From contig NZ_ABCK01000013.1 of NCBI RefSeq assembly GCF_000170755.1, positions 62,001-126,000 of the forward strand: a stretch of DNA of 64,000 bases. The letters are read 5' to 3'. The number at the start of each line of letters is the position of its first letter. Positions within the stretch are counted from its first letter, which is position 1. Below the pieces are notes generated by a model that had not been told where the DNA came from, did no database searches, and saw nothing but the letters and a program-made list of their open reading frames with translations. The DNA is from Lentisphaera araneosa HTCC2155. Lineage in GTDB: Bacteria; Verrucomicrobiota; Lentisphaeria; Lentisphaerales; Lentisphaeraceae. Both the position numbers and the translations under genes were made by a program. Positions 1-64,000 of the stretch are shown piece by piece.

Positions 1-1902
1 CACATTGCCGAAGGTGGCATGAAGCGCATTTATAAAGTTTTTGATAATAAACTTAAGCGTCATGTGGCGCTGGCTCGACTTCAAAATAATATGCCTCGCG
101 CAGCGCACGATTCATTTATACGGGAAGCTCGTTTAACGGCTTTGCTTGAACACCCGGGGATTATTTCTGTCTATAATATTGGTATCGACGGCGAAGATAT
201 GCCTTTTTTTACCATGGAACTCAAAGTGGGTAAAAACTTAAATGAGATTGTTAGTGATTCATCAGGTACTTCACTTAATCATTTATTAGAGTCTTTTGTA
301 CGTGTTTGTGATGCTATTTCATATGCGCATTCAAAAAATGTTTTACACCTCGATATCAAACCCGATAATATCCAAATGGGTCAGTTTGGTGAAGTGAAAG
401 TCTGCGATTGGGGATTAGGAAAGATTATTGGTGAGGAGGATGGCGCGGAATTTGATCAGCTCTTATTTAATCCAGATTTACTCAATAACATGACTTTGAG
501 CGGTGAGATAAAGGGTACGCCTGGTTATATGGCACCTGAACAAATAAGAGGAGAGGACAAAACACAACAAACTGACATTTTTTCATTGGGCTGTGTGCTT
601 TATTATATTTTGTGTGGGAAGCCTGCCTTTGCAGGAGGCGTCCAAGATATGCTAGCCAGAACTCTTGTGGGAGATTTTCTCGAGCCTTCTCTACGCAGTG
701 ATTTATGGTTGGTTCCAGAAAGTCTAAATGCAGTCGTTAATAAGGCGATGTCATCGGAAATTGATGGACGTTATAACTCGGTTGAAGAACTAAAAAATGA
801 AGTGCACAATTATTTGGCAGGACGCTCCACTCATGCGGAAAAAGCGGGGCCTTTAAAAGAACTGAAGTTATTTTGGAAAAGGAACAAGACTTTATGTACA
901 TTGACTTCCTTGTTCGTTGTTATCTTAATTACTGGCGCAATCGTTTTTACTTTTCAACTGCAGCAGAAAAATACTGAGCTCAAAAAGGAAAGTGAGCGTG
1001 CCGAGCAGAGTCGGCTAGCCGCCGAAAAAGAAAAGGATCTAGCTCAAGCCGCACTCAAGAGAACTGAGAATGAACGCAGTTTGGTTAAGGCCTTGGTAGA
1101 TAAGCGTAGCATTGATGTGGTGAAGGTTTACAACTTTACAGATCGAATGGTTTTCCATAATCCAAAATTGTATTTAAATCAGGCGCAGGGGCTCTTGGAG
1201 AAAATTGAACCCCTAGACAGCGAGTATGCCTGGGCAACTATGCAGTTAGGCTATGTACATTTTTTAAAGCAGCAATTTCGTGAAGCCAAAGCCTTGTTTG
1301 AAATAAGTGATAATGACCCAGAACTCCACGCACTAGCTTTGCGTTACACTCAAACTAGTCAGCCGGGACAACTTCTCGAAGTTTCAGTTTTACAGAATTT
1401 GCTGGATGACTTATTAGAAAATGAATATCGCTTGGCGGATGTCTTGAAAATAGTCCTTTATGACTCGACTCAAAGGGAAGATGCTGAGGAACGAGCTAGT
1501 TTGGCAAAGTTTCTTTTACAAAAGATTAATCTCGCATGGAATCAGCCAAGTATGATCTATGATGAGAAGGAGAAATCTCTAAAGCTTTCAGGTCAAGGTC
1601 TTGTTCGATTAGCAGTAGAAAGTAAACAACTCCATCAAACCGGGCCTTCGCCTGATCGACGCATATTTGTGACTGGTGGCTTAAGATTTCAAACATTAGA
1701 CTTAAGTGAAAGTTCTTTTAAACACTTAGAGTTGCTAGAAGGTTTGAAATTGAAAGAATTGAATATCTGTCAAAGTGAAGTGCAAGATTTGAGCGCTTTG
1801 GAAAACTTTGATAAGTTAGAAATTTTACGTATTTCTAAGGGGGCTTTTAATCAGGAACAGCTTGCACTTATTCCTGATTATATTGAAGTGTTTGAGCAGT
1901 GA
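1..1902 (+). CDS. Membrane Ser/Thr protein kinase with C-terminal leucine-rich-like domain (5' end outside window)
   Basis: Hanks-type kinase; the reading frame is open from base 1, so the true start lies upstream and the ATG at 19 is inside the glycine-rich loop. Counting from that Met, the catalytic loop is HLDIKPDN (D112, K114, N117), the metal-binding motif is DWG (D130) and MAPEQ closes the activation segment. A membrane segment at about 292-313 follows, then a charged coiled coil, a TPR-like stretch and a short leucine-rich-like tail (LDLSESSF, ELNICQSEVQDL). The kinase is probably cytoplasmic with the C-terminal half outside the membrane. The glycine loop reads GGMK, and the position of the usual VAxK lysine is Ala (VALA). 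Closely resembles the kinases at 12717 and 18008, both paired with ECF sigma genes, so a sigma gene probably lies just upstream of the window. Confidence 0.92.
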   Translation, partial: HIAEGGMKRIYKVFDNKLKRHVALARLQNNMPRAAHDSFIREARLTALLEHPGIISVYNIGIDGEDMPFFTMELKVGKNLNEIVSDSSGTSLNHLLESFVRVCDAISYAHSKNVLHLDIKPDNIQMGQFGEVKVCDWGLGKIIGEEDGAEFDQLLFNPDLLNNMTLSGEIKGTPGYMAPEQIRGEDKTQQTDIFSLGCVLYYILCGKPAFAGGVQDMLARTLVGDFLEPSLRSDLWLVPESLNAVVNKAMSSEIDGRYNSVEELKNEVHNYLAGRSTHAEKAGPLKELKLFWKRNKTLCTLTSLFVVILITGAIVFTFQLQQKNTELKKESERAEQSRLAAEKEKDLAQAALKRTENERSLVKALVDKRSIDVVKVYNFTDRMVFHNPKLYLNQAQGLLEKIEPLDSEYAWATMQLGYVHFLKQQFREAKALFEISDNDPELHALALRYTQTSQPGQLLEVSVLQNLLDDLLENEYRLADVLKIVLYDSTQREDAEERASLAKFLLQKINLAWNQPSMIYDEKEKSLKLSGQGLVRLAVESKQLHQTGPSPDRRIFVTGGLRFQTLDLSESSFKHLELLEGLKLKELNICQSEVQDLSALENFDKLEILRISKGAFNQEQLALIPDYIEVFEQ

Positions 1903-1905
1903 AAT

Positions 1906-3282
1906 TTATTTATCCCACCAAACTTCTTCAAGAGTTGGAAAGATGCAGTTTTTAAGTTCTTTCTCCCACTTTTTCCATTCCTCAAACATACCTTTAGCGA
2001 GCTCGGGTTTTTTGTTTTTAAGATCTTGCTGTTCACCTGGATCTTTGGAGAGGTCGTAGAGTTGATAGCTGTCACCGCGGCGGCCATTATCCAGAAGGAT
2101 TTTATAATTTCCCTGACGTAAACTGAAACCTTGGGTCGTAAGCTTTCTCCAAAAGAGTTTATCGTGTGGATTAGAGCTTTTTTGCCCCGTTAAATATGGG
2201 ATAATGTTGACTCCATCAAGAGGACGTTTTGGGTGTGGTTTTAGTTTGTTTAAGGCAGTGATGGTGGCCAGTATGTCGAGTGAACTCATTGGCTTTTTAT
2301 AAATTTGTCCAGAAGGGATGGTACCTTTCCATTGAACCGCAAAGGGAACACGTGTGCCACCTTCGTGAAGTGAGCCTTTACCTTTTGAAAAAGGGCCATT
2401 ATCCGTAAAAGGCATGGGGCCTTTTAAGGGCCCACCATTATCTGAGAGGAAAAAGACCAAAGTATCTTCCTCAATCTTGTGTTTTTTGAGTCTTGCCATG
2501 ACGCGACCGACGCCATCGTCCACGGCACTCACCATAGCGGCATAGGTACGACGCTTAGAATCTTTTATGTGGGTGAAACGTTTCAAGTATTTTTCAGAAG
2601 CTTGAAGAGGGGTATGGGGTGCATTATAAGATAAATAGAGCATAAAAGGTTTTTTCTCACTTGCTTTTTTATCGATAAAATCGACTGCGGCATCAGTGAG
2701 TATGTCTGTTAAGTAACCCTCAGAAACCTGTATGCGTTCACGATCTCTGATGAGGTGAGTACGGTACCAATCCCAAATGCGTTTGACCTCGCTAAGGTCT
2801 TTGAGATTATATTTGGCAGGAAAGTAATCATGGCCTCCACTTAAGAAGCCAAAAAAATGATCAAAGCCTCGGTTTAAAGGGTGATGGATTGGGTGAGTTC
2901 CCATATGCCATTTACCAATGATAGAGCTAGAATAGCCCACTTCTTTGAGTACCTCTGCAATGTTTTTTTCTTCTAGAGGAAGTCCAGCGATTGGGTTTTC
3001 TGGATTGACTGTGGGGTTGGTCGTGAAACCAAAGCGGTCTTGGTAACGCCCAGTTAGTAAACCAGCACGGCTGGGCCCGCAGACAGGATATGAAACGTGG
3101 GCATCAATACAGTTAACACCATTTTGGGCAATCGAATCTAAGTGAGGTGTGGGAATATCTTTACAGCCATTAAAGCCAACATCTTGATAACCTTGGTCAT
3201 CAGTTAAGATAATGATGAGGTTGGGGCCGGCAATAATACTATTCATAAGAATAAGGTATAAGAAAATAAAAGTTTTATTCAT
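1906..3282 (-). CDS. Secreted sulfatase (type I, formylglycine-dependent)
   Basis: 458 aa with an N-terminal hydrophobic segment that looks like a signal peptide (about residues 1-18). Early metal ligands lie in LTDDQGYQDVG (D28, D29). The sulfatase signature CGPSRAGLLTGRY follows, with Cys68 the residue expected to be oxidised to formylglycine. GKWHMG and SDNGG supply the other active-site groups. The family hydrolyses sulfate esters; in this phylum the substrates are usually algal or animal sulfated polysaccharides, but the substrate here cannot be read from sequence. It converges with the kinase gene (stop codons 3 bases apart) and is divergent from the prepilin-like gene at 3517. Full length for the family. 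Confidence 0.95.
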   Translation of the reverse strand: MNKTFIFLYLILMNSIIAGPNLIIILTDDQGYQDVGFNGCKDIPTPHLDSIAQNGVNCIDAHVSYPVCGPSRAGLLTGRYQDRFGFTTNPTVNPENPIAGLPLEEKNIAEVLKEVGYSSSIIGKWHMGTHPIHHPLNRGFDHFFGFLSGGHDYFPAKYNLKDLSEVKRIWDWYRTHLIRDRERIQVSEGYLTDILTDAAVDFIDKKASEKKPFMLYLSYNAPHTPLQASEKYLKRFTHIKDSKRRTYAAMVSAVDDGVGRVMARLKKHKIEEDTLVFFLSDNGGPLKGPMPFTDNGPFSKGKGSLHEGGTRVPFAVQWKGTIPSGQIYKKPMSSLDILATITALNKLKPHPKRPLDGVNIIPYLTGQKSSNPHDKLFWRKLTTQGFSLRQGNYKILLDNGRRGDSYQLYDLSKDPGEQQDLKNKKPELAKGMFEEWKKWEKELKNCIFPTLEEVWWDK

Positions 3283-3516
3283 GATTTCATCCAGTCATAT
3301 GAGTTTAATTTATAAGTCATTAATCATAAAACAGACTTGCTTAGCAATAGTGAAACACTTTAGCAAAAAAAAGTGAATTTTTACTTTGCTCAGAAAGAAA
3401 TTTAATTTTTTTTTAAAGATTTGTTAAGCTCCAGTCTTTTGGTTCTGATTCCATAATTAAATACACAACGCTTGATATGGCGTCTGAAATAGATTAAAAT
3501 TAAATCAGGTTGGCTT

Positions 3517-4401
3517 ATGGAAAAAATTGAAATTAAAAAAGTTACTCTCGTCGAGATTCTAGTGGTAGTTGCGGTGATCGCAATTTTAGCCTCTCTGCTT
3601 TTACCTGCTTTGAAGAAAGCACGTGAAACGGCAAGAATCGCCGTATGTGTAAGCAATCAGAAGCAGATCGGTATAGCCATGTATAATTACACTGGAGATA
3701 ATGATGGTTACCTCATTTATTCTAGCTGGGTAGTTAAACCCGATGGCAGTGATTATGGTGGTCTAGGAATTGGTTGGGATGATTTACTTAATCCTTACCT
3801 CGGAGGTAATTTAAATTCTTGGGATGATAAGTTGCATTACTTAAATCAAAAAGATGACGAGCGAGCTATCCCTGCATTCATTTGTCCTTCTGATCGTTGG
3901 GGTACAAGAAGTGCCGGTTCGGCTGCTCAGAGTTACGCAGCCAATCAAAGGGTGCTTGGCACGACCAATAATAACTGGGATAAAGCTATAGTCTATCGTT
4001 ATGAAGCCAGTGGTGATGTTCAAAACGCCGTAGAAGGCCAGGCAAAAATAACTGATATTGATGGTCCGGCGGATTGCTTTGCAATAACGGATGCTCCTAA
4101 CAACCGAAATAATAATTGTCATCAAGGCAGTACACATGGACGTGCAGAACTAAGGCACCTCTGGAGAGATAATGGTGCTTTGCAGGCTCAAATCAATATT
4201 CCCTGGTATGGTGTAGATGATCAAACCGGAGGGGCTACTTATGACGATAAAGAAAACTTAGGTGCCTTAGAATTACATTTAGGGAAGCTTAATTATTTAT
4301 TTGTTGATGGCCATGTACAAACCATGAATCCTTATTCAACAATTGGTAGTGGAAACCAACAAAACCCTAGGGGTATCTGGTCCTACGATCCCAACGACTA
4401 A
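3517..4401 (+). CDS. DUF1559 prepilin-like (pseudopilin) surface protein
   Basis: 294 aa. The N-terminus has the prepilin core [20 protein letters not shown] followed by a basic stretch and the CVSNQKQIG region typical of DUF1559 proteins of Planctomycetes and Lentisphaerae. The C-terminal [12 protein letters not shown] is the usual H-x9-DG closing motif. Members are thought to be processed by prepilin peptidase and assembled at the envelope; their exact function is unknown. The residues before TLVE are KKV rather than the usual K-G-F, so the normal cleavage glycine is missing. Followed 56 bases later by the GH16 gene on the same strand, so the two may be co-transcribed. Confidence 0.9.
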
Positions 4402-4457
4402 ATTTTATTCATTTACTTAAAGAAAATCAATCAAATATTATATTAATGGAGAAAAAC

Positions 4458-5756
4458 ATGAAGAAACTTCTTGTTTCAGGCATGCTTGCGCTCGTATCCG
4501 CAAGTTCAATAAGTGCTCAAACTATCACTCAATACGAAGGTTATGACCTCGTCTGGAATGACGAATTCAATCAAGATGGTGCACTCAATCCAAAAGATTG
4601 GACACATGAAGAAGGCTTTAAGCGCAATGAGGAATTGCAGTGGTATCAGGCTGATAATGCCTTTTGCGAAGATGGCAAACTGGTTATTGAAGGGCGCAAA
4701 GAAACGCGTCCCAACCCAACTTTTAAGGCTGGAAGTAATAGCTGGCGCGAGAGTCGCAAAAATATAGACTACACATCGGCATGTGTAACGACTCAAGACC
4801 GCAAAAGCTGGCTCTATGGTCGTTTCGAAGTACGTGCTAAGATAAAAACAGAAGAAGGACTCTGGCCTGCCATTTGGTTTTTGGGTACAGAGGGCGAATG
4901 GCCAAGCAATGGTGAGATTGACCTCTTGGAGTATTATCATGGCAGTATTTTAGCCAATGCCTGCTGGGGTACAAAAAACCGCTGGGCGGCAAAATGGGAT
5001 GAAAGTAAACGACCTATGTCAGAATTTGGTGGAGCAGATTGGGATAATGAATTTCATTACTGGAGAATGGATTGGGATCAGCACAGTATAAAACTTTATA
5101 TGGATGGACGTTTACTCAATGAAATTGACGTTAATAACACCAATAATGCTACTACTAAATGGGGGCCTAAAAATCCTTTTCGCCAGCCTCAGTACTTATT
5201 GCTTAACCTTGCCTTAGGCGGAAATAGAGGTGGTGATGTGAGTAAGACTACTTTCCCTTCACGTTACGAAATTGATTATGTTCGTGTTTACCAGAAGAAT
5301 GCTGCAGGTTTAGCAAAAGCGCAAAAAGAAAAAGACTTAAAAAAGAAAAAAGCTTTAGCAGCTTTAAAAGAAATCCCTAAAGTTAAGTCAGCTCAATCTT
5401 ATATTCTTGTTGGCAAAGCATGGGATGCTCAGAAAAAAGGTGATCATGCTACTGCAATTGCCTACAGTAATAAGTGTGTAGACATGTACCTCAAAAGAGC
5501 GAAACAAATTCAGTCTCAACTTTCATCTTTACCGAAAGGCTCCCGTAAAGAAGTCAACAAATACGCTATCTTGAATGATGTGGGTGTTAGTCTCTTTATC
5601 AAAGCAACGACTTTGGAGGAAGTGGGAGATAAAGCCGGAGCTAAAAAAGTCTATGCGACTTTATTCAATGATGTGAAGTACGCTCAATGCTGGGATAATA
5701 AAGGTTGGTTTTGGCAGCCTGCTAAAGTCGCAGAGAAAAAAATACAAGAGCTTTAA
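4458..5756 (+). CDS. Secreted GH16 beta-glucanase with extra C-terminal helical domain
   Basis: Start chosen at 4458 because GGAG at 4448-4451 sits 6 bases before it and it gives a clean signal peptide ending ...SASSISA-Q; an in-frame ATG at 4446 overlaps that ribosome site. Residues of about 25-290 form a GH16 domain with the catalytic motif GEIDLLEYY (E153, D155, E158), which in this family cleaves beta-1,3/1,4-glucans such as laminarin; related GH16 enzymes act on agar, carrageenan or porphyran. Residues of about 291-432 are a Lys-rich linker and a TPR-like helical domain ending in GWFWQPAKVAEKK. DNA encoding the last part of that domain recurs as a fragment at 16659-16997. Probably in one unit with the prepilin-like gene upstream. 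Confidence 0.93.
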   Translation: MKKLLVSGMLALVSASSISAQTITQYEGYDLVWNDEFNQDGALNPKDWTHEEGFKRNEELQWYQADNAFCEDGKLVIEGRKETRPNPTFKAGSNSWRESRKNIDYTSACVTTQDRKSWLYGRFEVRAKIKTEEGLWPAIWFLGTEGEWPSNGEIDLLEYYHGSILANACWGTKNRWAAKWDESKRPMSEFGGADWDNEFHYWRMDWDQHSIKLYMDGRLLNEIDVNNTNNATTKWGPKNPFRQPQYLLLNLALGGNRGGDVSKTTFPSRYEIDYVRVYQKNAAGLAKAQKEKDLKKKKALAALKEIPKVKSAQSYILVGKAWDAQKKGDHATAIAYSNKCVDMYLKRAKQIQSQLSSLPKGSRKEVNKYAILNDVGVSLFIKATTLEEVGDKAGAKKVYATLFNDVKYAQCWDNKGWFWQPAKVAEKKIQEL

Positions 5757-6448
5757 TTTATTTTAGAACTTTACCCACAATAAGGGGGTATGATGCGACC
5801 CATACGAGAAGGACGCTGTCCCTCTCGAGCTCTCCCTGCAAGGATTTGCCAATCCTTGACCAGGCGACTAGGGGGCTTTGCCCCCTGTTATGGATAATCA
5901 TGATTTATTTTAGTACTTTACACATGAGGGAGCTCTGTGCTCTCGAGTCTTACAAGTAAGGTGTAGTCATACTTTGACTACACCTTATTGCTTGAAGGTA
6001 AAATATGTCTAGTTAAGGACTGAAAACCCGACAAATAATAGTATGGACCGTCAGGTGTATGGCTGAGAATATCTAAATTGTCAGGGCTAACTTGTGAGTC
6101 CGCTAGAATGTAGCGTACACCCTTAGGTGTATGAAAATGGATTCATCATTAATCCAGGGCCCAAGCTTGGGTCCGAAATATGCAGGGCTCACATCCGCGA
6201 GCCCTATTTACATCTAAACTATTTGTCGTGTGGCAGACGCCACAGGCTACTCACTGTCGATACTTTGTATCTTGAAAGTGTCGTGAATTTCTATAAAGGC
6301 TATACCCGAATGTAGGAGAAATTACTTTTGAAATTCTTACTATGAATAAGCAGAGATTTTTGATGACACTGAAAAAGTGCATTTGCTGTTAAGGTCGGTG
6401 ACAACATGTCGGTTTCGATACTTTGTAATAAGTAAATAAAGGAACTTG
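5757..6448. repeat. Long intergenic region with many unrelated stem-loops
   Basis: No convincing gene. The region is packed with short inverted repeats of different sequence: AAGGATT/AATCCTT near 5840-5858, AGGGGGC-ttt-GCCCCCT at 5870-5886, a 13-bp arm pair around TAAGGTGTAGTCA (5957-5987), CGCTA-gaatg-TAGCG near 6104, TACACC-ctta-GGTGTA near 6117, GGGCCCAAGCTTGGGTCC near 6158, AGGGCTC/GAGCCCT near 6183 and GTGGC-agac-GCCAC near 6226. The phrase TCGATACTTTGTA occurs twice (near 6255 and 6412). A 62-codon open frame at 6127 runs through these hairpins and is not believed. Confidence 0.7.
5955..5989. repeat. Strong inverted repeat (13-bp stem)
   Basis: TAAGGTGTAGTCA and its exact complement are separated by 5 bases (tactt). 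It lies about 200 bases downstream of the GH16 stop codon. It lacks a clear T-run, so it could be a transcript-stabilising hairpin or a weak bidirectional terminator rather than a standard intrinsic terminator. Confidence 0.65.
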
Positions 6449-6748
6449 ATGATGCAGCAATGTAATGAATACGAAGACTTTGAGTTTGGCGTATTGAGTG
6501 AGCAAGAAATTCGATTGATTATGGCAGAGTATAGCCGTCAGAAATTAAAAGAAAGTTTGATTGGTCCACTTATTTCAACTTTTGTCCATACCCTCTTGAT
6601 AGTCCTGGCGGTTCTTTTTTTTCAGGGCGAGGCAGTGTCGAAAAATGCACATGTCGAAATTACTAAAATGGAGGAAGCTCCCCCTGTTGATGTACCCCAC
6701 CTCCTCCTCCGCCACCAGAAATACCTCCACCTGAGCCTCAGGATGTAG
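6449..6748 (+). pseudogene. N-terminal part of a TonB-like anchored toroid protein, cut by a frameshift
   Basis: Start at the ATG at 6449, with AAAGGA six bases upstream; an adjacent ATG at 6452 is also possible. The first 80 or so codons give a short cytoplasmic head, one membrane segment (ISTFVHTLLIVLAVLFF) and the start of a proline-rich linker (EEAPPVDVP), the layout of TonB-like or energy-coupling anchors. After the C-run at 6695-6698 the frame becomes nonsense and stops at 6748. Inserting one base in that C-run joins it to the open frame beginning near 6697, giving a continuous run of prolines. The two parts are therefore one gene with a one-base defect, a real mutation or a sequencing error. 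Confidence 0.8.
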
Positions 6749-8007
6749 TTTCTCTAGATCCAAGCTTTATTTCTGAAGATGCTCTAGATACCGAAGATTT
6801 GTTAGTTGAAACTGAAGAGATAAGTGATGCACCTCCTTCATCAATTGATTCTGAATTTGATTTAACAACTGATATTAAGCCTTCTACATCAAGTTTACTA
6901 TCTAGTAAGATGTTTGGTGGACGCTCAGCCTCTGGGCGTGCAGCAGCACTTAAATCTTATGGAGGAAAAATGGCAGCTCAAGAATCATTAACTAAGGCTT
7001 TGGAGTGGTTAGCCGATGTACAAAACCCAAATGGGTCATGGTGTAGTGCGGATAGTAATTCAAGATCTTATACGGCGATGACCTCTTTGGCCTTGTTAAC
7101 CTATTTAGCTCATGGTGAAACTCCGAAATCAAAAAAATATGGTAAAACAGTTTCTAAAGCAATTGCATGGTTGATAAAAGATCCAATAACCAGTGACTCC
7201 TACTCACATGCGATAAAGACCTATGCATTAGCAGAGGCCTATGCTATGACGGGGAATTACGCCTTAAAGGAATTAGTTGAAAACTGTGTCAAAGTGATCG
7301 TGGATGGTCAGCAAGATGCTGGTGGCTTTACGTACAATTATGGCCCCGCTAGTGTTAAGGAGGATTTATCAGTTGGTGGCTGGAATTATCAGGCAATGAA
7401 AGCAGCTAAAGCCTCTGGATGTGGAGCTTCAGAACTTAGTAACGCAGTTGATTTATCTCTTCATTATCTTAAAAAGATGGCTGGAGGAAGTTTAAGCGGA
7501 GATGGCTTCCCCTATGATTACAATAAAAAGAAAACGGGAACTAAGCACACAATGCGAGCCGTAGGAGTCTTATGTCTACAGCTTTATGGGGCAGGGAGTG
7601 CCACAGAACTTCAGGATGAAATTGACAAAATCGCAAGTGTAGATTTAGAGGCTTTAAGCTGGGGTCAAGCGCCAGAAGGTTCATTGTATGGCTGGTATTA
7701 TGCAACGCAAAGTATGTTTCACAAGGGGGGGAAGCACTGGGAGTCCTGGAATAATAAGTTTCAGAATGAATTAAAAAATAACCAAAGCTCTGAAGGTTAT
7801 TGGGATTGGCCTGCTAGTGATCAATCTTCGCATACAGGGCCACTTAAAAGTGAATTGAATATTAGAGTTTATGCGACGACTCTCTGCTCCTTAATGTTGA
7901 CCGTGTATTATCGCTATTTACCGATGACGGCAGGAACTCAGCAGAAAGGCGAATCCCTATCAAGTCATATGAATGATGCGAATGAGGAGCTTATTGATAT
8001 CTTTTAA
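6697..8007 (+). pseudogene. C-terminal part: prenyltransferase/squalene-cyclase-like alpha-alpha toroid domain
   Basis: Continuation of the gene starting at 6449, in the neighbouring frame. It opens with a Pro-rich stretch (PPPPPPPEIPPPEPQD) and an acidic linker, then about 330 residues of toroid repeats with QNPNGSW, QQDAGGF and GYWDWP signatures typical of terpenoid-cyclase/prenyltransferase folds found in large PVC surface proteins. No DxDD or DDxxD cyclase motif is evident, so it is probably a structural or binding domain rather than a terpene cyclase. An internal TTG at 6799 could start translation of the part alone, but it has no good ribosome site. The envelope location is inferred from the anchor in the first part. 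Confidence 0.8.
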
Positions 8008-8194
8008 GCTGGGGCATTAGGGTGTGTATGAAACATGCGAAGAAGTATAAATCACAAATGTAATAAACTCTAGCAAGAGGTTGTCTCAAATAAAGCAATT
8101 CACAATATCTTGTTTTAATTGAAGGGAGAAGCAGTCTTTTTGTTCTATGAGACGTATTAATTCCAGTAGTCTTAACAATCCTTGAAGAATGATA

Positions 8195-9457
8195 TTAGAA
8201 TAACTCTTTAATAGGACCCGTAGAATCGGCGAATTTATTAATCTGAATATTGTTTTTTTGCATAAGAGTTAACCAAAGATTAGCGAGCGGCGTATCTTTT
8301 TCGGGGAGTACTAAATGACGACCATGTACAACATTATTCATGCCCCCACCCGATAGAATCATGGGAAGATTTTTCAACATATGTGCGGTACGGATATTGC
8401 TACCCCAAGCAATAGTACAGTTATCATATAATGAACTACCATCGAATTCCTTTTTTGCTTTCAAGTTATCAATCAAGAGTGCTAATAACTCAGTGTTTTT
8501 GCGATCGCGTAGTTGGCTTGCAGCAGTTCGTTCTTTAGATACGGTATAATGACTAATAGAATGAGGGTCATAGTATATGCCTAAGCCTTTTAGCAGTGAT
8601 TTGGTTGGTTGGCAATAAGATATCACCGGGCTTTGATGCGTTTGTAAAGCTAGCGCCATAAGCTCGTAAGTGACTTTGATTTCAGTATAACCATCTTTGA
8701 TCACAGGTAGTTTAAAGTTTATTCTAGGTTTAGGGGTGTCGGCCCATAGAGCCTCACGTGAGAGGCTATGTTCAATATCTCGAATTGAGTGAAAGTATTC
8801 ATCGAGTTTTTCACGATCATTATGGGCTAATTTTTTATTGAGACCTTTAAAGTCTTTGTAAATTCCATCCAAGATACTTTGCTTATTTTTTAATCTTAGC
8901 ACTCGCTCTTCAGAACTCTCTCGATCCTGACCAAAAAGCTTTGCATATAGTTCTAAAGGACCCATTATACCTGTGATGGGCTTGCCTTCTATATTCCATG
9001 AAAGTGATCGGCCTGGTCCATGTCCATCTCTGTCGCCACCTGATAAGGCTAAATGGCTGTAACGCATTTTTTTGCCGAGTTGCATTCCCGCAAGTACATC
9101 ACAGGAAATTGAATTGTGAAAAAGCTTGCCAGGTGTACGGTGCACATTGGCACAAGTGAGTAGATTAGTACTTCCCTGATGGGCTGATGTTGCGCCTGCG
9201 TTGGTCAAATTTGTAATGTAGCTAAGGTCATTTTTATGCCTAGTGAGTGGTTTCATTCCCTCGGGGAGAGTGTGCCATGAGCCTTCTTTACTTGGAAAAA
9301 AACTTTCTTTGGTGAAACCAAAACCGACGCTACAAAAAATCATTTTCTTGGCTGGATCAGGAGTCTTTTCATTGGCGAAAGTTTCTAACAAGGGTAGCGC
9401 TAAGCAGGCTCCAGTCGCTTTTAAGAATGATCTTCTTGATATTTGATTTATAATCAT
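8195..9457 (-). CDS. DUF1552 exported protein
   Basis: 420 aa with a Tat-like signal (SRRSFLKATGACLALPLLE), then the DUF1552 domain (FCSVGFGF, HQGSTNLLTC, SYCQPTKSL, AWGSNI). The function is unknown, but in Planctomycetes and Lentisphaerae these proteins are almost always encoded next to PSD1/DUF1592 haem proteins. That is the case here: the upstream partner ends 6 bases before this start. Likely periplasmic, exported folded, and part of the same complex as its partner. It is the last gene of the minus-strand run beginning with the sigma factor at 15387. Confidence 0.92.
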   Translation of the reverse strand: MIINQISRRSFLKATGACLALPLLETFANEKTPDPAKKMIFCSVGFGFTKESFFPSKEGSWHTLPEGMKPLTRHKNDLSYITNLTNAGATSAHQGSTNLLTCANVHRTPGKLFHNSISCDVLAGMQLGKKMRYSHLALSGGDRDGHGPGRSLSWNIEGKPITGIMGPLELYAKLFGQDRESSEERVLRLKNKQSILDGIYKDFKGLNKKLAHNDREKLDEYFHSIRDIEHSLSREALWADTPKPRINFKLPVIKDGYTEIKVTYELMALALQTHQSPVISYCQPTKSLLKGLGIYYDPHSISHYTVSKERTAASQLRDRKNTELLALLIDNLKAKKEFDGSSLYDNCTIAWGSNIRTAHMLKNLPMILSGGGMNNVVHGRHLVLPEKDTPLANLWLTLMQKNNIQINKFADSTGPIKELF

Positions 9458-9463
9458 AATACT

Positions 9464-11923
9464 TTACTTAGTTTGAAAGGTTTTAGATTGTGTAAAAAGA
9501 TGGATTAGGCTTCGCAAGCGGTATTTATCTTTGTCCCATTTTTCTACTAAATCCTCGATCTCTTCTCTATCAGAAAAACTGATGCTCCGTCCGAGGCCAT
9601 AGGAATAAAGTCCCTCAGCAATGGATTCTGCGAGTCTAGATTTATACTGCATGAGACTCAACTTAAATGAATCAGTATCGTGAAATTGAGTTCCATTAGG
9701 TAAATGCCCTCTGGAACTGAGCTCAGTATGTGAGGACTCAGAAAGCTTTTCTACACTTCTCCAGCGACCGATTGCATCAAAGCTTTCCAGGCCAAAGCCA
9801 ATGGGATCAATCTTAGAATGACAAGATGAACACTGAGCTTTAACCTGATGCATTTCGATCATCTTTCTTATTGGAATGGGATCATCCGATGCTTCCTTTA
9901 ATTCTGGTACATTAGGCGGTGGGGGAGGGGGTGGATTATTTAAAAACTGATCCATAATCATGGAGCCTCTTATTATTGGTGAGGTTCTATCTCCCGTAGA
10001 AGTCATGGTTAAAAAAGCTGCAGTAGTCAATATTCCACCTCGCGTCGAGTTGCTTTTTAGCATAACTTTATGGAAACCATGCTCTTTTTTTGGAGCCATC
10101 TTGTAATGATGGGCTAAGAGTTGATCGATGATCACATAATCAGCATTAATAAGCTGATAAAGAGGCTCGTTATACTGTAGCATATACTTAAAAATCTCAA
10201 TGGGTTCCTGACGAGCGGATAGCTTTAAGCCTCGGTCATATTCATTATATAAAGTGGTATTCACACTCAGATCATCGAGGCGTTTTAAATGGAGCCACTG
10301 AGCAAAAAAACCTTCAGATAAGGAAGCTGCCCTCGGGTCATTGAGCATTCTTTCAACTTGTTGATTAAGAATATCTTTATTGAGAATATTTGAGCTCTCC
10401 GCAAGTTGATATAGTTCTTCATCAGGGGGTGAACTCCAAATTAAATTGGCTAAGCGAATGACTAATTCATGGGCGGATAATTTTTCTCCTCCAAGTCCCT
10501 CATATTCACTGAAATAGAGGAAGTTTGGAGAAGTCAATATCATAGCGAGTGGCTCCTCTATAGCTTTCCACCAATGTAATTTATTTTCTAATTGCTGTTT
10601 ATAATGTTTCAAAACATGTTCTATGAACTCGGGGTTAGGAGTCTTCCTACGAAAGGCTTGGAATGCAAACTCCGTGAAAATATGGCGCATACGTTCATCA
10701 GTTAAGTCATGCGTCTTACGTATTTCTGGGTAGCCCTCCTCATAAATTAACTTCTCAAGAAGTGTCAAACCATCATAAAAGGGCCCTTCAAATTCAAGCT
10801 TATCAAGCCAAATACTCGCAGACTCACCATGCGGATCAAGACGCTTTAAATACTGTGATGGGTTTTTAGTGGAATTCCCCTTCTCACTCAGTATAAAATA
10901 GAGATACTTGTCTGCAAGTGGTTTATAAATGAAACTATATTTTGTTGGATTTTGTAGATCACCATTGACTTTGAAGGAGCGCAGCGGAGTGCGATCATCG
11001 CGGATATCTAGATAACGTCGTGCCTCGGGAGGGGTATTATGAAGTCCGGCATTCATCGTGACTTTGTAAGTTCCCTTGGGGTCATATCGCTTGCCGATGG
11101 ACGCCCTAAAAAGTTTTGTAAATGGTTTTCCATCAAGGGGAAAGTAATGGCGTGATTCACTCTGGGGTAAAGTCCAAAAGTAGTCGTGCTTTTTTTTACG
11201 TTTCAAAAAATCTCTGACAAAATTGGCAGAGCCCGCTTCATCAGTAAATCCAGCTTCTTTCCACTTGCCTTTTTGAATGAGAGTCCATTTTTCTAGATCT
11301 TTGCTAAAGTTGTGCAAAATCTTTTTCCTATGGGATTCACCTTCAAAAATTCGATTCTCAAATTTGCGACGTTTTATCATATTTTGAGCGATTAGCTTTT
11401 TACCCAGGGTAAAATATTTCTCAAAGTGATAAGCAGAAAAATACTGATTGGCTCCCATGGTGTCATAGGGAGCGGAAGGATCATCTGGAGGAAGGTCATT
11501 TCTATCTACGTTTAAGCCAAGTAATTGCTCGATAGCATTGGCGTATTCGCGGCGATTAAGACGTCGCATAGTGATCTTACGGCCCTGATCAGCAAGCTTT
11601 CTACGCGCTCCTCGTAATCCCTCGGTTAAGTTTCTTAAAACTTCGGCGAGTTCTTCTTTGCTAGGCTGTTTCTTCTTTTTAGGAGGCATCTCAGCTACAT
11701 TGAGAACATCTAGGATATCTTGCCACTCTTGTGCCGTTTCATTCGTTTCAATGTTAAAATGTATTTGATCTAGACGTACATCACCTTTTTGTTTTGTTGC
11801 TCCATGACAGGAAATACAATAAGTTTCAAGAAAGGGCTTAAGGTGATCTTTCGATAATAGCGACTTTTCTGCAAGAACTTGAATAGAAGTAATTAGTGTG
11901 AGAATTATAATTATATATTTCAT
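9464..11923 (-). CDS. PSD1-type c-haem protein (DUF1587/1592/1588/1585)
   Basis: 819 aa from the ATG at 11923, which follows the stop of the preceding gene by two bases; longer starts would overlap that gene and break the signal peptide (MKYIIIILTLITSIQVLA). An N-terminal planctomycete cytochrome c box CISCH (C36, C39, H40) is the haem site. The middle and end carry the DUF1587, DUF1592, DUF1588 and DUF1585 modules, including a second CxxCH (CSSCH) before KIDPIGFGLESFDAIGRWR and a poly-Pro stretch (PPPPPPPNVPEL). Role unknown; presumed periplasmic redox or polymer-processing enzyme acting with DUF1552. Tight spacing on both sides indicates one operon. Confidence 0.93.
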   Translation of the reverse strand: MKYIIIILTLITSIQVLAEKSLLSKDHLKPFLETYCISCHGATKQKGDVRLDQIHFNIETNETAQEWQDILDVLNVAEMPPKKKKQPSKEELAEVLRNLTEGLRGARRKLADQGRKITMRRLNRREYANAIEQLLGLNVDRNDLPPDDPSAPYDTMGANQYFSAYHFEKYFTLGKKLIAQNMIKRRKFENRIFEGESHRKKILHNFSKDLEKWTLIQKGKWKEAGFTDEAGSANFVRDFLKRKKKHDYFWTLPQSESRHYFPLDGKPFTKLFRASIGKRYDPKGTYKVTMNAGLHNTPPEARRYLDIRDDRTPLRSFKVNGDLQNPTKYSFIYKPLADKYLYFILSEKGNSTKNPSQYLKRLDPHGESASIWLDKLEFEGPFYDGLTLLEKLIYEEGYPEIRKTHDLTDERMRHIFTEFAFQAFRRKTPNPEFIEHVLKHYKQQLENKLHWWKAIEEPLAMILTSPNFLYFSEYEGLGGEKLSAHELVIRLANLIWSSPPDEELYQLAESSNILNKDILNQQVERMLNDPRAASLSEGFFAQWLHLKRLDDLSVNTTLYNEYDRGLKLSARQEPIEIFKYMLQYNEPLYQLINADYVIIDQLLAHHYKMAPKKEHGFHKVMLKSNSTRGGILTTAAFLTMTSTGDRTSPIIRGSMIMDQFLNNPPPPPPPNVPELKEASDDPIPIRKMIEMHQVKAQCSSCHSKIDPIGFGLESFDAIGRWRSVEKLSESSHTELSSRGHLPNGTQFHDTDSFKLSLMQYKSRLAESIAEGLYSYGLGRSISFSDREEIEDLVEKWDKDKYRLRSLIHLFTQSKTFQTK

Positions 11924-11925
11924 TA

Positions 11926-12603
11926 TTAAGGTAGGCCTATATCTCCACCGCTTTCCCATTCGCCTATGGTCGTTTCAGTCCACTCATTTTGCCATTTGTT
12001 CCAGCGGGCATACCTTGTGAACCAGGCCGGACTAAAACTCATACTATGATGCGAGCGCGAAGACACATGAAGGTCTGCCCATAATAAATTACTGGCAGCT
12101 AAATGACGTGCTTCAAGTCTGCTCCTCTTCCAATAAGGAACACCGTTAAAAGCAGTTTCAGCGCCCAATACAGTTTCACTAGCATGATCCATTGCCTGGA
12201 TAGTAACATTTATCGTAGGTTTACTATAATCGTGCTCAAAATAATCGGAGTCATTTGTATGATTAGAAGCGCGTTGAGTTTCAGGGCAACGAAATAAGGA
12301 TTTATTGTTAATATATAGATCTAGATGGACATTATGATCTGTCCATACAGTTGTTTTTAGCTGACTATTATTATAATACGCAGCAGCTTCCCAACCATTA
12401 TTATCGGGTATAGAATTGCCGTTGTTGTCCCCCCAGTACATGCCCCATGCATAACCGATTTGTCTCATTTGTGAGAGGCAAGCAGCCTGAGTCGCTTTTT
12501 TTCTTGCCCGTCGTAAGTTGGGTACTAATAAACTAAAAAGAATACTGATGACGGCCATAACCACCAGCACTTCTATCAAAGTAAAGCCTTTTTTTTCTCT
12601 CAT
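11926..12603 (-). CDS. Prepilin-like protein (type II secretion/DUF1559-like)
   Basis: 225 aa from the ATG at 12603, which has GGAG seven bases upstream; a TTG at 12615 would put that ribosome site inside the gene. A canonical class III leader, KKGFTLIEVLVVMAVISILF, is cut after Gly in this family. The C-terminal half has the NLLWADLHVSSRSHH region, corresponding to the H-x9-DG part of such proteins. Probably assembled in the envelope as a pseudopilin. It lies 113 bases after the kinase stop codon on the same strand and directly ahead of the PSD1/DUF1552 pair, so a sigma-kinase-pilin-PSD1-DUF1552 transcription unit is plausible. Confidence 0.9.
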   Translation of the reverse strand: MREKKGFTLIEVLVVMAVISILFSLLVPNLRRARKKATQAACLSQMRQIGYAWGMYWGDNNGNSIPDNNGWEAAAYYNNSQLKTTVWTDHNVHLDLYINNKSLFRCPETQRASNHTNDSDYFEHDYSKPTINVTIQAMDHASETVLGAETAFNGVPYWKRSRLEARHLAASNLLWADLHVSSRSHHSMSFSPAWFTRYARWNKWQNEWTETTIGEWESGGDIGLP

Positions 12604-12716
12604 GAGTATCTCCAAGTGAATATTTAATGTAAACTCTCATCTTATATTTGATGCTAGTTTACCCTTACTTACAGAATTCAGTCAGAACCCTTAACAAGTA
12701 AGTGATGAAAAAGTCG

Positions 12717-14786
12717 CTATTTATATTCGACTTGTATTTGAGAGGGGATATCCTTGAGGTTCATGTCATCGCGATCTAAAATGATTTTTCTAAGTTGAGC
12801 CATTTTTCTAATGGGTGTTAGATCGGTGATTTTTGTGCGACATATATTTAATTCTTGAATCTCACTTCCAAGTAAAAAGTTTAAATCAGTAAATGAACTA
12901 TCGCTGATATCAAGTTGTTTGATTTCGCCAGGCCGAAAAATAAAAATCCTTTCTTTTGGTTTTTTCCCAGTCAAGAAAAATTCATTCTTTTTGAAGGCTA
13001 ACCTAGAGAATCCTTGGCCGGAAATCTTCAAACTCCCCTTGCTATGATCGTAAATAAACTCTTGTTTATCCCAATGTGGATTGATGACTTTGAGCATATA
13101 CTCTACCAATTTAAAGTGCTCTGTAGGTTTCGATCGAAGTTCTGAGTCATACTTGAGCATTTTTAAGGCATCGCTAATGCGGTACTTACTGACTAATAAC
13201 TCATCCCAATAGTCCATAAGTTGTTTAGGTGTCAAGAGAGCTGATTTCTTCTGAAGGCGTGCATACTTTTGACTCAGTTTTAAAAGAGGAGGATCATTTG
13301 AGCTTATTTCAAAAAACTGGCAGGCCTGAGAGAAATCTTGTCTCAGGCTGAAAATATAAGCTAATTGCATGCTTGCCCATGCATATGCAGGATCACCTTT
13401 TTGAATTTTATTCAGTAAACCTTCAGCTTTCTGCAAGGCTTTGAGTGGTTCACTAAAAACCAATGTGTCACTAAGGAAGTAAATCTGTTTAATATCATTG
13501 GCTTGACCTTGAATCATCGATCTAACTAAATTCTTCTCATTTATCATTCTATTGAGTGCCGATTGAGCTTCGAGTTGACGATGAAGCGCTAAGTTCATAC
13601 TATGATCAGCTCTATTGCGCTCTTCTATCAAGATTGTATTTTTGGATTTTAGTTGATAATTAAAATATATACCGATGCTCACCAAGCAAAGCATAAAAAG
13701 CAAGACTAGAAAACACGTGATACAGTTGCGTTTATAAAATAATTTCAATTGTTTTAGAAAGCTAGCATTCTCCGCTATTGTAGCACGACCGTCCATATAT
13801 TTAGTTAATTCATTTTTGAATTCAGAAACTGATCGATAACGCTTCTCCGGATTCGTTTGCATGGCCTCTAATACAACTGCGTTTAAGCTTTTTGGGACAG
13901 ATATAAGCCCCTGTGAACGAGCGGATGGTGGCTCGAAATCACCACTCATGGTCGCGTTTAAAATATCATTCGTATCACCTTCATAGGCACATTTACCAGT
14001 TAGGATAGTATAAAAAATAGCTCCTAGTGAGTAAATGTCAGTCTGTTTAGTTTTCTCCAGGTTTTTTGAAACTTGTTCGGGGGCCATATATCCCGGGGTG
14101 CCTTTAACTTCGCCCGAAAGAGTTATATTATTAAGTAAGTCAGGATTGAATAAGAGTTGATCAAACTCACTGCAATCATCGTTGTCTATAACTTTGCCTA
14201 AGCCCCAGTCGCAGACCTTTACTTCACCGTACTTGCCGACTTGTATATTCTCAGGTTTTAAGTCTAGATGTAAAACATCTTTTGAATGAGCGTATTCAAT
14301 GGCGTCGCAAACTTTCAGGAAAATTTCGAGGAGAAAATCTAAATTCTTCTTGGAAAAGACTCCTGTATGAGTGTGGATTTGCTGAATGGTTTTCGCCAGG
14401 TTATCTCCCTTTTTTAACTCCATCGTAAAAAAAGGCGTATTGTCTTGGGCAATCCCTATGGAGTGAACACTAATAATATTTGGATGCTGAAGTAAGCCGG
14501 TTAAGCGTGCTTCTCGGATGAAAGAATCGTGGGTTGTTTCAGGTGCATTAGTGTGTAAGCGGGCCATGGCTACGTTGCGCTGAAGCTGTGTATCAAAGAC
14601 TTTGAAAATCCTCTTCATCCCGCCTTCTGCAATTTTTTCTTCATTGCTGTACTGAGAAACGATTTTTTTAAGTGAGTCACAAACGGGACGTACGCTCATC
14701 TTTTCACCTTCGAATCCTAGCTCTATTTCATCGTAAAGATCTTTTAGAGCATAGATTACTTTTACTTGTGGCTCACTGTCCATCAC
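12717..14786 (-). CDS. Membrane Ser/Thr protein kinase paired with ECF sigma factor
   Basis: 689 aa and intact. An acidic N-terminal extension (about 1-48) precedes a kinase domain: loop GGMK (K58), VAMA in place of VAxK (A75), helix-C Glu in REARL (E92), catalytic HLDLKPEN (D175, K177, N180), DWG (D193), MAPEQ. Membrane segment at about 355-377, then coiled coil, TPR-like helices and a leucine-rich-like tail (LDISDSSF, ELNICRTKITDL). The last part is inferred to be extracytoplasmic and to sense a ligand. The start codon lies inside the sigma gene (14-base overlap), implying coupled translation. The neighbourhood resembles ECF sigma-kinase pairs in which the kinase phosphorylates the sigma factor (EcfP/PknT in Vibrio); that function is inferred here. 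Confidence 0.95.
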   Translation of the reverse strand: MMDSEPQVKVIYALKDLYDEIELGFEGEKMSVRPVCDSLKKIVSQYSNEEKIAEGGMKRIFKVFDTQLQRNVAMARLHTNAPETTHDSFIREARLTGLLQHPNIISVHSIGIAQDNTPFFTMELKKGDNLAKTIQQIHTHTGVFSKKNLDFLLEIFLKVCDAIEYAHSKDVLHLDLKPENIQVGKYGEVKVCDWGLGKVIDNDDCSEFDQLLFNPDLLNNITLSGEVKGTPGYMAPEQVSKNLEKTKQTDIYSLGAIFYTILTGKCAYEGDTNDILNATMSGDFEPPSARSQGLISVPKSLNAVVLEAMQTNPEKRYRSVSEFKNELTKYMDGRATIAENASFLKQLKLFYKRNCITCFLVLLFMLCLVSIGIYFNYQLKSKNTILIEERNRADHSMNLALHRQLEAQSALNRMINEKNLVRSMIQGQANDIKQIYFLSDTLVFSEPLKALQKAEGLLNKIQKGDPAYAWASMQLAYIFSLRQDFSQACQFFEISSNDPPLLKLSQKYARLQKKSALLTPKQLMDYWDELLVSKYRISDALKMLKYDSELRSKPTEHFKLVEYMLKVINPHWDKQEFIYDHSKGSLKISGQGFSRLAFKKNEFFLTGKKPKERIFIFRPGEIKQLDISDSSFTDLNFLLGSEIQELNICRTKITDLTPIRKMAQLRKIILDRDDMNLKDIPSQIQVEYK

Positions 14787-15387
14787 TCTCGAGTTCCCGT
14801 ACTAAACGACGCATTTCATCGATGAACTTACTCTTCACTCTCGAGACTAATACATAAACCGACTCTTTTTTTAAATCTAAACGTTCGGCAATTTCGACGG
14901 CAGTTACTCCTTGCTGGCTCAAAAGAAAAGCCTCGATGGCCATACCTGAAAATAATTCTTTGATATTATCAAAGGCGATCGAAGTCACGTAGGCTTGCCA
15001 CTCATCTTCGATTAATTGTTCCAATTCTCCAATTTGATAATTCTTGATCTGAAGTTCCAGCTCTTGAGTATTGCGTATTTCTTCCTTTTGGAGATTTTGG
15101 CGCGTTTGCTTATCGAGATAATTGATTACCGCATTTTTTGTTAAACGGCCTAGCCAACTACGGAATTTTCCGCGCGAACTATCGTAGCTTTTTAAGCCCT
15201 CCCACAACTTCATGAGCACAAGCTGTACCATATCATCAAAATCATTTGCGTTGATATTCATTTTATGTAAGAGGTGATAAATAAAGTTTTTGTATAGACT
15301 AATAAACTCTTCCCAGGCGGCTTCATCTTGTGGGTCTCTAGCTCGTTGAATTAAAGTTTGCCGTGTTAGGTAAGATTTCTTAGTCAT
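14773..15387 (-). CDS. ECF-type RNA polymerase sigma factor (kinase-linked)
   Basis: 204 aa. Region 2 runs from about residue 20 to 95 (AWEEFISLYKNFIYHLL, DDMVQLVLMKLWEGL, KFRSWLGRLTKNAVINYL) and region 4 from about 145 to 195, with a helix-turn-helix (GVTAVEIAERLDLKKESVYVLVSRVKSKF). GGGGAA lies upstream of the start. No anti-sigma gene is adjacent; instead the kinase overlaps its 3' end, so regulation by phosphorylation is likely (inference). The N-terminal phrase YLTRQTL is shared with the sigma genes at 15769 and 17404, showing a paralogous family. Confidence 0.93.
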   Translation of the reverse strand: MTKKSYLTRQTLIQRARDPQDEAAWEEFISLYKNFIYHLLHKMNINANDFDDMVQLVLMKLWEGLKSYDSSRGKFRSWLGRLTKNAVINYLDKQTRQNLQKEEIRNTQELELQIKNYQIGELEQLIEDEWQAYVTSIAFDNIKELFSGMAIEAFLLSQQGVTAVEIAERLDLKKESVYVLVSRVKSKFIDEMRRLVRELESDGQ

Positions 15388-15472
15388 GCCATTTTCCCCG
15401 ATATTAATTTATCTTAGTCTAATTGAAATTCCCTTAATTTGCAAGGAAGTGATGTTTCTAAAGCACACTCCC

Positions 15473-15499
15473 GGATTCAGAATAATGAATCTTTTTTTT
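15473..15499 (+). terminator. Orphan intrinsic-terminator-like hairpin
   Basis: GATTCA-(6 nt)-TGAATC followed by eight T residues, oriented for the plus strand. It sits about 90 bases in front of the minus-strand sigma gene, with no plus-strand gene ahead of it. It may end an antisense or small RNA, or be a relic. Confidence 0.5.
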
Positions 15500-15768
15500 G
15501 ATCTTTAAGCATTTGTGGGCATGATGTTTGTTTACTGCTATTTGCCTAATTTATACGCAGCTTTTTTGAAAGCTTAATAAGGTTGAAAGCATTTTTATTG
15601 AAGCAAGTTCGTGATGTGGACTTGCTTTGGAAGGATAAAGAATGCTCGTTATTTTAATGGATTAGGGGGTATAGATTTTTTTATTTTAAATAAAAAATGC
15701 TTATTGGTTTAATATTTAAAAAGGTTTATAATGGCCAAATAAAGAAGAATTATAAGGAGTTATGTTAT

Positions 15769-15864
15769 ATGGTCCAAGATAAGTACCTCACAAGGCAGAC
15801 TCTTTTAATCCGTGCTCAAAATGATGATGACCAATACGCCTGGGATGAATTTATAACGTCCTAG
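15769..15864 (+). pseudogene. 5' fragment of an ECF sigma gene
   Basis: With AAGGAG about 10 bases upstream, the ATG at 15769 opens a frame of 31 codons (KYLTRQTLLIRAQ, YAWDEFI) matching the N-terminus of the sigma factors at 14773 and 17404. It runs straight into the 50-bp repeat at 15858 and stops there; the rest of the gene is not found downstream. It is therefore the start of a third sigma gene cut off by the insertion or rearrangement that brought in the toxin-antitoxin cassette. Confidence 0.8.
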
Positions 15865-15907
15865 ATCACCTGTGCTCGAAGGACGAGAGTATCAGGTGCA
15901 TCTAATG
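15858..15907. repeat. 50-bp direct repeat, copy 1, bounding a toxin-antitoxin cassette
   Basis: Same length as the copy at 16611-16660 with four differences. The ends can fold together: TAGATCACCT pairs with AGGTG-C-ATCTA, leaving one bulged C, and the centre can form CTCG-aagga-CGAG. It cuts the sigma fragment on its left and ends one base before the VapC stop codon. Confidence 0.85.
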
Positions 15908-15908
15908 C

Positions 15909-16310
15909 TTAGTGAGTCCAGTTTTCTATTTTTAATTCCTCTATTCGGTTGAACTCTTTTACATTGTTTGTCACCAATGTATAATCTAAAGATAGAGCAT
16001 GAGCACCAATTAGTGTGTCTAGAGGACCAATAGGTGTTCCATTCTTTTCTAAATGAGTTCTTACACTTCCATATATTTCAGCAGCTTTATCGTCAAAGTC
16101 GTATATGTCGATTGGACCTAGAAATTGAGTTAATGCAATTTTGTTTTTAAGTGGGTGTGCACTTTTTGAAACACCATTTTCTAATTCGCTTAAACTAATG
16201 GATGAAATACATACATCCGATACATCTAATGATCGTAGTTTTTGAATGACTTCAATAGGCTTTTGTTTGATTATATAAATACAAATGTTTGTATCTAACA
16301 TGTATTTCAT
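15909..16310 (-). CDS. vapC: VapC-type PIN-domain toxin ribonuclease
   Basis: 133 aa PIN domain: MLDTNICIY gives the first acidic residue (D6), SISLSELENG the conserved Glu, GPLDTLIGAHAL the third acidic residue, and LVTNNVKEF the final motif. Members are Mg-dependent RNases that cut tRNA or rRNA when free of the VapB antitoxin. The start codon overlaps the antitoxin stop codon by one base (TAATG), so translation is coupled. The whole operon sits between two 50-bp direct repeats, as a discrete mobile cassette. Confidence 0.93.
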   Translation of the reverse strand: MKYMLDTNICIYIIKQKPIEVIQKLRSLDVSDVCISSISLSELENGVSKSAHPLKNKIALTQFLGPIDIYDFDDKAAEIYGSVRTHLEKNGTPIGPLDTLIGAHALSLDYTLVTNNVKEFNRIEELKIENWTH

Positions 16311-16537
16311 TAAAGAGCTTCTCTCAATTGTTCTTGAGGTTGATTACGATCATTAAGAAAATCCTCAGAAAATTGATCAAGACTATCTGTTAATGATACC
16401 CATGGGTTATCTTTTGGAAGTAAAACTACCATGTTTTCAAATCTTTTGATAAAAACATCCTCACCATTAAAGCGACAATCTTTAGGTAATCTTACTGCTT
16501 GGCTTCTACCATTTTGAAATAGTTTTGCTGTTTGCAT
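16310..16537 (-). CDS. vapB: VapB-type antitoxin (AbrB/SpoVT-like)
   Basis: 75 aa. The N-terminal AKLFQNGRSQAVRLPKD is the swapped-hairpin AbrB DNA-binding motif of VapB antitoxins; the acidic C-terminal part is expected to wrap around and block the VapC active site. GGAG is placed upstream of the ATG at 16537. A perfect 14-bp palindrome lies just upstream at 16555 and is a good candidate for its own operator, consistent with the autoregulation common in this family. Confidence 0.93.
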   Translation of the reverse strand: MQTAKLFQNGRSQAVRLPKDCRFNGEDVFIKRFENMVVLLPKDNPWVSLTDSLDQFSEDFLNDRNQPQEQLREAL

Positions 16538-16554
16538 TTTAATCTCCGTTTAAT

Positions 16555-16568
16555 TTGGTATATACCAA
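16555..16568. promoter_or_regulatory. Palindromic operator candidate of vapBC
   Basis: TTGGTATATACCAA is a perfect palindrome 17 bases upstream of the vapB start codon, where a VapB-VapC repressor complex would be expected to bind. Assigned from position and symmetry only. Confidence 0.65.
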
Positions 16569-16610
16569 GATATATCTCTCTGGGTATTTTTTCAATTATT
16601 ATTCACTAAG

Positions 16611-16660
16611 GTCCTAGATCACCTGTACTCAAGGTACGAGAGTATCAGGTGCATCTAATG
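16611..16660. repeat. 50-bp direct repeat, copy 2, bounding a toxin-antitoxin cassette
   Basis: Second copy of the repeat at 15858. The outer arms are unchanged; the centre differs, but GTAC-tcaag-GTAC can pair, so a hairpin is kept despite sequence change. It joins the upstream side of vapBC to the GH16 tail fragment. Confidence 0.85.
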
Positions 16661-16997
16661 GGAAGCTTTTGTCAAAAAAGGTGATCATGCCACTGCAATT
16701 GCCTATAGTAATAAATGTGTAGAAATGTACCTCAAAAGAGCGAAACAAATTCAGTCTCAACTTTCATCTTTACCGAAAGGCTCCCGTAAAGAAGTCAACA
16801 AATACGCTATCTTGAATGATGTGGGTGTTAGTCTCTTTATCAAAGCAACGACTTTGGAGAAAGTGGGTGATAAAGCCGGAGCTAAAAAAGTCTATGCGAC
16901 TTTATTCAATGATGTGAAGTACGCTCAATGCTGGGATAATAAAGGTTGGTTTTGGCAGCCTGCTAAAGTTGCGGAAAAGAAGTTAGCGGGGCTATAA
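16659..16997 (+). pseudogene. Copied C-terminal domain of the GH16 gene
   Basis: Starting at the edge of the 50-bp repeat, this frame reads the helical tail domain of the GH16 protein at 4458 (KKGDHATAIAYSNKC to GWFWQPAKVAEKK) with only a few residue changes; long DNA stretches are identical (for example the part encoding QIQSQLSSLPKGSRKE). An internal ATG at 16725 gives a 90-codon frame, but no ribosome site or signal peptide is seen. Most likely the 3' remnant of a second GH16 gene whose front was lost in the rearrangement; recent duplication of the tail alone is the alternative. Confidence 0.8.
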
Positions 16998-17019
16998 GTT
17001 ATTTTATCTCCCTGCTTTC

Positions 17020-17286
17020 ATGGTATTTACTTTGCAGAAATATGATCATGCGGACCTGTCTGATTACGATACTGAAACAACTATTGATACGACGATTTAT
17101 GCATTGGAACCCGATGCTCAGCAGTTTGAAGAAAAACCAATAATTGATTTATTTGATGAGAAGCAATTAAAGTGTCTAATGGATTTTCTTGAATTTTGTT
17201 CGAAGCAAAATGAATTAGATAGTAAGTCTGCTTTAGGAAACCTGGAAAAGTTGAAAAGGATTTATATTGAAAGTGAAAAAAGGTAA
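17020..17286 (+). CDS. Small hypothetical protein
   Basis: 88 aa, acidic, no signal peptide or membrane segment, not recognised. The second half (DLFDEKQLKCLMDFLEFCSKQ) looks helical. It follows the GH16 remnant by 22 bases and precedes the sigma gene at 17404. No clear ribosome site precedes the ATG, so it may not be translated from here. Confidence 0.4.
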   Translation: MVFTLQKYDHADLSDYDTETTIDTTIYALEPDAQQFEEKPIIDLFDEKQLKCLMDFLEFCSKQNELDSKSALGNLEKLKRIYIESEKR

Positions 17287-17339
17287 ATGAGTCTTAACTA
17301 AACTCTTATTTAATAAGGTTTTTGATTATACACTGTTTA

Positions 17340-17403
17340 AATCACTGGTTATTCATAGAGTAAAGTTTTATACTCTACAAAGTTAACTAGTGATTGTTTT
17401 TTT
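17340..17403 (+). terminator. Terminator-like nested hairpin directly before a sigma gene
   Basis: AATCACTGGTT (17340-17350) can pair with AACTAGTGATT (17385-17395) with one mismatch. Inside them TAGAGTA (17356-17362) pairs with TACTCTA (17371-17377). The right arm is followed by a run of seven T residues that ends at the ATG at 17404. It could terminate upstream transcripts or act as an attenuator. Confidence 0.6.
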
Positions 17404-18004
17404 ATGAGCGAAGATAACTACCTAACGCGACAGACTCTTCTCATTCGTGCCCAATCAGGGAATGATCAGGATGCTTGGGAAGAATTTATTAAATTCTACA
17501 AAGCTTTTATTTACCACATTCTGAAGAAGATGAATGTGAAGAGTAAGGACGACATGGATGACTTGGTTCAGGACGTACTTCTCAAGCTCTGGAAAGGGCT
17601 TAAGTCTTATGATAAATCAAAAAGTAAGTTCAGAACTTGGCTCAGCTTAATTACTAAAAACACCGTGATCAGTTTTTTTCGCAAAAAGTCAGTGCGCCCC
17701 GATTTAGTGGGTGTTGAAGCAGTCGAATTGGAGAATAAATTTACCACTTGCTCAGAATCGGAACTCGAGGAAATTTTTGAAAATGAATGGCGTGCTTATC
17801 TTTGTTCGATAGCCTATGAAAACATTCAAAAACTTTTCACCGGAAATTCTAGAGGTGTTTAGTCTTAGTCAAGAAGGTATGAGTTCAGCAGAAATTGCAG
17901 GAAAATTGGGGCTGACAAAAGAATCAGTTTATGTCTTGTCTTCTCGGGTGCGTTCAAAATTTGCAAGTGAAGTCAAAAAGTTGATCAATAACTTGGAGTT
18001 TTAA
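17404..18004 (+). pseudogene. ECF sigma factor gene with a one-base frameshift
   Basis: The first 140 or so codons give region 2 (YLTRQTLLIRAQ, DDLVQDVLLKLWKGL, FRTWLSLITKNTVISFF) as in the sigma factor at 14773. At the T-run 17834-17837 the frame goes wrong and stops at 17862; dropping one T restores PEILEVFSLSQEGMSSAEIAGKLGLTKESVYVLSSRVRSKF (region 4, in the frame ending at 18004). One extra T is therefore the likely defect. The kinase gene begins immediately after. Together with the IS-truncated kinase, this marks a decaying sigma-kinase module, although a sequencing error cannot be excluded for the T-run. Confidence 0.85.
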
Positions 18005-18007
18005 TTG

Positions 18008-18940
18008 ATGGAAAACGATGAGACCTTAGAACTTACCTATAAATTTAATGATATTTATGATGAGGTTCTTGAGGATTCAAATGACTCAAGCAGCGCCTTC
18101 ACTCGCCCTTTGTATGATGAGTTATCGAATATTAATACGCAATACACGCAGTTTGAAAAGCTTGCTCAAGGGGGCATGAAGTCAATCTATAAGGTGTTTG
18201 ATTCTAAATTGAATCGCCATGTGGCTTATGCAAAGCTACGTCCTCAGACACCAGAAGAAGTTCATGACCCCTTTATGCGGGAAGCGCGCCTAACAGCTTT
18301 GTTAGAACATCCCAATATTATTAGTGTTTACGATATTGGGGTAAGTGATGATGATGCGCCTTATTTTACGATGGAATTAAAGGTGGGAGATAACCTTACA
18401 GAATATATGAGAAACTCCCCCGATTGTCATATCCCTGGCCAGGTCGAATTTCAGAATTTACTAGAGAGCTTTATCAAAGTTTGTGATGCAATTTCATATG
18501 CACATTCGAAAAATGTTCTGCATTTGGATTTAAAGCCTGAGAATATTCAACTGGGTCAATTTGGTGAAGTGTTAGTCTGTGACTGGGGTTTAGGAAAAAT
18601 TATTGGAGATAAAGATATTGAGTACGATCAGATGCTCTTTAACCCTGATTTATTAAACAATGTGACTCTAACAGGCAAAGTAGTGGGGACGCCAGGTTTT
18701 ATGGCCCCTGAGCAGATAAACTTAAAACATGAGAAAAGTTTTCAAACCGATATTTACGCTCTTGGTTCGATCCTGTATAAAATTATTACTGGCCGTGATG
18801 CTTTTGAGAGCGAGAAATTAGATGAAATTTTACAGGAAACACTACGGGGAGAGGTTTGTCCACCAAAAGGTTTAGATTTGAATTGGCAGGTGCCGATAAG
18901 CTTGAGTGCCGTAGCCTTAAAGGCAATGTCCTTGGGATAG
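18008..18940 (+). pseudogene. Membrane Ser/Thr kinase gene truncated by an IS256 element
   Basis: Start ATG 18008, three bases after the sigma frame ends, with GGAG in the sigma 3' end. The kinase domain is complete through the catalytic and activation motifs: GGMK (K58), VAYA (A75), MREARL, HLDLKPEN, CDWGLGK, MAPEQ. It breaks at KAMS, where its relatives continue toward the membrane segment; the last two codons and stop come from the IS end at 18936. The membrane segment and sensor half are absent and are not found on the far side of the element. If expressed, it would be a soluble kinase domain without its sensor. Confidence 0.88.
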
Positions 18941-20329
18941 AGTCCCGTTGTTTCTGTAAATTGGTGTTGACCAATTTTAGTTAAACAGATAGATAAACTC
19001 TTTTTGTAGCTATCCAGGTTTCATCTAATTCCATAAGAATAGCGGATGCTAATCTAAGAAGTGAAGCTTCATTTGGGAATATAGATACGGTTCTAGTTCG
19101 CCTGAGAATTTCTCGATTCTGTCTTTCATTCATATTGGTCGTTCTCAGTTTTGTCCAACAAGAACGCTCGAGATCGAATACAGAAAAGCCTTCAGGAAGT
19201 GCAGATTCCATCCATTCAGATAAATGTGAAGCCTTTTCTTCATACTTTAAGCAAGTAAGCTTTAAAAGCCTTTCAGCCTCAAGCTTTGAAGGTGCATTAA
19301 AGATATCTCTAATATCTTGAGCTACTTCTGAGCGCATAGCTTTCTTAGGGACATAAGCACCAGCATTTTGCTGTAAGTGAAATTGACATCTCTGCCATGG
19401 GATAGAACCAAATACAGTCTTTAACGCTGCTTTTAGGCCCGAATGACTATCACTGGTAATCATCTTGAGGCCATGGAGTCCTCGAGCATTCAATGACAGA
19501 AAAAAGTTCCTCCAATGAACTTCCGCTTCACTTAAAGAAACACTTGTTCCGAGGACTGAACGTTTTCCTGATTCATCTATTCCATAGGCAATAAGTAAAG
19601 CACAATCTCGAACAGTCTTATCTACTCTAACCTTCTCGTATCTCGCATCCACCAAAAGATAAGAATATTTACCTAAAGGACGGTTGCGCCACTTTTCTAA
19701 ACTCTCATCTAGCTCAGTTACCACACGGGATACCTGTGATTTACTTACAGATAGACCACATATTTTCTCTAAAAGTTTAGTCACCTTTCTAGTCGATGTC
19801 CCCTGAATATAACTCTCTGCCATAGCTGTCATTAAAGCTCGTTCACTTCGCAAGCCTTTCTCCAAAGAACTTGGATAAAAATCAATTTCACCTCTGACTT
19901 GAGGGATATTAAGCTTCATTGCTCCAAGTCGAGTGTTTACAGTTTTATTTTTATAGCCATTAGCATAACCCAAGCGACTTTCATTACGTTCATATGGATC
20001 AGCTTCAAGAGAATTACTTCTCTCCACTTTCATCGCTTCATTTAATAAAACTCTCATCGCTTCAAGCATTCCGCTTTCGCCGTTTTCTGTAACTTGTTGG
20101 ATCATTTCTAATAAGACGCTACTGTTTTCTTGTGTAGAGTGGTGCATAATAATTCCTTGTGGGTTGTTTTGGTACAACACCACTCTGCATCTTCTTTACC
20201 CCGAGTTACAAACAACTTCCTCAATTTCGCTCCGACGAGAAAGTTCCCATTCTCGCGAAGTCTCGGAAGCTATTCATAACTCTTAAAGTAGAGCAATAGC
20301 AGAATTTACAGAAAATTTGGGACACTACC
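18936..20329 (-). mobile_element. IS256-family insertion sequence, copy 1
   Basis: 1394 bp, ending in imperfect 27-bp inverted repeats (GATAGAGTCCC...CTGTAAATT; about 21 of 27 matches). The copy at 34541 has the same length and ends. The flanking 8 bases differ (gtccttgg on the left, tggatttg on the right), so there is no target duplication here. This indicates recombination or deletion beside the element after insertion. Confidence 0.93.
18981..20147 (-). CDS. IS256-family (Mutator-type) DDE transposase, copy 1
   Basis: 388 aa from the ATG at 20147, preceded by AAGGA; an upstream GTG has no ribosome site. Acidic triad: D167 (LLVDARYEKVR), D233 (MITSDSHSGLK) and E341 (TTNMNERQNRE). Residue 340, before the catalytic Glu, is Asn here but Val in the copy at 34586; hydrophobic residues are usual at that position in the family, so this copy may be impaired (inference). 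No other difference between the two proteins was seen. Confidence 0.95.
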   Translation of the reverse strand: MHHSTQENSSVLLEMIQQVTENGESGMLEAMRVLLNEAMKVERSNSLEADPYERNESRLGYANGYKNKTVNTRLGAMKLNIPQVRGEIDFYPSSLEKGLRSERALMTAMAESYIQGTSTRKVTKLLEKICGLSVSKSQVSRVVTELDESLEKWRNRPLGKYSYLLVDARYEKVRVDKTVRDCALLIAYGIDESGKRSVLGTSVSLSEAEVHWRNFFLSLNARGLHGLKMITSDSHSGLKAALKTVFGSIPWQRCQFHLQQNAGAYVPKKAMRSEVAQDIRDIFNAPSKLEAERLLKLTCLKYEEKASHLSEWMESALPEGFSVFDLERSCWTKLRTTNMNERQNREILRRTRTVSIFPNEASLLRLASAILMELDETWIATKRVYLSV

Positions 20330-20361
20330 TGGATTTGTCTCTGTCTATGGGAAAAACTTCT

Positions 20362-20691
20362 CTAGTGAGCGGAAGAGTTGGAGAAAACATTGATGATGAT
20401 CACGCCTGTGATGATGAGGGTAATACCAATGACGGCGGGCAAATCTAATTTTTGATTGTGCAGGAAATAGGCAACGATTGAGACTAGGACAATGCCCACA
20501 CCCGACCAAATCGCGTAGGCAACACCCACGGGAATTGTTCTTAAAACTAAAGAGAGGCAATAAAAAGCTACCCCATAGCCTAGGATGACCAAGAGGCTTG
20601 GCCCAATTTTACTGAAGCCCTCCGCGGATTTTAAGGCACTGGTGGCAATAACTTCCGCAAGGATGGCAATCGCTAGGTAGAGGTAGTTCAT
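20362..20691 (-). CDS. SMR-family small multidrug exporter (EmrE-like)
   Basis: 109 aa, four hydrophobic helices, the size of EmrE. The proton- and drug-binding Glu is present in helix 1 (AILAEVIATS, E13). GYGVAFYCLSL and PVGVAYAIWSGVGIV are the family signatures. Members work as antiparallel dimers exporting quaternary ammonium compounds or guanidinium. It lies 18 bases after the VOC-protein gene on the same strand, so the two may be co-transcribed; it begins close to the right end of IS256 copy 1 (20329). Confidence 0.93.
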   Translation of the reverse strand: MNYLYLAIAILAEVIATSALKSAEGFSKIGPSLLVILGYGVAFYCLSLVLRTIPVGVAYAIWSGVGIVLVSIVAYFLHNQKLDLPAVIGITLIITGVIIINVFSNSSAH

Positions 20692-20709
20692 TTTTAGCTC
20701 AATTGAGAA

Positions 20710-21204
20710 TTAGTAGGCTCCCTGAGAATAGGTGAGCTCGTAGCTGTGAGAATAGATTTCGAAGATCAGTCCGAAGGGATCTTCCATGTAAACCATTTTG
20801 AAGGGTTTTTCTCCGGGGTAATACTCGCGGATGGGCATGCGTTGCTTACCGCCATGCTCAACGATTTTAGCCGCTAGAGCTTCGATCTCGGGGTCTTGCA
20901 CACAGAAGTGAAAAGTACTGGTTTTCCAGTATTCAAAATCAGCAGGCTTTTCATTGTTTTTAAACTCAAAAATTTCGACGCCAATTTTGTCACCAGTTGA
21001 CATGTGAGCAATCTTGAAGGAACCCCAACCTGTACCGAAAACATCGATACACATTTGACCTATGGGAGTATCGGATTCTTCTGTAATCACTGTGGGTTTC
21101 ATGATCTGATACCAGCCCATGACCGAGCTATAGAATTCGACGGCTTTTTCTACGTCCGGAACCGAGATGCCAATGTGTGAAAATGTTCTTGGATATGTGC
21201 TCAT
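20710..21204 (-). CDS. VOC/glyoxalase-superfamily protein
   Basis: 164 aa from the ATG at 21204, supported by AAGGA nine bases upstream; a longer start would include a non-conserved leader. Two beta-alpha-beta-beta-beta repeats: SHIGISVPDVEKAVEFYSSV at the start and FHFCVQDPEIEALAAKI then MVYMEDPFGLIFEIYSHSYE at the end, which hold likely metal ligands (His and Glu). The superfamily includes glyoxalase I, dioxygenases and resistance proteins; the substrate is not predictable. Upstream of, and probably co-transcribed with, the SMR exporter gene. Confidence 0.88.
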   Translation of the reverse strand: MSTYPRTFSHIGISVPDVEKAVEFYSSVMGWYQIMKPTVITEESDTPIGQMCIDVFGTGWGSFKIAHMSTGDKIGVEIFEFKNNEKPADFEYWKTSTFHFCVQDPEIEALAAKIVEHGGKQRMPIREYYPGEKPFKMVYMEDPFGLIFEIYSHSYELTYSQGAY

Positions 21205-21298
21205 TTTATTCTTCCTTATTTGGCTTAATGAATTGTCTTCCACTACTAAAGAAGATCAAAAGAATTCTAGGAAGAATAAAATAAAATTTCTTAGGATT

Positions 21299-21721
21299 TT
21301 AATTATCCTTGCTAGGCTTCCTTAGTTCGAGTTTGGCTAATTCTCGTGATTTGCTTTCAGCTTTGGTAAAATAGTCATCTCCCAATTTTTTCTTGATGGC
21401 TGTTTCCATGACTTCGTTATAGCCTTTGGCATGATCAATGATATGCAGATCCACTATACAGCCCGCAGTTGGGATGAGTTCGATTTTATCTTCTTTTAAG
21501 ATTTGTGAATAATGCGACGGCTGATTCGTTAACTCGCCATAAATTTCGATGCGGTAAAGACCTTGCTTGAGATGTTGCTGTGCATGTCTTTTGCCTAATA
21601 AATAAGCTGATTCGGCATGAGGATTTTTACATTTGATGACAGCTGTTTTTGCACGTTTTTCTTCCGCTAAAAGGGTGTAAGAAAAAACACAGATTAAAAT
21701 GGTGATGATAGAGGTCTTCAT
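21299..21721 (-). CDS. Small exported protein of unknown function
   Basis: 140 aa with a clear signal peptide (MKTSIITILICVFSYTLLA-EE). The mature part is basic, with two Cys (IKCKN, AGCIVDL), a YLLGKRHAQQHLKQGLYRIEIYG segment and a Lys/Glu-rich helical C-terminus. Not recognised. It stands alone, with a hairpin-rich gap upstream (21722-22094) and the VOC gene downstream. Confidence 0.75.
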   Translation of the reverse strand: MKTSIITILICVFSYTLLAEEKRAKTAVIKCKNPHAESAYLLGKRHAQQHLKQGLYRIEIYGELTNQPSHYSQILKEDKIELIPTAGCIVDLHIIDHAKGYNEVMETAIKKKLGDDYFTKAESKSRELAKLELRKPSKDN

Positions 21722-21841
21722 ATAAGCTCCTTAATTTAGTTCTTAAAGCTAAGACGAAGCAATGAAGTTTTTATTACAGCACTCAAGGAAATTATTCATC
21801 TTAAGACCTAACTCAATCTGATAAGCTGTTAGGATATATAT

Positions 21842-22039
21842 TTTAATGGTGAAGCCATTAAACTTTAAATAGCTTAGGATGAAATCCTAAGTCAAATAAT
21901 GAATCAACATGCCCCATGCCTTAAGGTATGGAACTAAGGAGGCGGTTTAAGTCGTGTACCTTAAGGCACACAATTTTTGATTCTCCTAGGAAAACCCACA
22001 TCACATGTGGGACTATTAAAAGTGTCATCGCTCTGCGAT
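21842..22039. repeat. Array of six consecutive, unrelated hairpins
   Basis: Between genes, six short stem-loops follow each other: TTTAATGG/CCATTAAA (21842-21862), CTTAGGAT-gaa-ATCCTAAG (21873-21891), CATGCC/GGTATG around TTAA (21915-21930), GTGTACC/GGCACAC around TTAA (21954-21971), CCCACAT-cac-ATGTGGG (21995-22011), ATCGC-tct-GCGAT (22027-22039). The stems share no sequence apart from a CCTTAAGG core in two. No open frame of note. This is not a CRISPR array. Confidence 0.75.
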
Positions 22040-22094
22040 ATTAGATACAAGAAAGAGTCTTCATTGATGGAGCGATATATTTATTTGATCCTTA

Positions 22095-23705
22095 TCATTC
22101 CAAGAGCAAGAGGCGAGCGTTAAAGAACATATCGGAACTCTTTTTCTCGAATTGATAGACCGAGGCGGAAAGAATATTATGCCCTTGCTTGAGGTTATCA
22201 ACCGGTAGGATGAAGGTGGTGAATTTGTATTCAGATTTGGTGCGGAAATTAGCGCGACTACTTTGATCTAAGGGGCCATCGGGAAGGTGGGTACGTTGAA
22301 GTTCAACACCATTGAGGTAGAAAATGGCACCATCATCGACGCGTGCCGAGAGGATTAATTTTGCCATTTTGTTGGGAGGCCTTTGTAGTTCAAACTCATG
22401 ACGGACATGAAGGGGATGATCATCCACTTTCAGCTCAGTGGATGCTTTGTCAGAGTAGCCGAAGCTCGCTTGAGATTTTTGCCAATTGGCAGGTGCTTGA
22501 CTAGAGGTCTTCCAATCTTCTTGGGGTGCGATTTCATCTTTATAAAAATGCCAATGCGCTTTATCGGAGATTAAGACTTGGCTAGCTTGAAGTGGCTCGA
22601 GGGCATCATTCTGAGAAAAGGAGATTTGAGCGAATAGGGTGGGAATATCGTGATTGCTTCCATCAATATGAAACCTAAGCATGCGTGCCTTATCTAAATC
22701 ATTTAATTTAATTTGGATCTCTTTTTGTTTCTTGGTGAACTGAACGCCCTGAATAAATTCATCATCGGCAAAGATCTGCAGCATTAGTTTTGGATTTTTA
22801 GGGTTGTAGTTGAGAATGTTGATGGTTCCCTGCAGTGTTGAAGTATTCTCATTGAGTTTGAGGAAATAATTTTCTCCTGCTAAAACTTTAAATTCGAGAA
22901 GGGGATTAATTTGTGCATTGCTCGCAAAGACTTGTTCACTGAGATGAGGGATCGAGCTGAAACCAGATTTGGATGAGTAGGTATAGGATTCTTTTTCTTT
23001 GACGAGGATTTTGTTGTTTGTGCCGAACTCAACGAGACCATCAAAGACATGCAGATCCAAATCTTTGTTCCTTAAATGAGCGCCAAAGGCGGTGCCAATA
23101 TCGCGAATATCTTTAATAGAATTTGAGAGGAGAAAGCCTTTATCTTCTTCGCTCAAGCTAAGTGTGATACGCCCTGATTTGAGGATGACATATTTATCGT
23201 GGATGAATTGTGCGTGCATCGGTCCCACCAGTTGAATACGACTGCCTGATTCATTAATCAAGCGTAGAGATTCATTCTCTTCTAGAACAATTCTTTCTTG
23301 AGGACTTATGGGACTGAGAGTGAAGTTCTTGGCCTGGGCTTCGGTGATTCGATATGTGAGTTTTTCTGGGTTAAACTCTTCTTTGTTGAGAATGATAAAG
23401 CCACAGACTAAGATTGCGGCAATCGCAGTTATGATTCTGAAATCAAAGATAAAATTTGACTTTGGAGCTTGTTTTGTCTTTTGGTTTGGGTCTTTTATGG
23501 CGATTTTCAATTCATTTTCTTTTGGAAGAAGGTGTTCAGATTGCATGTCCTGCGCACATTGGAGCATGGCGGAAGTCTCTTCCACATAACGGAAAAAATC
23601 TTTTTTGAAATCCTCTTCTTGTTCAAGGCGCTGAAGAAGTTGAGTTAATTCCTCTTCGTTTAACTCTTGCCTTAAATAAGCATCAAAAAGTTCTTCCTGG
23701 TTCAC
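22095..23705 (-). CDS. FecR-like anti-sigma/surface protein with C-terminal beta domain
   Basis: 536 aa, GTG start overlapping the sigma stop by 4 bases (GTGA). The N-terminal 80 residues are a cytoplasmic, acidic helical head (EELFDAYLRQELNEEEL) of the kind that binds sigma factors. One membrane segment (IITAIAAILVCGFIIL) lies near 90-106. The next 140 residues resemble a FecR domain (LRLINESGSRIQLVGP, GTAFGAHLRNKDLDLHVFDG). The rest is beta-rich and ends with a carbohydrate-binding-like region (LILSARVDDGAIFYLNGVE). Probably a transmembrane anti-sigma factor whose outer part senses a polymer. Confidence 0.88.
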   Translation of the reverse strand: MNQEELFDAYLRQELNEEELTQLLQRLEQEEDFKKDFFRYVEETSAMLQCAQDMQSEHLLPKENELKIAIKDPNQKTKQAPKSNFIFDFRIITAIAAILVCGFIILNKEEFNPEKLTYRITEAQAKNFTLSPISPQERIVLEENESLRLINESGSRIQLVGPMHAQFIHDKYVILKSGRITLSLSEEDKGFLLSNSIKDIRDIGTAFGAHLRNKDLDLHVFDGLVEFGTNNKILVKEKESYTYSSKSGFSSIPHLSEQVFASNAQINPLLEFKVLAGENYFLKLNENTSTLQGTINILNYNPKNPKLMLQIFADDEFIQGVQFTKKQKEIQIKLNDLDKARMLRFHIDGSNHDIPTLFAQISFSQNDALEPLQASQVLISDKAHWHFYKDEIAPQEDWKTSSQAPANWQKSQASFGYSDKASTELKVDDHPLHVRHEFELQRPPNKMAKLILSARVDDGAIFYLNGVELQRTHLPDGPLDQSSRANFRTKSEYKFTTFILPVDNLKQGHNILSASVYQFEKKSSDMFFNARLLLLE

Positions 23706-24229
23706 GATTTGACCTCAAGCTTATTTTTGATACAAATGCGGAGGGTTTGCCGAGTGCGCGAGAGGAGAAGTCGTAGGGCATTCTCGCTGCGGGAGAGTTC
23801 CTGAGCTAAGTCAACACAAGATTTTCGATCTTGATAAAAAGCGAGGATGAGTTGACGAGCATCATCGCGTAAGTTTTGCATGCAGCTATAGAGCGCTTTG
23901 TGTTGTGCTTGTACTTCGAGTTTTGTTTGCGAATGACTTTGCCCATCAAAATTACTATCGATGAGTTCAGCCATTTTTTCTTGAACCTTAGTTTGACGGC
24001 TTTGCTTGCGAATGATATCCACAGTTTTATTGCGAACAACGCGTTTCATCCAGGGGAGTAAGGTTTCCAGATCCAAGTCATCAACTTTATGGTGTAAGGC
24101 AATAAGAGTTTCCTGAAAGGCGTCTTGGGCAAAGTTCCAATCACAGCTCAGGGTATAAGCATAGGAAACGAGTATTTGCCTGTAGGAGAAGGCTTGTCGT
24201 AGGATGTCATCGTGATTTTCTTGGCTCAT
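23702..24229 (-). CDS. ECF sigma factor (PVC type) paired with FecR-like protein
   Basis: 175 aa. Region 2: SYAYTLSCDWNFAQDAFQETLIALHHKV and PWMKRVVRNKTVDIIRKQSR; region 4: LRDDARQLILAFYQDRKSCVDLAQELSRSENALRLLLSRTRQTLRICI. This type is common in PVC bacteria and normally sits directly before a FecR/LamG-like gene, as here. Unrelated at sequence level to the YLTRQTL sigma family of the kinase modules, so the window holds two different sigma control designs. Confidence 0.93.
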   Translation of the reverse strand: MSQENHDDILRQAFSYRQILVSYAYTLSCDWNFAQDAFQETLIALHHKVDDLDLETLLPWMKRVVRNKTVDIIRKQSRQTKVQEKMAELIDSNFDGQSHSQTKLEVQAQHKALYSCMQNLRDDARQLILAFYQDRKSCVDLAQELSRSENALRLLLSRTRQTLRICIKNKLEVKS

Positions 24230-24394
24230 GGGACCTTATCATTTTTTATTAGCTTACTAGTTTTTCGGTGGATAAAAACAATCCTGTCGCTAAAAAATAA
24301 AAAAAAATCTAAAAAAGATGAAAAAGAGGTGACATGATAGCTATTTTGAACCGATTAGCTTGTAAACATTAATAAATTACACAAAGGATTATTT

Positions 24395-25618
24395 ATGAAA
24401 CAAGCACTAATCATTCTATTTTTTCTTCAGAGCTTCAGCTTTGCGGCGGTGGATAAAATTCGCGTAGTATGGGAAGAGAATCCCGATTCTGAAGCGATCA
24501 TTGTTTGGCATCAAAAATCTGGTGAAAATGCGACCTTACACTACGATTTTTTTGATCATAAGGTTGATGCGGCTGCTTATAAGAATTCCCTAAAAGCTCA
24601 AAAGGTAGAAGAGTATGCCGGCATGAAGACGCATTACCTCAATTTAAATAAGCTCAAGAGTGATACGAATTATTACTTTCTAATCAAAGATAGTGAAGGT
24701 CAAACAGAACGTTACTACTTTAGAACTGCACCGAATAAACCTAAAGCATTTCGTTTTATTCAGGGTGGTGATTCAAGGAATAATCACAAAGCGAGGCAAG
24801 AGGGCAATCGTTTAGTCGCCAAGTTAAGACCACTCTTTGTTTCCTTTGGTGGTGATATGACCAGTCGTGGGAAAGATGAAGAATGGCAAGCTTGGCTCGA
24901 TGACTGGGAACTCACCTATGGTGAAGATGGTCGTATTTTTCCCATTGTACCAACTCATGGTAATCACGAAAGGCAGGGTTATATCCAAGGGATCTACGGA
25001 ACCAAAAACCGTTTGACGTATTATCACTGCCGTTTGGGCGGAGATCTCTTTTCACTCTTTGTGTTAAATTCAGAAATTGATGCCAAAGGTGGTCAGAGAG
25101 AATATTTATTGAAGGAACTACAAAAGCCCAAAGCGACGTATCGCTTGGCCTCTTACCATAAACCCATGCGTCCTCACACGAAAAAGAAAAAAGAAGCCAA
25201 ACACCTTTATGATGCTTGGGCCAATATATTTTATGTGAATAAATTCGATATCCTTTGTGAAAACGATAGTCACGTTGTGAAGAGAACTGTTGCGGTGAAA
25301 CCTAGCCAAGAAGAAGGCAATGATGAAGGTTTTGTAGCTGATCCAAAAGGTTATGTAAAAATCGGAGAAGGTTGCTGGGGTGCACCGGTTAGAAAACCCG
25401 ATGATGCAAAATCATGGACGATTGATTTAGGGAGTTTTAATAGCTTTGACATGTTGGATGTGAGTGAAAAAGAGATCACGATCCGTACCATTAAATTTGA
25501 AGGTCAGCCGAAAGTTGCGGCATTAAAAGAAGGCGACGAGGTATTTGCATTGCCAAAAAACCTAAATATTTGGCAAGCTAAGGGAGGCGCAGAGCAGGTC
25601 ATCAAAGCAAGGAAGTAA
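24395..25618 (+). CDS. Secreted purple-acid-phosphatase-like metallophosphatase
   Basis: 407 aa with a signal peptide (MKQALIILFFLQSFSFA). An N-terminal fibronectin-like domain (to about 118) precedes a calcineurin-like phosphoesterase domain with its metal motifs in order: GGDSR, FGGDM, THGNHE, ASYHKPMRPH, ENDSHV. Probably periplasmic or extracellular, releasing phosphate from esters or cleaving phosphodiesters. It is followed three bases later by a membrane-protein gene. The regulatory sigma/FecR pair is divergent from it (165-bp gap), so it could be one of that sigma factor's targets (inference). Confidence 0.88.
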   Translation: MKQALIILFFLQSFSFAAVDKIRVVWEENPDSEAIIVWHQKSGENATLHYDFFDHKVDAAAYKNSLKAQKVEEYAGMKTHYLNLNKLKSDTNYYFLIKDSEGQTERYYFRTAPNKPKAFRFIQGGDSRNNHKARQEGNRLVAKLRPLFVSFGGDMTSRGKDEEWQAWLDDWELTYGEDGRIFPIVPTHGNHERQGYIQGIYGTKNRLTYYHCRLGGDLFSLFVLNSEIDAKGGQREYLLKELQKPKATYRLASYHKPMRPHTKKKKEAKHLYDAWANIFYVNKFDILCENDSHVVKRTVAVKPSQEEGNDEGFVADPKGYVKIGEGCWGAPVRKPDDAKSWTIDLGSFNSFDMLDVSEKEITIRTIKFEGQPKVAALKEGDEVFALPKNLNIWQAKGGAEQVIKARK

Positions 25619-25621
25619 GCT

Positions 25622-27022
25622 ATGAGCAAAGATGAAAATAAATTAATCCTACTCTTAAAGTTAGGGATGGCGTCTTACCTCTTTAGCCGAGGTATGCTTT
25701 ACCTAACTTTTGATAGTCCACTCAGAGCTTTGCTTTGGAGTGAAAGCATTGTCAGTCCCTTTGTGAATTTCTGGGGCATGACTTGGCAAGACTACGCCAA
25801 TGTTTCAGATTATCTGGCGCGTATTCTAGAGAAAACGGTAGGACTTTATTTTATCTTTGCAGCAGGTCTTTGTTTTTACATGAAAGCTGGGGCAGTGAGC
25901 TTGTGGCAGAAAAGAGTATTTCATGTACTCGCTTATTTCACTGCCTTACATATTCTCTTAAAGTACTTGGCGCTCGATCAAGAAATCCCCATTATGCTCG
26001 AATATGTTTTACAGGGCTTCAGCCCCTTACTCTTTTTGGCGTTTTTACATAAAAAAACGGCTGGCGAAGCGACAGGTGAGTTTTACTTATCTCATTATAA
26101 AATTTCAGCGACACGCTTGTTGATCTCGGCGTGCTTTATTGGTCACGGTTTATACGCAGCTGGTTGGCCTTATCAATCGGTGAAGTTTGTGCGCATGCTG
26201 AGCGGGACATTTTTTATTGATTTTGAATTGGCTGCAGCCATCGTGCAAGGCATTGGCATTATCGATATCATGTTGGGCATCATCGTCTTTATCAAAGCCT
26301 TTGAGCAAGTGAGTTTAATTCATATGGCCTTTTGGGGATTTGTAACCGCGGGCTCACGCATTGTGAGTCAGGTTATCGTTCCGAATGATTGGTCTCATTG
26401 GCATTTGTGGTCCTTGGAGACAAGTGTGAGACTCATTCACGGCGTTTTACCGCTGTTTTTATTTCTTTATTTGCGGAATCAGCAAGAAGAAAAAGAAAGT
26501 TTTGATTTCATTCCCTGTCTTAAACAAAGTTTTAAAATCCTGCCAAGTTTTATTGCGAAGACCGCAGTCTTGATTTTGACTTTCTCTTTGGGGGTCAAGC
26601 TTTTCTATGCACCGCAGAGTATTGAATTGAATGATGAATATGTTCTTAATGAACCGCCGGCTATGGGGATGATTTCGGTGAACTCCTCGGGTGAGTCTTA
26701 TTGTGATGAAACTTTCTCGGAACAAGATTTTCCGGTACGTTTGAAATCAGCGTCGAAAGTCGATTTAGATGCGGCTTCCTTAAAGTTTTTGAGTGAGTCC
26801 AAACAAGAATTATTGACGCAACTCAAAAGAAAAATCATCCTTGATTTTCAGGGCTCAGCTTACGCGAATGAAAAGTTTGATGAAGCAAAGATTTTGGGTT
26901 TTGCCAAAAATGTGCAAGTCATTTACGGTGAGTTTGGACGCGTAGATTTTCGCGCTGAAGTTCCTTGGAGGAGTGACGGAGCCATTGCGGGGAGCCTCTC
27001 TCAAAAACTAGGTGCGCTATAA
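25622..27022 (+). CDS. Polytopic membrane protein of unknown function
   Basis: 466 aa with roughly eight hydrophobic segments in the first 330 residues (for example YFIFAAGLCFYM, LLFLAFLHKK, IIDIMLGIIVFIKAF, VLPLFLFLYLR, AVLILTFSLGVKLF). A soluble C-terminal part of about 130 residues (DETFSEQDFPVRLKSASKVD) is probably periplasmic. Not recognised. The gene begins three bases after the phosphatase, so the two proteins probably act together, for example on a lipid or glycan phosphate. Confidence 0.75.
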   Translation: MSKDENKLILLLKLGMASYLFSRGMLYLTFDSPLRALLWSESIVSPFVNFWGMTWQDYANVSDYLARILEKTVGLYFIFAAGLCFYMKAGAVSLWQKRVFHVLAYFTALHILLKYLALDQEIPIMLEYVLQGFSPLLFLAFLHKKTAGEATGEFYLSHYKISATRLLISACFIGHGLYAAGWPYQSVKFVRMLSGTFFIDFELAAAIVQGIGIIDIMLGIIVFIKAFEQVSLIHMAFWGFVTAGSRIVSQVIVPNDWSHWHLWSLETSVRLIHGVLPLFLFLYLRNQQEEKESFDFIPCLKQSFKILPSFIAKTAVLILTFSLGVKLFYAPQSIELNDEYVLNEPPAMGMISVNSSGESYCDETFSEQDFPVRLKSASKVDLDAASLKFLSESKQELLTQLKRKIILDFQGSAYANEKFDEAKILGFAKNVQVIYGEFGRVDFRAEVPWRSDGAIAGSLSQKLGAL

Positions 27023-27133
27023 AATCAATCATTGATTGAGCGAAAAGAAAAAGCGAGGCATAAGCTCTGCTAATTTTGTAAAATAACTAGTGCAGTTTAA
27101 CTTGGGTAAATAATAATTTTACTGAGGTCAAAA

Positions 27134-28405
27134 ATGAGAGATCCCCAAGCAGAAAGCTTACTGGCGTATATTGATGCGAGTCCAAGCCCCTTTCATGCAG
27201 TCGCGAATACGAAAGAACAACTCAAAGCAGCCGACTTTACTGAGTTAGATGAATCTGATGAGTGGAAGCTAGAAGCAGGCGGAGCTTATTATGTGGAGCG
27301 TTCGGGTGGGAGTATTATCGCTTTTCGCTTGCCTGAAATCCACAAGGAAGTTAAATTCCATATTGTGGGAGCTCATACGGATAGTCCCTGTTTTAAGATG
27401 AAGCCCAATGCGGCGACTTCAGTGGGTAATTACCATCAGTGGGGAGCCGAAACTTATGGTGGACTCTTAAAGAACTCCTGGTTGGATCGAGACTTGCATT
27501 TGTCTGGTCGTTTAACTCTGATCATTAATGGTGAGATGGTGACTAAGTTAGTCTCTTTAGATTCTTACCAATTCAGAATTCCTCAGCTGGCGATTCATTT
27601 GGATGATAATCGCGAAGCACTCAAGCTCAACGCGCAACAGCACTTGATGCCTATCTTTGGTCTCGATAAAGAGCAAGACCTACTGCAGATCATTTTAGAT
27701 GAACACAAAATCAAAGCGACGTCAACTGAAGTAGCTGCTTTTGATTTATTTTTGCACGATTCGCAAAAATCGGCATTCGGTGGCTTAAATGACGAATTTA
27801 TTTATGCGCCACGACTCGATAACCTAGCCATGTGCCACGCGTCCCTTGAAGCTTTGATTAAATCAAAACCACATTCGGCAGTGAGCATGGCTGCGTTATT
27901 TGATCACGAAGAAGTGGGTTCCGTTTCTGATCGTGGAGCTTGTTCCAGCTTTTTACCGGCCATTCTCGAACGCATTAGCCTAAGCCTCAAAGGTGAGCGC
28001 GAAGCCTACCTTGCCGCTTTGAGTCGTTCTTATTTATTGTCGGCGGACATGGCCCATGCAGTACATCCTAATTATGCAGAAAGACATGACAAGGATCACC
28101 ACCCACTCATCAATCATGGTCCCGTGATTAAGCACAATGCCAATCAGCGTTACGCAACCAATTCTGAAACCGCAGCTTACTTCAATTTACTTTGCCAGGA
28201 AAGTGGTATCATGGTCCAGGAATTTGTTTCTCGCAATGATTGCCCTTGTGGCTCCACTATTGGCCCAAGTGTCGCCAGTAAACTTGGAATCAAAACAGTA
28301 GACGTGGGCAACCCAATGCTGTCGATGCACTCAATTCGTGAAATGGCTGGATCAAAAGATCACGCGAAAATGATCTGTGTTTTTGAGGAGTTTTTCTGCA
28401 AATGA
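27134..28405 (+). CDS. apeB: M18-family aspartyl aminopeptidase
   Basis: 423 aa, the normal length. Metal and catalytic motifs of the M18 family are present: VGAHTDSPCFKMKP (His ligand), APRLDNLAMCH (bridging Asp), FDHEEVGS (catalytic and ligand Glu pair), LSADMAHAVHPNY and the final MLSMHSIREM (His ligand). A cytosolic zinc enzyme that removes N-terminal Asp or Glu (or neutral residues) from peptides. Its stop overlaps the start of the next gene by 4 bases, so the two are co-translated. Confidence 0.95.
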   Translation: MRDPQAESLLAYIDASPSPFHAVANTKEQLKAADFTELDESDEWKLEAGGAYYVERSGGSIIAFRLPEIHKEVKFHIVGAHTDSPCFKMKPNAATSVGNYHQWGAETYGGLLKNSWLDRDLHLSGRLTLIINGEMVTKLVSLDSYQFRIPQLAIHLDDNREALKLNAQQHLMPIFGLDKEQDLLQIILDEHKIKATSTEVAAFDLFLHDSQKSAFGGLNDEFIYAPRLDNLAMCHASLEALIKSKPHSAVSMAALFDHEEVGSVSDRGACSSFLPAILERISLSLKGEREAYLAALSRSYLLSADMAHAVHPNYAERHDKDHHPLINHGPVIKHNANQRYATNSETAAYFNLLCQESGIMVQEFVSRNDCPCGSTIGPSVASKLGIKTVDVGNPMLSMHSIREMAGSKDHAKMICVFEEFFCK

Positions 28406-29478
28406 TTGGTCTCGCAAAAATAGAGCACAAACTGAGGCCGAGTCTCGCAAAGCTATTGCCCCCAAGTCTTTTTATGAAAGTCTACTCCAGTGGTCGCAAC
28501 AAGTTTATTAAGGACTTAGCGGCACTTCAGCTCGATCCAGTTAAGGGTGACTTTAATCCCACGGAACTCTGTGGACTTAAATTCCGCAATGACTTAGGCA
28601 ATGCCGCGGGTTTAGATAAGGATGGCTCACTTTTAGACTTTAATTATAATTTAGGCGCGGGTTTTGCCGTGGTGGGTACGGTTCTCGATAAACCTCATAC
28701 AGGTAACCTCTTCAATGCTTTTGGCAAAGAACGCAATCCCTGGGCGCCTTTGCCTAATAGTCATTCAGCCTTGAATTCACTTGGCTTGCCGAGTTTAGGT
28801 GTCGATGTGGCGGTAGACAATATCAAAGCTTTCCAAGATCGTGTTCAGCCACAAGATTTTCCCATTGGCGTCAGCATTATGGGGCACCCTGCACAAGAGG
28901 GTGAAGTCAAATTACAGGGTGTCTTGGATTGCGTTAAAAAATCTTTGCCCGTGGCGGATTTTATCGAAATCAATGAATCTTGCCCCAATGTGAAAGGCCA
29001 TGATTCTAGTGCGATGTATGAGCGCATTTCAGCGGTGATGGATGTGGCCACGGATCAAGTGCCCATTTTTATTAAATTGGGTAGCCTCGACCACGCAGAA
29101 GAAGTTCTTGCGAAGTTCGCAGAAATGAAAGTGGCGGGTGTGGTACTGCTCAATACGCAACGCGATTATGATTTTTACCGCCCTAAGCTCGATAAGGGCG
29201 ATCACAAAGTATTTGATTTCTACACCAAGGAATTTAGTGGTGGACTTTCGGGCACAATTATTCGCCAAACAGCTCTAGATGCAGTGAAAGAAGCCAAAGC
29301 GATTATCGAGCAGCAAAAGCTCGACTTAAAACTCATTCACGTGGGTGGCATTGGCAACAATCAAGATGTTTGCGAAAGTCGCAAATATGCCGAGCTTCGT
29401 GAATGGTACTCGCTCTTTATGGAGCGTCTCTTTGAATTGCCGGCGGATCAAATTTACAAGCACTTGACCAAGGCCTAA
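28402..29478 (+). CDS. Dihydroorotate-dehydrogenase-like flavoprotein
   Basis: 358 aa TIM-barrel protein. FRNDLGNAAGLDKDGSLLDF and EINESCPNVKGHD are DHODH signatures, and IHVGGIGNNQDV corresponds to the FMN-phosphate loop. Classical PyrD continues with a GA-x-x-VQ-x-YT segment that is not visible here; the C-terminus instead reads ELREWYSLFMERLFELP. The ESCPN motif has Cys, as in class 1 enzymes, while the N-terminal part resembles class 2. It may be a divergent PyrD or a related FMN oxidoreductase; hence no symbol is given. Coupled to apeB by a 4-base overlap. Confidence 0.8.
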   Translation: MIGLAKIEHKLRPSLAKLLPPSLFMKVYSSGRNKFIKDLAALQLDPVKGDFNPTELCGLKFRNDLGNAAGLDKDGSLLDFNYNLGAGFAVVGTVLDKPHTGNLFNAFGKERNPWAPLPNSHSALNSLGLPSLGVDVAVDNIKAFQDRVQPQDFPIGVSIMGHPAQEGEVKLQGVLDCVKKSLPVADFIEINESCPNVKGHDSSAMYERISAVMDVATDQVPIFIKLGSLDHAEEVLAKFAEMKVAGVVLLNTQRDYDFYRPKLDKGDHKVFDFYTKEFSGGLSGTIIRQTALDAVKEAKAIIEQQKLDLKLIHVGGIGNNQDVCESRKYAELREWYSLFMERLFELPADQIYKHLTKA

Positions 29479-29485
29479 TAAGACT

Positions 29486-29935
29486 TTACTGATCCGAGGC
29501 TTTGAATTGATCGATGTAGTCGAACTGAGTTAAATCGAGTTTGTTGTATTGCTCGCGACTAAGGTAGCTCAGCTTACCGTTTGCGAGGGTCGCAATATGG
29601 ACTTGCTCTTTTTCATTTGGGATCAGTTTAAACTTGCTCTGACTGACAATTAAAATGGCATCAGCTTGAGATGAGTCGACTTGAGTATTAATGAGAAATT
29701 TGAGACCTAGTTCTTCGTAAGTACGATTGAGATTGGTTTTGACTCTTTTTAGTGTTTCGCGGTCAAATTGAGTCGGATTTGTGGCTTTAGAAACGAGGTT
29801 ATAATGCGCGTGACTAATACTTTTTCCTAGCTTCAATCGCCCTTGTTCCTCTTTTATATCTTTGGTACTGATAAAAATAAAGACAAGCAAGGCAATGGGC
29901 AGTGCGCCGAGTAAAATTTGGAAGTAAGTTTTCAT
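29486..29935 (-). CDS. Small membrane-anchored hypothetical protein
   Basis: 149 aa with an N-terminal membrane anchor or uncleaved signal (FQILLGALPIALLVFIFIS). The soluble part has no recognised motif (FKLIPNEKEQVHIATLANGKLSYLSREQYNKLDL). It converges with the DHODH-like gene (stops 7 bases apart). Confidence 0.7.
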   Translation of the reverse strand: MKTYFQILLGALPIALLVFIFISTKDIKEEQGRLKLGKSISHAHYNLVSKATNPTQFDRETLKRVKTNLNRTYEELGLKFLINTQVDSSQADAILIVSQSKFKLIPNEKEQVHIATLANGKLSYLSREQYNKLDLTQFDYIDQFKASDQ

Positions 29936-30180
29936 AGTCAGAGAGGATTTTATGCTTTTAAAGTTCCATTTAGAACCGTTGAGTTCATTATACGAGTGGC
30001 GTCAGTTTAAAGCATGTTATACGAGATGTCGAGTGAAGCTTTTGACTTAAAAGCAGTTTATTTTATTTTTATTTTTTTGTAGTTAAAACGCATAATTATC
30101 TTTCATGTATTAAAAGAATGGCACTTTAAACAATACTTTAGGGCAGATGAAATAATAATCTGAACATTGAGGAGAACAAA

Positions 30181-31188
30181 ATGAAAGCAGTTGGCTATAA
30201 ATCAGCAGGAGCGATTGATCGCGCGGATGCACTCGAAGATATTACTTTAGAAGTGCCACAAGCAAGTGGATATGACCTTTTGGTAGAAGTTAAAGCGATT
30301 TCGGTAAATCCAGTGGATTATAAAATTCGTCAGAACCGCAATCCAGAAGAGGGGCATTACGCCGTCATTGGCTGGGATGCCAGTGGTATAGTCAAGGCAG
30401 TGGGGGATAAAGTAAAATTGTTCAAACCTGGAGATCGGGTCTGGTATGCAGGAGATCTAACACGTCAGGGAAGCAATGCGGAGTTTCAGTTAGTCGATGA
30501 AAGAATCGTGGGCAAGATGCCGAATTCACAGGGATTTGAGACAGCGGCAGCGCTACCACTCACAACACTCACCGCATGGGAAATGCTCTTTGATCGACTG
30601 CAAGTGGAAAAAGATAATGCAAATAAAAGTATTTTAGTCATTGGAGCCGCGGGTGGTGTTGGCTCAATTATGGTGCAACTAATCAAGCAAGTCACCAAGC
30701 TACAATTAATTGCCACGGCTTCACGACCCGACACGGTATCGTGGTTAGAAGATTTGGGAGTGGAAAAAATTATTAATCATTGTAATAAGCTCAGTGATGA
30801 GTTTGAATCGCATGACTTAACTGAAGTTGATTATGTGGTCAGCCTAAATCGCACCGACTTACACTTTCCAGAAATCGTCAAAGTCATTAAGCCTCAAGGT
30901 AAGTTTGGTTTGATTGATGACCCAGCTGAGCTCGATATTAAAGAATTGAAAGCCAAATCAATTTCCTTGCATTGGGAATTTATGTACACACGATCCATGT
31001 TCCAAACCGACGACATGCTCGAGCAGCACAAGATTCTCACACAAGTTGCTGAAATGATTGATCAAGGCAAGCTGAAAACTACGCTAGGGGAACATTTCGG
31101 CACAATCAACGCAGAAAATTTGCGAAGAGCGCACAAATTACTTGAATCGGGAAAGTCAAAAGGGAAAATAGTTCTAGAAGGCTTTTGA
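30181..31188 (+). CDS. MDR-superfamily alcohol dehydrogenase/quinone oxidoreductase-like protein
   Basis: 335 aa. GroES-like N-terminal domain (VKAISVNPVDYKIRQ, GWDASGIVKAVGDKV) and a Rossmann domain with VIGAAGGVGSIMVQL for NADPH. The catalytic-zinc Cys/His set is missing, as in the zinc-free quinone-oxidoreductase/ZADH branch. AGGAG lies upstream of the start. A cytosolic NADPH-dependent reductase of unknown substrate. It stands alone, and its 3' end is followed by a strong hairpin at 31225. Confidence 0.9.
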   Translation: MKAVGYKSAGAIDRADALEDITLEVPQASGYDLLVEVKAISVNPVDYKIRQNRNPEEGHYAVIGWDASGIVKAVGDKVKLFKPGDRVWYAGDLTRQGSNAEFQLVDERIVGKMPNSQGFETAAALPLTTLTAWEMLFDRLQVEKDNANKSILVIGAAGGVGSIMVQLIKQVTKLQLIATASRPDTVSWLEDLGVEKIINHCNKLSDEFESHDLTEVDYVVSLNRTDLHFPEIVKVIKPQGKFGLIDDPAELDIKELKAKSISLHWEFMYTRSMFQTDDMLEQHKILTQVAEMIDQGKLKTTLGEHFGTINAENLRRAHKLLESGKSKGKIVLEGF

Positions 31189-31224
31189 ACTTCGGCCCTT
31201 AGAACTAAAATATACAAGTGAGTT

Positions 31225-31253
31225 CAGCTTTGATTCTTTAGAATCAAGAGCTG
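31225..31253. terminator. Strong hairpin after the oxidoreductase gene
   Basis: CAGCT-TTGATTCT pairs with AGAATCAA-g-AGCTG (13 bp with one bulge, 2-base loop). It is 37 bases after the stop codon. There is no proper T-run, so it is either a factor-assisted terminator or a 3'-end stabiliser. The rest of the gap to 31657 has no gene; near 31572 the phrase CCACGGAGTCAGCGGAG resembles the repeat blocks at 37.5 kb. Confidence 0.5.
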
Positions 31254-31657
31254 GTCGACTTGAGTTTCACTGCATTTTTTATTTTAAAACGAGTGGTGAA
31301 CTCTTTGAATAGATTTTTTTAAGAAGTAAAAATCTTTTTTGAAATGTGCTCATTATTATCTCCATGTTCTTAGTGTTTATCTATTTAAACACAGATCAAA
31401 CATGTTTTTTAACACTTAAATTAAAAAAATGTTCAAAAAACTTTGATTTTATATAAGTCATTAATTATCTATGACGAAATAGTACAAAAAAGCATAGAGC
31501 GGGCAAACTTTTTAATGAGATTTTGTTAGTGCTTGTTTTATGTGGGTTAAGAATTGCTTAGTCTTTTGTTAATTCGTCAAATCCACGGAGTCAGCGGAGA
31601 AGTCTTGCTATATACATGGATAAAGAATTTATAAATTGAAACACAAGAGATTAAATC

Positions 31658-32236
31658 ATGACTGAAAAAGAAAAAATGTTAGCGGGCAAACTTTTTGATC
31701 CAGCGGATACGCAATTATTTGACGAACGACAAAATGCCCGTCGCCTTTGTCGTCTGCTCAATGAATCCACTGAGACCGAAATGGACAAGCGTAAAGCGAT
31801 CCTTAAAGAACTCTTTAAAAGTAATGAAGAGCCACCCTGGATTGAGTTGCCCTTTCGTTGTGATTATGGCTCGAATATTAGCTTTGGTAAAAAAGTCTTC
31901 CTCAACTTTGACTGCGTTATTTTAGATACGGCCAAAATCCACATAGGAGATTACGTCCTCATCGGTCCCAAGGTGCAAATTACAGCGCCGCAACACCCTA
32001 TCGATCCGGAGCAACGCAGGACCTACTTTGAAACCTCAGCCGAAATTAATATTCACAATGATGTGTGGCTTGGGAGTGGGTCGATTATCTGCCCAGGAGT
32101 AACAATTGGCGAAGGCAGTGTGATTGGTGCCGGAAGTGTGGTGACAAAAGATATTCCAGCAGGTGTTGTGGCCGTAGGCAATCCTTGTAAGGTTTTACGT
32201 CCTATTTGCCCAGAGGATAAAGTTTCACCTCAATAA
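31658..32236 (+). CDS. Maltose/galactoside O-acetyltransferase-like hexapeptide enzyme
   Basis: 192 aa. N-terminal Mac domain (KMLAGKLFDPADTQLFDERQNARRLCRLLN), then left-handed beta-helix repeats (IHIGDYVLIGPKVQI, NDVWLGSGSIICPGVTIG, GSVIGAGSVVTKDIPAGVVAVGNPCKVLR). The catalytic His lies in QITAPQHPID. Transfers acetyl from acetyl-CoA to a sugar hydroxyl as a trimer in the cytosol (Maa/LacA/NodL family). The stop codon abuts the convergent phosphoesterase gene. Confidence 0.93.
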   Translation: MTEKEKMLAGKLFDPADTQLFDERQNARRLCRLLNESTETEMDKRKAILKELFKSNEEPPWIELPFRCDYGSNISFGKKVFLNFDCVILDTAKIHIGDYVLIGPKVQITAPQHPIDPEQRRTYFETSAEINIHNDVWLGSGSIICPGVTIGEGSVIGAGSVVTKDIPAGVVAVGNPCKVLRPICPEDKVSPQ

Positions 32237-33133
32237 TTAAACTAAGAATTTTGGTGGTTTTCTGGCAGTCTTTGCCTTCTTATGAGGACTTGTAAGAAGT
32301 TCATCGGGTATGGGTTCAGCGATGGCTAAGCTGCGGCTGATCTCTCGGCCCATGCCTGTTATTTCAATACTTTCTTCCTTTAAACTCACAAAAGCAAAAG
32401 AGCTTTCATCTGTATCAACCATGCCTTTAAAACTTAGGTAATGGCAATGATTGCGCTGTTGGTAGTTTCCATCGTGCTCATGACCATTGAACCAGGCTTT
32501 AACACAAGTGTACTTGTCAATAATAGAGACAATATAAGGGGCATTCCATAGACAGAATTCTGAAAAGGGGTAGACGGCAAAGTGACAAAAAATCATTGCC
32601 TTTTGCTCGGATCTTGTAGCGATTTGCAACTCATTTTCTAACCATTGCAATTGCTCTTCACCAAGTGCGCCATTCCATCTCGGGCTAGGAGCACCGTGAG
32701 CTTGATAATACTTTTCGACTTCTTCATACTCAGCGGTACCTTCGCAGCTGGCGCTGAAGCTGATGTCATTACCGTCTAAGTAAATAAAACGCCAGTCATT
32801 AAGGGATTCGCTATACCAAGTTTTCTGAAGACCTAAGAGTGGGGCGACTTTTTGTTTGAATTGATCGCTCACCATGAGGTCGTGATTGCCAAGTACATGA
32901 CGAGAAGGCTTTAGCAGTTCATCCCAAATGGGAAGAACGATTTCGTAGGACTTCTCATACTGGTTAATAAAGTCGCCAAGTTGAACGGTAAACTGGGCAT
33001 CACTTTGATTGATGTCGCTTACGGCATCATAGAGTTTCTCAGGAGATTGACGGAAATGGCAGAGTTCTAAATTATCTTCATCAGAGTATTGCACATCGGC
33101 AATGACGGCAAAATTAATCTCTTGGTTTTGCAT
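32237..33133 (-). CDS. Calcineurin-like phosphoesterase (ADP-ribose/CDP-alcohol diphosphatase-like)
   Basis: 298 aa without signal peptide. Metal motifs in order: FAVIADVQYSDEDN, VQLGDFINQY, HVLGNHDLM, AMIFCHFAVYP, AWFNGHEHDGNY. The VIADVQY start and spacing resemble manganese-dependent ADP-ribose/CDP-alcohol diphosphatases, which hydrolyse ADP-ribose, CDP-choline or CDP-glycerol; the assignment of substrate is by resemblance only. Cytosolic. It may follow nahK-like transcription from 34486, but a 264-bp gap with hairpins (AAGCCTT/AAGGCTT at 33233-33253) separates them. Confidence 0.85.
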   Translation of the reverse strand: MQNQEINFAVIADVQYSDEDNLELCHFRQSPEKLYDAVSDINQSDAQFTVQLGDFINQYEKSYEIVLPIWDELLKPSRHVLGNHDLMVSDQFKQKVAPLLGLQKTWYSESLNDWRFIYLDGNDISFSASCEGTAEYEEVEKYYQAHGAPSPRWNGALGEEQLQWLENELQIATRSEQKAMIFCHFAVYPFSEFCLWNAPYIVSIIDKYTCVKAWFNGHEHDGNYQQRNHCHYLSFKGMVDTDESSFAFVSLKEESIEITGMGREISRSLAIAEPIPDELLTSPHKKAKTARKPPKFLV

Positions 33134-33397
33134 GCGTATTCCTAGACATAAGTAGCTAACAAGTTTGATCGCAGAGTTAATTTATTCTCTGCATAAGAGC
33201 AAATAATTCATGCCTTACAGTGACTTGCTACTAAGCCTTGTGATAGAAGGCTTTAGTTAATCCGCCATTAAATATCAACCCGCCTAAAGTTAAGCAGAGG
33301 TGACTTATGTTTAGTTTTGATTGTGGCGTTAAGCTTCGATTAAAAAAGACCTCATTATGTTAAGGTTTACAAAAAGAGTGATGAACCTTTACCTTGT

Positions 33398-34486
33398 CTA
33401 ATTAATGCTTTTCACGAGCGCATTGAGTTCCGCTAAGCGTTTTTTTATTTCGCGAGCCATCTTGAACTGAACTCGAGCGCGCTCAAGATTATGAGTCTCA
33501 TGCTGAGTTTTGAAGTAAGTATCGCCCATGAGGTAATCTGTTAGGAAGCGTAAGCCTATTTCATAGCTAATCACGATGGCACTAATAGCCAAATTATCTT
33601 TCTCCACATCATTGAGAGTATCACCGGCACTCTCTAAATACCCACGGAGAGAAGCTTTGTACATCTTCATGCAAAAACTCACTTGATCAAGGTCTTTTTC
33701 ATCTTCAGCTCCAATTCGCCCTGCGGTTCTGATGAAGTCACCAAAGTCATAAAGAGCCGAGCCCGTCATTAGTGTATCGAGGTCAATGACGCAGACGCCC
33801 ACATGAGTTTCGTTTTCGAGCATGACATTATTGAGTTTGGTATCATTGTGAGTGACGCGATGGGGAATGGCTCCACTAGCGAGCAGGTCGGTAATAGCCG
33901 GTGCGTATTTACGTAGGCGTTTGGCTTGGCTGATTTCATCTTGGGCATTTTGAATTCGCTCAGGAAGCCCTTCGATCACTGCTTGTTCAAAGTTTTTGTA
34001 GCGTTGTGGTGTATTGTGGAAATCTGGAATCGTTTCAAAAAGCATACCACCAGGAAGATCTGCAAGTTCTCGCTGAAGGTTGCCAAAAGCTTTAGCACCT
34101 TCATAAGCTTGATCAGGGGACTCTATTATGTCGTAAGTTTCTCCCCCTTCAATAAAGTTGTAAAGGCGCCAGTAATTGCCGTTGGGGTCGCGGTGATAAT
34201 ATTCATCATCAAGAGTCTTAATGAGGTATATGCTTTTTTTAAAAGAACTATTTTTTTGTCGCAAATGTTCCGTGACTCGACTGATATTGTCCATCATTTT
34301 ATCGGGGCGTTTAAAGACGAGGTGATTGATGCGTTGAAGGATGAAGCGAATAGGGCTTTTATCATCTGTTTTCATCTCAATTTTAAAGGTATCGTTGATG
34401 TGCCCACCACCGTAGGTTTCACTTTTTACAAATTGGGATGAGGTCTGAAACTGAAGCATAATGCTTTCTAAATCATATTTACTCAT
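33398..34486 (-). CDS. nahK: N-acetylhexosamine 1-kinase-like phosphotransferase
   Basis: 362 aa, APH-fold kinase. The match in order to bifidobacterial NahK is strong: GGGHINDTFKI, FILQRINHLVF, VTEHLRQK, YWRLYNFIE, PDFHNTPQRYKNFE, the catalytic RVTHNDTKLNN, metal-binding VCVIDLDTLMTGSALYDFGD, and the C-terminal LRFLTDYLMGDTYF. NahK phosphorylates N-acetylglucosamine or N-acetylgalactosamine at C1, feeding sugars released from host or algal glycans into metabolism. Cytosolic. IS256 copy 2 is inserted just upstream, about 50 bp before its start, and may affect its expression. Confidence 0.88.
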   Translation of the reverse strand: MSKYDLESIMLQFQTSSQFVKSETYGGGHINDTFKIEMKTDDKSPIRFILQRINHLVFKRPDKMMDNISRVTEHLRQKNSSFKKSIYLIKTLDDEYYHRDPNGNYWRLYNFIEGGETYDIIESPDQAYEGAKAFGNLQRELADLPGGMLFETIPDFHNTPQRYKNFEQAVIEGLPERIQNAQDEISQAKRLRKYAPAITDLLASGAIPHRVTHNDTKLNNVMLENETHVGVCVIDLDTLMTGSALYDFGDFIRTAGRIGAEDEKDLDQVSFCMKMYKASLRGYLESAGDTLNDVEKDNLAISAIVISYEIGLRFLTDYLMGDTYFKTQHETHNLERARVQFKMAREIKKRLAELNALVKSIN

Positions 34487-34540
34487 AATTTTATTCCCTC
34501 AAATCTTGAGTGCTAGTGGATATATCATTATCAATGAGGG

Positions 34541-35934
34541 GATAGAGTCCCGTTGTTTCTGTAAATTGGTGTTGACCAATTTTAGTTAAACAGATAGATA
34601 AACTCTTTTTGTAGCTATCCAGGTTTCATCTAATTCCATAAGAATAGCGGATGCTAATCTAAGAAGTGAAGCTTCATTTGGGAATATAGATACGGTTCTA
34701 GTTCGCCTGAGAATTTCTCGATTCTGTCTTTCAACCATATTGGTCGTTCTCAGTTTTGTCCAACAAGAACGCTCGAGATCGAATACAGAAAAGCCTTCAG
34801 GAAGTGCAGATTCCATCCATTCAGATAAATGTGAAGCCTTTTCTTCATACTTTAAGCAAGTAAGCTTTAAAAGCCTTTCAGCCTCAAGCTTTGAAGGTGC
34901 ATTAAAGATATCTCTAATATCTTGAGCTACTTCTGAGCGCATAGCTTTCTTAGGGACATAAGCACCAGCATTTTGCTGTAAGTGAAATTGACATCTCTGC
35001 CATGGGATAGAACCAAATACAGTCTTTAACGCTGCTTTTAGGCCCGAATGACTATCACTGGTAATCATCTTGAGGCCATGGAGTCCTCGAGCATTCAATG
35101 ACAGAAAAAAGTTCCTCCAATGAACTTCCGCTTCACTTAAAGAAACACTTGTTCCGAGGACTGAACGTTTTCCTGATTCATCTATTCCATAGGCAATAAG
35201 TAAAGCACAATCTCGAACAGTCTTATCTACTCTAACCTTCTCGTATCTCGCATCCACCAAAAGATAAGAATATTTACCTAAAGGACGGTTGCGCCACTTT
35301 TCTAAACTCTCATCTAGCTCAGTTACCACACGGGATACCTGTGATTTACTTACAGATAGACCACATATTTTCTCTAAAAGTTTAGTCACCTTTCTAGTCG
35401 ATGTCCCCTGAATATAACTCTCTGCCATAGCTGTCATTAAAGCTCGTTCACTTCGCAAGCCTTTCTCCAAAGAACTTGGATAAAAATCAATTTCACCTCT
35501 GACTTGAGGGATATTAAGCTTCATTGCTCCAAGTCGAGTGTTTACAGTTTTATTTTTATAGCCATTAGCATAACCCAAGCGACTTTCATTACGTTCATAT
35601 GGATCAGCTTCAAGAGAATTACTTCTCTCCACTTTCATCGCTTCATTTAATAAAACTCTCATCGCTTCAAGCATTCCGCTTTCGCCGTTTTCTGTAACTT
35701 GTTGGATCATTTCTAATAAGACGCTACTGTTTTCTTGTGTAGAGTGGTGCATAATAATTCCTTGTGGGTTGTTTTGGTACAACACCACTCTGCATCTTCT
35801 TTACCCCGAGTTACAAACAACTTCCTCAATTTCGCTCCGACGAGAAAGTTCCCATTCTCGCGAAGTCTCGGAAGCTATTCATAACTCTTAAAGTAGAGCA
35901 ATAGCAGAATTTACAGAAAATTTGGGACACTACC
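34541..35934 (-). mobile_element. IS256-family insertion sequence, copy 2
   Basis: 1394 bp, same ends as copy 1 at 18936. Flanked by a perfect 8-bp target duplication AATGAGGG (34533-34540 and 35935-35942), the size expected for IS256. A simple, probably recent insertion between nahK and the GH105 gene. Confidence 0.96.
34586..35752 (-). CDS. IS256-family (Mutator-type) DDE transposase, copy 2
   Basis: 388 aa from the ATG at 35752 behind AAGGA. Triad D167, D233, E341; residue 340 is Val (TTNMVERQNRE), the expected hydrophobic type. The codon differs from copy 1 by two adjacent bases (34734-34735). With intact ends and target duplication, this copy is the better candidate for an active element. 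Confidence 0.95.
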   Translation of the reverse strand: MHHSTQENSSVLLEMIQQVTENGESGMLEAMRVLLNEAMKVERSNSLEADPYERNESRLGYANGYKNKTVNTRLGAMKLNIPQVRGEIDFYPSSLEKGLRSERALMTAMAESYIQGTSTRKVTKLLEKICGLSVSKSQVSRVVTELDESLEKWRNRPLGKYSYLLVDARYEKVRVDKTVRDCALLIAYGIDESGKRSVLGTSVSLSEAEVHWRNFFLSLNARGLHGLKMITSDSHSGLKAALKTVFGSIPWQRCQFHLQQNAGAYVPKKAMRSEVAQDIRDIFNAPSKLEAERLLKLTCLKYEEKASHLSEWMESALPEGFSVFDLERSCWTKLRTTNMVERQNREILRRTRTVSIFPNEASLLRLASAILMELDETWIATKRVYLSV

Positions 35935-36188
35935 AATGAGGGCGTCTTCCTTAATTAGATTCTTAAAAAAACTGTCATTATATTATAGATAATGATAAAA
36001 AAACTTATCAATGAAAAACAGCTACTAGATTGTTTTTTGATGAAAAATTTCCCCTTATTTTTCCTCTTCTGAGTAAGTTTACTCCTATTTTGTAAGTTAT
36101 TTATTGTTATATTCTAGATGAATTATATTTCTAATCAGTGTGCTGGGCTGCAATCATGTCTAGTCCATATTAATTGTCGAGCTTGTTT

Positions 36189-37433
36189 ATGTTTAAAAGT
36201 CTATCATACCTAGGCCTTATGAGCCTTGTCTCACTCTGCTTTTCTTGTGCTCAAAACAAGGAAGTTAACGAGAAAACTCGTCCTGAAATGCAAGCAGAAT
36301 TATTGGCTACCATGGAAAAGTCACATGACTGGATGTGGAAAAATCGTCAGTCGGTGGTTGGTGGAAGCCGCGGTGATTGGAATTGGACCAACGCGACGTG
36401 GTTTGTGGGAAGTATGGAACTCTATAAAATCTCGAAAAACCCTGAGCTTTTACAGCAGCTAAAATCAGTCGGTCAGGGACTTAATTGGACCATTGGAGAT
36501 CGGACTCCAGGAAAAGATCATAATCTCGATTGGTATAGAGCCGAATACGCGAAATTTCAAAATACGGGTGATAAAAAGATTGTCGATGCCATGGAGACCG
36601 CAGGTAGAAAAAACACCACTTTCGCAGCTAACCACACTATCGTTCAAGTTTATGCGGATATGGCAAAAATTGAGAATAGCGACATATATCTCAAACAAAC
36701 GACGCAGGTTTTTGGTCAGCTATATAATGCGAATCTCGATGTAGATATGACAGATCATTTAGCGGTGTGTTGGAGCGGAGAATGGTCTTGGTGTGACTCA
36801 CTGTTTATGAGTCCTCCCGCCTTTGCAAAGGTCTATGCAGTTAAGGGTGACATTAGATATTTGGATTTTATGAATCGCAAGTGGTGGAAGACCCATAATC
36901 TCCTCTACGATAAACAGCAGATGCTTTTTTATCGTGATGCGACTTACTTTGACAAGAAAGAAGCCAATGGAGAAAAAGTTTTTTCTAGTTATGCGAATGC
37001 CTATGTTATGGGCGGACTCGTTCGTGTGCTCGAAGTGCTGCCAGAGGATTATCCCGACCGTGCCAAATACCTCCAGCTCTTTAAAGAAATGGCCTCAAAA
37101 GTGAGCTCATTACAAGCGGAAGATGGTTTTTGGCGTCCGAGTTTATTAGACCCCATGTCATTCCCTGCTGGCGAGAGCTCAGGTACGGGGCTTTTCTGCT
37201 ATGCCTTAGCTTGGGGAATCAATAATGGTCACTTGAATGAAAAAGTCTATAGCCCTGTGGTCAAGCGATCCATCAACGCACTTATGCGCAGTGTAAATCA
37301 AGAAGGCAAAGTGGGCTGGGTTCAGGCAATTGGTAAAGATCCAAAGAAAATTCAAGCAGGCGATACGGAAGTTTACGGCGTAGGCGCCTTCCTCCTCGCG
37401 GCTAGTGAAGTTTATAAATTACTAGGGAAGTAG
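36189..37433 (+). CDS. GH105-like unsaturated uronyl/rhamnogalacturonyl hydrolase, exported
   Basis: 414 aa from the ATG at 36189; a TTG at 36174 would add five residues before the signal peptide. The signal (SYLGLMSLVSLCFSC) ends in Cys, so a lipoprotein is possible although the lipobox is weak. The (alpha/alpha)6 barrel carries MEKSHDWMW, DRTPGKDHNLDWYRAEY, WSWCDSLFMSPPAFAKV, FYRDATYF and GEVSGTG-like motifs (here GESSGTGLFCYALAWGIN) typical of YteR/GH105. The enzyme hydrates the unsaturated sugar left by polysaccharide lyases. It lies downstream of IS256 copy 2; no ribosome site is obvious. Confidence 0.88.
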   Translation: MFKSLSYLGLMSLVSLCFSCAQNKEVNEKTRPEMQAELLATMEKSHDWMWKNRQSVVGGSRGDWNWTNATWFVGSMELYKISKNPELLQQLKSVGQGLNWTIGDRTPGKDHNLDWYRAEYAKFQNTGDKKIVDAMETAGRKNTTFAANHTIVQVYADMAKIENSDIYLKQTTQVFGQLYNANLDVDMTDHLAVCWSGEWSWCDSLFMSPPAFAKVYAVKGDIRYLDFMNRKWWKTHNLLYDKQQMLFYRDATYFDKKEANGEKVFSSYANAYVMGGLVRVLEVLPEDYPDRAKYLQLFKEMASKVSSLQAEDGFWRPSLLDPMSFPAGESSGTGLFCYALAWGINNGHLNEKVYSPVVKRSINALMRSVNQEGKVGWVQAIGKDPKKIQAGDTEVYGVGAFLLAASEVYKLLGK

Positions 37434-37470
37434 CTCTTTATGAAGAGCGATTCAGCACTCTGAGAGGCAT

Positions 37471-37866
37471 GGGAGCGCCGAGCTCCAGCTCGGCATTATT
37501 TGTCTTCCTGTACTGATATTCTCACGCAGAGGTGCTGTGACGCAGAGTTTTTCTGTGTTATTTAGTGTATTCTGTGGTTTAAATATTAACCACGAAAGAT
37601 CTCAAAAAAGCACAAAAAGTGAGGTCAAATTTGCGGTGTTCGCAATCTCAAATGGAGTGTGAGATTTGAATTCGAAATTTCTCTCGCCAAGTCGCGAAGC
37701 CCGCTAATTTTTTTTAATGGGACCGCCGAGCTCCAGCTCGGCTTTTTCCTGTCTGTAAAAAGATAAAAACATTCTCACGCAGAGTCGCTGTGACGCAGAG
37801 TTTTTTCTGTGTTATTTAGTGTGTTCTGTGGTTTAAATATTAACCACGAAAGATCACAAAAAGCAC
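37471..37866. repeat. Two tandem copies of a composite repeat (hairpin plus 95-bp block)
   Basis: Each unit has a palindrome GCCGAGCT-CC-AGCTCGGC (37477-37494; 37725-37742) followed by a 95-bp block (37519-37613 and 37772-37866). The blocks begin TTCTCACGCAGAG, contain GTGACGCAGAG and GTGGTT..AACCAC, and end CACGAAAGATC...AAAAGCAC. The blocks differ at only a few positions. The remaining sequence to 38201 is AT-rich without a credible gene. Confidence 0.85.
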
Positions 37867-38201
37867 GAAAGAAGAGAGTCAAAATGTGGTACATGAAAAT
37901 CAAATGGTGTGCTAGATTTAAGTCTTGTATATATCGGGCCCAGATATGCAAATTTGCGGAGCTTACCGAAATAGTTGATTTTTGTTAAAAGCATGATTTT
38001 TAATCATTAGAGCCAACTATAAGATCATTATTGAGATCATCGTAAATTAATAATTTTATAGGTGTCATTATTTGATGAATTGTATACATCTTTTTTAGTC
38101 TAAAGTAAGATATGCCATATGATGGAAAGAATAAGTATGGACAGTAAGCTAATTAAAACATCAAAGATTCGAAAATGATCAAATAAATTTCTAGTTCAAT
38201 T

Positions 38202-39212
38202 ATGAATAATTTTTTAAAGCAATTAAAAGAACTTTTGCCAAAAGCACATAATCGCTTAGCATTTGCCACAGTTTATGGAGGGTTGACTTTAGCGGCAAGT
38301 CCCCCTTTTATTGAGCAAATAGTATCAGCTATTTTTAAAAAGACCATTGATTTGTCAATTACAGACTATGATCAGTATGTAGGGATTTGTTTTGTTGTTG
38401 TTGGTTTATTCTATCACATCATTATTACAAATATCATTACTAAAATGCAAATGGAAGAGGGGAGTAAAACTTCAAATACCACACACCAATTGAATATTAT
38501 AATCTCCTTTAAAGTAATTAAGTTTTATGATTTAGATCTAAAATTAATAACTGGAGATACAGACAAAGACCGTCTACGAATTTTGACAGTTGGAAATAGC
38601 TTCTTTATTGATTATAAAAATGGAGAATTATTATGCCATGCTAAAGATCAAGAACCTATTAAAGTTACTATAGACGAAACTTCATATACTGTTATTCCTC
38701 TTAAAATCGAATTTTATCCTCAAAAAACGGTATTTAGCTACACTATTAATAATAGAGATTATAAAATTGAATCTGAAGAGAAATCTATTTTTAATTTGAA
38801 ATCCGATAAGATTATTATCGGATCAAGTGAAAACTTTTATGGTGAGTTTGGTGTAAAAGCAATTTTATTATCGTCTGGGGAATTCAGTGCAACAGAATTA
38901 GCTAATTGTGTCTATAAGTTAGAAAATATTTCTGCGGACTTGAGCGACCCCCTCAATTTCACAATACAGACATATTTAACATATAACCACGATTATAAGT
39001 CGTTTATTCAAACGACTCTAATGAATCAACCATCATGTAACACCACTCATCATGTAAATGCTATAGATTGGGTGTGTGATGATTTTCCTGAATTTGAAAT
39101 AGGCTTTCTAGCAAAGACTGTACATATAACTGGATTAAATGGATTTTGGGGGAGCTATAAATCCATTTTTAAAGAAAAAATCAAAGAAAGAAAAACTGAG
39201 CATAGTGATTGA
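38202..39212 (+). CDS. Orphan protein with two N-terminal membrane segments
   Basis: 336 aa, not recognised. Two hydrophobic segments near 22-45 and 60-82 (FATVYGGLTLAASPP; GICFVVVGLFYHIIITNII) anchor a soluble beta-rich domain (VIPLKIEFYPQKTVFSYTINNRD, IIIGSSENFYGEFGVKAILL) that could be lectin/LamG-like; the C-terminal part has DWVCDDFPEFEIGF. Very AT-rich codons compared with neighbours suggest transfer. It lies between repeat-laden gaps and has no partner gene on the same transcript. Confidence 0.65.
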   Translation: MNNFLKQLKELLPKAHNRLAFATVYGGLTLAASPPFIEQIVSAIFKKTIDLSITDYDQYVGICFVVVGLFYHIIITNIITKMQMEEGSKTSNTTHQLNIIISFKVIKFYDLDLKLITGDTDKDRLRILTVGNSFFIDYKNGELLCHAKDQEPIKVTIDETSYTVIPLKIEFYPQKTVFSYTINNRDYKIESEEKSIFNLKSDKIIIGSSENFYGEFGVKAILLSSGEFSATELANCVYKLENISADLSDPLNFTIQTYLTYNHDYKSFIQTTLMNQPSCNTTHHVNAIDWVCDDFPEFEIGFLAKTVHITGLNGFWGSYKSIFKEKIKERKTEHSD

Positions 39213-39329
39213 TTATGTATTCAATAAGACGCTACTTCAGATTAGCGGATATACTGCTGATACTTGAATTTCCTTATATCTTCCTAGTAGTTACCATCCG
39301 CCCGTATGGCAATACCTCCCCGCTGGAGT

Positions 39330-39469
39330 GAGGCGATACCCCCCCCCCTGTTTTAATTAGAAGTGTTGGGACTCCGTCCCCATCCCTGCAAGGTGTGCCC
39401 ACCTTGAGAGGCGGATAAAGTGCTGCCACAGGAACTTACTCTGAGATCTAGGATTCATTTTCCTAGATC
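39330..39469. repeat. Hairpin-rich intergenic block
   Basis: Contains a C10 homopolymer near 39340, GGGAC-tcc-GTCCC near 39373, a CCCTGCAAGG...CCTTGA phrase like the one at 5836, and GATCTAGGA/TCCTAGATC (39445-39469, 9-bp perfect stem). The last hairpin directly follows the stop codon of the DUF1826 remnant on the minus strand and could be its terminator. Confidence 0.6.
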
Positions 39470-39525
39470 ATGAATAATCCATGACGAAGACAAGACGATA
39501 AGTGTTAAGGTGAAGATTCATAAAA
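39470..39525 (-). pseudogene. 3' remnant of a DUF1826 gene
   Basis: On the minus strand this reads HLNTYRLVFVMDYS-stop, almost the same as the end of the DUF1826 protein at 42154 (HLNTYRLVFVMDY). The 31 bases at 39473-39503 are identical to 42156-42186; further upstream, differences fall in a coding-like way, so this is the tail of a diverged paralogue. The rest of the gene is gone. Confidence 0.7.
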
Positions 39526-39692
39526 TTATTGACTTAAGAAAGTTGCTGTATCATAAACATTTATTTAAGATAAAATTGTTCAAAATTAATTAATTATACA
39601 GGAAAACGTTCATATTGATCGTTTTTAGTTTTGAATGAGATATTTATGTTTTATATTCCTTCACTACTCATAAACCTTGGAGGTATTTTAGC

Positions 39693-40250
39693 ATGTATGG
39701 TATTATAAATAGGTTCTTTAAAGATTTTTTTCAGCAAAACTTTGGAGAAGATGAGTGGTCGAAAATCGCTAAAATATTAGATATTGAAAAATTATACTTC
39801 ATGGGAATGAAGCAATACCCCGATCAAATAACATACGGAATTGTATCAGTAGCGTCTGAAAAGCTTGAGATTGATCAAGAAAAGATTCTCTATCTTGCAG
39901 GAACAAAGTGGGTAGATTTTATTTTAGAAACTGAGTTTAATTATGTGTTTAAAGTCTTTGGAGATAATCTTTTTGACTTCATGAAAAATCTTGATAATTT
40001 ACACTTTAACGTGACAAATGTTATCCCAGGGATTAAACCTCCATCCTTTAAATGTACCAATGTAACACAAGACACTTTGTATCTACATTATTATTCTGAT
40101 AGACCTGGACTCGATTCATTTGTAGAGGGTTTGATAATGGGCTTAGCGACTTTTTTCAACAAAAAAATTTCTATTACGTTACAAAATTCAAAAGATGAAA
40201 ACAACGATCATTCTATTTTTTTCGTTGTCATATTAGGTGATCGTACGTGA
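39693..40250 (+). CDS. H-NOX haem nitric-oxide/oxygen sensor protein
   Basis: 185 aa, the usual size of stand-alone H-NOX proteins. MYGIINRFFKDFF and FGEDEW open the domain. H104 in NLDNLHFNV aligns with the proximal haem ligand of soluble guanylate cyclase (His105). PPSFKC and Y133-x-S135-x-R137 (YYSDR) bind the haem propionates. It binds NO (some members O2) and changes the activity of a partner kinase. The next gene, 26 bases on, encodes a kinase with an HNOBA-like domain, so the pair forms a gas-sensing two-component system in the cytosol. Confidence 0.95.
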   Translation: MYGIINRFFKDFFQQNFGEDEWSKIAKILDIEKLYFMGMKQYPDQITYGIVSVASEKLEIDQEKILYLAGTKWVDFILETEFNYVFKVFGDNLFDFMKNLDNLHFNVTNVIPGIKPPSFKCTNVTQDTLYLHYYSDRPGLDSFVEGLIMGLATFFNKKISITLQNSKDENNDHSIFFVVILGDRT

Positions 40251-40276
40251 AAATGAATTCTAAAGGGCAATAAATT

Positions 40277-42052
40277 TTGAGCAATAATAAAATAAATTTA
40301 AATCCCAATACCTTTGATAAGGTATTTCCATTTCATATTGCTTGGGATGAGAATATGCTTATTTTTCAAGCTGGCTCAATAATAAATCAATTTCTACCTG
40401 AAACAGGGGATAAGTATATTGGTGATCTTTTTGAAATAAAAACTCCCAAAATACAGTTTAATTTAGATGAGCTTTTTGAACAATTAGATAGAACTTTTGT
40501 TTTAGAATCAATAGATAATAACCTCTTATCCTTAAAGGGACAAATTATCTATCAAGAGAGTGATGAACTCTTTATTTTTCTATGTAACCCAATCATTTCC
40601 AAAATGGATTCCCTAGTTGAACTAGGTTTAAACTTACATAATCTTCCAATGCATAATTTCTTGGCTGATTTTATTTTCTTACTTAATACAAAAGACTCAC
40701 TATTAACAGATGCCAACCATTTAAATCAACGATTAAAAGAGGCAGACACGAAATTAAAACAAAGTAATTTACTTTTAGAAGCCAAAGTTAAAGAGCGCAC
40801 TCATAATTTGAGGATTAGAGAAGAAGAATTGAGAGATGAAATTTCGGTTCGAAAGGATGCAGAAAAAGAGTTGATTGCGATGAAGTTAAGAGCTGAAGAT
40901 GCAAGTAAAGCAAAGTCGCAATTTTTAGCTAATATGAGTCACGAGATTAGGACTCCCTTAGGTGCAATTATGGGATTTAATGAAATTCTCCTAGAAAATA
41001 GTAAGTCACTAGAATTACCGGATTACTACCCACTTTATTTAAATTATATTGACAACAGTTTACAATACCTTCTTAAGGTCATTAATAATATTTTAGATAT
41101 TTCAAAAATTGAGGAACGTAAATTCAAACTGAAAGTCGAAGATGTTGATTTAGAAAAGTTTTTTAAAAATATTGTCTATACTTATAAGCATTTAGCAGAA
41201 GAAAAAAAGATCAATTTTATATACAAAAATACAGAATTGATCGCTAAATACGTCAAAATTGACCCAGTCAAACTCCAACAAGTGATTATTAATTTATTAG
41301 ATAATGCCTTTAAATTTACACCTGTTAATAAATTAGTAGAAATGACGGTAAAAACCGATGATCAAAAATTGATAATACTTGTTAGAGATGAGGGTATTGG
41401 GATTCCTAAAGAATATCAAGAAACAATTTTTAAAGTTTTTGAACAAGTGGATGATTCAAATACAAGAAGTTATCAAGGCACTGGTTTGGGACTTTCTATT
41501 TCTAAGAAATTCATAGAATTAATGGGAGGCATTATATCTTTAGAAAGTGGTATAAATCAGGGGAGTATGTTTTCAATTAACTTACCTCTTAAGGAGGGCG
41601 AAGACTTAGCAAAGATTGAAAAGACTAAGCATGGAAAAGTTCAATTTTCATCAGATACTAGAATATTGCTGGTAGAAGACAATTTAATAAATCAAAAGTT
41701 GATTAGTACAATTTTAGGTGGCTTTAATTTATCAATTGATATCGCAAACAATGGCTTAGAGGGCGTTGATTCTGCATTACGAATGGCAGAAAGTGGCACA
41801 CCACCGGACTTGATTATGATGGATTTACAAATGCCTGTGATGGGAGGTGTTGAAGCTATTATAAATATCAAAAAAAATGCTTTGACTAAGAATATACCCA
41901 TCATTGTAATGTCTGCAGATGCCTTTACAGATCAACAGTCGAAGGTTAAGACGATCGGCATAGAATACTATATCACAAAACCTATTAAGGTTGACTTTTT
42001 ACTTGATGTATTAAAGCATTACCTTGAGTATAGCTACTGTCCCGATGAATAA
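40277..42052 (+). CDS. HNOBA-type hybrid histidine kinase with receiver domain (H-NOX partner)
   Basis: 591 aa; TTG start at 40277 (AGGG 9 bases upstream, in-frame stop just before). N-terminal HNOBA domain (FPFHIAWDENMLIFQAGSII, about 15-150), coiled coil (150-215), HisKA with H222 in SHEIRTPLG, ATPase domain with NLLDNAFKF, DEGIGIP and GTGLGLSI, and a C-terminal receiver (VEDNLINQKL) with D516 in MMDLQMPVMGG. No membrane segment. H-NOX-kinase pairs elsewhere control biofilm and motility by phosphorelay. No separate response regulator or output gene follows, so the phosphate must pass to one elsewhere. Confidence 0.95.
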   Translation: MSNNKINLNPNTFDKVFPFHIAWDENMLIFQAGSIINQFLPETGDKYIGDLFEIKTPKIQFNLDELFEQLDRTFVLESIDNNLLSLKGQIIYQESDELFIFLCNPIISKMDSLVELGLNLHNLPMHNFLADFIFLLNTKDSLLTDANHLNQRLKEADTKLKQSNLLLEAKVKERTHNLRIREEELRDEISVRKDAEKELIAMKLRAEDASKAKSQFLANMSHEIRTPLGAIMGFNEILLENSKSLELPDYYPLYLNYIDNSLQYLLKVINNILDISKIEERKFKLKVEDVDLEKFFKNIVYTYKHLAEEKKINFIYKNTELIAKYVKIDPVKLQQVIINLLDNAFKFTPVNKLVEMTVKTDDQKLIILVRDEGIGIPKEYQETIFKVFEQVDDSNTRSYQGTGLGLSISKKFIELMGGIISLESGINQGSMFSINLPLKEGEDLAKIEKTKHGKVQFSSDTRILLVEDNLINQKLISTILGGFNLSIDIANNGLEGVDSALRMAESGTPPDLIMMDLQMPVMGGVEAIINIKKNALTKNIPIIVMSADAFTDQQSKVKTIGIEYYITKPIKVDFLLDVLKHYLEYSYCPDE

Positions 42053-42153
42053 GAACTGAGCTACTACTTTTAAACATCAGAGTCTATCAGTCTATTTACT
42101 ACAGCTTTGGGCACAGATTTTTCTAACAAAAATCTTATCTTTAAATTAGATTA

Positions 42154-42732
42154 TTAATAATCCATGACGAAGACAAGACGATAAGTATTGAGATGAGAGA
42201 TCTTAGGTGATTTGTGGACAATCTTGGAACTGCGTCCACGGTGCTTAAGGCCTTTGAGCAAGATGGTCTCACCAGTTTTGACTTGTAGGACTTCATTGGA
42301 TTTTGACATGAGCTTATATTCTGTGCCAGGTCCAATTAAAGTAGTGATTGAACGAGTATATAGGTTGTCGATGTGAAATTTTCTACAGCTATCGGTATAA
42401 ACGAGATCCATACGACAGTGCAGGTAGTTAAGCTTAAAGCGCTTGATCAGTTGTGCCGCCAAATCTTGTAATTGTTCAGCAACCGAAAGGTCCGAGAAGC
42501 CCAAGGCCAAAAGTGATTGTTCGGCAAATTCTTTGACTTCACTAATGGAACGGATGGTCTTTCTATAACTTCTTTCCGCTTTTTGAGGATCGTCTGGAAA
42601 GAGGGCGTCAAGTTTGCTTGAAGATGTCTTAAGTTCTGAATCTGGAGCCTGTCTAAAGCTAATAGCTGGAAGTTGAATATTACTAGGCATCACTTCGTAA
42701 CCCTTTTTCCAAGTTTCCTGTGTACTCTGCAT
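42154..42732 (-). CDS. DUF1826 protein (metal-homeostasis neighbour)
   Basis: 192 aa from the ATG at 42732, which has AAGGGAG upstream; a longer start at 42780 lacks one. The DUF1826 core includes FKLNYLHCRMDLVYTDSCRKFHIDN, RSITTLIGPGTEYKL and KTGETILLKGLKHRG. The function is unknown; the domain is often found beside COG0523 GTPases in zinc-regulated operons, as here (gene ends 44 bases upstream). Conserved Cys and His residues (HC, C-x3-FHID) suggest metal binding (inference). Confidence 0.9.
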   Translation of the reverse strand: MQSTQETWKKGYEVMPSNIQLPAISFRQAPDSELKTSSSKLDALFPDDPQKAERSYRKTIRSISEVKEFAEQSLLALGFSDLSVAEQLQDLAAQLIKRFKLNYLHCRMDLVYTDSCRKFHIDNLYTRSITTLIGPGTEYKLMSKSNEVLQVKTGETILLKGLKHRGRSSKIVHKSPKISHLNTYRLVFVMDY

Positions 42733-42776
42733 AATTAACTCCCTTGAATAAATTTTAGTTTCATTCTTCCATTGCC

Positions 42777-44006
42777 TCAATGAGTTTCAGCTAACTCAGG
42801 ACTCTCTTCCTCAGCCATTTGTAAGTCAATTTCAAAAGGGCTCTCGAAAGTGGACCAGTACTCGGGGCCTTGAGCAAATTCTTCATCACTTAATAGGCTT
42901 TGATCGAGTTTTGCGATGATTTCTTCTTTCTTTAAATCGATGCCGATAAAAACTAATTCCTGTTTGCGGTCCCCGTAGATACCATCGAAAGTTTCTTCCA
43001 TATAGTCCGCATATTCACTTTCAAGTGAAGGATCTTCTTTAATCGCTGCGGCTAACCATTTACCTTCCACCGCGTAACTCAGTAACTCACCCGCTTGCTG
43101 AAAACTAAGGGCATAATCATTGACACTGGCTAACCAAAAGGAGCCTTTTGAACGGATGATACCGTTGAGGTTGTCATTTACGAGATCAAAAAACTTTTGT
43201 GGGTGGAAAGGGCGGTTACTTTTATAGCAAAATGAAGAGATATTAAACTCATCGGATTCACTGCTTTCCTCACCAATGAGGGTTTTAAGCCATAGTGGAG
43301 ACTGAGAAGCTTTTTCGAAATCAAATAAACCTGTATTAATAATTTCTTTGAGATCAACTTTGCTATGATTTGTTTTGATGATTTTGGCGCTGGCATTTAA
43401 AGAGCGAATGATTTGTTCAGTTTTATAGACACAGGATGAAAAACATTCGTCAATTTTGTTCATGATAATGACATCTGCAAACTCAATTTGATCCACCAAG
43501 AGGGCAGAGATTGGGCGCTCATCTTCTTCAGATAAAAACTCTTCTCGGTCAGTAAGAATTTCGGTCGATTTAAAGTCTTTAGAAAAATTAAAAGTATCCA
43601 CCACAGTCACCATGGTGTCGAGTTGAGCGAGGTCTTTGAGGGTAAAGCCATCTTCATCGACAAAGTCAAAAGTTTCGGCCACTGGCATCGGCTCAGAAAT
43701 ACCTGTGGATTCAATGATCAGATAATCAAAGCGATCCTCTTTAGCTAAACGCTGAATTTCTTCCAGTAAATCTTCACGCAGAGTGCAGCAAATACAGCCA
43801 TTAGAAAGCTCCACCAACTTCTCGTCTTTTTGGGAAAGGGCATCACCATTTTTGCGAATGAGTTTGGAGTCAATATTGATTTCAGACATATCATTGACAA
43901 TGAGAGCCACTTTCAGCCCTTCTTTATTGTTGAGGATATGATTGAGTAAAGTAGTTTTTCCCGAACCTAAAAAACCGGATAAAACTGTTACGGGTAATTT
44001 TTTCAT
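42777..44006 (-). CDS. COG0523 (CobW/ZigA-like) GTPase metal chaperone
   Basis: 409 aa. P-loop SGFLGSGKTTLL near the N-terminus, the hallmark metal motif GCICCTLR (CxCC), IIESTGISEP and NKID for the G-domain; the C-terminal CobW_C domain begins near 255 (FCYKSNRPFHPQKFF). Members of the ZigA/YciC subgroup use GTP to deliver zinc to enzymes under zinc shortage. Two copies of one palindrome upstream (44032, 44099) are probable operator sites. Followed by DUF1826, probably one transcript. Confidence 0.93.
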   Translation of the reverse strand: MKKLPVTVLSGFLGSGKTTLLNHILNNKEGLKVALIVNDMSEINIDSKLIRKNGDALSQKDEKLVELSNGCICCTLREDLLEEIQRLAKEDRFDYLIIESTGISEPMPVAETFDFVDEDGFTLKDLAQLDTMVTVVDTFNFSKDFKSTEILTDREEFLSEEDERPISALLVDQIEFADVIIMNKIDECFSSCVYKTEQIIRSLNASAKIIKTNHSKVDLKEIINTGLFDFEKASQSPLWLKTLIGEESSESDEFNISSFCYKSNRPFHPQKFFDLVNDNLNGIIRSKGSFWLASVNDYALSFQQAGELLSYAVEGKWLAAAIKEDPSLESEYADYMEETFDGIYGDRKQELVFIGIDLKKEEIIAKLDQSLLSDEEFAQGPEYWSTFESPFEIDLQMAEEESPELAETH

Positions 44007-44031
44007 GATGCTGAACCTTTAAGAAAATAAA

Positions 44032-44055
44032 TTATTGATAATGAGTTATCAATAA
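44032..44055. promoter_or_regulatory. Palindromic operator, site 1 (Zur/Fur-like)
   Basis: Half-sites TTATTGATAA and TTATCAATAA, perfect inverted copies, separated by TGAG; 25 bases before the COG0523 start codon, where binding would block transcription. Zinc-dependent Zur control is the natural reading for this gene family. Confidence 0.75.
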
Positions 44056-44098
44056 CAGTGGTCCAATCATCAGTATTTTGCAAATCACTTGCATAAAA

Positions 44099-44122
44099 TT
44101 ATTGATAATTAATTATCAATAA
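44099..44122. promoter_or_regulatory. Palindromic operator, site 2 (Zur/Fur-like)
   Basis: Exactly the same 10-base half-sites as site 1, separated by TTAA, 67 bases further upstream. The duplicate site supports cooperative repression of the COG0523-DUF1826 operon. Confidence 0.75.
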
Positions 44123-44168
44123 GTGCTTTTTAGTTTGCTTTGATACATAAAAAGTGAAAACTTTTGAA

Positions 44169-45974
44169 TTACTTCATTCGGAGAAGGAGTCCTGAGAGGC
44201 GGTCGGTTTGGCGCTTGCATGTACTGAGCAAGGTTTTGCGCGAGGCATAGATCACAATGGCAGACTTGGCTCGAGTAATTCCCGTGTAGATCAATTCTTT
44301 ACTGAGTAATCGGTCAGCTTGATCGGGAAGGATGAGGTGCACGTTTTGGTATTCCGAGCCCTGAGATTTGTGGATAGTCATAGCAAAGGCACTCTGATAA
44401 TCCGGTAGCATGGAAGGCGGGAAGGAACGCAGGGAATTATCTGGCCCCGGGAACCAAGCTTTCGGCAAACCCGAATCATCGGGAAGAATGATGCCGATAT
44501 CACCATTATAGAGTTTAATATTATAATCATTGCGGGTGATCATGATGGCGCGACCCTTGTAGAGCGATTCATCACTCTGAGAAAAGATGATTTGGCTGAT
44601 GTGCTGATTGAGTTTGCTCGCACCAAAACTGCCATTGCGACTGGCGCAAAGAATGCGGAACTTATTGAGTGCTTTCAAAGCCTCCTCTGGCGAGCGGAGG
44701 GATTTTTTGTATTCCGTGAAGCATTGACGAATAGCGCCAGAAAAAAGCTCCTCAGCCTTGGCAGGGAGAGCCTGGTGAGCGATATCATCATAAGCTTTAA
44801 AGTACTGCGTATCTTCTAAGGGATGGGGCACGGGCTGCTCATTAACATCGCGAGCGAGTTGTCCAATTCCCGATGAACTATCGAAACGGAAACTATGCTC
44901 GAGTTTGACCATGATATCCTGTAAACTTCCCATGCTTTGATCCTCATTCAGAATCAGTTCTGAGCTTAGCTCTTTGAGTTCCTTGGCAAAAGTGGGTGAG
45001 AAAGAGTTGATTTGTCCGCCTGCAGTGAGATCGCCGAGAACATTGCCCGTCTCAACGGCTGCCAGCTGATCTTTATCCCCAAGAAGAATGACGCGGCAGT
45101 GAGATTGCAACGCTTGAATTACCGAGCGAAAGAGCGTCAGCGGAACCATAGAGCTCTCGTCAATGAGCAAGATATCCGATGGCGTTTTAAATTTATCATG
45201 GTGCTTAAAGCCACCACCAGGAGCGAAACCCAAGTAACGGTGAATGGTTTGGGCCTGAACTGGGATTTTTGCGAGGGTCGCAGCAGAGAAAGCTTTTTCA
45301 TCACTCTGACTCGAGATGAAGTTGCGAATGGATTCCCCAAGTCGATCGGCAGCTTTCCCGGTGGGGGCCAAGAGGTCGATGCGCGTTGCGGGATTTTGCT
45401 CAAGAAGTAAGGCGAGGATCTTACCCACGGTAGTGGTTTTCCCCGTGCCAGGGCCACCAGAGATGACGCAAAAACGTGATCGCAGGGCCATGAATGCGGC
45501 GACTTTTTGCCAATTGATTTTACCAGCAATCTGATTGGGGAAAACTTCATTGAGTTTTTGTGTAAGCTGACCATCGAGTTCTTGAGTTTGATCTGCGAGT
45601 TTTGAAATGAAACGAGCCACCGTTGCCTCGGCACGATAATACTTATTGAGGTAAATTAGCTGATTCTCTAAGTCGACAATGAGCGGCTTAGTTTCATCGC
45701 CTTGACCCATTACTTGTCTGTAAATCTTTAAGGCTTGTTCATCAAGCTCAAAATCAATGTTGTGAGAAACGATATGCCCATCTTCATTGCGGTACTCAAT
45801 GAGAATATCACGCAGGGGCAGAACACTGTGTTGTTGATTGGCATAATAACTGAGTACGAGACAGATGTCCTCGAGTGTTTCCAGCTCATGAGCGCTGAGT
45901 TCGCCTGCACGTTGACTGATGAATTGGGCAAATTGTCGATCGATTTCAGAGAAAATGGGAAGCTGATTATACAT
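44169..45974 (-). CDS. recD: RecBCD exonuclease V, alpha subunit (RecD)
   Basis: 601 aa, the size of E. coli RecD. SF1B helicase motifs: SGGPGTGKTTTVGKIL (Walker A), LLIDESSMVPLTLF (Walker B), VILLGDKDQLAAVETG and FAMTIHKSQGSEY. It is the fast 5'-3' motor of RecBCD, which processes double-strand ends for RecA repair and destroys foreign linear DNA. Its start overlaps the end of recB by 8 bases. Last gene of recC-recB-recD. Confidence 0.96.
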   Translation of the reverse strand: MYNQLPIFSEIDRQFAQFISQRAGELSAHELETLEDICLVLSYYANQQHSVLPLRDILIEYRNEDGHIVSHNIDFELDEQALKIYRQVMGQGDETKPLIVDLENQLIYLNKYYRAEATVARFISKLADQTQELDGQLTQKLNEVFPNQIAGKINWQKVAAFMALRSRFCVISGGPGTGKTTTVGKILALLLEQNPATRIDLLAPTGKAADRLGESIRNFISSQSDEKAFSAATLAKIPVQAQTIHRYLGFAPGGGFKHHDKFKTPSDILLIDESSMVPLTLFRSVIQALQSHCRVILLGDKDQLAAVETGNVLGDLTAGGQINSFSPTFAKELKELSSELILNEDQSMGSLQDIMVKLEHSFRFDSSSGIGQLARDVNEQPVPHPLEDTQYFKAYDDIAHQALPAKAEELFSGAIRQCFTEYKKSLRSPEEALKALNKFRILCASRNGSFGASKLNQHISQIIFSQSDESLYKGRAIMITRNDYNIKLYNGDIGIILPDDSGLPKAWFPGPDNSLRSFPPSMLPDYQSAFAMTIHKSQGSEYQNVHLILPDQADRLLSKELIYTGITRAKSAIVIYASRKTLLSTCKRQTDRLSGLLLRMK

Positions 45975-48900
45975 CTTTAAATTCTCCTTCGAGTATGAGT
46001 TTTTTCATATCCTCGACCAAGGCTTTGGGAACTCGATCGTAATGCATACCGCTTTGAGCGCCGGGCTCCACTCCTCTCACAAAGAGGTAGATACAGGCCC
46101 CAAAATGTTGATCATAATCGTAGCCTGCTAAATATTTCTCGAGGTAAAGGTGAAAAGCCAAGGTATAAATGTGGTACTGTAAAAAATAGAAGTGCTCGCG
46201 AACGGCACGTTGCAGGGCTTCGCCATGATAATCTTCGTAGCGTGGGCCGAGGTAATTACTCTTCCAGTCAACGATATAGAACTTGCCATCCTTTTGGAAA
46301 CTGAGGTCAATGGAGCCATTAAAATAACCTTCTTCCATCCTGTAGTTAAGCTTCTCTAAATCCAATGAATAATCATGGGGAAAGCCATCGGAATAATGAG
46401 CTAAGAAGAGTTTTTGTAGCTTTTTGAGCTGAATATCTTTAACGGGATAATGAAACTCTAATTCATCCAGACGTTGATGGCGAGGGATAGAATCCAAGGC
46501 AAAATCATTATGAACTAAAGTGGTCGACAAAACTTTGCGCAGCATATCTTTGCAATCAGCAATGCGCTTGGCAAAGAATTCTTCTTGATTCGCAAGCTCA
46601 GTTTCATGTAGTTGATAATGTTTGAGGCGATCGGCAATGATTTCTTCCCAGCCACGCTCATCTTGGAAATCAATGTGCTCAAAGATTTCGTGAATGCAGG
46701 TTCCCGGTACGGCTCCACGGGGAAAGGCAAAAAAGCCTTCGGGAATAATTTCCTCTTCGGGTTCAGCATTGGGGATCTTCTCACCTTCGTCGTCTAAGGG
46801 GGCTTGGTCGGGTGTGAACTGAACTTTATCATGGCTTCGGATGAGTCCAGAATAACTGCCATCGACCCAGATGGGGAATTCAAATTTAAGTTCTTTGGGC
46901 TTTCTTAGTTCCAGATCATTTTTGGGACGGTAAAAGCAGGGGCTCATTTGATCGATATTGCCAAGTTCGCAAAACTTAGTGTGGCTTGTATTGGCAACTT
47001 GATCTTGCCAAATAGATCGTCTTTGTGAAGAATCAAGTTTTGTACTCGTACCATCGGCAATGTCTGCTCCAGTAACTTCTGGATTAGCGAGGTATTCAAA
47101 GGGCGTATTACTGACATTAACATCACCCCAGTAAAGGTAGCAGCGATGTGCTGAACGAGTCAGAGCTACATAGAGTAGGCGTAATTTTTCACTGAGGATC
47201 TCGCGGCGCCAGAGGTAACGTTTTTCTTGACGAAATTCTTCGTCGGGATCAATACTTAGGCTAGCTAAACGCGAGTCATCGTGATACTCGAAATCATTCT
47301 TCTTATTACTTTCTCCAAAGCTTCCATATGAACTCTCTTCAAATGATTCCGACCACATATAGGGACAGAATACCACAGGGAATTCCAAACCCTTAGATTT
47401 GTGGATGGTCATGATCTTTACCGCATTATCATCGGTTTCGAGTCTTTGCAGGTATTGATCATCGACTTTGTCGGCTTGAGTTTTCTCTTGGAGAAAGCGT
47501 AATAAACCCGAGGGGCCGAGGCCCTTACTCTGTTCTTCTTCATGCAAAATTTCGCGCAATTGATAGAGATTGCTCAGAGAGCGTTCACCCTGATCTTGTT
47601 CTAGCGTGCGGGTATAGAGTTGATGACGATCAATAAATTTTTGCAGAGTGCGCAAAAAGCCGCGTTTTTCCCATTCACGGTGATAGTCCACAAATTCGGT
47701 GAGCAATTCAAAGCGTTCCTGATCACCCAGTTCTTTAATTTCTTCGGCAGTGAGAGTGAAGAGCTCGCTGAGGAGTAGGGGGATGAGACTTGAATCTTTG
47801 GGGTCAATGACAGCATTGAGGAAGCGTTCCAAGGCATTAGCTTCTGCAGATTTAAAAACATTGCCAGATTTCGCAACCACTGCAGGAATGCCATTCTCGT
47901 TGAGGCTTTGCTTCATGGCGGTGGCTTGATTATTCTTGTTGACCAAGATACAGATATCGCCAGGCTTCAGTGCTTGCTTTTCTTCGCTTTCAAAATAGGC
48001 GGAGCCTTGCTGGGATTTATTGAGCAGAGAAATGATTTCTTCCGTGACTAAGCTCGGCATCAGGTTTTGTAGGTCTGTTTTTGATAGATCCTTGTCTTCA
48101 TCAGCTCGATACCAACGCAGTTGCAAGGATTCCGGCTGCCCTGTAATCTTCAGAGTATTTTTATCGGCTTTGGCTCCCACTGGCTCAAAAGTGATGCCTT
48201 CACTCTCGTGGGCAGGGGCAAAAGCAAAGGCTTCATCAGCTCCACGCTGTGAGAAAAAATGATTCACGGCATCGACCATGGCTGCTTCGGAACGGTAGTT
48301 ATCCTGCAGGGTGAATTGTTCATCAGCATCATTTTTCGCTTGCAGGTAGGCAAAGATATCAGCGCCTCGGAAACGATAGATGCTCTGCTTGGGGTCGCCA
48401 ATCATATAGAAGGCGTGTTCAGTGGCATGGCTTTTGTCGCCAAAGAGAGATTTGAAAATTTGATACTGAATCGGGTCAGTATCCTGGAATTCATCCACCA
48501 AGGCCACTTTAAAATTATCGCGAATCAGACTGTGCAGAGGACCATTGGCTTGGTCGCGAACGAGGGCTTCATGAAGTTTGATGATGAGGTCGTCAAAAGT
48601 CATGACATTGAGCTTTTCTTTTTTGGCTTCGTACTTTTCGCGGAAGCTTTTTAGAAAGCGCTGCTTAATGAATTTATCTGAGTAACATTCAGCTAATTGA
48701 TCTGCGGCTTCAAAGAGTTCGTGTGTGGGAGGAACTTTCTTCGATTTCATATTAGAGTTAATAGAACTTTGACTCAGGGCTACAATGGCCTTGAGTGCAG
48801 TCGGTCGTTCATCTCCCTTACAATAAAGCTTGAGGTGTTCGATGTAGTCAGGGAATTTACTTAAGAGATAAGGATTTTTTTGAGTTCGAGACATTCCCTT

Positions 48901-49563
48901 GTTATTCTGTAAAACTTCTATCTGGTCATGACCATGTGCTTTATAGAGTTCGATAAACTTTTGCTTGCGGGCTTCGAGGTCAAATTCTTCAGCTTCTTCA
49001 ATGGCTTGCCCTTTGTAGAGCTTAATCAGGCTCTTGAGTTGTTCGGCATCATAATTAAAAGCACTTTGATGATCATAGGATTCAATACGGATAAAATCTT
49101 CCACGAGTTCATCGATGAGTTTGCTATCGTCTGTAACTAGTTCCATATCGAAAGTGGAATGACTCTCAAAAGCATTTTCCTTAAGCATGCGCTGACAGAA
49201 GCCGTGAATGGTAGAAATAACTGCTTGGTCAAAATTTACCAAGGCGAGTTCTAAGCGTCGCCTATTTTCGTCTTGATGGGGGTAAATCTCGATAATCGCT
49301 TTTAGGGTGGGGTCTTCTTCAGTGACGTCCCCGCGAATTTGCAGGAGCGCTTTACTGAGGTTTTTGCGAACGCGATCGCGCAGTTCTTTGGTGGCATCCT
49401 CAGTGAAAGTGACCACGAGGATTTCTGATACATCACGGCCCTTGAGGATGAAATGCAAGAAGATATTGGCAATGGAATAGGTCTTGCCCGTACCGGCGCT
49501 GGCCTCAATGAGGGTGATGCCAGAATCTTTGATGGGCTGAGTGAGATCGAGGGGCTGCATCAT
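45967..49563 (-). CDS. recB: RecBCD exonuclease V, beta subunit (RecB)
   Basis: 1198 aa. UvrD-type helicase with IEASAGTGKTYSIANIF (Walker A), VALVDEFQDTDPIQYQIF, PKQSIYRFRGADIF, IMTIHKSKGLEFPVV and LLYVALTRSAHRCYLYW, then a C-terminal PD-(D/E)xK nuclease with GSIDLSF and VDWKSNYLGPR. It is the 3'-5' motor and only nuclease centre of RecBCD. It overlaps recC by 4 bases (ATGA type). Confidence 0.97.
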   Translation of the reverse strand: MMQPLDLTQPIKDSGITLIEASAGTGKTYSIANIFLHFILKGRDVSEILVVTFTEDATKELRDRVRKNLSKALLQIRGDVTEEDPTLKAIIEIYPHQDENRRRLELALVNFDQAVISTIHGFCQRMLKENAFESHSTFDMELVTDDSKLIDELVEDFIRIESYDHQSAFNYDAEQLKSLIKLYKGQAIEEAEEFDLEARKQKFIELYKAHGHDQIEVLQNNKGMSRTQKNPYLLSKFPDYIEHLKLYCKGDERPTALKAIVALSQSSINSNMKSKKVPPTHELFEAADQLAECYSDKFIKQRFLKSFREKYEAKKEKLNVMTFDDLIIKLHEALVRDQANGPLHSLIRDNFKVALVDEFQDTDPIQYQIFKSLFGDKSHATEHAFYMIGDPKQSIYRFRGADIFAYLQAKNDADEQFTLQDNYRSEAAMVDAVNHFFSQRGADEAFAFAPAHESEGITFEPVGAKADKNTLKITGQPESLQLRWYRADEDKDLSKTDLQNLMPSLVTEEIISLLNKSQQGSAYFESEEKQALKPGDICILVNKNNQATAMKQSLNENGIPAVVAKSGNVFKSAEANALERFLNAVIDPKDSSLIPLLLSELFTLTAEEIKELGDQERFELLTEFVDYHREWEKRGFLRTLQKFIDRHQLYTRTLEQDQGERSLSNLYQLREILHEEEQSKGLGPSGLLRFLQEKTQADKVDDQYLQRLETDDNAVKIMTIHKSKGLEFPVVFCPYMWSESFEESSYGSFGESNKKNDFEYHDDSRLASLSIDPDEEFRQEKRYLWRREILSEKLRLLYVALTRSAHRCYLYWGDVNVSNTPFEYLANPEVTGADIADGTSTKLDSSQRRSIWQDQVANTSHTKFCELGNIDQMSPCFYRPKNDLELRKPKELKFEFPIWVDGSYSGLIRSHDKVQFTPDQAPLDDEGEKIPNAEPEEEIIPEGFFAFPRGAVPGTCIHEIFEHIDFQDERGWEEIIADRLKHYQLHETELANQEEFFAKRIADCKDMLRKVLSTTLVHNDFALDSIPRHQRLDELEFHYPVKDIQLKKLQKLFLAHYSDGFPHDYSLDLEKLNYRMEEGYFNGSIDLSFQKDGKFYIVDWKSNYLGPRYEDYHGEALQRAVREHFYFLQYHIYTLAFHLYLEKYLAGYDYDQHFGACIYLFVRGVEPGAQSGMHYDRVPKALVEDMKKLILEGEFKDV

Positions 49564-52500
49564 AGTTTCGCCTCCACGAGTCCGAGTTCATTGACTAAAT
49601 CAAACACGGTTTCAAAGCAAAGCAAGGCATCTTCGTAAGGAAAATCCTTGCCAAAGCAAACTTGGAATGAATTATCGACGCTATCGGCAAAAGCATTGTT
49701 ATAGGAATCATAAGCCCATTTTTGTTCTGCGAGCCCCATAGCGACTTCATGTTCTTTTGGCTTTTTAAGCTTTCGTTGCTCGTAGTACTTCTGGAAGCAA
49801 TTGGGTAAAAAGGCCAAGGGTTTTTTAAGTCCAGATAAATAAAGTTCGAGAATTTGTTCCAATGATTGCCGCGCATCTTTTATTTCATGAATCTGATAAG
49901 CTTTGTCTTGATTGATGTAATGCAGTTTTTTCCTGGGTTCCACACTCGCAAGTGCGAGGTACTTAATACAATGTTTGATCAGGTGCTTAAATTTATCTTT
50001 GCCTGGGTGATAAGTGAGCAAGTTTTGCTGATAGATTCCCGAGAGTGAGCAATTGAGGCGAATTTTCTCGCTAAGTTCAAAAGTAAGAGTGAAATTCAGC
50101 TGCTCTTCTTTGTGTTCACCTTTGTGAAGAAGAATTTGTTCGGCAACTTTTTCAGAATCTCCATAAATTTGCTCAAAGCACTCAATACCTTTGAGGCCAT
50201 AAGGCAGTGAACCATCCGCCAATACAAGTTCCTGCATTTGTATTTTAAATGACTCCTCATCCAAGTCTGGATCTTTGTGGATCAAGGCCTCAATCAAGGT
50301 GCTCTTGATTTTAAATTGCTCCAAGGCATTTACTTGCGCAAAGGCTTCGGTCTCGGGCAATTCACTCACCTGATCTTTCCAGAGGCTCGTGCCCAGTTGG
50401 CAACGGAGAAAAGTTTTTGCGCTATTGGCAAAAAACTTGGCTAAATCCTCTAAGTCGAGGTCAATAAAACCATCTTGCGATTTGATTTCTTCGGGTAAAT
50501 CGAGTTCTTGTTCGCAGAAGAGGGCGGGGACTTCACGTTCAGGCTCACGAGATTTGAGCAGGGATTGCGCCGCACGAAAATGTAGCTGAGAAAGAGAAGC
50601 CAAATCATTATCTTCGTCTTGGAAATAACGTGGGTTGAAAGCGTTTAAGGCATGCTGAGTGATTTGGAAATCGGGAGCAATTTTTTTGATGTATTCCATG
50701 AATTCTGCGAGAATCACCGAAGGGGGGATTTCTTCATTATCACGTTCACTCTGACCCACATAAGATAAATATAGTTTCTCTCTGGCGGAGACTAAACTCT
50801 CCAAAAAGAGGTAGCGATCATCGAGGCTCATAGTACGGTCACCCTGACGCCAATTTTTATTCATTAAATCAAAGCCACTGCGGTGATTTGTTCGCGGCAA
50901 TTGCCCTTCGTTGAGTCCGAGCATACAGATCACTTTCACGGGAATACTACGCATGGGCAGTAGAGAACAGAAAGTGATGCCGCGTGAAATAAAGCCATGG
51001 GAACTACTCTGTTCTTCTAGGGCACTATTGAGTGATTTGATGGCAATCTCGGCTGCAATCACTTCATTCATCTGTAATAAATCGGCTCTTTCACTCATTT
51101 TTTGGAGCTGAGTCAGAATGATATTGTATTCATTTTGATTGTCGGCGTTCTCTTCAAAGTTGGATTTGAGCACAAAGGAAAAGTACTCACACCAATTTTG
51201 TAGGCTCTTTTCTTCTTGAGTGATGATTTCGTAAATTGAAAAAAGTTGATCAGCCGCGGTTTTGATTTTACCCAAGATCGCTCCGTCACCACCAATGGGG
51301 CAGGAGAGAATCGAGTCATAGAGTTCGGGATCATCAAAGGCATAACCCGCAAGTAAGCGATCGAAGCCAAACTTCCAAGAGTTTTGTTCAAATTCTGGCA
51401 GCTCCCAATCGGCTCTTTGCTGGGCATCTTTACCCCAGCGAATGCGCGCTTGCTCAATCCAATCACGAATTGTATGCACGTCATCGACTTTGAGTTTATA
51501 GCGTGAGAGGAAATCGGGATTTTCAAAGATCTCTAATAAGTCATTAGAACTCAAGCGAGATTTGGCCAACTCAAATATCTTAAGGTAAGAATTCACCAGA
51601 GGACGTCCCCGCAATTCTTGGTCAGTAATCGAAAAGTCCAAGGGCATATTATCGGGGTTTGAAAATATATTGCGTATATGCGGTGCGTAGTCATGGATGT
51701 TGGGTGCCATGACAATGATATCCTGGGGACGCAAATCGGGATTGTCAGCCAGTGAACCCACTAAGTAATCATGCAGCGCTTCAAGCTCCCTCCGAGGAGA
51801 ATGACATGAGCTTATTTTGACGGAGTCATCAGTCACTAAATCGTCTTCGAAGTCTTCCTGCATCTCCAAGATGCCATTTTGGATGCGGTGAAGTAATTGT
51901 GACGATTCTGATGGCGCATAATGCTCCAGAGTATCAAAGGACGTGTTTTCAATCAGCAGGTTGAGGAAGTCGCGTCCTAAGAGTCCTAGTGATTTCAAAA
52001 GAGAATGGGGTAAGTCGGGAATTTCGTTTTCGAAAGTTCGAGAAAAGATCGGGCCACGCAAGCCTAAATCATCTTTGCCTTGCAAGGGGAAAGCAGAAAA
52101 CCTCTCCATGCGAATGTCTCCCCAATACTCCTGACAGGGGTTGAAGTGATAAAGCGTCACTTGCGTTAATTGCGAGAGTTTCTCAAAAAAGTTAACAAAG
52201 ACGGGGGGCATATTTGTAATGCCAAAAATCGCAATGCGGGGCGGAAGTTCCAGGACTTCAGGCTGAATATCATCCGCAAGTAAAAAGTTTTGTAGGGCGG
52301 CCTGGAAAGAGTTTTGTGCGCTCTCGCAGAGCTTCTGCCAAAGGGCGATTTGCCAAGCTTCGTGTTTCAGTTCTTTCTCCAAGCCTTGATTGAACTGAGT
52401 GAAAGCTTTGCCTTGGATCCAACTCTGAAGCCAGTCGTGGCGATACACCATGTATTCATCGATGAGGGAGGCGAGTTGTTCGGCGAGCTGAAAGCGACGC

Positions 52501-52859
52501 AATTGATTTGTTTTCACGTAATCATGGATGATGGTGAACTTGCTTTCAATCTCGGGCAAAAGTTTAAAAATTCGCCACGCCAGTGATTCGCGATCCCAGA
52601 TATCTTCTTTTGGGGAATAGGAGCATTTTACCAAGATCGAGGAAATGAAAGTTCGGATAAAGGGATACTCAATACGCGTCGCAATACCATTGTGATCGGC
52701 AATTTGCATATCAATCCATTTCGCCATACCGCGACTTTGAATTATCACCAAGTCATTGGGGCGCCCCAAGAGTTCTTCGGGGCGACACTTCTCATTTTGC
52801 AGTGAATCAGCTAATTGGCTAACTAAAACTTCCAGCTGATTACTTGCAGAAATTCGCAT
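49560..52859 (-). CDS. recC: RecBCD exonuclease V, gamma subunit (RecC)
   Basis: 1099 aa, near the E. coli length (1122). RecC landmarks: LVSQLADSLQ near the N-terminus, VIIQSRGMAKWIDMQIADHNGIA, RIAIFGITNMPPVFVNFFEKL, CHSPRRELEALHDYL, LPMRSIPVKVICMLGLNEGQLPR and FDLMNKNWRQGDRTMSLDDRYLFLESL. It holds the complex together and recognises the regulatory Chi sequence; the Chi of this lineage cannot be deduced here. First gene of the operon; about 460 bp of repeat-rich DNA upstream must contain the promoter. Confidence 0.96.
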   Translation of the reverse strand: MRISASNQLEVLVSQLADSLQNEKCRPEELLGRPNDLVIIQSRGMAKWIDMQIADHNGIATRIEYPFIRTFISSILVKCSYSPKEDIWDRESLAWRIFKLLPEIESKFTIIHDYVKTNQLRRFQLAEQLASLIDEYMVYRHDWLQSWIQGKAFTQFNQGLEKELKHEAWQIALWQKLCESAQNSFQAALQNFLLADDIQPEVLELPPRIAIFGITNMPPVFVNFFEKLSQLTQVTLYHFNPCQEYWGDIRMERFSAFPLQGKDDLGLRGPIFSRTFENEIPDLPHSLLKSLGLLGRDFLNLLIENTSFDTLEHYAPSESSQLLHRIQNGILEMQEDFEDDLVTDDSVKISSCHSPRRELEALHDYLVGSLADNPDLRPQDIIVMAPNIHDYAPHIRNIFSNPDNMPLDFSITDQELRGRPLVNSYLKIFELAKSRLSSNDLLEIFENPDFLSRYKLKVDDVHTIRDWIEQARIRWGKDAQQRADWELPEFEQNSWKFGFDRLLAGYAFDDPELYDSILSCPIGGDGAILGKIKTAADQLFSIYEIITQEEKSLQNWCEYFSFVLKSNFEENADNQNEYNIILTQLQKMSERADLLQMNEVIAAEIAIKSLNSALEEQSSSHGFISRGITFCSLLPMRSIPVKVICMLGLNEGQLPRTNHRSGFDLMNKNWRQGDRTMSLDDRYLFLESLVSAREKLYLSYVGQSERDNEEIPPSVILAEFMEYIKKIAPDFQITQHALNAFNPRYFQDEDNDLASLSQLHFRAAQSLLKSREPEREVPALFCEQELDLPEEIKSQDGFIDLDLEDLAKFFANSAKTFLRCQLGTSLWKDQVSELPETEAFAQVNALEQFKIKSTLIEALIHKDPDLDEESFKIQMQELVLADGSLPYGLKGIECFEQIYGDSEKVAEQILLHKGEHKEEQLNFTLTFELSEKIRLNCSLSGIYQQNLLTYHPGKDKFKHLIKHCIKYLALASVEPRKKLHYINQDKAYQIHEIKDARQSLEQILELYLSGLKKPLAFLPNCFQKYYEQRKLKKPKEHEVAMGLAEQKWAYDSYNNAFADSVDNSFQVCFGKDFPYEDALLCFETVFDLVNELGLVEAKL

Positions 52860-52984
52860 CTTGGCTTCCTCCTCGAATGACTCGACTAATTGACTTCAAA
52901 AATTCTATCACAACACCCCCGACTTAGCAAAGCTTAATTCAAGACTTTTTCATCTTTCTCAGAACATAATTTCGCCAGTTAGCT

Positions 52985-53150
52985 GCAAGACCGTTCGCAA
53001 GCTTACTGCAGATCGGGCTTCGCCCTGCAGTTATCAGTTTCAAATGGTCTAATCTTGGATGTGTCTAACTGTGGAATCGTCAACTCAGGCCACCAGCCGT
53101 AAACTCAGTTACTTCGTTCTAACAACTCAGCAGTACCGCTTCGTCTCTTT
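52985..53150. repeat. Hairpin-word mosaic upstream of recC
   Basis: Non-coding stretch with palindromic words (GCAAGACCGTTCGCAAGC, GGGCTTCGCCC, GCAGTTATC) and three AACTCAG heptamers spaced about 20 bases apart (53082, 53102, 53124). A 37-base segment (53051-53087) recurs at 54561. The rest of 52860-53318 has no gene. Confidence 0.6.
53051..53087 (+). repeat. 37-bp direct repeat, copy 1, downstream of the PEP-CTERM-like gene
   Basis: AATCTTGGATGTGTCTAACT then GTGGAATCGTCAACTCA. The copy at 54561-54597 matches at 33 of 37 positions. The pair brackets the gene at 53319-54308. Confidence 0.75.
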
Positions 53151-53318
53151 GACTTATACTTAGCTAAATACACAGTTAGAAAAATAGGAGGTATTTCTCT
53201 TGGTTTAAATTATGAATTGAGTGCTCATTCCGAGCTAAACTTATAGGAGATTTGCTACTGAATTGTAACTAAATATAAGTAATAATTAGGCTCTTAACAA
53301 GCTAAATAATGAAAACTC

Positions 53319-54308
53319 TCAGGCTTCTGCTTTAGCCATAAGCTTATTTTTAAAAGCCATAATAGCTGCGAATAGCATAAGAGCATAAATTGGTGGAGTA
53401 GGAGCTCCAGGTGCAAGGACTTCTACGTCACCCGGATAAAAATTTTCATCAAGGTTTTGTGAAGGGTTTCTAAATTCAAACATAAATAATATATTGCCCT
53501 TACCATTTTTACCCACTTGTATTTCTTGTGAGTCAATTTCATTTGTTAATACAGCTACCGCATGTTCTGAGTCAGACATGGTTGCAGAACTTCCATCAGA
53601 ATAAACGCTAACTAAGTCCTCGTCATATTCTAAGGATAAATCTGTAGAATTTGATAAACCTATACCTGTTAAATCATTAGTAAAAAAATCATTGTATTGA
53701 TCGAAATCTATATCATAGGATGTTATAAACCTTTCTTCTTCTAGTCGTGTATCAAAAAGTCCATTAGCTGTATACCAATCTAAGGTAAGTGTGGCTGAAT
53801 TGTATCCATTCCCAGTCATTAAGAATGATAGCGTACCTGTGTCGGTGAGACCTTGGCTGTTTGATGTTTGAGCAAGCATTATATTTCCGTTGCCATATGA
53901 TCCGTTACTTTCTATATTATCAACACTGACTCTTAAGTGTGCATATGCATCAGAGGTGTTTTCAAGTGAAAGCTCAAAATCCACGTAAGAGCCATTCGCA
54001 ATATTTAATGTATTTGAAGAATCACCTGAGCCGGGAATGTCAGTAGATGTATTAAAAATAGTGCCTCCTTGGCCTGCCAAGGCACTGTCATCTACTAAGC
54101 CCGTAATCTCGTAACTTAAGGGATTATTTTGGTCTGTAGTTTGAGCTTGTGCATGAGTACTCAATAATAAGAATAAGAATAAGAATAAGAATAAGGTAAG
54201 GAAAGAGTAAAAATGTACTCTTGAATAAATTTGCTTTGATTTTATGAGTGATTTAAGATGAAATTGGCTTTTCAAATAATCATTTAATCGAATTTTAATA
54301 ACATTCAT
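53319..54308 (-). CDS. Exported protein with PEP-CTERM-like sorting tail
   Basis: 329 aa. AAGGAG precedes the ATG at 54308. A long basic head (about 36 residues) leads to a signal-peptide core made of alternating Leu-Phe (LFLFLFLFLLLS), cut after THAQAQ. The middle is beta-rich, Asn/Ser/Asp-rich and resembles a surface adhesin or matrix protein. The tail, PGAPTPPIYALMLFAAIMAFKNKLMAKAEA in outline (Pro-rich motif, hydrophobic helix, basic end), resembles PEP-CTERM sorting signals but with PTPP in place of PEP. In such systems an exosortase cuts the tail and exports the protein to the exopolysaccharide matrix. No exosortase lies in the window. Confidence 0.78.
   Translation of the reverse strand: MNVIKIRLNDYLKSQFHLKSLIKSKQIYSRVHFYSFLTLFLFLFLFLLLSTHAQAQTTDQNNPLSYEITGLVDDSALAGQGGTIFNTSTDIPGSGDSSNTLNIANGSYVDFELSLENTSDAYAHLRVSVDNIESNGSYGNGNIMLAQTSNSQGLTDTGTLSFLMTGNGYNSATLTLDWYTANGLFDTRLEEERFITSYDIDFDQYNDFFTNDLTGIGLSNSTDLSLEYDEDLVSVYSDGSSATMSDSEHAVAVLTNEIDSQEIQVGKNGKGNILFMFEFRNPSQNLDENFYPGDVEVLAPGAPTPPIYALMLFAAIMAFKNKLMAKAEA
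54165..54194 (-). repeat. Hexanucleotide simple repeat inside a signal peptide
   Basis: Four perfect GAATAA units (54171-54194 on the plus strand) plus a partial one; on the coding strand TTATTC units encode Leu-Phe pairs in the hydrophobic core of the signal peptide. Gain or loss of units would keep the frame and alter signal strength. Confidence 0.85.
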
Positions 54309-54560
54309 GGTTAACTCCTTTTTCTTTCTTAGAAGTTAAGCAATATCCATGCATTTATAATATGATTATATTCAAGGTGTTGTTTATAAGTTTTTTATAA
54401 AATTATATATTAGTCATTTAGATTTTGTATTTAACAAATTTCACACAGAAATTTTAATATTTGTGTGTCTATATTTATTCTTCTTAGGAATCAGTGCTTA
54501 AACTTCTCTTGGTCTGGTCTTGTTTGTCTAACTGTGGATAATGTTCAGATATAAGTGCCC

Positions 54561-54597
54561 AATCGTGAATGTGCCTAACAGTGGAATCGTCAACTCA
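54561..54597 (+). repeat. 37-bp direct repeat, copy 2, upstream of the PEP-CTERM-like gene
   Basis: Second copy of the repeat at 53051, same orientation, four mismatches. Located about 250 bp before the start codon of the PEP-CTERM-like gene. Confidence 0.75.
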
Positions 54598-54675
54598 AGA
54601 ACCTCGTTCTGCAACTCATACGCTCCGCTTAATCTACCAAGGCACCCTATTGCGGCCCTCTAAACTGATGGTCTA

Positions 54676-54850
54676 CCTAAACGAGCGTAGCGAGTGCAAC
54701 CCAAGCCAACTTGTTGCCGCAACCTAAGCGCAGCGCCGCCCTAGGACCGCTGAGCTCCAGCTCGGCATCTCAGGACTCAGTTCGTGAACTCAGCGCTTTA
54801 GCGCGTCAGCTCAGAAGCTCTGCTTCGTTACCCAAGCTCGGAACGAGCGT
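54676..54850. repeat. Hairpin-word mosaic, block 1
   Basis: Non-coding. Begins with a 53-base phrase repeated at 55553-55605 (four differences) and continues with small palindromic words separated by CTAAG, CTCAG or CCAAG: GAGCT-cc-AGCTC, TTC-gt-GAA, CGCT-tt-AGCG, AAGC-tct-GCTT, CTCG-gaa-CGAG, GCGAAGCGC-like. It includes one copy of the dispersed GAGCTCCAGCTC palindrome (54744-54766). No gene in 54309-55013. Confidence 0.7.
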
Positions 54851-55013
54851 TCCCTAAGCTCGAAGCGCGGTCCTTTCCAAATTCTTTCTCATAAATTTGA
54901 TTATCAGGTTATATTGAACATTTTAAGGATCAATATTCTAACTGACTTCTTAGTTGGAGTGAGTGAATAAGTATGAGCAGTGTAAAAATTTAATTTTAAA
55001 CAGGATTTAAATC

Positions 55014-55397
55014 ATGGCTAAGACAAGCTTAGTTTTCTCTATAATCTACATAATCATCGGGATTGGTGGATACTTTGCCTCTGGCAAGGCAAGCGTGACC
55101 GCGTTGATCCCTTCTTTCTTTGGGATTGTATTTTTTATACTTTCTTTAATTGCCCTTAAGAAACCCAAGCTTAACAAGCATATGCTGCATGGCATCATGT
55201 TGTTAGTGCTAGTGAGCTTAGGCGGAACTTTCAAAGGCTTTGGAAAAATGATTAGTTGGATGGGAGGTCAAGAAATAGAAAGATTACTTGCGGTTCAAAT
55301 TCAAGGAAGCTTTTTTATACTCAATGCAATTTTATTGGTCTTAGGAATTATTTCCTTCATTCAAGCTAGGAAAGATAAAGAGCTTGCTCAGGCCTAA
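55014..55397 (+). CDS. Small integral membrane protein
   Basis: 127 aa with four hydrophobic segments (VFSIIYIIIGIGGYFASG, LIPSFFGIVFFILSLIAL, LHGIMLLVLVSLGG, SFFILNAILLVLGIISFI) and a charged C-terminus. Not recognised. AGGA precedes the ATG. A textbook terminator follows at 55423, so it forms a single-gene unit. Confidence 0.8.
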   Translation: MAKTSLVFSIIYIIIGIGGYFASGKASVTALIPSFFGIVFFILSLIALKKPKLNKHMLHGIMLLVLVSLGGTFKGFGKMISWMGGQEIERLLAVQIQGSFFILNAILLVLGIISFIQARKDKELAQA

Positions 55398-55422
55398 GTT
55401 TATTTTGATCAGTTTATAGACT

Positions 55423-55455
55423 AAAAAGCACTTGCGGAAACGCAAGTGCTTTTTT
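55423..55455 (+). terminator. Rho-independent terminator
   Basis: A-rich stem AAAAAGCACTTGCG, loop GAAA, complement CGCAAGTGCTTTTT, ending in a T-run; 25 bases after the stop of the membrane-protein gene. Confidence 0.93.
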
Positions 55456-55552
55456 ATTTGGTGATTAGACCGCTGCGCTTAAAGACCGCAGCGCTTAAGG
55501 AGACAAGAGAATTAGAAGAGGGCAGTAATCAGTTAAAACCTGTCTCCTGATT

Positions 55553-55770
55553 CCTAAACGAGCGTAGCGAGTGCAATCTAAGGCAACTTGTTGCCGCAAT
55601 CTAAGCTCGGAACGAGCGCCCCCTAAGGAGCTCTGCTCCGCTTCGCAATCTAAGCTCGGAACGAGCGCCTCCTGTAGGCCCTTGGGCCGGTCTTTCAGTG
55701 AGCTTGCGAACGATCTTTCAGGCTCTCCGAGACGACCTTTAAGCGCAGCGATCTTTAAGCGCGAAGCGCG
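55553..55770. repeat. Hairpin-word mosaic, block 2
   Basis: Starts with the 53-base phrase shared with 54676-54728, then CTCG-gaa-CGAG (twice), GAGC-tct-GCTC, GGCCC-ttg-GGCC and GCGAAGCGC-type words with CTAAG spacers. A 67-codon open frame across it is a by-product of base composition and is not believed. Confidence 0.7.
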
Positions 55771-55896
55771 ATAAACCCAGTTTTATTTTCAGGATTTTGG
55801 GGCTAGGGTTGTCTCAAAGATAATTTGGTCGACAAACTAATGGTGAAAAGGTAATGAAATATGTCTACGTCTAAATGAATCTCATCAATTGATTGG

Positions 55897-56982
55897 ATGC
55901 GTGGTTTTGTGATGATCCTCATGTTAGTGGATCATGTATCAATGGTTTACAATAAAGATCACTTGGCGACAGACTCTGCCATTTCTTATATACCCGGCTC
56001 AGCTCTGCCAGCTTGGGAGTTTTTTACGCGCTGGACGGCCCATTTATGTACGCCGGTATTTGTTTTCTTGGCAGGCACTGCCATGGCCTTAAGTATTGAG
56101 CGTAAGGTCGCAAAAGGAATTGACTCATCTCAAATTAACAAAGATATTTTAATCCGCGGGGCCTTTATCGCCATTTTAGACCCCACTTTGATTTCCTTAT
56201 TTGCCGGAAAATTTTTATTTCAGGTACTCTATGCCATTGGCTTGGCAATGATGTGCATGGCCTTTTTTAGACATCTTTCGAGTAAGCTTTTGATTATCCT
56301 TGCCTTATCTTGGTTTACTTTTGGTGAATTGCTCAATGGAATTTATTTTCCTCCGGGGGAGAGTACGCAATCAATTTTTAATGCCTTTTTCTTCTCGAGC
56401 TACACTTCGACTAATTTAGTCATTAAATACCCCTTGTTGCCTTGGTTGGCAATGATGATTTTGGGCTGGGTTTTTGGGCGTTATTTATTGGATTATAAAG
56501 AGGGCAGGAACTCCGTCGGACCGGTGAAACTCTTGCTTTCCTTAGGCTTTGTTTCACTAATGGCGTTTGCCGCCCTTCGTTACTACAATGGCTACGGCAA
56601 TATGTTTTTACTCAGAGAAGATCATAGCTGGCAGCATTGGTTACATGTCAGTAAATACCCACCTTCGGCGACTTACACCTTGCTGGAACTGGGTCTGATG
56701 ATGGTGCTCATGGCCCTTATGATCTGTGTGGAACGACTGATAGGCACGCGACAAAATGGCATCTTGTTGGTCTTAGGTCAGACGGCGATGTTTTTCTATC
56801 TAGTGCACCGTTTAGTCTTAGTGGGTGTGGCCAATTTATTTGACCTATATCAAGTCTCCGACTTATATACCACTTATATCATCAGCGCAGTCTTCTTGGC
56901 TATTCTCTACCCCCTATGCATTTGGTACCGTTCTTATAAGGCTAAGAATGTCAAAAAATCTGTTTATTTAAAGTATCTTTAA
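55897..56982 (+). CDS. DUF1624 (HGSNAT-like) membrane acyltransferase-like protein, start disrupted
   Basis: 361 aa from the first usable ATG. About nine membrane helices. The N-terminus reads MRGFVMILMLVDHVSMVY, followed by TRWTAHLCTPVFVFLAGTAMAL, the DUF1624 signature; relatives include heparan-alpha-glucosaminide N-acetyltransferase. The family motif normally begins S-I-D-x-x-RG; here the codons for ISSIDW lie just upstream in frame, then comes TGA (55876), and then ATG TCT ACG TCT AAA from an ATG at 55861 with AAAGG before it. The original start is therefore separated from the body by a single stop codon. Expression would need reinitiation at 55897 or the gene is dying. Confidence 0.8.
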   Translation: MRGFVMILMLVDHVSMVYNKDHLATDSAISYIPGSALPAWEFFTRWTAHLCTPVFVFLAGTAMALSIERKVAKGIDSSQINKDILIRGAFIAILDPTLISLFAGKFLFQVLYAIGLAMMCMAFFRHLSSKLLIILALSWFTFGELLNGIYFPPGESTQSIFNAFFFSSYTSTNLVIKYPLLPWLAMMILGWVFGRYLLDYKEGRNSVGPVKLLLSLGFVSLMAFAALRYYNGYGNMFLLREDHSWQHWLHVSKYPPSATYTLLELGLMMVLMALMICVERLIGTRQNGILLVLGQTAMFFYLVHRLVLVGVANLFDLYQVSDLYTTYIISAVFLAILYPLCIWYRSYKAKNVKKSVYLKYL

Positions 56983-56987
56983 ACCCT

Positions 56988-57011
56988 GGGACCGCCGAGC
57001 TCCAGCTCGGC
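56988..57011. repeat. Dispersed palindrome GCCGAGCT-CC-AGCTCGGC
   Basis: Fourth copy in the window (others near 37471, 37719 and 54744), here 6 bases after the DUF1624 stop codon. Preceded by GGGACC in most copies. Its position after genes fits a REP-like or terminator role. Confidence 0.75.
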
Positions 57012-57080
57012 ATTTGCGGATAGGAAAGACCGCAAATGGTAGTAAACTTGTAGCCTAGGTCAAAAATGGCAAGTCTAAGG

Positions 57081-58694
57081 TTACTCCTTAGGCGCGGCCT
57101 TTAGGACGTCGCCTGCAGGAGACAGTTCGGTTCGTCCTCTGTAGGCGGTGTTTGCCCCGGTTGAACGTTGCATGCTTTTCATGGATATGGCTTTGTCCCG
57201 TTTCGCAGATATCTGCTCCTTGCTCTCTCCCGGGTTCACATACCACTCGCTGTCGATATGGGCTTCGGTATAGATCTGCCTGATTCTGTCGATCAGCTCC
57301 GGATTGCTTTTTGCTAGATCATTCTTGCACGCAAGGTCCTCAGTAACATCATACAGCTTTATCGGTTTGGAAGGGTGATCCCGGTATGCCCACCACTGAT
57401 TCAAGCGAATACTTTGAGCATGCCGTGACATGGTTCCATTCTCCCAATAGAGATATTGATGTGTCTCTTGTTCATCCGGTTTGCCGAGCAGTATCGGGGC
57501 GAAGCTGATCCCATCGGTTTTCGGGGGAGTGATACTTGCTAGGTCGGCTAGCGTTGCCAATACGTCATACAGGGCGCAGATGTGGTCATTTTCTCCTGCC
57601 TTAATCTTGTCCTTCCAATAGACGAAGAAAGGAACTCGCACGCCGCCTTCATGGGTGGAGGTGAACTTCCCTTTCGGCCATGGACCTTTGTTTTTGAACA
57701 GAGAATCATCCTCATTTCGAGGTCTACCGAAGTATCCCCACTGGCTGTATCCATTGTCACCGGCGAAGAAGATTATAGTGTTATCCAGGATCTCAAGCTG
57801 CTCCATAAGGTCAAGCATCCTTCCAACGCCGCGGTCGAGGTGGCCGAGCATGGCTGCCCATTCCTTGTGTTTCAGGTCCCAAGGCTTGTCTTTGTAGGCT
57901 CCAAGATCGGGTGTGATGCACGGGCCGTGGGGAAGTTGGGTTGCGTAATAGAGGAAGAAAGGTTTGTCCCGGTTCTTTTTAATAAAGGAAAGAGCCTCAT
58001 TTTGGAACAGGTCTTCGGAATATTTTGCCGCAGCGGCGACCGGGACACCATCGGGGACGAGGTTCCCGTTCTCGTCATATACGTTCTTTACATCGTCGAG
58101 TCGATCTACCGGACGCCCATTGTAGGTGCTAACACGCTTCATGTTGAATCCGTAATTCTCAGGAATCGGCTCGGGCTTCCCGTTTCTCATCAGGTAGTGA
58201 GGGAAGAAGCCATGAGCCCGTGCCTGATCGTAGTATCCGTACGAAAAGTCGAATCCCTGCTTGTCAGGAGCTCCCTCGGTGCCGGGCAAACCAATGCCCC
58301 ACTTGCCGATAAAACCTGTGGTGTACCCGGCCCCTTTGAGCAGCTCGGCTACGGTGATATCCTCATTCAATAGGTGATCCTGTCCCCGGACTGAACTATT
58401 TGCGCGAATACGGCAATGTCCCATGTGCATTCCGGTCATCAGGCTTCCCCGGGATGGGGCGCATTCCGACGAACCACTATATGCCTGAGTGAAGCGGATG
58501 CCGTTCATCGCCAGCTTGTCGAGGTTGGGAGTCCGAAACTGCTCTTGTCCGTAGCTGCTCAAATCGCGGTATGACAGGTCGTCTGAGAAAATGAATAGGA
58601 TGTTTGGCTTGACCATTTGCTCTTGCCCGAACACTGCAGAGCCCGACATGGCCGCGACGACAAATAAATACTTTAGAGATGATATTTTTTTCAT
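57081..58694 (-). CDS. Secreted sulfatase (type I), foreign composition
   Basis: 537 aa with a signal peptide (FVVAAMSGSAVFG). SDDLSYRDL supplies metal ligands; CAPSRGSLMTG has C78 as the formylglycine residue; GKWGIGLPG and AGDNGYSQWGYFGRP follow. The C-terminal 60 residues (from about DSEWYVNPGE) are an extension. The substrate is a sulfated polysaccharide or similar, not identifiable. Bases and codons are clearly richer in G and C than every neighbour, which points to recent acquisition. An IS30 element ends 38 bases before the start codon and could supply or disrupt its promoter. Confidence 0.94.
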   Translation of the reverse strand: MKKISSLKYLFVVAAMSGSAVFGQEQMVKPNILFIFSDDLSYRDLSSYGQEQFRTPNLDKLAMNGIRFTQAYSGSSECAPSRGSLMTGMHMGHCRIRANSSVRGQDHLLNEDITVAELLKGAGYTTGFIGKWGIGLPGTEGAPDKQGFDFSYGYYDQARAHGFFPHYLMRNGKPEPIPENYGFNMKRVSTYNGRPVDRLDDVKNVYDENGNLVPDGVPVAAAAKYSEDLFQNEALSFIKKNRDKPFFLYYATQLPHGPCITPDLGAYKDKPWDLKHKEWAAMLGHLDRGVGRMLDLMEQLEILDNTIIFFAGDNGYSQWGYFGRPRNEDDSLFKNKGPWPKGKFTSTHEGGVRVPFFVYWKDKIKAGENDHICALYDVLATLADLASITPPKTDGISFAPILLGKPDEQETHQYLYWENGTMSRHAQSIRLNQWWAYRDHPSKPIKLYDVTEDLACKNDLAKSNPELIDRIRQIYTEAHIDSEWYVNPGESKEQISAKRDKAISMKSMQRSTGANTAYRGRTELSPAGDVLKAAPKE

Positions 58695-58729
58695 AATGAT
58701 TTACTTTTATTATTTATTGTTGCTTGAAT

Positions 58730-59099
58730 TCAACTCATAAGTGCAACACCCTTTGTTTTTGTTAAATCAATTCCAGTTAATTTCTGAAATACTTCATAAG
58801 GTGTTTTAAATTTTAAGCATTTTCTAGGCCTATTATTAAGCTTGTCGACAGCAATTTCAACTTCTGAAACATTAACTTTATCAAGAGTCATGTACTTGGG
58901 AAAGTATTGACGTAGTAAGCCATTTGCATTTTCGTTCTGTCCTCGCTCCCATGAATGATATGGTTTTGCAAAATAGCTTTTACATTCCAACTTTTCAGAA
59001 ATACTCTCATGTTTAGCAAACTCCTTCCCGTTATCAAAGGTGAGAGTGTGAACTTGTTCTTTAATGGGTGTCAACAAATTAATGATGGCTTCACTAACT
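58730..59099 (-). pseudogene. IS30 transposase, C-terminal part
   Basis: Continues the frame of the N-terminal part at 60683 once the inserted element and one 7-bp duplication are removed (KKASLVSEAIINLL). TFDNGKEFAKHESI and YHSWERGQNENANGLLRQYFPK hold the second Asp and the Glu of the DDE centre; NNRPRKCL is a family mark. The stop codon is contributed by flanking DNA at the element end. Confidence 0.9.
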
Positions 59100-60682
59100 A
59101 GCGCCCACTGAATAATATATATCTTATTGATTATAAGATACATAACACAAAAAAGTGCTATATTATCTGTAATCAAAACACCTCAAAATAGTCATTAGGT
59201 TTGCAGAAGATGTACAAAAACACGAGTTTAGAGCCGAAAATGGCCAACCTCCCTTATTTCCTGGATACGACACTCAATGTAGATAACCGTTGGGTGAAAT
59301 TATCCACTCTAATTCCTTGGTCAGATGTAGAAGAGATCTACGCTTTAAACTTCACTAGTCAGAAAGGCCCTAAGGCAATATCTGCTCGTGCAGCATTTGG
59401 TTCGCTTATCATTCAGGTGAAGCTAAGTTTAACCGATGAAGAAACGGTTGAGACGATTGCCGAAAATCCCTATATGCAATACTTCATAGGTCTTGAGCGA
59501 TATGAACAAAAAGCTCCATTTGATTCAAGTATGATGACTCACTTCAGAAAACGATTCAACGCCCAAGGTATCAAGGATATTGACGAACTCTTACATTCCG
59601 CTACTAGAGAAAAGTCAGATGTTTCTGACGATGACTCTGATGATGATCAGCCACCGAGCAATAAAGGCTCGATAATTGTTGATGCCAGTTGTGTTCCCGC
59701 CGACATTCATTACCCAACTGACTTAGGTTTATTAAACAAAGCTCGTGAGAAAACAGAAGACATTATTGATATACTTTGGCGCAATCGATCTAATGTGGAT
59801 GAGAAAGTAAAACCTCGAACTTACCGTGAGGCCGGAAGGAAAGCTTCTTGAGTATCGTACTACAAAAGCGTGTTTCGAAAAGAAAAGACGTCAAGCTCTC
59901 GAGAAGTAGTTGAATTCAGTAAGAAGAACCTTTCCAGTATAAATGAGCTCAAAAAGTACGCAGACCTATCCTTGTTGAAGTCAAATTTATACCGTGATTT
60001 ATTAGTGATCGATACACTTTACCAGCAACAGCAATATATGTATGATAATAATGTAAAGAGTGTGAATGATCGAATTGTAAGCATTCATCAACCGCACGTA
60101 CGCCCTATTGTGCGAGGCAAAGCAGGTGCTCATACCGAGTTTGGTGCAAAGATATCTATTAGTGTTGTCGACGGCTGGAGTTTTCTCGATACAATAAATT
60201 TCGACGCATACAACGAAGGTTCGGAACTTATCTCTCAAATTGAACAATATAAAGATCGTTTTGGTTACTACCCCGAATCAGCGCACGCTGATAAGATATA
60301 CCGTAACAAAGTCAATCGAGCCTACTGTAAAAAACACGGAATACGAATAAGCGGACCCTGTTTAGGAAGACCTCCAAAAGATCTGAAACTTCGTAAAGAA
60401 CAAAAAGAAATTCAACGACAAGATGAGGCAGTGAGAAATACGGTTGAAGGATGCTTTGGAGTTGCGAAAAGACGATACAAATTAGATAGAATATTTACAA
60501 AAATCAAAGGCTCTTCGAAGAGCCTTATCGCTCTTATATTCATGGTGATGAATTTGGAGAAGGCAATGGCCTTTATAGCCGTTGTTTACTTTTTCATTAT
60601 TAATACATTCCGCCGAATCATTAGGCAGGTTCAAGGAAGTCCTCAAGTTATCTTATTCAAAACACTTATTATTCAGTAGCCC
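59100..60682 (+). mobile_element. IS5/IS1182-like element nested in IS30
   Basis: Inverted ends share ACTGAATAATA (left 59106-59116, right complement near 60667-60677). The 7 bases CTAACTA flank both sides (59093-59099 and 60683-60689), and deleting one copy with the element exactly restores the IS30 reading frame. Confidence 0.88.
59210..60679 (+). pseudogene. IS5/IS1182-like DDE transposase with one in-frame stop
   Basis: First part (59210-59851): DUF772-like N-terminal domain (FDSSMMTHFRKRFN) and the first catalytic Asp (GSIIVDASCVPADIHYPTD). After a TGA at 59849 the same frame stays open to 60679: ARTEFGAKISISVVDGW-like beta strands (here AHTEFGAKISISVVDGW), HADKIYRNK (second Asp) and NTVEGCFGVAKRRYKLDRI (Glu). 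The two parts are in one frame, so a single nonsense change split the gene, and this copy probably cannot move by itself. Confidence 0.88.
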
Positions 60683-61311
60683 CTAACTAAGGAAGCCTTT
60701 TTCTGAGAAACAGGCAGTGCTAACCGTACTTTTGACTTACGATCATCCATTGTTACTATTGCCCCTTTATGAGCTTTTCCGATGATTGTATCAAGCTCCC
60801 AGTCACCAACTCGTTCTCTTTTGTTTGCAGCTTCAGGTCGCTGATCTATATCAATCCTGTTGGGAATGCCATTTCTACTGTGTTGATTACCATAACGTTT
60901 ACGGTAAGGCTTACCTTGATGTCGAAGCAACTTATATAGTTCACCACCCGATTTTTTGTCTTTGAGAATATATTGGTAAACTGTTTCATGATGAAGTGAT
61001 ATTGACATATCATCTTTTAATCGCCCAACGATTTGTTCTGGACTCCAATCCTTCGTAAGATGTTCATCGATATAAATTTTAACCTCAACTGTTAATTTGA
61101 TGGATTTTGGCTTTTCTTTTAGTCGCTTTTGAGCTAATTCATTAGCCTGCCTGTTACGATAACCACGTTTACCTGTGTTACGTTTAAGTTCCCGTGAGAG
61201 AGTACTCACGTGACGACATAGCTTTTTTGCTATTTTATTGATGGATGTACCTGCCTTTTGTTCCAACTCAAGGTAATGTCTTTCTTCAAGACTCAGATGT
61301 TTATAGGACAT
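60683..61311 (-). pseudogene. IS30 transposase, N-terminal part
   Basis: Start ATG 61311 with GGAG upstream. N-terminal helix-turn-helix (HLSLEERHYLELEQKAGTSI, STLSRELKRN), DWSPEQIVGRL and GDWELDTIIGKAHKG, with the first catalytic Asp, are IS30 hallmarks. The frame is broken after KKASLV by the IS5-like insertion. Confidence 0.93.
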
Positions 61312-61431
61312 ATTTCTTGTCTCCTCTGTTTTTGGTTTGGTCACTAATACAGAGTACATTTGAGTCTTGTTTCACTCAATAGCTTCTGTACTAGCAACTA
61401 ACAGAGGTGTTGCACTTACTACCCGAATTCA

Positions 61432-61874
61432 GCTTGTTTTTTATATAAGTAATCTCGATTTTTGTGTTTGTAAGGTCTAAGCTGAGTTCGCACTTTCTAT
61501 ATAAATTGTGACTCACAAGAAAAGTATCAACTCCAGTGATTTGTTATATCAATGGCACTAGTATAAGGCTTGTCAAATAAATACCTTAGGCAATTTTTAT
61601 TCTTAGAGAAAAGTATCACTGCGATTTTGTGATAACTAATGTGATAAGTACCAAAGCAAAAAACCGCAAATCATAAAATAATTCACGGCTTTTAATGGAG
61701 GCGGGGTGTGAGTTTCAAGGAGACGATCTGAGCACGAAACCAGTCTCATTCATGTCAGTTTGAACTCAAAAAAGGTCTAATTTGGCTAACACTCAACATA
61801 AAAAACGTAGTACCCAAAATGGTAGTGAAGTGGTAGTTCAGGTCAAATACGGCAATGATTTGGCAAGTCTACCT
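61432..61874. other. Intergenic stretch without recognised gene
   Basis: AT-rich DNA between the IS30 end and the small gene at 61875. Near 61820-61873 it contains AAATGGTAGT, GTAG..CAGGTCAAA and GGCAAGTCTA in the same order as at 57031-57074, upstream of the foreign sulfatase; nothing else stands out. Confidence 0.6.
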
Positions 61875-62072
61875 TTAGTTTTTAAAAGGACTTTTTTCTG
61901 TAATTTCACCTGAGGGAAGTTTATAAAAAATTTTACCATCTCTCGAGAATACGGAATCAATATTTTTTTTCTTATTTCTCTCAAGAACAGAGTTCACAGC
62001 CTTATTACCGATTTTTTGTATATAAAAGGCATCCTTATAGACTGATGAGCTTTCTAATTGTTTATTTTCCAT
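61875..62072 (-). CDS. Small partner protein of a zeta-toxin-like kinase
   Basis: 65 aa, basic. VNSVLERNKKKNIDSVFSRDGKIFYKLPSGEI resembles the short proteins encoded right after zeta-type/AAA kinase genes in many bacteria (the pattern of helix, then x-x-DGKIYYxLPxGE). It overlaps the end of the kinase-like gene by 11 bases. Possibly an antitoxin or accessory subunit; function not established. Confidence 0.65.
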   Translation of the reverse strand: MENKQLESSSVYKDAFYIQKIGNKAVNSVLERNKKKNIDSVFSRDGKIFYKLPSGEITEKSPFKN

Positions 62073-62648
62073 TTTCGACTCCTTCTATGAACTGATTAAA
62101 AATATCAGCATCATTAATATCATATTGATCTTTTACACCAATGCAAAATTCTTTGAAACGTAAGTCTGAATTATAGACTAAGAACCACTGGTTAATCATT
62201 TCTTTATACACGTTCCAGAAATTATTTTTACTTCGGTAATAGCGACGAACAACATCATCATCTGGAACATGATGACCGCCGTTTAAAACTCGTTCTTTGA
62301 TTCTCTCAATACAGACATCTGGATTTTCGAGAAAGATATAGATTAACTCAACATCGAAACCTTGTGCCTGCACTTTCGGGATTAACTTCTCAAGGTATTT
62401 GCCCGAAAGAGTTGACTCCAAAACAAAACTTTGCTCTTCTTTAATAACGTGTCTTACTTGCTGAAAGAAAACTCTACCAGCTTCCATTTTTCCACCAGTC
62501 GTATACTAGGATCTAATTCCTTGGCGATTTCATCTGCATTTACAAAAGGTAAAGATAAATCTTCTGTCAACATTTTTGCAAAATATATCCGATCTATAAT
62601 GAGTCTCCTAAAAAAGACGAAAATCTGTTTTGAGGACCTTGTTAACAA
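62062..62648 (-). pseudogene. Zeta-toxin-like P-loop kinase, decayed
   Basis: The C-terminal two thirds (62062 to about 62500) have family motifs: MEAGRVFFQQVRHVIKEEQSFVLESTLSGKYL, GFDVELIYIFL, RVLNGGHHVPDDDVVRRYYRS and W-x-V-YNSD. The N-terminal part (FAKMLTEDLSLPFVNADEIAKELDP) is in another frame; the shift lies near the A5 run at about 62486-62502. The P-loop expected just before FAKM (GPNGxGKS/T) is absent and replaced by unrelated sequence. Two independent defects indicate a dead gene; the original would phosphorylate UDP-sugars or a similar substrate. Confidence 0.75.
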
Positions 62649-62674
62649 AGCTAGCGCGCGGGTTTAGGTAAGAG

Positions 62675-64000
62675 TTATTTCTCGATGACTGTGCAGTTTG
62701 GCGGTAATTTTTGTCTTACGCTTTGAGGCATTTTTCCTTTGCTCACAATCAAAGTTTGCAATTTTTTCAAAGTTGTTAGGACCTTGTAATTCGAAAAGGG
62801 CGTTTGGTGAATATTTAAATACTGAACCGGTTTGTTTTTTAAGTAGGGTGAAAAGTCGTTTTGTGAGCCTTCAGCATCTAAGTGCTCATAATAATGATTA
62901 AAAATACCTAACGGTAATTTATTAGTGTAGCGTAGATTTAACTTAATGATGTTGAAGTTCTTGATGGGATATATGGACTTTATATTCGTATGGCTGAGGT
63001 CAAACTTTTTAACAACGGCAGGGCCAAACTTCGCTAAGACATTTAGAATCTCTAAGTCAGGGTTGTTGCTAAGATCTATGGTGTAGGCGTCATCTTTATA
63101 TTCCAGGACGGAATTCATTGATGATAAATTATTGCGCATCATCAGCACGCTGCGTAGTAATTCCAGCTTACTTTCAGGTGCACTTTTGGCAAATTCTTGA
63201 TATAATATATTGCGATAGATGTAACCCTTGTCATTTTCTGGCTCAACACCGACCGCTTTAAGCAGTGCAATGGTTTGCTTAGGTTTTTTGTTTTCGTGCT
63301 CTTTTATTTGAGCACAGTTTTTAGCGATAATATAAACTTCTGGGTTAATGCCTTTTAATACATCTACTGCAGCAGTAAATTTTTGCATGGACATGAGTGC
63401 TTTGCCGTATAAATCACGAACCTTTTTGTTTTCTTTATCAAAATTGAAACAGACTTGTGTCAGAGTAAGAGCTGTTTCAGGCTGGCCTTCCAGAAAGGCA
63501 GATTTTGCTTTTTCGATATAGTGGGGGAGTAATTCTGCTTCAGCATTTTTACGCTTTAAATCAGATTCCTCTAATTGATTTAGTAGATTTAATGCGTGCG
63601 TTTCCTTTTGTCTAAGAGAGTGAATAAAGCCGATGAGTAAACCCGATAGAATGATTAGGGAAAAAGTGGCTGTATTCATGACGCGTTTATTGCGTTTGTA
63701 CAATAGTTTAATTTGAGTAAATGTGCCTGCTTCTTCGGCCTTTGGTGCAAAGCCATTGAGATATGATTTTATATCGATGAGCATGTCTTCCACTCTTTGA
63801 TAACGCTCAGACTTATTCTCTGCCAAAGCCTTAAGACCAATAGCTTTTAAACTAGCTGGCAAAGGTTTTTTCTCTACATCTAGTAATACTTTTGCTGATC
63901 TTGGGAACTCTTGATCTTGAGGGTCTTTCTCCGTTAACAAAGAATAGAAAATGGCACCTAAGGCATAAATATCACTTTGGAAGGAGTACTTGGCATCTTT
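62675..64000 (-). CDS. Membrane Ser/Thr protein kinase with TPR/leucine-rich-like C-terminus (5' end outside window)
   Basis: The frame is open to base 64000, so the start and the N-lobe lie beyond the window. The edge codons read SFQSDIYALGAIFYSLLTEK, matching the helix-F region of the kinase at 18008. A juxtamembrane IKLLYKRNKRV leads to a membrane segment (NTATFSLIILSGLLIGFIHSL). The outer part has a TPR-like region (AKSAFLEGQPETALTLTQVCFNFDKENKKVRDLYGKAL) and leucine-rich-like repeats (YTIDLSNNPDLEILNVLAKF, FDLSHTNIKSIYPIKNFNIIKLNLRYTN, YLNIHQTPFSNYKVLTTLKKLQTLIV). The repeats are more extensive than in the other kinases. Whether it shares their lysine arrangement cannot be seen here. Confidence 0.9.
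   Translation of the reverse strand, partial: KDAKYSFQSDIYALGAIFYSLLTEKDPQDQEFPRSAKVLLDVEKKPLPASLKAIGLKALAENKSERYQRVEDMLIDIKSYLNGFAPKAEEAGTFTQIKLLYKRNKRVMNTATFSLIILSGLLIGFIHSLRQKETHALNLLNQLEESDLKRKNAEAELLPHYIEKAKSAFLEGQPETALTLTQVCFNFDKENKKVRDLYGKALMSMQKFTAAVDVLKGINPEVYIIAKNCAQIKEHENKKPKQTIALLKAVGVEPENDKGYIYRNILYQEFAKSAPESKLELLRSVLMMRNNLSSMNSVLEYKDDAYTIDLSNNPDLEILNVLAKFGPAVVKKFDLSHTNIKSIYPIKNFNIIKLNLRYTNKLPLGIFNHYYEHLDAEGSQNDFSPYLKNKPVQYLNIHQTPFSNYKVLTTLKKLQTLIVSKGKMPQSVRQKLPPNCTVIEK

Follow-up and report, generated by a model that had tools for sequence, protein, structure and literature searches.

The WNK kinases of eukaryotes are salt-sensing enzymes. They have been described as the sole ePK family that is functional while lacking K72, and in WNK1 a lysine at position 55 stands in its place (Kannan 2007, PMC1821047). 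A positive charge shifted from position 72 to position 55 was likewise described for the CAK-chloro subfamily (Kannan 2007, PMC1821047). Among bacteria, several pseudokinase families are known (ActPs2, DYD, DLHK, GLW and CP1; PMC12599244), and the 2025 review that presents them uses WNK as an analogy only, with no mention of Lentisphaerae, Planctomycetes or Verrucomicrobia (PMC12599244). Finally, phosphorylation of an ECF sigma factor encoded next to its kinase is known for PknT-EcfP and PknS-EcfK (PMC8999054, PMC13147305). In the open literature, which takes in neither subscription journals nor the supplementary data of the 2025 bacterial STK atlas, we found no description of a WNK-like lysine swap in bacteria, of which the original prediction also knew none; an earlier notice is possible.

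The window analysed here, a stretch of 64,000 nucleotides from Lentisphaera araneosa HTCC2155, contains four Hanks-type Ser/Thr kinase genes with this arrangement, hereafter called K/A kinases. The gene at 12717..14786 on the minus strand encodes a protein of 689 aa from a GTG start, with a Pkinase domain match, and its N-lobe reads AEGGMKRIFKVFDTQLQRNVAMARL. A lysine (K58, codon at 14613..14615) occupies the position of the third G-loop glycine (PKA G55, WNK1 K233) and, 17 residues further on, an alanine (A75, codon at 14562..14564) occupies that of the beta-3 lysine (PKA K72, WNK1 C250), as assigned by sequence and alignment. The helix-C Glu (E92, 14511..14513; WNK1 E268), the catalytic Asp of the HLD motif (D175, 14262..14264) and the metal-binding Asp of the DWG motif (D193, 14208..14210) are invariant in the alignment and, like the two preceding codons, lie on the minus strand. 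The kinase domain (residues ~46-335) is followed by one transmembrane segment (~353-372); beyond it come a coiled coil and TPR-like helices, and the protein closes with a short LRR-like stretch. Directly upstream lies the gene of its partner ECF-type sigma factor (Sigma70_r2; 14773..15387, minus strand), which overlaps the kinase start by 14 nt. On the other side, positions 8195-12615 encode a pilin-like protein, a PSD/cytochrome c multidomain protein and a DUF1552 protein.

The second K/A kinase (18008..18940, plus strand, ATG start) carries the same K58 and A75 and is truncated near residue 311, with an insertion sequence adjoining; domain and ORF analysis places a Mutator-family transposase at 18981..20183 on the minus strand. 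Its sigma factor partner (17404..17862, plus strand) has a frame break near 17850, with the C-terminal part in another frame. The region 17404-20183 is thus a decayed copy of a sigma factor/kinase pair beside a transposase. Two points of the original prediction are to be amended: the 12717-14786 gene lies on the minus strand, and the 18008 protein comes from a decayed gene. The third kinase (1..1902, plus strand, Lys codon at 22-24) is truncated by the left edge of the window, shortly before which lie its start and the partner sigma factor. Within positions 1-5756, the neighbours of this kinase tail are a sulfatase, a GH16 glycoside hydrolase and a pseudopilin-like protein with DUF1559. The N-lobe of the fourth kinase (L026, 62678..64000, minus strand) lies past the window end and, read from the sequence outside it, is also of the K/A type (GAQK...IALA; GAQKKIYQVYDTSCSREIALA).

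The substitution of Lys for the third loop glycine and of Ala for the beta-3 lysine, originally read in three window kinases, is therefore confirmed and extends to the fourth; these kinases are a sample of a rule that holds exactly throughout the genome. The L. araneosa genome (6.02 Mb in 81 contigs) gave 105 Pkinase matches, about 70 of them close relatives of the 12717 kinase. Both lysine positions were read off one common alignment of all genome kinases, rows without an aligned N-lobe being left unscored. At positions 58 and 75, 61 kinases have Lys/Ala, 25 Gly/Lys, 4 Ser/Lys and 3 Ala/Lys, that is 61 K/A kinases and 32 canonical ones (Gly, Ser or Ala in the loop with a beta-3 lysine). No kinase scored in this alignment has both lysines, and a single one, L097 (Arg/Ile), has neither and is degenerate. 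Since the two states exclude each other in this way, the K/A pairing is not a matter of chance. Besides the window copy, two family members are decaying in this genome: L077, in which an internal TAA cuts off the K/A N-lobe, and L097 itself, a pseudokinase that has also lost the HxD Asp.

The pairing is just as exact in other genomes. A scan of GTDB genomes added 23 K/A kinases, all with the same pair, and 63 canonical kinases, with no mixed case. The former come from Lentisphaera marina, Victivallales, other Lentisphaeria, Pontiellaceae/Kiritimatiellales, Akkermansiaceae and strain JB023, the latter from Planctomycetota, Myxococcota, Verrucomicrobia and others. A survey with the DNA pattern G[GA]xK-x6-[DN]-x4-R-x-[VI]AxA, which recovers 52 of the 61 K/A kinases of L. 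araneosa and includes false matches, was positive in 114 of the 388 genomes scanned in the phylum, as against a handful of matches with the reversed control. Three species of the genus Lentisphaera have 52, 44 and 46 copies and the two other genomes of the family 5 and 29; in family f2, 51 of 58 genomes are positive, most with one copy each, and family f30 has several copies per genome. Many genomes in the phylum also yield pattern matches to a conserved non-kinase protein (GAMKC(V/I).STxDxDxxSLVAKA; several of the loci L189-L216). An Akkermansiaceae MAG (SS36427bin_12, G437) contains 25 K/A kinases in 2.7 Mb, apparently a second, separate expansion. In Planctomycetota the pattern occurs in 6 of 294 genomes: five are chance matches and one (G469, L236) has real kinases, in 10 copies. 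A Pirellulaceae MAG (L232) has one K/A kinase, and the remaining sampled Planctomycetota genomes have none; the kinases of these two assemblies could be transfers or belong to mis-binned contigs. Plasmids gave distant kinases only. K/A kinases are thus pervasive in Lentisphaeria, present in Kiritimatiellia and some Verrucomicrobiae, and rare in Planctomycetota.

In the alignment of 83 K/A kinases, which share ~40-60% mutual identity, sixteen positions are invariant (G55, K58, R70, A73, A75, E92, H173, D175, K177, N180, D193, W194, G195, P236, E237 and D250, in the numbering of the 12717 protein). They include the G-loop Gly, the alphaC Glu, the HxD Asp, Lys177, Asn180, the DWG Asp, the APE Glu and the F-helix Asp. 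The K58/A75 pair is found in 83/83, which counts as one historical change and not 83 because these sequences descend from one event, and Lys occurs at position 58 in none of the 94 aligned canonical kinases. The beta-3 lysine that is invariant in Hanks-type (PknB-like) kinases is therefore absent here, and its function has apparently been transferred to K58. As originally proposed, the helix-C Glu, the HLD Asp and the DWG Asp are all kept, and this conservation of catalytic residues supports the view that the proteins are likely active enzymes. The Pkinase domain scores above the curated cut-off in the profile search, and the AlphaFold2 model (pLDDT 90.9, pTM 0.90) places K58 as the first residue of beta-2, A75 inside beta-3 and E92 in helix C. 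In 79/83 K/A kinases Leu stands in place of the HRD Arg, from which it follows that their activation differs from that of RD kinases. Other differences from the close canonical kinases include a residue immediately following the catalytic Asn and the one preceding the DWG Asp; together, these positions suggest a reshaped active site.

Most K/A kinases are encoded beside a sigma factor. In L. araneosa, an ECF sigma factor gene adjoins 49 of 60 K/A kinases and 3 of 32 canonical ones (Fisher P ~9e-12), the other 11 K/A kinases having no detected sigma factor neighbour. The 49 genes lie directly upstream on the same strand (34) or on the opposite strand (15), nearly all within ~350 nt. The pairing also occurs in other lineages (L114, L118, L128, L132, L230, L232). 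At least two acidic residues are kept in region 2.2 of 51 of the 54 partner sigma factors; the phospho-switch motif of the ECF43 type, which combines a non-acidic region 2.2 with a Thr target, does not fit them, so this switch is not directly transferable. One transmembrane segment is predicted in 57 of 61 K/A kinases, ~22 residues past the kinase domain and followed by a tail of ~358 aa. In the model (pLDDT 82.7) this tail is sensor-like, with a coiled coil, TPR-like helices and LRR-like strands, and a fold search with it gave no significant match, only TPR and LRR fragments. Among the sulfatase matches listed, at least 27 of 61 K/A kinases have a sulfatase gene within 8 kb (18.8 expected, P 0.012), a weak enrichment on which we rejected a strong association with sulfatases or PULs.

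The context is different in family f2, which is Victivallaceae to judge from one named locus (L155, Victivallaceae). There, the single K/A kinase (~370-440 aa) comes after clpX and closes a tig-clpP-clpX-kinase cluster; this order holds in 12 of 13 loci (tig being undetected in one of the 12). The Victivallaceae-like clpX-kinase loci are L219-L222, L229, L243-L247, L249 and L250 (and L155, L126). This position after clpX suggests control of ClpXP by the kinase in these bacteria. Other Lentisphaeria (L223-L231, L252-L262) have long K/A kinases of about 1000 aa (range ~800-1170), some with Pfam LRR repeats and some beside a Radical SAM gene.

In our best reading, K/A kinases would be active enzymes, as their sequences suggest, that drive partner sigma factors and local regulons. 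The catalytic lysine would have left beta-3, where Ala now stands, in a single event and taken the place of the third loop glycine. From the start of beta-2, K58 would reach into the site, contact the alpha and beta phosphates of ATP and pair with Glu92 in the manner of K233 in WNK1. The swap would have arisen in a PknB-like branch with the DWG motif, probably in an ancestor within Verrucomicrobiota sensu lato, and then multiplied. Most copies would be receptors that cross the membrane once, their kinase facing the cytoplasm and their coiled-coil/TPR/LRR-like tail lying outside. Because the kinases are co-encoded with an ECF sigma factor, its control by phosphorylation is the likely output, and it would act on genes in the vicinity, frequently those of sulfatase and polysaccharide loci. 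We consider this explanation, taken as a whole, to be probable.

An artefact of alignment or sequence, with another lysine really at beta-3, has a negligible chance: we found nothing in its favour, the stretch from loop to beta-3 is ungapped with a constant 17-residue spacing, the predicted structure agrees, no other conserved N-lobe lysine able to take the catalytic role exists among the 83 aligned K/A kinases, and many independent assemblies repeat the pattern. With the WNK1 sequence (100% identical to PDB 5w7t), K233 and C250 align with K58 and A75 without a gap, which bears out the spacing given in the original prediction. Acquisition of a eukaryotic WNK gene by horizontal transfer is just as hard to credit, and kinship with WNK is rejected: the shared lysine position speaks for it, but the nearest solved relatives are PknB, PknA and StkP, with no WNK in the best 60 matches, and the DWG and HLDLKP motifs are bacterial. 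M. tuberculosis PknB is the best match both in sequence and in structure (Foldseek, 6b2p, TM 0.89 by target). FastTree places the 83 K/A kinases on a single branch (support 98), whose only other members are L130, an intact canonical row, and three broken rows. A maximum-likelihood tree of 71 rows, of which 45 are K/A, unites the latter in one clade (SH-aLRT 88) with the canonical L130 as sister, and WNK1 lies outside all bacterial rows. With the K58 and A75 columns masked, the tree that keeps K/A kinases together lies 19 log units above the free search and the clade is not rejected (p-AU 0.75). A single origin within bacterial PknB-like kinases is the best reading of these trees. Since K/A kinases form one clade of this kind, with no close WNK kinship, the bacterial swap is, by sequence comparison, convergent.

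That these proteins are pseudokinases, whose catalysis ended with the beta-3 lysine and whose domains switch the sigma factor by binding nucleotide or by scaffolding, is unlikely but deserves more weight. Absence of this lysine is the usual criterion for a pseudokinase, bacterial families of this sort exist (PMC12599244) and the HRD Arg is mostly lost; on the other hand, all other catalytic residues are invariant at ~40-60% mutual identity, true decay in the same genome (L097) removes several residues at once, and a lysine has been invariantly gained at the sole loop position known to substitute. The original prediction also raised an ion or osmotic response as an unproven idea. In such a reading, the vacated beta-3 pocket would bind chloride or another anion, and a marine bacterium would use the kinases as sensors of ions or osmolarity. 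The lysine displacement is that of WNK1 and the largest expansion is in a marine host. Only one of the WNK1 residues L369, L371, F283 and L299, which we take to line the halide site, is usually kept in the 83 sequences: the L371 equivalent is Leu in 74/83, whereas L369 is Trp in 83/83 (as in 69/94 canonical kinases), F283 is Val, Ile or Leu and L299 is Phe in 80/83. The genomic context, moreover, is that of ECF sigma factors and, in Victivallaceae-like bacteria, of a tig-clpP-clpX operon, with no link to ion transporters seen. A chloride role is not supported and seems to us very improbable. A bolder version of the active-kinase reading, which we rate as a long shot, would see here a second independent WNK geometry and the main receptor-kinase system of the genus (~60 per genome), in which the relocated lysine makes a pocket for an anion other than chloride or for a metabolite, tuning sigma factors and, in Victivallaceae, ClpXP.

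The bacterial K/A clade is an independent replicate of the WNK change; with its dozens of natural paralogs and its canonical sister (L130), it makes the route by which the most conserved residue of kinases was moved testable. The rule that a kinase without the beta-3 lysine is a pseudokinase would misfile a large bacterial family. A large set of kinase/sigma factor pairs also comes to light here among marine polysaccharide degraders, as does, in Victivallaceae-like bacteria, a kinase gene within the tig-clpP-clpX operon.

Compared with known systems, K/A kinases share with WNK1-4 (K233/C250 in WNK1) the lysine at the third G-loop glycine, the missing beta-3 lysine, the 17-residue spacing and the retained helix-C Glu, HxD Asp and D-x-G Asp. 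They differ from them in descent, in the beta-3 residue (Ala in 83/83 versus the Cys of VAWC in WNK), in motifs (DWG versus DLG, and HLD in most versus HRD) and in setting, being bacterial, membrane-bound and encoded beside ECF sigma factor genes; nor is the halide pocket conserved. PknB/PknD-type bacterial Hanks kinases (M. tuberculosis PknB) have the same fold, motifs and single transmembrane segment before an extracytoplasmic part; they nevertheless keep the canonical beta-3 lysine and a loop Gly or Ser and carry PASTA domains, whereas the sensor region of K/A kinases is different and without PASTA. CAK-chloro likewise has the charge at 55 instead of 72, but as Arg, with Met at 72 and the helix-C Glu changed to Phe, in a family resembling small-molecule kinases. 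In ActPs2, DYD, DLHK, GLW and CP1 the beta-3 lysine is also replaced, but by Arg or bulky residues, or else HRD, DFG or the alphaC Glu is lost (PMC12599244); unlike K/A kinases, none is described with a G-loop lysine in an otherwise intact site. Finally, STK-associated ECF sigma factors (ECF43 EcfP-PknT, EcfK-PknS; ECF59/61/62/217) resemble the present pairs in adjoining a kinase gene and in having no evident anti-sigma factor, and differ in that the partners described here keep an acidic region 2.2 and their kinases carry the lysine swap.
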